Source: a virus
Virus record (IMG/VR): IMGVR_UViG_3300005288_000118
Span: 1 to 20,511 of that record
Length of the DNA stretch: 20,511 nucleotides
Strand: one strand, 5' to 3'
The notes beneath the pieces are model-generated. The model was not told the DNA's origin, did not search any database, and saw only the letters and a list, made by a program, of their open reading frames with translations. How positions within the stretch are numbered: position 1 is the first letter of the stretch; every line of letters starts with the position of its first letter. Shown piece by piece: positions 1-20,511 of this stretch. Position numbers and translations under genes: made by a program.

Positions 1-2
1 CC

Positions 3-653
3 GGCGCCGGGGCTTCCATGCTCGGCGTGGCCGGCGGCGGCGCTGCGGCTCTCCTGTACTCCAGCAGCCTCAACGTCGGCGAGGACACCGACCTGCTTAA
101 CAACCGCCTGAAGAAAGGCGGCGGTGAGGCGGTTGCTGCGGTCGTCGACTACTTCATGTCGAAAGGCTGGACCCAGGACCAGGCTGAAGGGATTGCGGCC
201 AACCTGGAGCAGGAAAGCGGGTTCAAGGCGAACGCATCAGGTGACGGCGGCCAGGCCTACGGTCTCGCCCAGTGGCACCCGGACCGGCAAGCGGAGTTCG
301 CCAAGCAGTACGGCAAGGACATCCGCAACTCTACCGGCGCCGAGCAGCTTGAGTTCATCCAACACGAACTCACCAAGGGCAATGAGCGCGCTGCCGGCAA
401 GAGCCTGCGCACTGCCACCAGTTCCTACGACGCTGCAGCAATCGTGTCTCGAGAATATGAGCGCCCAGGCGTGGATTCCGCAGCAAGGTCGCGCGAGGCT
501 GCGAGTCGCGGTGAGCGTGCTTCCGGCTACACCGACAACCGCGTGTATCACATCAATGGCGCGGACACTGAAAAGGTCAAGCAGGTGCTCAACGAGCAAA
601 TGGGCATGATGACCGAGCAGACCATGCAGGATTTCAAGAGCCCTGAACTATGA
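3..653 (+). CDS. Tail tape-measure / tail lysozyme protein, C-terminal part (5' truncated by window)
   Basis: The frame is open to the left edge, so the gene begins outside the window; the ATG at 18 is probably internal. The visible part starts with a Gly/Ala-rich hydrophobic stretch, then a compact lysozyme-like domain of roughly residues 38-110 counted from the ATG at 18. It contains the motif NLEQESGF, with Glu64 and Glu66 as candidate catalytic acids, followed by YGLAQWHPDR. This matches the phage tail lysozyme family (Phage_lysozyme2 type), which opens peptidoglycan during DNA entry and is often fused to the tape-measure protein. The stop overlaps the next start (ATGA at 650), and the next gene is a Dit-like tail protein, the usual place for a tape-measure gene. 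A stand-alone tail hydrolase is the alternative, since the N-terminus is not visible. Confidence 0.75.
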   Translation, partial: GAGASMLGVAGGGAAALLYSSSLNVGEDTDLLNNRLKKGGGEAVAAVVDYFMSKGWTQDQAEGIAANLEQESGFKANASGDGGQAYGLAQWHPDRQAEFAKQYGKDIRNSTGAEQLEFIQHELTKGNERAAGKSLRTATSSYDAAAIVSREYERPGVDSAARSREAASRGERASGYTDNRVYHINGADTEKVKQVLNEQMGMMTEQTMQDFKSPEL

Positions 654-1270
654 GCCTGATGAGCATCTTCACCAAGACGTTGCCAAAGATCGGGCCGCTG
701 GAGTTCGACGCAAAGCTCGAAGGCATCACCAGCAAGGCGATCAGCCTGACGCAGTATCCGGTCGAGTTCGGCGCAAACACAAACGACCACGCCATCCTCC
801 TGCCCAATCGCTACCTGCTGACTGGCGCCGTGTCCAACAGCCCTCTTGGCCTTGGCCTGGATGACATCGGGATGATGGGCGCCGGCGCGCTGGCAACGGT
901 CGTGGGCGGGGTTGGCGGAGCGGCGATCAGTGCTGTGTCCGCTTATCTTCTATCCGGCGGCGACGACACCAGGGCCTCCACGGCCTGGGCGTCACTGACC
1001 GCGCTCCTGGAGGCACGCGCCAAGTTCGACCTGGACACCGGCAAGGAGATCATGCGCGACATGCTGCTCGTCCGCCTGGATGAGCGCACACAGCCTGAGA
1101 ACGAGGATGGTCTGGTGTTCATCGCCGAGCTTCAGCAAGTTCGAATCGTGCGTTCCACGGTTGGCCGCGGGGTTACATCGGCGGACCAGCTCATGCAGAA
1201 CGATACCGTGTCCACCCAAGGCGCGCCGATGGTCTCCACCGGTGATGCGGCAGTAGAGGTAATGCCATGA
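650..1270 (+). CDS. Dit-like phage tail/baseplate protein
   Basis: 206 residues. The start is set by the ATGA overlap with the preceding stop. The N-terminal third reads like the Dit-like tail protein family: a short beta-rich segment on the input polypeptide, with the phrase LTQYPVEFGANTNDHA typical of proteins that couple the tail tube to the baseplate. Residues about 74-104 form an Ala/Gly-rich hydrophobic segment, followed by a helical region containing a WASLTALLEAR stretch. This second half resembles the beta-strand-rich hub-ring element seen in small myovirus baseplates. It lies between the tape-measure end and the baseplate plug, which fits a protein joining the tail tube to the hub. 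The family assignment is from recognition of the sequence pattern, not from a search. Confidence 0.7.
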   Translation: MSLMSIFTKTLPKIGPLEFDAKLEGITSKAISLTQYPVEFGANTNDHAILLPNRYLLTGAVSNSPLGLGLDDIGMMGAGALATVVGGVGGAAISAVSAYLLSGGDDTRASTAWASLTALLEARAKFDLDTGKEIMRDMLLVRLDERTQPENEDGLVFIAELQQVRIVRSTVGRGVTSADQLMQNDTVSTQGAPMVSTGDAAVEVMP

Positions 1271-1569
1271 GCCGTTACAGCGTAGCCGTACAGGCACTTC
1301 CGGCCCAGACCTTCACCGCGCGCCTTGGGAAAAACACCGTGACGATTGAGCTGCAGTGGATGGCAAGGTTCGAGGTGTTCCGCGTGAACATCCTGACCGC
1401 CTTGGGCGCGCCTCTCACGATGGGTCGGTTCCTTCTGCCAAATGTCAACCTTCTGGCCGGGCTTTACCCGCCGCCGGCAGTTGCCTACGGGTCGCTGGTC
1501 CTGGAGGGCGACCTTGCCACGCCTGAGAACCTGGGCATTGACAACGTTTTGGTGTGGTCCGATGAGTGA
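1267..1569 (+). CDS. Baseplate plug protein (Pam3 gp18-like)
   Basis: A 100-residue protein, started by an ATGA overlap with the Dit-like gene. Its pattern (FTARLGKNTVTIELQW, then a strand-rich middle and YGSLVLEGDLATPENLG near the end) matches the small baseplate plug domain described for the cyanophage Pam3 baseplate. In that structure the protein closes the central channel next to the hub. The size (about 100 residues) and the position between the Dit-like and hub genes agree. The last codons overlap the start of the hub gene (ATG at 1562, stop at 1567-1569), so translation is probably coupled. No enzymatic motif is seen. Confidence 0.65.
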   Translation: MSRYSVAVQALPAQTFTARLGKNTVTIELQWMARFEVFRVNILTALGAPLTMGRFLLPNVNLLAGLYPPPAVAYGSLVLEGDLATPENLGIDNVLVWSDE

Positions 1570-2515
1570 TGAAATCTTCCTGCGCAGCTACCGGCTCAAG
1601 CTGGGGCGCGATACCGGCACTCGCATTTACCAGATGCGGGTTGGTGAGATTGTTCCCGGAGATAACGACGGCCTGCGCATCACGTTTCAGGCCACCCACT
1701 TCGCTGGCGGCGCGTTCAGCGTGGCCGAGATCACCATCTACAACGTATCGCTCCAGGCTCAACGGCAAATGCTCGGCGACGGAATCAGCAAGCGCTACCA
1801 GTTCATTTCTCTTGAGGCTGGCTACGGTGACCTGTTCGGCGCGGTCTTTGTCGGGCAGATCGTCAACGTGCAGCGGCACCTGGAAGACGGCGGCGCCACC
1901 AAGGGTATCCGCTTCTTCTGCAAATCCTCCGCCAAGGAGCGCGATCAGAACCTGATAAACCTGACGCTTTCGCCGGAAACCGACCCCGTCCAGATCATCG
2001 AGGAATGCGCTTCGGTATTCGGTGCCGAGATCCAGTTCTACGGGGATTTCTCGGAATTGAAGCGCCGGTCTCGCGGAACGGTTTTGCAGGGCAGCCCCAC
2101 CGCCTGCATGAACGAACTGGGCGAGACCTTCGCCTTCGACTGGATGGTCGAGAATGGCGCGATCAAGATCATCAAGCGCGACTTCGCACTGGATAACCAG
2201 GTCTACGTCATCAGCGCCGGCACCGGGATGATCGGCTCCCCGGTGGTCAGCGACACCGAGGTCGGCATCCGCTACACCCTGAACCCCAAGATAAAGCTGG
2301 GCGACACGATCAAGCTCGAGTCCATGGCGCCGCGCTTCGAGTTCTCCGGGGCGTTCTTCTACGACGTGCCACGCACGATCGGTGAGGGCTACTACAAGGT
2401 CAACTCGCTGGTCTTCGCTGGTGACTCCCACGGGGATCAGTGGGAAAGCCAGATCAGCTGTCTGCGCCTCAGCGCGGCGGCCCAGGCCGGTATTTCACAA
2501 AGGGCAACCCGATGA
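1562..2515 (+). CDS. Baseplate hub protein
   Basis: 317 residues from the ATG at 1562 (MSDEIFLRSYRL). An upstream in-frame ATG at 1442 would run across most of the plug gene in another frame, so the overlap start at 1562 is preferred. The protein is beta-rich, with an LTF.AT/ITIYN pattern near the N-terminus and a later section about IKIIKRDF and VGIRYTLNPKIKLGD. These resemble phage hub proteins of the gpD / gp27 type. The hub forms the trimer on which the spike sits and through which the tape measure and DNA pass. It is flanked by the plug and the Gp138-type spike, the expected neighbours. The stop at 2513-2515 overlaps the ATG at 2512. Confidence 0.7.
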   Translation: MSDEIFLRSYRLKLGRDTGTRIYQMRVGEIVPGDNDGLRITFQATHFAGGAFSVAEITIYNVSLQAQRQMLGDGISKRYQFISLEAGYGDLFGAVFVGQIVNVQRHLEDGGATKGIRFFCKSSAKERDQNLINLTLSPETDPVQIIEECASVFGAEIQFYGDFSELKRRSRGTVLQGSPTACMNELGETFAFDWMVENGAIKIIKRDFALDNQVYVISAGTGMIGSPVVSDTEVGIRYTLNPKIKLGDTIKLESMAPRFEFSGAFFYDVPRTIGEGYYKVNSLVFAGDSHGDQWESQISCLRLSAAAQAGISQRATR

Positions 2516-3168
2516 GTGATCCGCTCTCCTCAAGAACGCAGGCCGAGTACTCCAAGATGCTGGCCGGGATATTCGGCGAGTACCTGAAGGACAACATGCG
2601 CACCAGCGTCCCTGGACACGTCCTCAGCTTCGATCCCGCAACACAGATGGCAGAGGTGCAAATCGGCCTGATGCTGGAGGACAGGCTCGGCAACAAAGAA
2701 CCTCGCCGGCCAATCATCCATGTCCCGGTTCAGTTCTGGGGCGCCGCCGGCGGCACGCTGGAATGCCGGGTTGCCAGCAATACCGAGGGCGTTTTGTTCT
2801 TCTCCCAGGAATGCATCGACTCCTGGGTCGACCAGGGCGGTGTGGCGGTGAAGTCGGAGCCGCGGAGGTTCTCGATCAATGACGCCTACTTCATCCCGGG
2901 CGTGCGTTCGATCCCTGGCGCGATCGCTGATTTCTCCAACGACGGCATCCGCCTGCGCAGCAATGACGGCTCGGCCTATTTCTGGATTCACGACGACAAG
3001 TCGCTGGAAATCGGCGGCGTCGCGCTGAACGTGAAGTGCCCCGCAAACTTTGAACAGGCCGTCACTACCATGACCACCATCCACAACCAGGGCGTGAGCA
3101 TTGGGCTGGAGCACGGGCACATAGGTGTGGAGGCTGGCGACGACATATCAGGACCGGTGAACCCATGA
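2512..3168 (+). CDS. Gp138-type membrane-puncturing spike protein
   Basis: 218 residues from the ATG at 2512 (ATGA overlap; AAGGG lies about 8 bases upstream). An in-frame ATG at 2440 lies inside the hub gene and is disfavoured. The N-terminal half (MRTSVPGHVLSFDPATQMAE, then PIIHVPVQFWGAAGGTL and GVLFFSQECIDSW) is characteristic of the Gp138 N-terminal OB-fold domain of central spike proteins in small contractile phages. The C-terminal part, about residues 145-190, reads as short beta repeats (DGIRLRSNDGSAYFWIHDDKSLEIGG, shown in part), consistent with a triple-stranded beta-helix needle. The tip carries His-rich residues (LEHGHIGVEAGD), which in spike proteins can bind metal. It acts at the end of the tail to pierce the outer membrane. 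Confidence 0.78.
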   Translation: MSDPLSSRTQAEYSKMLAGIFGEYLKDNMRTSVPGHVLSFDPATQMAEVQIGLMLEDRLGNKEPRRPIIHVPVQFWGAAGGTLECRVASNTEGVLFFSQECIDSWVDQGGVAVKSEPRRFSINDAYFIPGVRSIPGAIADFSNDGIRLRSNDGSAYFWIHDDKSLEIGGVALNVKCPANFEQAVTTMTTIHNQGVSIGLEHGHIGVEAGDDISGPVNP

Positions 3169-3530
3169 CGGTACGAAAGCTTGACGAAAATGGCGACCTG
3201 GCCCTTGGCCCGCAAGAGTTCCTGACGGGCTACACGGCCGAGGAAGTGGCCCAAAACGTGATAACGAGGCTCAAGTTCTTCCTCGGCGAGTGGTTCCTCG
3301 ACACCACTGACGGTACCGACTGGTTCGGCAGCGTGCTGGGCAAAGGGTCTGTATTGGCGTCGCGCGAGTCAGTCATTCGTCGTCGAATCCTGCTTACCCC
3401 CGGGTGCGCCGGCATGACGGCCTTCAGCCTGACCACGGACATCGCCACGCGCGAGCTCACCGTGAACGCGTCAATCGTCAGCACTTCTGGCGATAGCATC
3501 GAAATCAACTACGTCCAGGCGATCGTCTAA
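3165..3530 (+). CDS. Baseplate wedge / sheath initiator, gp25-like
   Basis: 121 residues with an ATGA-overlap start. The pattern of an N-terminal strand, TAEEVAQNVITRLKFFLGEWFLD and a following IRRRILLTPG is typical of gp25-like or DUF2634-type baseplate proteins. These nucleate the contractile sheath and form part of the inner wedge. The gene lies directly between the spike and the gpJ/gp47 homologue, the standard order in contractile phages. The stop TAA and the next ATG share one base (TAATG at 3528-3532), so translation is probably coupled. Family assignment is by motif and gene order. Confidence 0.75.
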   Translation: MTVRKLDENGDLALGPQEFLTGYTAEEVAQNVITRLKFFLGEWFLDTTDGTDWFGSVLGKGSVLASRESVIRRRILLTPGCAGMTAFSLTTDIATRELTVNASIVSTSGDSIEINYVQAIV

Positions 3531-4789
3531 TGGCACAAATCACTGATCAAGGCATCACCGGCCGCTCGTTGAACGAATACCTGGCCGATATCGAGGAAAA
3601 AACGCTCGCGATTGATCCCGAGTGGAATATCGACGCAGACAGCCCGGACGGCCAGCGCATCGGTATCGAAGCCGAGCTGCTCACCAACCTGGACGAAGCG
3701 GTGGTTGCGGCGTATCGCAGCAAGGACCCGGACAGCGCAACTGGTGAGGCGCTACGCAACATCGGAAAAATCTCAGGCATACCGATCCGCGACGCCACCT
3801 ACTCGGTCGCTCCGATCACTGTTACAGGCCAAACCAGCGCTACTATCCAGGCAGGATCCCAGGTCCGCAGCCGGATCGACAACACCCTCTGGCTGACAAC
3901 GGCAACGATCGTTATCGGCATCGGGCAGACCGCGAACGGCTTTGTTACCTGCACCACGTCAGGCCGGGTCCTGGCCTCACCTGGCGAGCTAACCATCATC
4001 GGCACGCCTATCAGTGGCTGGGCGTCTGTCACCAACGGCGAGGCTGCGGCCGGGGTCCCGGCGGAGAGCGACGAGGACTTCAGGATCCGCAGGGCTGACG
4101 GGGTTTCCCGGGCCGGCAGCAATATGCGCGACAACATGCGCGCGAACATCGCAAGCGTGTCCGGGGTTACCGATGTCAAGGTCCTGGAAAACAGTAGCGT
4201 CTCGCCTTTCGACTCGGACGGCGTGCCCTACACCGGGATCGCCGTGATTGTGAACGGCGGGTCGGATGCCGACATCGGCCTGGCCATGTACCAGAAGCAC
4301 AATCCAGGCACACCGATGCTGCCGCGCTACGACGCAAAGACTGACACCTGGGTCGATGCGCCTGGCGCCAATGGCGTGAAGGTCGATGTGGTATCTCCCG
4401 TCACCGGGAACAAGAGCGTGATGACCTTTCAACGCGCCACCGGGCTTCCCATTTTCGCGGAAATCACGATTCAAAAAGAGGGCGATCTTCCGTCGAACAT
4501 CGAAGACCTCGTGAGGGAAGCTGTTATTGCTGACTCGACGCGCAGCCTCTTCAGTGGCGAGACAACCACCGGCTTCAATCGTGGCGGCTATGACATTGGC
4601 GAGAAGGTGCCGCCCGGGCGTCTGTACACACCCGTCAACAAGGTGCTCGGCCTGTATGGCGACAGCTACATCACCGCGCTGACGATTGGCCTTACCGCTC
4701 TGGCTCAGGGTCTGACGCCGATCCAGCCGACCATTTCACAAATCGCCACCTTCGACGCCGAGAACATCGCCATAACGGTGCTTCCATGA
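3530..4789 (+). CDS. Baseplate J / gp47-family protein
   Basis: 419 residues, the usual size for the gpJ/gp47 family that builds the baseplate wedge arms. Supporting segments: an N-terminal IDPEWNIDADSPDGQ with downstream LLTNLDEAVVAAYRSKDPDSA; a central EAAAGVPAESDEDFRIRR; and VSGVTDVKVLENSS. The central E-SDEDFR.R motif is the best family signature. It follows the gp25-like gene and precedes a DUF2612 protein, a common baseplate trio. The gene starts by a TAATG overlap and ends in an ATGA overlap. No truncation is visible. Confidence 0.88.
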   Translation: MAQITDQGITGRSLNEYLADIEEKTLAIDPEWNIDADSPDGQRIGIEAELLTNLDEAVVAAYRSKDPDSATGEALRNIGKISGIPIRDATYSVAPITVTGQTSATIQAGSQVRSRIDNTLWLTTATIVIGIGQTANGFVTCTTSGRVLASPGELTIIGTPISGWASVTNGEAAAGVPAESDEDFRIRRADGVSRAGSNMRDNMRANIASVSGVTDVKVLENSSVSPFDSDGVPYTGIAVIVNGGSDADIGLAMYQKHNPGTPMLPRYDAKTDTWVDAPGANGVKVDVVSPVTGNKSVMTFQRATGLPIFAEITIQKEGDLPSNIEDLVREAVIADSTRSLFSGETTTGFNRGGYDIGEKVPPGRLYTPVNKVLGLYGDSYITALTIGLTALAQGLTPIQPTISQIATFDAENIAITVLP

Positions 4790-5445
4790 TCATGGACCAC
4801 GTAGAGCGCGCCAAGTCGCGCATCATCAATGAGTACCGCGATAAGCAGCGAATGGTTCGATGGCTGACCATAACGCCAGAGATTGCCAATGAGCATCTAG
4901 AGGGCGCTCTTGACCAGGTCTATGGAAGCTACGACGTGGACACCGTATCCGGCGAAATGCTGGATGTGATTGGTCGAATTGTTGGTGTTGCACGGCCAAT
5001 ACTGCGCGATGCCGAGTTCGATGTTTTCGGGTATGCGGGGAATGACAGCTACACCAACTACAACATCGCTCCATATATCGGAGACGGCGAAGCAATTGAT
5101 GCACCGTTAAATAATGGTCTCTACCGGAAGCTGATCAAGGCGAAGATCGCCAGGAACATCAGTGACGGTACGGCCGACAGCATCATCCAGCTCCTGGAGA
5201 TCATTATTGGAGTAAAGGTCACGGCACTGGTCAGCAACGGCGACAAGTCGTTTGATATCGGTGTCGCCTCGGAACTGGATAACACCACGCTGTACCTGGT
5301 CGAGAATTTCGACATCATTCCTCGTCCGCAAGGCACCAGGATCGGCGAGATTTTCGTCCTGCCGATCAATATCGACGAAATCGAAGCCTCCTCCTCGCAC
5401 ATCTACGAATACGCGAACTTCACCCTTCCTGGAGATGTAGCCTGA
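4786..5445 (+). CDS. DUF2612 baseplate/tail protein
   Basis: 219 residues, starting by ATGA overlap; an ATG six bases downstream (4792) is an equally possible start. The middle (VSGEMLDVIGRIVGVARP, then LYRKLIKAKIARNISDGTADSI and LLEIIIGVKV) matches the DUF2612 family. These proteins follow gpJ in many phages and act as the second wedge protein (gpI-like), linking the baseplate to the fibres. Nothing catalytic is seen. The stop shares a base with the following ATG (TGATG at 5443-5447). Confidence 0.75.
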   Translation: MIMDHVERAKSRIINEYRDKQRMVRWLTITPEIANEHLEGALDQVYGSYDVDTVSGEMLDVIGRIVGVARPILRDAEFDVFGYAGNDSYTNYNIAPYIGDGEAIDAPLNNGLYRKLIKAKIARNISDGTADSIIQLLEIIIGVKVTALVSNGDKSFDIGVASELDNTTLYLVENFDIIPRPQGTRIGEIFVLPINIDEIEASSSHIYEYANFTLPGDVA

Positions 5446-6287
5446 TGGCAAGACAGCCCTTCAATACGCGCTGGGCTCAAGGTGTTGAGTCCGAAGACAA
5501 CCTGAATTCATTCAAGGCTCCTGGCGACGTGCGAATCAACACCGGCTGGGAGGGCGGACAAGATAAGGACGCTCCACCGGCTGGCCAGGAAAACTGGTGG
5601 CATAACCGCGTAGATACCGCTCTACAGGGCGTTGAGCGGAATGGCGTTATGTTCTGGCACCCTCAGGCAATTTACGGCCTGGGTGCACCTACCTATGGCT
5701 CTGACGGGAACTACTACGAGAGCCTACAAATCGAAAACACCGGAAACGATCCTGTATCGACGATCGGGTTCTGGCGCTATCGCGGAGCATCTTTTTTTTC
5801 TGGGCATGAGCCTGGCGATTTGAAGATGGTAGCCCACAACAACATCCCCTCGTCAGGATGGCTGAAGTGTAATGGCGCGGTTCTTTTGCGATCGTCGTAC
5901 CAGTTACTTTTTTCTGCGATCGGAACGACCCATAACATCGGCGGGGAAACAAATCTCCAGTTCCGGCTTCCTGACTACCGCGGCGAGTTTATGCGAGGTT
6001 TTGACGATGGCCGGGGGATTGATCCAGGCCGGGCATTTGGTTCATATCAAAAAGGCTCCCTGACTGCTTATGACCCAACGGTAGCCACGCCAGCGCTCTC
6101 TTCACTGCACACCACCGCCGCTGACTCATCGATACGCAATGATGTTGGCTTGGATTCGCCCGTAATATCTGAGTACCCGGTAGCCGATGTGGTTACCGGA
6201 ACTCCAACGCAAATCTACACGATTGCCTCCGCGGCAGGCGTGTCTAGGCCCAGAAACAAAACAGTGAACTACTGGATTAAATACTGA
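5445..6287 (+). CDS. Tail fibre / collar-domain protein
   Basis: 280 residues. The N-terminal half (FNTRWAQGVESEDN; later PAGQENWWHNRVDTALQ) is a likely baseplate-attachment region found in short tail fibres. From about residue 121 a phage tail collar domain is evident: PGDLKMVAHN, SSGWLKCNGAVLL, FRLPDYRGEFMRGFDDGRG. The protein ends in RPRNKTVNYWIKY, the usual C-terminus of collar-type fibres. The role is host recognition at the tail tip. It is short for a fibre and has no long coiled or repeat shaft, so it may be a compact adhesin working beside the larger tailspike encoded at 8631. It starts by TGATG overlap and is followed by a small partner gene in the same coupling. Confidence 0.8.
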   Translation: MARQPFNTRWAQGVESEDNLNSFKAPGDVRINTGWEGGQDKDAPPAGQENWWHNRVDTALQGVERNGVMFWHPQAIYGLGAPTYGSDGNYYESLQIENTGNDPVSTIGFWRYRGASFFSGHEPGDLKMVAHNNIPSSGWLKCNGAVLLRSSYQLLFSAIGTTHNIGGETNLQFRLPDYRGEFMRGFDDGRGIDPGRAFGSYQKGSLTAYDPTVATPALSSLHTTAADSSIRNDVGLDSPVISEYPVADVVTGTPTQIYTIASAAGVSRPRNKTVNYWIKY

Positions 6288-6496
6288 TGAGTATTCAAGT
6301 TGGAAGCGGCCAGCGGGTTGTTTTTCAGACTGACGTAAATGGTTTTTACGTTGGCGAGGCAGTGGCTGATCCGGACCCGCAGAACGAAGGTAATTGGCTG
6401 ATCCCGGCCGGATGCGTTGAGGCAAAGCCTCCGGCCATACCGCGCGGCAAAAGCGCACAGTGGGTCGGCTACAAGTGGAAGCTCATTGATATGTAG
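6287..6496 (+). CDS. Small tail-fibre assembly-like protein
   Basis: 69 residues, started by TGATG overlap with the fibre gene. The pattern (FYVGEAVADPDPQNEGNWLI, PAGCVEAKPPAIPRGKSAQW, then a final Y-K-W-K-L) resembles short tail-fibre assembly or chaperone-type proteins. These typically have Y-G-x2-G, PP and a terminal W-x-G-x-W region and sit directly after a fibre gene. The likely job is folding or attachment of the fibre upstream. It is shorter than the lambda gpK-type assembly family, so function rests mainly on position and the PP/W motif. Confidence 0.55.
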   Translation: MSIQVGSGQRVVFQTDVNGFYVGEAVADPDPQNEGNWLIPAGCVEAKPPAIPRGKSAQWVGYKWKLIDM

Positions 6497-6503
6497 GTGA
6501 ATT

Positions 6504-6947
6504 ATGGAACGCAAGCGCAAGCGTCACTTCAGCGACAAGATGGAAAAGTTCTGTCTTGCCTATGTCGAGACAGCCAACGCCGCCGAGTCCTATCGAATCG
6601 CCTACAACACGGAAAACATGGCCACGGCCACCATTGGCCGCGAAGGCTACAACACTCTGCAGAAGCCCCAGGTTCAAGCCAGGCTCGAAGAATTAAGGAA
6701 GCAGGTCATGGAGCGTCACGAAATCACCGTCGACACTCTTCTGGCCGAGCTGGAAGAGGCGCGCTTGCTGGGAAAGGAAACCGGCAAGGCTTCGGCAATG
6801 GTTACCGCGTCCATGGGCAAAGCAAAGCTTCTGGGCCTGGATAGACAGATTGTTGAGCTCACAGGCAAGGACGGGGCGCCGATTGAAACCAATTCGACGG
6901 TAACGGTTGACCAGAAGGCCTTGAACTCCGTGCTGGGCTGTCTATGA
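6504..6947 (+). CDS. Terminase small subunit
   Basis: 147 residues. It starts at ATG 6504, with AGGTG a few bases upstream. The N-terminal region, about residues 8-75 (FSDKMEKFCLAYVETANAAESYRIAY, in part; then LQKPQVQARLEELRKQ), matches the Terminase_2 small-subunit family. This family binds the packaging site through a helix-turn-helix and recruits the large subunit. The second half holds an acidic helical oligomerisation segment (TLLAELEEARLLGKETGKAS). It overlaps the large subunit start (ATGA at 6944). This is the only junction in the late block with a gap upstream (7 bases), so packaging genes may have an independent ribosome entry. Placement after the tail genes is unusual. Confidence 0.85.
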   Translation: MERKRKRHFSDKMEKFCLAYVETANAAESYRIAYNTENMATATIGREGYNTLQKPQVQARLEELRKQVMERHEITVDTLLAELEEARLLGKETGKASAMVTASMGKAKLLGLDRQIVELTGKDGAPIETNSTVTVDQKALNSVLGCL

Positions 6948-8554
6948 GCAAGCTGCTCGATTGGGATGTAATGAGCAGCGCAGAACGACAAGCAGCAAAA
7001 CTAATTAGCGAGCACTCACCGCTGTCGTTCATGCGCGTCTTTTTCCAGTTGAACCAGGGCATGAAGATGCTCTGCAACTGGCACCACCGCTACATGGACC
7101 ACACGGCCTTGAGGGTGTTGTCTGGCGAATTGAAGAATGTCGTGTTCAACATGCCGCCAGGCGGCACTAAGACTGAATTCTGGTCGATCCACGTGCCTTC
7201 ATACGCCATGACCATGTACGACCGGACGCGCACGCTTAACGTCTCCTACTCCAAGGCCTTGGTCGAAGAGAACTCGAACCGCATCAAGTCGATCATCACC
7301 AGTGATGAGTATCAGGATTTGTGGCCGTGCGACTTGGGAAAGGCCGACGTGGCCAACTGGGTCATCACCGATGAACGCGGGCGCAACAAGCACCAGATCT
7401 TCAGCCGTTCCACCGGCGGGCAGATTACCGGCGTGCGTGGCGGCTATATCTCTGAAGGCTTCACCGGCTTCATCAACCTGGATGACCCGGAGAAGGCCGA
7501 CAGCGCCTTCAGCGCAACCATGCGGGCGAAGGCTCAGCGCATCATCACCAACACCCTGCGCAGCCGGCGGGCCTCACCAGACACCCCCGTCATCTGCACG
7601 CAGCAGCGCCTGCACACGGATGACGTGTCGGGTTTCCTGCTAAAGGGCGGCATGGGGCTGGACTTCGCGCACATCAAGGTGCCTGCCCTGGTCACGCGCG
7701 ACTACATCGCCAGTTTGCCGGACGAGATCCGCGAACACGCCGAGCGTGATGTCTTTTCGGGTCCGTCAATCGTCCGTGGCGGCGTTGAATACTGGTCCTA
7801 CTGGCCCGCCAAGGAAACCGTTGAGGACCTGATGGCGCTGTGGGATCGCGACCCCTACACCATGGTCAGCCAGTACCAGCAAGAGCCGGTAGCCCTGACA
7901 GGCGGCATGATCGACGCCGACTGGTTCAAGACCTACGAGCAGCTTCCCTTCCTGGTCTGGCGCGGCGTGTACGTCGACACCGCACAGAAAACCGGCGAGC
8001 AGCATGACTTTTCCGTTTTCAATCACTGCGGCCTGGGCGTAGACGGAAATCTATACCTTATCGATGTACATCGCGGCAAATGGGACGCAGGCGATCTTGA
8101 GGCTGAAGCCCTGCGCGTGTGGCAAAAGTGGAAGGATTGGGACCAGTTCCGTCCGGCTGCCCTTCGATACATGCGCGTCGAGGACAAATCATCGGGAACC
8201 GGCCTGATCCAGACGATCAGCAAGAAGGGCGCGATACCGATCGAGCCTCAGCCGCGCGGCCCGGCGGCCAACAAGGTAACCCGCTGCATGGATGCTGTTC
8301 CGTGGCTCAAGTCGGGCCGGGTATTCGTGCCGGCCATTTACGACGATCAAGGCCGCAAGATCGAGCACGTCAAGGACCACCGTGGCGAGATTGTTGCTTC
8401 CACGGACTGGGTAACACCGTTTCTCACCGAGGCATCGGCCTTCACCGCCGACGATACCCACGACTTCGACGACCAGGTGGACACCCTGTTCGACGCGGTC
8501 GCCGACATGCTCATCAACGGTAACGGCGACTTCTTCTCCGGCAACTGGCTTTAA
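6944..8554 (+). CDS. Terminase large subunit (ATPase-nuclease)
   Basis: 536 residues, a normal length. The packaging ATPase region holds a Walker A-like NMPPGGTKTE (about residues 69-78), a Walker B-like GFINLDDP (175-182), and CTQQRLHTDD (219-227), which fits the coupling motif. QYQQEP (310-315) is a conserved feature of this terminase branch. The C-terminal RNase H-like nuclease has Asp345 in VYVDTAQKT, Glu413 in RVEDKSSGTG, and acidic HDFDDQVD (507-513), giving the acidic metal-binding set. It pumps phage DNA into the prohead and cuts it. The start is fixed by ATGA overlap with the small subunit. It ends 76 bases before the tailspike gene. Confidence 0.92.
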   Translation: MSKLLDWDVMSSAERQAAKLISEHSPLSFMRVFFQLNQGMKMLCNWHHRYMDHTALRVLSGELKNVVFNMPPGGTKTEFWSIHVPSYAMTMYDRTRTLNVSYSKALVEENSNRIKSIITSDEYQDLWPCDLGKADVANWVITDERGRNKHQIFSRSTGGQITGVRGGYISEGFTGFINLDDPEKADSAFSATMRAKAQRIITNTLRSRRASPDTPVICTQQRLHTDDVSGFLLKGGMGLDFAHIKVPALVTRDYIASLPDEIREHAERDVFSGPSIVRGGVEYWSYWPAKETVEDLMALWDRDPYTMVSQYQQEPVALTGGMIDADWFKTYEQLPFLVWRGVYVDTAQKTGEQHDFSVFNHCGLGVDGNLYLIDVHRGKWDAGDLEAEALRVWQKWKDWDQFRPAALRYMRVEDKSSGTGLIQTISKKGAIPIEPQPRGPAANKVTRCMDAVPWLKSGRVFVPAIYDDQGRKIEHVKDHRGEIVASTDWVTPFLTEASAFTADDTHDFDDQVDTLFDAVADMLINGNGDFFSGNWL

Positions 8555-8573
8555 CCCTACCCCCTGACACGCC

Positions 8574-8587
8574 CCAACTTTCGTTGG
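8574..8587 (+). other. Small hairpin after terminase
   Basis: CCAAC-TTTC-GTTGG forms a 5-bp stem with a 4-base loop just downstream of the terminase stop. There is no T-run, so it is unlikely to end transcription alone. A 10-base direct repeat (ACACGCCCCA) occurs at 8567-8576 and 8611-8620 around it. Its role is unknown; it may affect mRNA processing or coupling to the tailspike. Confidence 0.25.
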
Positions 8588-8630
8588 CCGAATCCGGCTG
8601 CGCTCATTAAACACGCCCCAAGGAAACGAT

Positions 8631-10607
8631 ATGACCGACCAGACTCAGCGACTTGAGATCGCCACGGTTCGCGCAGAGATCGGCAGCAACATCACCTACC
8701 GATTCAATAATGACGCTATCGATGCGGGTGGAATCCCAACCGAATCAGGCGATATCAAAAACCTGAAGTTGATCATCAAGGAGATCGAGGACAAGGCCAG
8801 CGTCTCCACCTCTATCTATCCAGACGTGACAGAAGGACTTGCCGCTACCGAAGAGGGTGGCATGTTTCTCGTTCAGTCCGCCGAGGATGACGAGATCTAT
8901 GTAGTATGGCGGAAAGTTGGCGGCGCAGCGGTAGACACCGGAAAGCGCGCATTGTCGTCACAGGCCGCAGAGAACGCCGTTGACGCAGCCCAGGCCAGCG
9001 CTGAGGCTTCTGCCGCTTCTGCGATCGCCGCTCAATCCGCAGCAGCCACTGCCGCGGCCGACTTCCAGACGATATTCGAGGCTGATCAAACTGCCCGCGA
9101 GATTGAGTTCAATGACTTCATGAACTCGCTCGGCTTTGAGTCCATTTATCTGGTCTATGGCGCCAGCGTTGTGGTTGAGCGACAGACGCAACTGGTACAG
9201 CGTGATGGTGCGCTATATCGGGTTATCAACGCTTCGGACATCCCTCTTACGCTGACCGGGACCTGGGCGACTGACGCGCCTAAGCTTGAGGATGTGGGTG
9301 ATGTGATATTGCGGCAGGAGCTCGCAAATGGAACCGAGGGCCTGGTTGATTCGGCGGTGGTTGGGTATCGCTCAAGGCACGTTGATGATCGTTTGGACGA
9401 TCAGGTATTTGTGACCGATTACGGTGCGATCGGTGATGGTATTGCGGACGACACTTCGGCTGTGATGGCGGCTTGGACTGCCGCGACGCTTCAAGGTAAA
9501 ACGCTGAACTTCCCTGCAGGTGTGTACAACGGGACATGGGGAAATCTCGCCAGCCCCGGGTTGACTATTCGTTGCCTTGGGAAAGTAGAGCTTCACAATA
9601 CTGCGCCGGGCGTAGCCCTGACGCTCAGTGCAGGCGCGTCGAACTGGTATAAGTTTCGCATCGAAGGGCAATTGGTTGTTTCCGGAAACGCGGACAGTAC
9701 GACCGGGGTTGCTATTCAAGGTCTGCATCATTCCCTGATCGACATTGATGTTCGTGATGTTCCAGGCGCTGCTGTTGATCTCAAATTTGGCGTGCTGACA
9801 GATTACCGTATAAGAGTGTCGCCGGCTGGGAGGCCTTTTTCCATCACCCCAACGACGGGCCTTGTCGCAAATATCAGAAATGCTGGCGAGTACGTGGCGG
9901 ACTGCTGGTTCAACTTGATTATCGAGGGGGTATCAGGCGGCGGGGTCGACCTAGTTAACGTGCACGGCAGTGAGCTTGTAGGAACCAGCGAGGGCAATGG
10001 ATCCTATGGGGTGCGCGAGCAGTCGGAATGTCGTGCAAACACCTTCACGGGTTTTTGGTGCGAGCTTAACGGATCGAATGATTACATCGTTCGATCAGAT
10101 TCCACCTATATCAATTGTAAGGCTGTTAGCTCTGCGGTTACCAATAACGTAGAGGTTGAAGGTTCTGGAGCAAAATTCATCGGCGGCTATTTGCGCTGCA
10201 TTAACCTTCAATCGACCAGCTCTTTTACTGATCTCAATGGCGTAGAGCTTGATGCCAACGTTGCGCTCGGAATAAAGGGAACTGGCTCTCACACTCGTCG
10301 CAACTGCTCGAAGTCAAATTCAGGAGTCGTCAGCTCTCACTACACGGACATCCTCGGCGGGCTAAACGGATCGGTGACATATGATCCGCCAGCACTTGCT
10401 GATGGCGCTGGAGTAACGACGACCGTCGCTGTGAGCGGAGCGGTGCTTGGGGACTATGCGATTGCGTCGTTCAGCAATAGCACAGCAGGGATGGTGGTTA
10501 CCGCAAACGTCACAGCGAACGACACAGTTACCGTCAGATTCCAAAACGAAACTGGAGGTGCCCTTGACCTGGCAAGCGGAACCCTTCGCGCCAAGGTCTT
10601 CAAGTAG
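8631..10607 (+). CDS. Tailspike with pectate-lyase-fold domain
   Basis: 658 residues, started after AAGGA (8620-8624). Residues 1-115 form a virion-binding region. An Ala-rich coiled segment follows (about 118-150), then a common tailspike head-binding pattern (LVQRDGALYRVINASD, LTGTWATDAPKLEDVGD). VTDYGAIGDGIADDTSAV at about 261 opens a pectate-lyase superfamily beta-helix, running to about 560, which in such spikes binds or cleaves surface polysaccharide. The last 80 residues (from VTYDPPALADG; later VTVRFQNETGGALDLASGTL) are a beta-rich C-terminal domain shared by otherwise different phage spikes. It probably determines receptor specificity together with the collar fibre. It lies directly before the O-acyltransferase unit, which may alter the same polysaccharide. 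Enzyme activity is not shown by the sequence. Confidence 0.85.
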   Translation: MTDQTQRLEIATVRAEIGSNITYRFNNDAIDAGGIPTESGDIKNLKLIIKEIEDKASVSTSIYPDVTEGLAATEEGGMFLVQSAEDDEIYVVWRKVGGAAVDTGKRALSSQAAENAVDAAQASAEASAASAIAAQSAAATAAADFQTIFEADQTAREIEFNDFMNSLGFESIYLVYGASVVVERQTQLVQRDGALYRVINASDIPLTLTGTWATDAPKLEDVGDVILRQELANGTEGLVDSAVVGYRSRHVDDRLDDQVFVTDYGAIGDGIADDTSAVMAAWTAATLQGKTLNFPAGVYNGTWGNLASPGLTIRCLGKVELHNTAPGVALTLSAGASNWYKFRIEGQLVVSGNADSTTGVAIQGLHHSLIDIDVRDVPGAAVDLKFGVLTDYRIRVSPAGRPFSITPTTGLVANIRNAGEYVADCWFNLIIEGVSGGGVDLVNVHGSELVGTSEGNGSYGVREQSECRANTFTGFWCELNGSNDYIVRSDSTYINCKAVSSAVTNNVEVEGSGAKFIGGYLRCINLQSTSSFTDLNGVELDANVALGIKGTGSHTRRNCSKSNSGVVSSHYTDILGGLNGSVTYDPPALADGAGVTTTVAVSGAVLGDYAIASFSNSTAGMVVTANVTANDTVTVRFQNETGGALDLASGTLRAKVFK

Positions 10608-10623
10608 AAATATACGCAGGAAG

Positions 10624-10650
10624 GTGCGGTGGACTGGCCCACCGCACTTT
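10624..10650 (+). terminator. Intrinsic terminator-like hairpin after tailspike
   Basis: A perfect 9-bp stem, GTGCGGTGG (10624-10632) with CCACCGCAC (10639-10647), and a 6-base loop, followed by TTT. It lies 17 bases after the tailspike stop. The T-run is short, so termination may be partial. It separates the late operon from the acyltransferase unit. Confidence 0.65.
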
Positions 10651-10670
10651 GATGTCCGCGTGGACGCCGG

Positions 10671-10699
10671 TGGTGAAAGCGACGCTAAACTGGTGTAAT
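10671..10699 (+). promoter_or_regulatory. Candidate extended -10 promoter for acyltransferase unit
   Basis: TGG-TGTAAT at 10691-10699 fits an extended -10 element (TGn followed by a hexamer with 5 of 6 matches to TATAAT). A weak -35 (TGGTGA, 10671-10676) is 17 bases upstream. Transcription from here would begin near 10706, after the TTG at 10701 but before the GTG at 10734, which supports the GTG start. It lies just after a terminator, as expected for an independently expressed moron. Confidence 0.35.
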
Positions 10700-10733
10700 C
10701 TTGGCGAAATCTCAGGGAGCGGGGCGGTATTTC

Positions 10734-12257
10734 GTGCTTTTCAACTCATACACATTTATATTTCTATTCCTGCCAATCTGCCTCATCGCCTACTATGCCG
10801 TCTTTAGATTTGGACCTCGCGCTCAGGTTTCAGTTTTAGCGATTGCGTCTCTCGTTTTTTATTGTGGATGGGATCTCAGGTATCTCCCGCTTCTACTTGG
10901 CTCGGTGTTGTTGAACTTCGTCGCCGGAAGAGCAATCGCTCAGTGCAATAAAAAGTCTAGAATGGCGAAGCTAATCCTTATTTTCGCGATATCCATAAAT
11001 CTGCTGATTCTTGGGTATTATAAATATGCAGATTTCTTTATACAGAATATAAATGCAGCTTTCGGGGCCGATTTTAATGTTCTGCATATCATCCTGCCCT
11101 TAGGTATTTCGTTTTTTACTTTTACCCAGACGGCATTTCTTGTCGATACATATTCTGGAAAGTCAGACGAGCCTAACCTGATTCAGTATCTGGCATTTGT
11201 TACTTACTTCCCCCACCTTATCGCCGGTCCAATTCTCCACCACCATGAGACTATTCCTCAGTTTCAGCGAGGGGCAGCCATTAAAGCCTGCTGGATGGCG
11301 CCAGGGATAGCAATGTTTGCTATAGGCCTTTTTAAAAAGGTCGTGATTGCAGACACTTTTGGCGCAATTGCTAGGACTATTTTTAACTCTTATGCAAGTG
11401 GGGCGCAGACGCTTACTGGAGCCGACGCATGGCTAGGAGCGCTCGCATACACCTTTCAGCTGTATTTTGATTTCTCAGCTTATTGTGATATGGCGGTGGG
11501 TGCATCCCTAATGTTCGGTATCTACATCCCGCTTAACTTTAATTCCCCATACAAAGCCGTAAGTATTATTGACTTTTGGCGTAGATGGCATATGACTCTG
11601 TCGAGATATCTCAGGGATTATCTGTATATCGCGCTTGGTGGTAATCGTCGCGGAAATTACCGAAGGTATCAAAACCTTATTATCACAATGCTTATAGGCG
11701 GGTTGTGGCATGGCGCAGGATGGACCTTCATTATCTGGGGTGGATTGCATGGGCTCTATTTGATCATCAATCACCTTTGGAGAGCTATATCCGGTGGCAA
11801 CAGAGAGACGGCAGTCGGTAGATGGGCTGGCCGATTGCTGACGTTTCTATGCGTGGTCGTCGCATGGGTGTTCTTCAGGTCAGAGTCAGTATCATCAGCT
11901 GTGTCAATGTTGTCCGCTATGGCGTCTGCCCCTCAGTCACTTTCGCCGGCGGTCGCCAAGACAGTATTGGAGATCATGGTTCCCCAGGCACTTATTGATG
12001 CAGGATTTCAGGTATCCGCCAGCTATGTGGCTGCTGCGACCATTTTGATAGGGCTCCTCATAGTCTGGGCTTGTAGAAATGCACAGGAGCTGGTGTTTAA
12101 AAAATCACCTTGGGATTTCCCCCTTGAGCAAGCTCCAGAGCCGGAAGATTGGACCGCCAGAAAGATGTTGCTTCCCTTGTCGAGCGCGGCCTTTCTTGTT
12201 GGGTTGGCGGCATTGATCGCTGCCCCACCAGGTGAATTCCTGTACTTTAATTTTTAA
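10734..12257 (+). CDS. MBOAT-family O-acyltransferase (AlgI-like)
   Basis: 507 residues from the GTG at 10734. That start gives the family-typical beginning LFNSYTFIFLFLP; an in-frame TTG at 10701 would add 11 residues. The protein is multi-pass membrane with many hydrophobic segments. Conserved MBOAT blocks are clear: WRRWHMTLSRYLRDYLYIAL (from about residue 282, followed by GGNRRG) and GGLWHGAGWTFIIWGGLHG, with the presumed catalytic His at about 326. The AlgI/PatA/DltB group moves acyl (acetyl) groups across the inner membrane for attachment to exported polysaccharides. Here it is followed by an SGNH-like partner, as in AlgI-AlgJ/AlgX pairs. Base and codon use is more AT-rich than the flanking phage genes, which suggests later acquisition. 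The likely effect in lysogens is O-acetylation of O-antigen or capsule. The substrate is not known. Confidence 0.9.
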   Translation: MLFNSYTFIFLFLPICLIAYYAVFRFGPRAQVSVLAIASLVFYCGWDLRYLPLLLGSVLLNFVAGRAIAQCNKKSRMAKLILIFAISINLLILGYYKYADFFIQNINAAFGADFNVLHIILPLGISFFTFTQTAFLVDTYSGKSDEPNLIQYLAFVTYFPHLIAGPILHHHETIPQFQRGAAIKACWMAPGIAMFAIGLFKKVVIADTFGAIARTIFNSYASGAQTLTGADAWLGALAYTFQLYFDFSAYCDMAVGASLMFGIYIPLNFNSPYKAVSIIDFWRRWHMTLSRYLRDYLYIALGGNRRGNYRRYQNLIITMLIGGLWHGAGWTFIIWGGLHGLYLIINHLWRAISGGNRETAVGRWAGRLLTFLCVVVAWVFFRSESVSSAVSMLSAMASAPQSLSPAVAKTVLEIMVPQALIDAGFQVSASYVAAATILIGLLIVWACRNAQELVFKKSPWDFPLEQAPEPEDWTARKMLLPLSSAAFLVGLAALIAAPPGEFLYFNF

Positions 12258-12266
12258 GGGTCAAGC

Positions 12267-13301
12267 ATGTCGCCAAGATCATTTGTATTGAGTTTTTGCG
12301 CATTGTCACTGATTACCTTGCTGGCTTATGCGTTCAGCTTTAGTTCGATACTTGGGGCTCCTCTAGCTGCGGAGTACTGGCTACGCGGAACTAGCCTAGT
12401 AAAGCTAAAGCTCGCAAGAGACGTTGAGTCTCCGAAGGTATTGTTTGTTGGCGGATCAAGCACCTTATTCAGTATCGATACCGCGCAACTTAGCATGGCG
12501 ACAGGGAAATCCGCAATCAACATGGGTCTTCATGCCGGGCTGCCTTTGAAGTACCATTTTGATTTCGCTAAGAAGGCGTTAAGGCATGGCGACACTGTTG
12601 TGGTAGTTCCGGAGTATGGATACTACCGACGTGATTTGGCCAACACTGAGTGGTTCATAAATCAGGTTCTAGCGTGGGATGGCGAGTATTACAGAAATGC
12701 TAGCGCAAAAGAAAAAGCTAAATTTATCATCGATACGCCAGGCATGAAGATTGTAGATGCTGTTCTATCTGACATTTTTAGCAAGCGAATCAGAGAGAAA
12801 TTCACTTACAGATACCCCGTGACTGAAGATGAGGCGCTTAAAGTATTTCAGGCTGGGTGGAACAATGTTAGGGCCAAAAACGCCCCTGAGAGAAGAGTTT
12901 TTCAGTACTATTTTAATAATATTAATGATCACGGCGACATCAATAATACCGTCGGCTCTGATTCTCCGAAAACTAGCGGATACGGCTTGATTGAAGGCTT
13001 TGCATTTAATGGTGATGCATTAAGTGAGATTGCTAATTTCAAAGAGTATTGCGATTCTATTGGCGTTAAAATGGTTATGGGTTTTGCTCCGATAATGAAC
13101 GACGGAGTTGTCAAAAATAATATCACTGCGATAACCAAAAACATGGATGGTATAAAGTCTAAGATGACAAGCATGGGGATAATTTTTATCGATAGCCCAG
13201 GTGACGTATTTTTCGATCAGAAATATTTCTTTGATACTGACTCTCACCTGAATATTGACGGCAAGAAATTAAGGTCTCATGACCTCGAAAGAAAAATATA
13301 G
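12267..13301 (+). CDS. SGNH-hydrolase-like membrane-anchored protein, acyltransfer partner
   Basis: 344 residues, with AAGGG six bases before the ATG. An N-terminal hydrophobic segment (about residues 5-25) should act as a signal anchor, leaving the rest in the periplasm. VLFVGGSSTLFSID (58-71) matches block I of SGNH or DltD/AlgX-type proteins, with Ser64 or Ser65 as the candidate nucleophile. FFDTDSHLNIDGKK near the end holds the D-x-H block (Asp325, His327), giving a plausible Ser-Asp-His set. In AlgJ/AlgX and PatB this partner receives the acetyl group from the MBOAT protein and places it on the polysaccharide. It is very AT-rich compared with neighbours and sits between two terminators. 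A plain esterase is the alternative. Confidence 0.7.
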   Translation: MSPRSFVLSFCALSLITLLAYAFSFSSILGAPLAAEYWLRGTSLVKLKLARDVESPKVLFVGGSSTLFSIDTAQLSMATGKSAINMGLHAGLPLKYHFDFAKKALRHGDTVVVVPEYGYYRRDLANTEWFINQVLAWDGEYYRNASAKEKAKFIIDTPGMKIVDAVLSDIFSKRIREKFTYRYPVTEDEALKVFQAGWNNVRAKNAPERRVFQYYFNNINDHGDINNTVGSDSPKTSGYGLIEGFAFNGDALSEIANFKEYCDSIGVKMVMGFAPIMNDGVVKNNITAITKNMDGIKSKMTSMGIIFIDSPGDVFFDQKYFFDTDSHLNIDGKKLRSHDLERKI

Positions 13302-13327
13302 AGGTACTCCTCTTGCATATCCCAATG

Positions 13328-13352
13328 AGCCCGCCACGCGCGGGCTTTCTTT
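13328..13352 (+). terminator. Intrinsic terminator after SGNH gene
   Basis: A perfect 7-bp stem AGCCCGC (13328-13334) with GCGGGCT (13340-13346) and a 5-base loop, followed by TTCTTT. It closes the acyltransferase unit 26 bases after the SGNH stop and only 15 bases before the endolysin start. Confidence 0.75.
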
Positions 13353-13367
13353 CGTCTGGAGAAAGCA

Positions 13368-13901
13368 ATGCCGATCACCGAGCAGCAGTTGCTGCAGATC
13401 CTCCCGAACGCCGGCCGTAATGCTGGCGTTTTTGTTTCTGCACTGAATACGGCCATGGGCCGTTATGGCATCGTGGGCACAGCGCGCGCGGCGGCGTTCA
13501 TTGCCCAGGTCGGGCACGAGTCCGGCCAGTTGCGCTGGGTGCGCGAGATCTGGGGCCCCACGGCGCAGCAGGCCGGGTACGAAGGCCGCGCGGACCTGGG
13601 CAACACCGTAAAGGGGGATGGCCCCAAGTACCGTGGCCGGGGCCTGATCCAGATCACCGGGCGTGCAAATTACGCGGCCTGTGGCGAGGCGCTGGGCCTG
13701 GACCTCATCGGCAACCCTGAGCTTCTTGAGTTGCCGCAGCATGCGGCGATGTCTGCCGCGTGGTTCTGGTCGACCAAGGGCCTGAACACCCTGGCGGATC
13801 AAGGACAGTTCGTGAAAATAACCCGGCGCATCAATGGTGGGCTCACAGGCCACGCCGACCGCCAGGCGTTGTACGACAAAGCGCTGAAGGTGTTGGCATG
13901 A
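13368..13901 (+). CDS. Endolysin, glycoside hydrolase family 19 type
   Basis: 177 residues. GGAGA lies a few bases upstream of the ATG. FIAQVGHESGQLRWVREIWGP (in part, residues 44-64) holds the family-19 catalytic Glu51 in GHESGQ, and Glu60 is a candidate second acid. KYRGRGLIQITGRANY (from about residue 87) is the other hallmark of phage lysozymes of the chitinase class I fold. It degrades host peptidoglycan to release virions. There is no signal peptide, so it needs a holin or pinholin to cross the inner membrane; none is found nearby. It overlaps Rz (ATGA at 13898). Confidence 0.92.
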   Translation: MPITEQQLLQILPNAGRNAGVFVSALNTAMGRYGIVGTARAAAFIAQVGHESGQLRWVREIWGPTAQQAGYEGRADLGNTVKGDGPKYRGRGLIQITGRANYAACGEALGLDLIGNPELLELPQHAAMSAAWFWSTKGLNTLADQGQFVKITRRINGGLTGHADRQALYDKALKVLA

Positions 13902-14413
13902 CGCCGGTGCAGAAACTGGCCGGACTGGCGGTGCTTATTCTGGTGCTGATGGCGTGCGCCTCGGGCGCGACCTGGCAGGTGCAGGAGTGGCGCTACGGGA
14001 AGCGGCTGGCGGAGCAGGCCGGCCTGCACCAGTCCGACCTGGACAAGATCAGCAGCGCGGCCGCGGCCCAGGTCCAGGAGGAGCAGGACAAGCACCTGGC
14101 CCTGGAGCAGCGCCTGTCAGCCAGCGAACAATCCCACTACAAGGAACTGAGCGATGCTCAAACCACTCAAGATCGCCTGCGCGATCGCCTTGCCACTGCT
14201 GATGTCCGGCTGTCAGTCCTCCTTGCCGAGGATCCAGCCAGTTGCAACGCAGTGCCTGCCACCTCCGGCGCCGTCGGCGTGGTTCATGGAGCCCGTCGAG
14301 CCCAACTTGACCCATCGCATGCTCAAAGAATTGTCTCCATCACCGACGCCGGCGATCGGGGGTTGATCGCGCTGAAGGCATGTCAGGCTTATGTGCGCGA
14401 GTTGAATAAATAG
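13898..14413 (+). CDS. Rz-like i-spanin
   Basis: 171 residues from the ATG at 13898 (ATGA overlap with the endolysin stop). An in-frame ATG at 13760 lies inside the endolysin and is rejected. Residues about 6-24 form a single N-terminal membrane anchor. A periplasmic helical region follows (KISSAAAAQVQEEQDKHLAL, onward to about residue 100), the classic Rz layout. It joins inner and outer membranes with Rz1 in the last step of lysis. The complete Rz1 gene is nested in another frame. The sequence is not close to lambda Rz, so identity rests on topology, location and the nested lipoprotein. Confidence 0.85.
   Translation: MTPVQKLAGLAVLILVLMACASGATWQVQEWRYGKRLAEQAGLHQSDLDKISSAAAAQVQEEQDKHLALEQRLSASEQSHYKELSDAQTTQDRLRDRLATADVRLSVLLAEDPASCNAVPATSGAVGVVHGARRAQLDPSHAQRIVSITDAGDRGLIALKACQAYVRELNK
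14154..14366 (+). CDS. Rz1-like o-spanin lipoprotein (nested in Rz)
   Basis: 70 residues, wholly inside Rz in the +1 frame, as in lambda-type lysis cassettes. The N-terminus KPLKIACAIALPLLMSGC is a lipoprotein signal with the lipobox LMSGC, so Cys20 should be lipidated. The mature part is short and rich in proline (CLPPPAPS; later SPSPTP), the usual Rz1 property. It is anchored in the outer membrane and binds Rz. It would be missed by annotation that forbids nested genes. Confidence 0.85.
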   Translation: MLKPLKIACAIALPLLMSGCQSSLPRIQPVATQCLPPPAPSAWFMEPVEPNLTHRMLKELSPSPTPAIGG

Positions 14414-14530
14414 GGATTGTGTTCGGTCGGCAGGACGCCGGAGGCAGGTTGCTGAAAAGTCGCTGAGGCATGGATTTATTCACATTAACCCACAACGACT
14501 TTCAGCGACATTCGATACTCCAGATACAGC

Positions 14531-14553
14531 GAAGCCCGCACTGGGCGGGCTTC
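14531..14553. terminator. Hairpin terminator between lysis genes and att core
   Basis: A perfect 9-bp stem GAAGCCCGC / GCGGGCTTC with a 5-base loop (ACTGG), between the Rz stop and the att core. Only a weak T-rich tail follows on the + strand. It may stop late transcription from the left, and integrase transcription coming from the right. Confidence 0.55.
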
Positions 14554-14567
14554 TCTGGGTCTTGAAG

Positions 14568-14595
14568 TGGTGGAGCCGGGGGGATTTGAACCCCC
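14568..14595 (-). other. tmRNA/tRNA 3'-end fragment (att core)
   Basis: Read on the minus strand this is a complete tRNA-type 3' end: T stem GGGGG, T loop TTCAAAT, CCCCC, acceptor strand CGGCTCC, then ACCA. The acceptor strand can pair with GGGGCCG, the 5' end known for tmRNA (ssrA) in gammaproteobacteria, so ssrA is the best guess for the bacterial attachment gene. There is no tRNA body beyond the T arm on the right, so this is a fragment and not a working gene. Phages that integrate at a tRNA or tmRNA carry such a piece to restore the host gene. Confidence 0.75.
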
Positions 14596-14661
14596 GTTCT
14601 CTATGCGTATTTATTGGTCGAAACGGTAAGAGTTGCTGAAATGCTGCTGAACTCATAGGTT

Positions 14662-15834
14662 TTATCCTTGTTTCGAGAGAGGGATCTGAACCGGCGTCCC
14701 GAACTTTTCAACAGCTTTATCGCCGGATGTATCGTTCTCGGTTGGAATCCATCGGCCGTAGACCCTGGCGATCATCGTCCAGTCTTTGTGGCCCATCTGT
14801 TTTGCTACCCACATCGGGTGCTCGCCGGCCGACAGCATCATGGATGCATAGGTGTGCCGGGTCTGGTACGGGTTGCGGTATCGGACCTTCGCCTTCCTGA
14901 GCGTCGGTATCCAGAAGCTTTTGCGAATGGCCTGGTCGCCATCAAATGGCTTGCCGTATCGCGAGTCATGGAAAATCGCGCCACCTTCTATATAGGTGTG
15001 CACCTTCTGCGCCTTCAATGCTTCCAGTGCCATTGGCAAAAGCTTCACGCTCCGAATGCCCGCCGCCGTCTTCGGCAACTCCGCTTCCTTGGCCGCCCTG
15101 GTCAGTCCTCGCGATATTCGAATTTCCCCCCGTAACCAGTCCACATCCCCCCATTCAACTGCAATGAGCTCGCTAGTCCGCAGTCCGGTCCACATGGCGA
15201 ACTGCAGCAGGTTCCGATACTGCCCGTCGGTGCCGGCCAAAATCAACCGCTGCTCCTCAGGCGAGAACGGGTCGATCTCGTCTTCGGTCTTTGGCTTCTC
15301 CCTGACCGAGTACGTCCAGCCCGCCAGCGGGTTGACCTCGATCAGTTCGTCATGCACTGCATCGTTGAGCGCTGACCTGAGGCAACTCTGCACGTTCGAC
15401 AGGCGCTTGTTCGATGCGTCCATGCTCGCCATCGCCTCCTTAATCATCTTCCGGCTGAGCATCACCAGGGGGTGGTGCCCGAGCTTTGGCACCAGAACCC
15501 CGTCGATGATCTTCCGGTATCCGTCGATAGTGCTGGCCTTCAGGGTCTTCTCTTTCTTATCCCGCCAGCTTTCGAGGTATTTCGATAGCGGGACTTGCCC
15601 GGTCTGGTATCCAAGCCGCTGGGCGCGCTTGGACTTGGGGAAGGTGGCGAGATAATCAAACGTGCCGTTGTAAATCGCCAGTTCAATAGCCGCCTTGTGC
15701 TGCTCGGCCCGCTTCAGGTTAGCGGGGCTGGGCTCAAGTGGGATGCGCTCGCGGCACTGGGCACCCTCGAACATGAAACTGATCTCAATGCTACTTTTCG
15801 ACGCCGCCCTGACGCCGCTGCGCTTTCCACCCAT
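14662..15834 (-). CDS. Tyrosine-type site-specific integrase
   Basis: 390 residues. The N-terminus (MGGKRSGVRAASKSSIEISF; then CRERIPLEPSPANLKRA) is the DUF3596-type arm DNA-binding domain, and the start fits that family. A core-binding domain follows at about residues 80-175. The catalytic domain shows Arg219 (WTGLRTSEL), Lys255 (LPKTAAGIRS), Arg326 (YQTRHTYAS), His349 (MGHKD) and the nucleophile Tyr359 (ARVYGRWI). Position 323, usually His in the HxxR box, is Tyr. The 3' end points at the att core 70 bases away. It recombines attP with the host site. It overlaps the excisionase gene by about 120 bases in another frame. Confidence 0.93.
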   Translation of the reverse strand: MGGKRSGVRAASKSSIEISFMFEGAQCRERIPLEPSPANLKRAEQHKAAIELAIYNGTFDYLATFPKSKRAQRLGYQTGQVPLSKYLESWRDKKEKTLKASTIDGYRKIIDGVLVPKLGHHPLVMLSRKMIKEAMASMDASNKRLSNVQSCLRSALNDAVHDELIEVNPLAGWTYSVREKPKTEDEIDPFSPEEQRLILAGTDGQYRNLLQFAMWTGLRTSELIAVEWGDVDWLRGEIRISRGLTRAAKEAELPKTAAGIRSVKLLPMALEALKAQKVHTYIEGGAIFHDSRYGKPFDGDQAIRKSFWIPTLRKAKVRYRNPYQTRHTYASMMLSAGEHPMWVAKQMGHKDWTMIARVYGRWIPTENDTSGDKAVEKFGTPVQIPLSKQG

Positions 15835-15992
15835 GCCGCATACCCGTCCACATCTATAAGGGGTTTATTGTCAGGCGCATGTCGCCACACGAGGCCCTTG
15901 GGCCACGTGCCGTCCTGAATCTTTGATCTGATCGCGGCCTCAGTGTAGCCACTTTCGGCGGCGAACTGACTGATCGTCTTATATTTGACCAT
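15714..15992 (-). CDS. Excisionase-like protein
   Basis: 92 residues. The first 55 (KTISQFAAESGYTEAAIRSK, then DGTWPKGLVWRHAPDNKPLI and a closing YAAWVES) match the DUF1233-type putative excisionase family, a small winged-helix DNA binder that directs the integrase toward excision. GGAGG precedes the start by about nine bases. The last 40 residues are encoded in the overlap with the integrase start and are low-complexity and basic, so they may add little. The start directly follows the stop of the preceding gene (TGAATG), so expression is coupled with the upstream small gene and the integrase. Confidence 0.75.
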   Translation of the reverse strand: MVKYKTISQFAAESGYTEAAIRSKIQDGTWPKGLVWRHAPDNKPLIDVDGYAAWVESAAASGRRRKVALRSVSCSRVPSAASASHLSPAPLT

Positions 15993-16178
15993 TCACTGCT
16001 TCCTCCAGGCCTCGCGCTGCGCCTTGTTCCAGCCGTCAATCCACCGCTGCTTGGAGCATGGAGACGTGTCTTTTTCCGTTTCGAACGGGTTTTGCTTGAG
16101 GCCAGCTCCCTTGAGGAAGGCCGCGTAGCCCTGCTCGAACGGGTTGATCTTCTGGCCGTGCAGCTCAGCAGTTGCCAT
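15993..16178 (-). CDS. Ribosome-modulation-factor-like small protein
   Basis: 61 residues. FEQGYAAFLKGAGLKQNPFE and KQRWIDGWNKAQREAW reproduce the spacing of the RMF family (G-Y-x-A, a G/NP turn, then R-W-x-x-G-W-x-x-A), although the insert between the two halves is longer than in RMF itself. RMF inactivates ribosomes by dimerisation. Related small proteins occur on phages and plasmids; the plasmid protein CrpP belongs to this family. Whether this one binds ribosomes is not known. It overlaps the preceding gene by 14 bases and abuts the excisionase start, so it is in the early leftward operon. Confidence 0.5.
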   Translation of the reverse strand: MATAELHGQKINPFEQGYAAFLKGAGLKQNPFETEKDTSPCSKQRWIDGWNKAQREAWRKQ

Positions 16179-16371
16179 GGCGAACCACCTCGATTACCTG
16201 ATTGATGCCCTTGGCGTAATCCGGCGGGCGGATCAGCGCGACTTGTTCCAGGTTGCAGGCCATCGTTTCAACCGGCCCGCGGTCGTCAAACATGCACTTG
16301 GGCAGGTGCGATGCCGACTCGAGCATCTGCGCCGCGAAGGCCTGGCCTTCACGCAATTCGATCAGAGACAT
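16165..16371 (-). CDS. Small hypothetical early phage protein
   Basis: 68 residues, not recognised. GGAG lies about seven bases before the start. The sequence begins MSLIELREGQAFAAQMLESA and includes CMFDDRGPVETMACNLEQVA. It is acidic to neutral, with no membrane segment and no zinc motif (two Cys only). It lies between an unknown 152-residue gene and the RMF-like gene, overlapping the latter by 14 bases, which supports real translation in the operon. Confidence 0.55.
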   Translation of the reverse strand: MSLIELREGQAFAAQMLESASHLPKCMFDDRGPVETMACNLEQVALIRPPDYAKGINQVIEVVRHGNC

Positions 16372-16408
16372 GGGTGTTCTCCATGCCGCGCGTGGCGGCA
16401 GAAGGTGG

Positions 16409-16867
16409 TTATTGGGTGGCCTTATCGATGGCTGCGCGAACGACTTTCAGGTACTGACCATCTACGCCGACGTAGCCAATGGATTCGCAACGTTTCTGAA
16501 CGCCTTTCAGTACCTCAACCAGTTCTTCAGTCAGCGCTCGCTCCTCCCGTCCGATATCCCAGAAGCGCTGGCCCCAGTGTCCGGCTGGCGGCGGGTTGGA
16601 GTTTTGCGCGCCCATGGCCAGGGCACCGACAACGCAGTCCAGCAGGTCGCGCTTATAGGCATTGTCGCCGTCGATGCTCAGGCCTCGCCGGCGCAGTGCG
16701 CTGACCACTTCGTCACGATCCAGCCCCTGGTCTTCGATTACGATGTCGCGCTCCGGCTCGCCCGGTGTGTAAATCACCAGGGCCAGCTTGGCGCCGGGCA
16801 GGCAAAGCCCGCTGAGTTTGACCAAGGCGTCGTTGGCTGCTTCGTGGAAACGCTGAACTGCTGACAT
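16409..16867 (-). CDS. Hypothetical early phage protein
   Basis: 152 residues from the ATG at 16867, chosen because GAGGAATTCCT gives a ribosome site with good spacing; an in-frame ATG at 16891 has no such site. The sequence is not recognised. Features: an N-terminal SAVQRFHEAANDALVKLSG, a beta-rich middle (LALVIYTPGEPERDIVIED), a conserved-looking AGHWGQRFWDIGREERALTE, and a final helical region. No membrane segment and no catalytic motif is apparent. It probably belongs to the leftward early operon. Large frames on the opposite strand here are judged to be its shadow. Confidence 0.6.
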   Translation of the reverse strand: MSAVQRFHEAANDALVKLSGLCLPGAKLALVIYTPGEPERDIVIEDQGLDRDEVVSALRRRGLSIDGDNAYKRDLLDCVVGALAMGAQNSNPPPAGHWGQRFWDIGREERALTEELVEVLKGVQKRCESIGYVGVDGQYLKVVRAAIDKATQ

Positions 16868-16915
16868 AGGAATTCCTCGCCCGCCGTTCACCGGCAGGCT
16901 ATAGGTGGATTGGGG

Positions 16916-17107
16916 TTAGTAAAACGGGCCTTCGTATTCGTCGAAGCAAGGAGCGCACAGTGGGCGGTGTCCGCGCACGGCATGCGGGGACTCCTTGGGT
17001 ACCCAACGTTCTTTCGGTAGGAAATGACCGCAGTCGCGGCAATGGGTGTGATGGTCTTCCGCTTTTCGCTCAGACAGCTCCGCGCGAATTTGCGAGAGGG
17101 TGATCAT
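16916..17107 (-). CDS. Small Cys-rich (zinc-ribbon-like) protein
   Basis: 63 residues. THCRDCGHFLPKERW and a later LCAPCFDEYE supply two C-x-x-C pairs about 29 residues apart, with His residues around them, so binding of a zinc ion is likely. The start is set by the ATGA overlap with the 18-residue micro-ORF. The family is not recognised; it may be a small DNA- or protein-binding regulator of the type common in phage early regions. Confidence 0.6.
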   Translation of the reverse strand: MITLSQIRAELSERKAEDHHTHCRDCGHFLPKERWVPKESPHAVRGHRPLCAPCFDEYEGPFY

Positions 17108-17160
17108 GGCCTCGGCCCCCTGTAGATGAGCCAGGCCATGTAGAGCAGGGGGAGGATCAT
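17104..17160 (-). CDS. 18-residue hydrophobic micro-ORF
   Basis: MILPLLYMAWLIYRGPRP encodes one short hydrophobic segment followed by a basic, Pro-containing tail. Its ATG overlaps the stop of the ASCH gene (ATGA), and its stop overlaps the ATG of the Cys-rich gene (ATGA). So three genes are coupled without a base lost. A weak GGTGA lies just upstream. It could be a membrane micropeptide, or only a device that carries ribosomes to the next gene. It is too short for normal gene callers. Confidence 0.4.
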   Translation of the reverse strand: MILPLLYMAWLIYRGPRP

Positions 17161-17537
17161 GGCGTCACCAGTTCGTCAGGGACTTCAAAGAAGCCGAGCC
17201 GGCCCTTCAGCGGGCTGAACTGCATCGGTTTTGGATCGCGCAGTGAGAAGGCCTTCTGCCCCATGTACCAGGGCGATTCGCTGGAATCCAGGCTGTCGAC
17301 CAGCTCAACTGAGCCGACGACTCCGCCGCGCTGCAACTCGTTGAATGGCGGGATCGTCACGCCGCACTCCAGGTCTGCGAAGGCGGCAGCATTGGCGTAC
17401 TCCTGCTGGGTCATACCCTGGGAGGCGTGCACCAGGAACCGCCCGCGGAACTTCGTATGCCAGCTCCGGTTCTCGATGTCCTTGCCGCCGTGGATGATCA
17501 GCCAGGCCCAGGGCTGGCGAATTGAAAGTGCTTTCAT
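17157..17537 (-). CDS. ASCH-domain protein
   Basis: 126 residues from the ATG at 17537 (GGAG about eight bases upstream); an in-frame ATG at 17555 overlaps the preceding gene's end and has less support. MKALSIRQPWAWLIIHGGKD, ENRSWHTKFRGRFLVHAS and a closing LKGRLGFFEV match the ASCH domain family, a PUA-like beta-barrel that binds RNA or modified nucleotides. Some members hydrolyse N4-acetylcytidine. In phage early operons such proteins are frequent but their roles are mostly unknown. The start follows the previous stop by four bases. Confidence 0.8.
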   Translation of the reverse strand: MKALSIRQPWAWLIIHGGKDIENRSWHTKFRGRFLVHASQGMTQQEYANAAAFADLECGVTIPPFNELQRGGVVGSVELVDSLDSSESPWYMGQKAFSLRDPKPMQFSPLKGRLGFFEVPDELVTP

Positions 17538-17541
17538 AGGG

Positions 17542-17973
17542 TCACTCCCAAGCAAATGAGTTTTGGATGTAATCGCTGGGGATAACGGCCTCGTTGGGTG
17601 GATCCGTCACCGTCACAGTCGAGTCGCCGAAGTAGCCTATGGCAGCCTTGGCGCGCTCCAGTGAGAGCGTGGCGTGCCGTATCTGCCACTCTTTGCGGCA
17701 CTTGTACGAGTTCAACGCTCGCTCTTTGTCTGGGTAGGCAAAGCACCTTGAAGCGAAATACTGGTGCTTCAGCACGCGTTTACGTGCGTTTTTTGCGCCT
17801 GCTTCGCTCAGCCAGCCACGCATCAAGCGGTCGTGTTCTGGCTCGCTCAGCAGATACCAGCACATTGGGGTTTCGGCGTATGCCACCCAGGTCTGCATCG
17901 TTACGGTCAGGCCATCCGGCCCGATTGTGTCGACGTAGCGGAAGTGGTCCGGGCCTGCCTTTTTGTTTTCCAT
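17542..17973 (-). CDS. Hypothetical early phage protein, first gene of leftward operon
   Basis: 143 residues, not recognised. It includes MCWYLLSEPEHDRLMRGWLS, a basic AKNARKRVLKHQYF, and SYKCRKEWQIRHATLSLERA. It is rich in Arg/Lys and Trp, with no membrane segment, so a cytoplasmic, possibly nucleic-acid-binding protein. AAGGA lies about 11 bases before the ATG. It is the first gene before the divergent intergenic region, so its promoter should lie at 17974-18148; a perfect 14-bp palindrome lies at 17990-18003. Confidence 0.6.
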   Translation of the reverse strand: MENKKAGPDHFRYVDTIGPDGLTVTMQTWVAYAETPMCWYLLSEPEHDRLMRGWLSEAGAKNARKRVLKHQYFASRCFAYPDKERALNSYKCRKEWQIRHATLSLERAKAAIGYFGDSTVTVTDPPNEAVIPSDYIQNSFAWE

Positions 17974-17989
17974 GGGCGAGTTCGTCCTT

Positions 17990-18003
17990 GCCGCTATAGC
18001 GGC
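17990..18003. promoter_or_regulatory. 14-bp perfect palindrome, candidate operator
   Basis: GCCGCTATAGCGGC is its own reverse complement. It sits 17 bases upstream of the leftward gene start, inside the 175-base gap that separates the leftward early operon from the rightward membrane pair. A palindrome of this length fits a dimeric repressor site. The central TATAGC on the minus strand weakly resembles a -10 element, but no good -35 was found. Confidence 0.35.
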
Positions 18004-18148
18004 TGACTTTGAAGGGGTAGAAAGAGACAGTGAGGGGGGTTAAATAAATCTCAAATTAACTGGAGTTTTACGCTTGATCTACTAAAACAAATGTAGTTGT
18101 TCATGATGTGAAAATTAATCGGATTTGCTCGTGTGGGGGTGAATAGAG

Positions 18149-18451
18149 ATGTCTAAAACATCATTTTTATATCTAATGGTTCTAATCTCCTTTGATGCGG
18201 TCAGTTGGGAGCTACCTAATTTTCCAAGTTTTACCGATGTTGCGAGCCCCCCGGCTGCGCATTCAGAACCTGCAGCAGAAGCTGTTGCTGAATATCATGA
18301 AAGCGAGGCTGTCGGTGGAGAGTATCTGGGTCTTGACTCTTCCATTAAGTTGAAGTGGGAAAACAAGAAATTGTTGGATTTGGTTCGGCAGCAAGGAACT
18401 ATGATAGAACTTTTGAAGTCGAGAATAAAAGTGCTGGAGAGTGAGAGATGA
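18149..18451 (+). CDS. Exported or anchored coiled-coil protein of an AT-rich membrane pair
   Basis: 100 residues, not recognised. Residues about 5-19 (SFLYLMVLISFDAVSWE) are hydrophobic and could be a signal or anchor, although few basic residues precede them. The middle is Ala/Pro/Glu-rich. The last 30 residues (KWENKKLLDLVRQQGTMIEL, then LKSRIKVLESER) have coiled-coil spacing. It stops in an ATGA overlap with the next membrane gene, so the two products probably act together. A G-rich stretch (GGGGGTG) lies before the start. Base use is markedly AT-rich and direction is opposite to the surrounding early genes, both signs of an inserted unit. Confidence 0.6.
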   Translation: MSKTSFLYLMVLISFDAVSWELPNFPSFTDVASPPAAHSEPAAEAVAEYHESEAVGGEYLGLDSSIKLKWENKKLLDLVRQQGTMIELLKSRIKVLESER

Positions 18452-18831
18452 GCGAGAAGTCGTTTGATGTTATGTTTAAAGAGCTTGATGATAAAATAAC
18501 GGAATCTAAAAAAAATATTTCTGAAACTATCAGTATTACTAAAGTGCCAGCTGGGAATGAGGTTTGGTGGTCCGCTAAGAATGCAATGACTATAAGTGTT
18601 GTGGTGTTGTTGTTTGGGTTTGTAATTTGTTTTCTGGCTTCGAGGCTTTTGGGGAAGGGGTATTCGGCCGATAGCATTCTCAAGGTTTTTGGTACGGTAC
18701 TCGTTATAGTCAGCGCGGTGTTTTTGGTTGTTGCTGGATATAGTGATAAGCAAATATCACCGGTAATTGGTTTGCTGGGAACTATTGTTGGTTATTTGCT
18801 TGGGCGAAATACTAACGACCCTAAAGTTTAA
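18448..18831 (+). CDS. Three-segment inner-membrane protein of an AT-rich membrane pair
   Basis: 127 residues. A soluble N-terminal 40 residues with helical, charged character (FDVMFKELDDKITESKK) is followed by three membrane segments at about residues 46-70, 79-97 and 104-119, the last with a GLLGTIVGYLLGR motif. The start overlaps the upstream stop (ATGA). No family is recognised. Size and three segments are also compatible with a class I holin, but it is far from the lysis genes and differently oriented. The other reading, favoured here, is a lysogen-expressed membrane factor such as a superinfection-exclusion protein. Confidence 0.6.
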   Translation: MSEKSFDVMFKELDDKITESKKNISETISITKVPAGNEVWWSAKNAMTISVVVLLFGFVICFLASRLLGKGYSADSILKVFGTVLVIVSAVFLVVAGYSDKQISPVIGLLGTIVGYLLGRNTNDPKV

Positions 18832-18885
18832 ACTATACCAGTTTTGCAGCGCCGATTTAGAATTGCGGATCATGAGTTTCATAGC

Positions 18886-19200
18886 TCATCCTGCAATCTC
18901 CTTCGATACCAGATCATGGGCATTCACAACCCGCATCCCGAGCGCCTTGCCGATGTGCACCTCAAGGCTGGCGCCGCGGGAATCCTGCCAGCCGGGCAGG
19001 GTGGCCACGGTGTCGCAATCCATCAGTGCCTTGATGTCGCGGCGCATGCACTCGCTCCAGGTGCCAGGGTCCGGGTTGAGCTCTGCGGGGTTGATGACAA
19101 TGTGCCCAGCGGAGCGCAGCCTGTCAGCCGTGGAATGGAACAGAGGAAAATTCAGGTCCAGCATGTTTGTCATGGGACCGCTGAGGTAGATGCGCTTCAT
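18886..19200 (-). CDS. DUF4406 protein (nucleoside deoxyribosyltransferase-like)
   Basis: 104 residues from the ATG at 19200 (ATGA overlap with the gene before it); a longer in-frame start at 19320 lies in that gene and is rejected. MKRIYLSGPMTN opens the protein, followed by LNFPLFHSTADRLRSAGHIV, INPAELNPD, and DCDTVATLPGWQDSRGASLE. These are the hallmarks of DUF4406, which shares the fold of nucleoside 2-deoxyribosyltransferases. The Glu in GASLE matches the catalytic region of that fold. It may act in nucleotide metabolism of the phage, but activity is not established for this family. Confidence 0.8.
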   Translation of the reverse strand: MKRIYLSGPMTNMLDLNFPLFHSTADRLRSAGHIVINPAELNPDPGTWSECMRRDIKALMDCDTVATLPGWQDSRGASLEVHIGKALGMRVVNAHDLVSKEIAG

Positions 19201-19802
19201 GCGGCCTCCAGATGCTGCTGTTCTTGGCGTAGGGCCTGCTGTACGGCAGCGATGATGCGGCAGAGGTAATTCCAGGCCGGATTCGGCTCGGTCGCCTTGT
19301 CGTCCACCATGTGCCACCACTCCGGGCCAAACAGGTCGGCCAATAGTTCGCCGTGGTGGTGCGCGCTCATGATCGATTCGACGTTACGCAGGTCGTCGAT
19401 CTGGTCGAACAGATCGCGAGCGTCGTCACTGTCCAGGCTATCGCCGAACTCCCAATAGCCCTTGCGCATCCGCCGCCGGTCGACGACTGCCTTTTTCGCA
19501 AGCTTCATAAGGGCGGCGCTGGAAAAGCGCATTGCGTGCATGCTGGGCGAGAAATAGCCGATGATGTAGTGCTCATCCAGCCCGCAAAAGAACTGCGCGA
19601 GGGTGCGTCCTTCCCACATGCCGCCCCAGTAGGCATGCCAGCTCTTGTCGTAGCAGCTCACAGTAATCTTGCCTTTGCGGGGCGCCAGGTCTTCCAGGAA
19701 CACCGTGATCGGGTCCAGGCCCTGCGCCTCGGTGATGACTAGCTTCGTCACGGTCGACCGTTCAATCTTCAGTGGCGCGATCTGTTTGTTTTCTGCGGGC
19801 AT
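19197..19802 (-). CDS. Conserved phage protein of unknown function
   Basis: 201 residues from the ATG at 19802, which has AAGGA seven bases upstream; a longer in-frame start at 20012 overlaps the opposite gene and is rejected. Not recognised. Notable segments: KLVITEAQGLDPITVFLEDL, KITVSCYDKSWHAYWGGMW, KKAVVDRRRMRKGYWEFGD, and SIMSAHHHGELLADLFGPEW. It is rich in Trp and His in the C-terminal half and has no membrane segment. Large conserved-looking phage proteins of this style commonly sit next to DUF4406 proteins in early regions. Its start lies 103 bases from a divergent gene, so a divergent promoter region is probable between them. Confidence 0.65.
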   Translation of the reverse strand: MPAENKQIAPLKIERSTVTKLVITEAQGLDPITVFLEDLAPRKGKITVSCYDKSWHAYWGGMWEGRTLAQFFCGLDEHYIIGYFSPSMHAMRFSSAALMKLAKKAVVDRRRMRKGYWEFGDSLDSDDARDLFDQIDDLRNVESIMSAHHHGELLADLFGPEWWHMVDDKATEPNPAWNYLCRIIAAVQQALRQEQQHLEAA

Positions 19803-19863
19803 GGCTATGTCCTTGCCGGGGCATGCCCGGGCGGTGAAGTGGTTTTTGGTTAACGTTCCGGAT

Positions 19864-19896
19864 TCCGAACTATCCTTGAGGTTCACTTCGTTCGGA
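19864..19896 (+). promoter_or_regulatory. Inverted repeat covering ribosome site of the acidic small gene
   Basis: TCCGAAC (19864-19870) and GTTCGGA (19890-19896) are exact inverted repeats with a 19-base spacer. The right arm overlaps the GGAG at 19894-19897 that serves the ATG at 19906. If transcribed, the hairpin could hide the ribosome site; as DNA it could be an operator in a 103-base divergent region. The stem is only 7 bp. Confidence 0.25.
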
Positions 19897-19905
19897 GTTA
19901 ATGCG

Positions 19906-20190
19906 ATGGGCCAGGCCAAGAACGCGATGATGGAAGAGGAAGAGAAGGAAGCGGTCGCAATCAGCATTGCCGTTAGGGCGGGGGTGCTGAAGTATTGCGA
20001 AAGACATTCCAACCATTACAACCCCGGCAACGATCCGACTCCCGCCTACAAGCTCGGAAACTTTCTCATGACCAGCGGAGAGGTGGGCAACTTCGACGAC
20101 CCCCGAGACATGACCGATCACGTCAAGGAAGCTGTCGAATCTGCTGCGGACGAGTGCTACGCATGCGCGGACATCCGCGATAACGATTAG
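19906..20190 (+). CDS. Small acidic hypothetical protein
   Basis: 94 residues from the ATG at 19906 (GGAG eight bases upstream); a longer frame upstream overlaps the divergent gene and is not needed. MEEEEKEAVAISIAVRAGVL follows an N-terminal MGQAKNAM. The C-terminal half is acidic (NFDDPRDMTDHVKEAVESAA, then DECYACADIRDND). Not recognised. It runs against the surrounding minus-strand genes. Its stop TAG overlaps by bases 20188-20189 the stop of the convergent methyltransferase piece, so the two ends share a TTAG. Confidence 0.55.
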   Translation: MGQAKNAMMEEEEKEAVAISIAVRAGVLKYCERHSNHYNPGNDPTPAYKLGNFLMTSGEVGNFDDPRDMTDHVKEAVESAADECYACADIRDND

Positions 20191-20402
20191 GCTGCCTTTG
20201 CCTGCTGCTCGCTGATTCGCCACGGATCATTGGCCCGGGCCAGTGCTGCCATCGGCGGCGGGCTGACGCTGTTGCCGCACATATGCACCTGCTGAGTCTT
20301 GGAGAATGGCTTGCCGTCGGCGCCGTGACTGATCACGTAGTCGGCGGGGAAGCCCTGGGCCTTGTACAGCTCGGCCGGCTTCAGCATGCGCAGGCAGATG
20401 TC
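20187..20402 (-). pseudogene. DNA cytosine (C5) methyltransferase, C-terminal piece, disrupted by in-frame stop
   Basis: The piece reads DICLRMLKPAELYKAQGFP, then YVI, and later KTQQVHMCGNSVSPPPMAAL. This is the end of a phage C5 methyltransferase, with the AQGFP box and the closing Q-x-x-x-GNSV-x-PP motif. No upstream catalytic domain is present: the same frame is interrupted by TAA at 20403-20405, right before DICLRML, and the frame to its left reads into different-looking sequence. An ATG at 20387 could start a 66-residue protein, but that lacks the Pro-Cys active site and cannot methylate DNA. Possible causes are a point or small-deletion mutation, a recombination joint, or a sequencing error. 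Confidence 0.6.
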
Positions 20403-20510
20403 TTAGGGTGTACCTTCCAGCATCACGGTGACCCGGGCTAGCAGTCCATTATTATCATGGTGCCACTCCGGCATTCTAGGCTGCACCCGGTAAGGCAGGA
20501 CTGAGCCATG
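20403..20510 (-). other. Open frame upstream of methyltransferase piece (partial, runs off window)
   Basis: The same minus-strand frame is open from the right window edge to the TAA. It ends HDNNGLLARVTVMLEGTP before the stop, which loosely resembles the residues that precede the D-I-x-x-R-M-L box in methyltransferases. The residues before it do not show clear methyltransferase motifs. It may be the rest of a broken methyltransferase gene or the end of another protein. There is no internal evidence for a promoter. Confidence 0.25.
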
Positions 20511-20511
20511 A

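Follow-up and report, generated by a model that had tools for sequence, protein, structure and literature searches.

The DNA analysed here (the window) is a linear virus record of 20,511 bp, truncated at both ends, with its left end inside an open frame. Two genes of a lysis module, both on the plus strand, lie to the left of the site under study: one for a GH19 endolysin (13368-13901; Pfam/PHROG-type family matches) and one for an Rz-like spanin (13898-14413; also from family matches). To the right, on the minus strand, is a tyrosine integrase gene, int (14662-15834), whose product combines an Arm-DNA-bind_2 domain with a Phage_integrase catalytic domain (Pfam, 2.3e-19 and 1.8e-13) and matches the phrog_1 integrase family. 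The original prediction had likewise placed lysis genes on the left and an integrase on the right. An excisionase-like gene (15714-15992, minus strand; phrog_9668 excisionase, 2.1e-23) shares about 120 bp with the start of int, an overlap retained in relatives. The offset between the two gene starts, 158 bp, is identical in most of the relatives that have both genes.

Between the spanin and int lies a 29-nt core (14568-14596, minus strand; CGGGGGTTCAAATCCCCCCGGCTCCACCA), which copies the 3' end of the tmRNA gene, ssrA, from the T-arm to the CCA. It is adjoined by an integrase with both an arm-binding and a catalytic domain, as expected for the attP of a tyrosine integrase. A complete tRNA or tmRNA gene is ruled out by ARAGORN and by Rfam at the gathering threshold, neither of which reports one in the window; this is expected since the core is a 3'-end fragment. 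Scanning the surroundings of the site for promoters gave no hit.

The remainder of the window shows some features of its own. The genes for the small and large terminase subunits (6504-8554) follow a tail-fibre gene and precede the tailspike-like and lysis genes, an order that looks unusual. Just before the endolysin gene, a segment of low GC content (10701-13301; 47%) holds an MBOAT O-acyltransferase gene (Pfam, 8.8e-36) followed by an ORF of 344 amino acids with no family match. Relatives differ in gene content between the tail genes and attP. Acyl_transf_3 acyltransferases occupy this interval in three of them (L009:6464-7600, L002:11918-12958 and L064:3049-4200), and GDSL-type hydrolases are found in others. 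The MBOAT gene and its neighbour could form a module for lysogenic, surface-modifying conversion, and the position of such genes near attP resembles that in serotype-converting phages (PMC7326022).

The core and its match to ssrA

Of the 149 Pseudomonas species sampled, 142 contain the exact 29-mer, nearly all of them in a single copy. A chance match is ruled out by shuffled windows, in which the best match to the core reaches only 17-19 of the 29 positions. The full ssrA genes of three genomes tested score 195-206 bits with the Rfam tmRNA model, and each ends in the core sequence. Identity between core and ssrA thus extends over 29 nt and terminates at the CCA, which is the end of the gene. 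The original prediction had recognised a tRNA/tmRNA 3' end with CCA and suggested ssrA as the host target, and the comparison with Pseudomonas ssrA genes upholds both; the core is longer by one base than the 28 that it had given.

The ssrA gene of P. duriflava reads CGCCTCC in place of CGGCTCC, and the same one-base variant occurs in the core copy on the int side in that genome. In two relatives from IMG/VR (L004 and L006), identity with ssrA covers only 26 nt, TGGTGGAGCCGGGGGGATTTGAACCC in the orientation of the window, so the crossover should fall within this stretch. In the phage record OQ658364, the label 'attR' refers to a 17-bp repeat inside the same 30-bp sequence.

Repeats and a hairpin in the arms

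The core is flanked by three tandem pairs of 10-11-bp repeats close to TTGCTGAAAAG. The first pair lies on the lysis side in direct orientation (14449-14466, plus strand; TTGCTGAAAAG and TCGCTGA), 119 and 108 bp from the core. The second, also on the lysis side, is inverted (14493-14508, minus strand), with a spacing of 10 bp and a degenerate second half-site. The third lies on the integrase side (14633-14650, plus strand; TTGCTGAAATG and CTGCTGA). A repeat finder detects the direct copies as 14448-14466 and 14632-14650, identical at 16 of 19 positions. These are the imperfect 19-bp repeats and the third, inverted copy that had been pointed out from the sequence.

Two half-sites spaced 11 bp apart are found, in the whole window, only at the two direct-repeat sites. 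The pattern never occurs in 2000 shuffles of the region and has a mean of 0.01 in shuffles of the whole window, although the regular expression that defines it was composed after the sites had been seen. For this reason, conservation at fixed positions in relatives is the better evidence. Relative to the core start, half-sites at -119/-108 (direct), -67 (inverted) and +65/+76 (direct) are common to the window and to L003, L002, L006, L008 and L014. The position of the direct pair on the lysis side is kept within 1 bp in the seven closest attP relatives. The pattern is also kept in phage MR15 and in L009, with a weaker outer half-site on the right; the left half-sites are shifted by one base in L009 and lie nearer the core in L011. 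The repeats have the conserved anatomy of integrase arm sites, the role originally proposed for them, and may be bound by the N-terminal domain of the integrase.

The phage arm beside the core also carries a hairpin (14531-14553, minus strand) that resembles a host ssrA terminator. A terminator scan around the site did not pick it up; its matches, at 14577-14596, correspond to the T-arm of the tmRNA. The block 14520-14552 is identical at 27 of 33 positions to the downstream flank of ssrA in a genome of the P. brassicacearum clade (G052), and its distance from the core is almost the same. Alignment scores of the block against G052, G138 and P. brassicacearum 38D7 are 21-22, while shuffles give at most 12. 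At that place, the ssrA terminator of most other Pseudomonas examined is unrelated. A 33-nt pattern, built from both the phage and the host sequences, has its only mismatch-free hits at the ssrA flank of G052, G138 and 38D7. The hairpin alone is generic, with 2-6 copies per genome in seven Pseudomonas genomes tested, and a merely generic hairpin is only partly excluded as the rival to capture of the terminator. Capture of the host ssrA terminator by the phage is plausible from these alignments. The broader proposal, that the phage took up the ssrA 3' end along with the terminator and provides the lysogen with the two, thereby preserving or altering 3'-end formation of the tmRNA or the termination of its transcription, is tentative and rather doubtful.

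Integrated, empty and free forms of the site

An integrated relative is found in P. brassicacearum 38D7 (L031; genome G001, contig C475), the only match when 149 Pseudomonas genomes were searched with the pattern of core plus arms. Its integrase is 94% identical to that of the window. A full ssrA gene lies at 57474-57870 of the contig and a second copy of the core at 15617, 41,857 bp apart. On the lysis side, a homologue of the endolysin gene and the left arm pairs adjoin the full ssrA. The other core copy adjoins int and the right arm pair, which is retained (L063), and host DNA lies beyond. This prophage thus has a regenerated gene at one end and a displaced fragment at the other. Conversely, when the two host flanks of 38D7 are joined (567 nt), the resulting sequence is present uninterrupted in G052 at 91% identity, which represents the empty attB.

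Free phages provide the third form. MR13 and MR15 (MT104473 and MT104475) carry an undivided site, 82.8% identical to that of the window over 231 bp, and their integrases are 82.5% identical to that of the window. MR15, which was isolated as an infectious phage of P. syringae pv. syringae (PMC11167607), has the same gene order, endolysin, attP and int, but an extra 1.9 kb or so of genes separates its lysis genes from attP. Its record bears no attP label in the stretch examined. Six relatives from IMG/VR (L002, L003, L006, L008, L009 and L014) share the left arms of the window and resemble an attP. Beyond the core, L007 has the terminator found after ssrA in many Pseudomonas and L004 a host-like terminator, so that both of these look like int-side junctions.

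Comparison of the integrated 38D7 form, the empty site and MR13/MR15 with the layout of the window indicates that its site is undivided, as the original prediction had it. The site very probably serves as attP for a temperate, tailed phage of Pseudomonas whose integration target is the ssrA 3' end. It is hardly credible that the contig is a chimera assembled by way of the short conserved core: the 29-nt sequence is indeed common to almost all Pseudomonas, but MR15, L003 and L009 have both arms, the core and int in collinear order as a single conserved unit. Moreover, L009 aligns without interruption to 14408-16178 of the window, across the whole site and int, and the base composition does not change abruptly at this point.

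One point against the attP explanation comes from P. duriflava (L068:7500-7770; G003:C21, core at 27738), in which arm-like inverted repeats are also found on the far side of the int-side core, where they possibly belong to a second element. In other Pseudomonas, the ssrA 3' end is duplicated 28-40 kb apart (G089:C29:50221 and 78154; G108:C203:85653 and 125160), or ssrA is separated by about 44 kb from the flank that usually follows it (G140:C20:2335 and 46984). These arrangements are probably due to further elements at ssrA.

The physical state of the source is a separate matter. When attP recombines with attL or attR, the result is a pair of tandem prophages with an attP-type junction between them. 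The internal junction of two such phages in tandem at ssrA would look identical to attP, and the source would then be a lysogen rather than a free phage. ssrA loci do appear to collect several elements, judging from ORFs that by their sequence alone resemble other integrases, just past the displaced core in L005 and L007. However, this arrangement requires two prophages of the same type, and the undivided site is likewise present in MR13 and MR15, which are isolated phages; we regard it as unlikely. The window is a linear piece of 20.5 kb, cut off at either end, in which neither circularity nor a lack of flanking host DNA would be visible; this is a second point against the attP explanation. 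The unintegrated phage is the simpler reading and hence the likeliest, so that the original suggestion of an unintegrated or circularised source stands as the most probable state, one that shares its junction with a tandem double lysogen.

An unintegrated source genome would have been replicating, circularised or packaged. For integration itself, the following scheme can be proposed. The catalytic domain of the integrase would carry out the exchange between the phage core and the ssrA end, while its N-terminal domain would bridge to the three arm-site pairs. Upon integration, the phage core would restore an intact tmRNA gene at the lysis end of the prophage, and int would come to lie next to the ssrA fragment displaced from the host. 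The product of the excisionase-like gene may promote excision, thereby restoring attP.

Such an arrangement is ordinary and well known. The prophages and islands of the Islander class that reside in tRNA and tmRNA genes (PMC4383910) share the tyrosine integrase, the 3'-end target, the gene regenerated at one end and the displaced fragment at the other, with no essential difference from the site in the window, which would be a new member of these elements. The P. aeruginosa phage YA3 also has an attP that copies the 3' end of a structural RNA gene and an acyltransferase gene near it, but its target is a tRNA-Ser gene and it is a phage of another type (PMC7326022).

A single short window can thus be resolved to an attP through the integrated, empty and isolated-phage forms of the site, and a virus fragment gains an assigned host genus, Pseudomonas, together with its exact integration target. 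A phage-borne ssrA terminator, if true, would bear on the way in which a conserved RNA gene survives integration intact.
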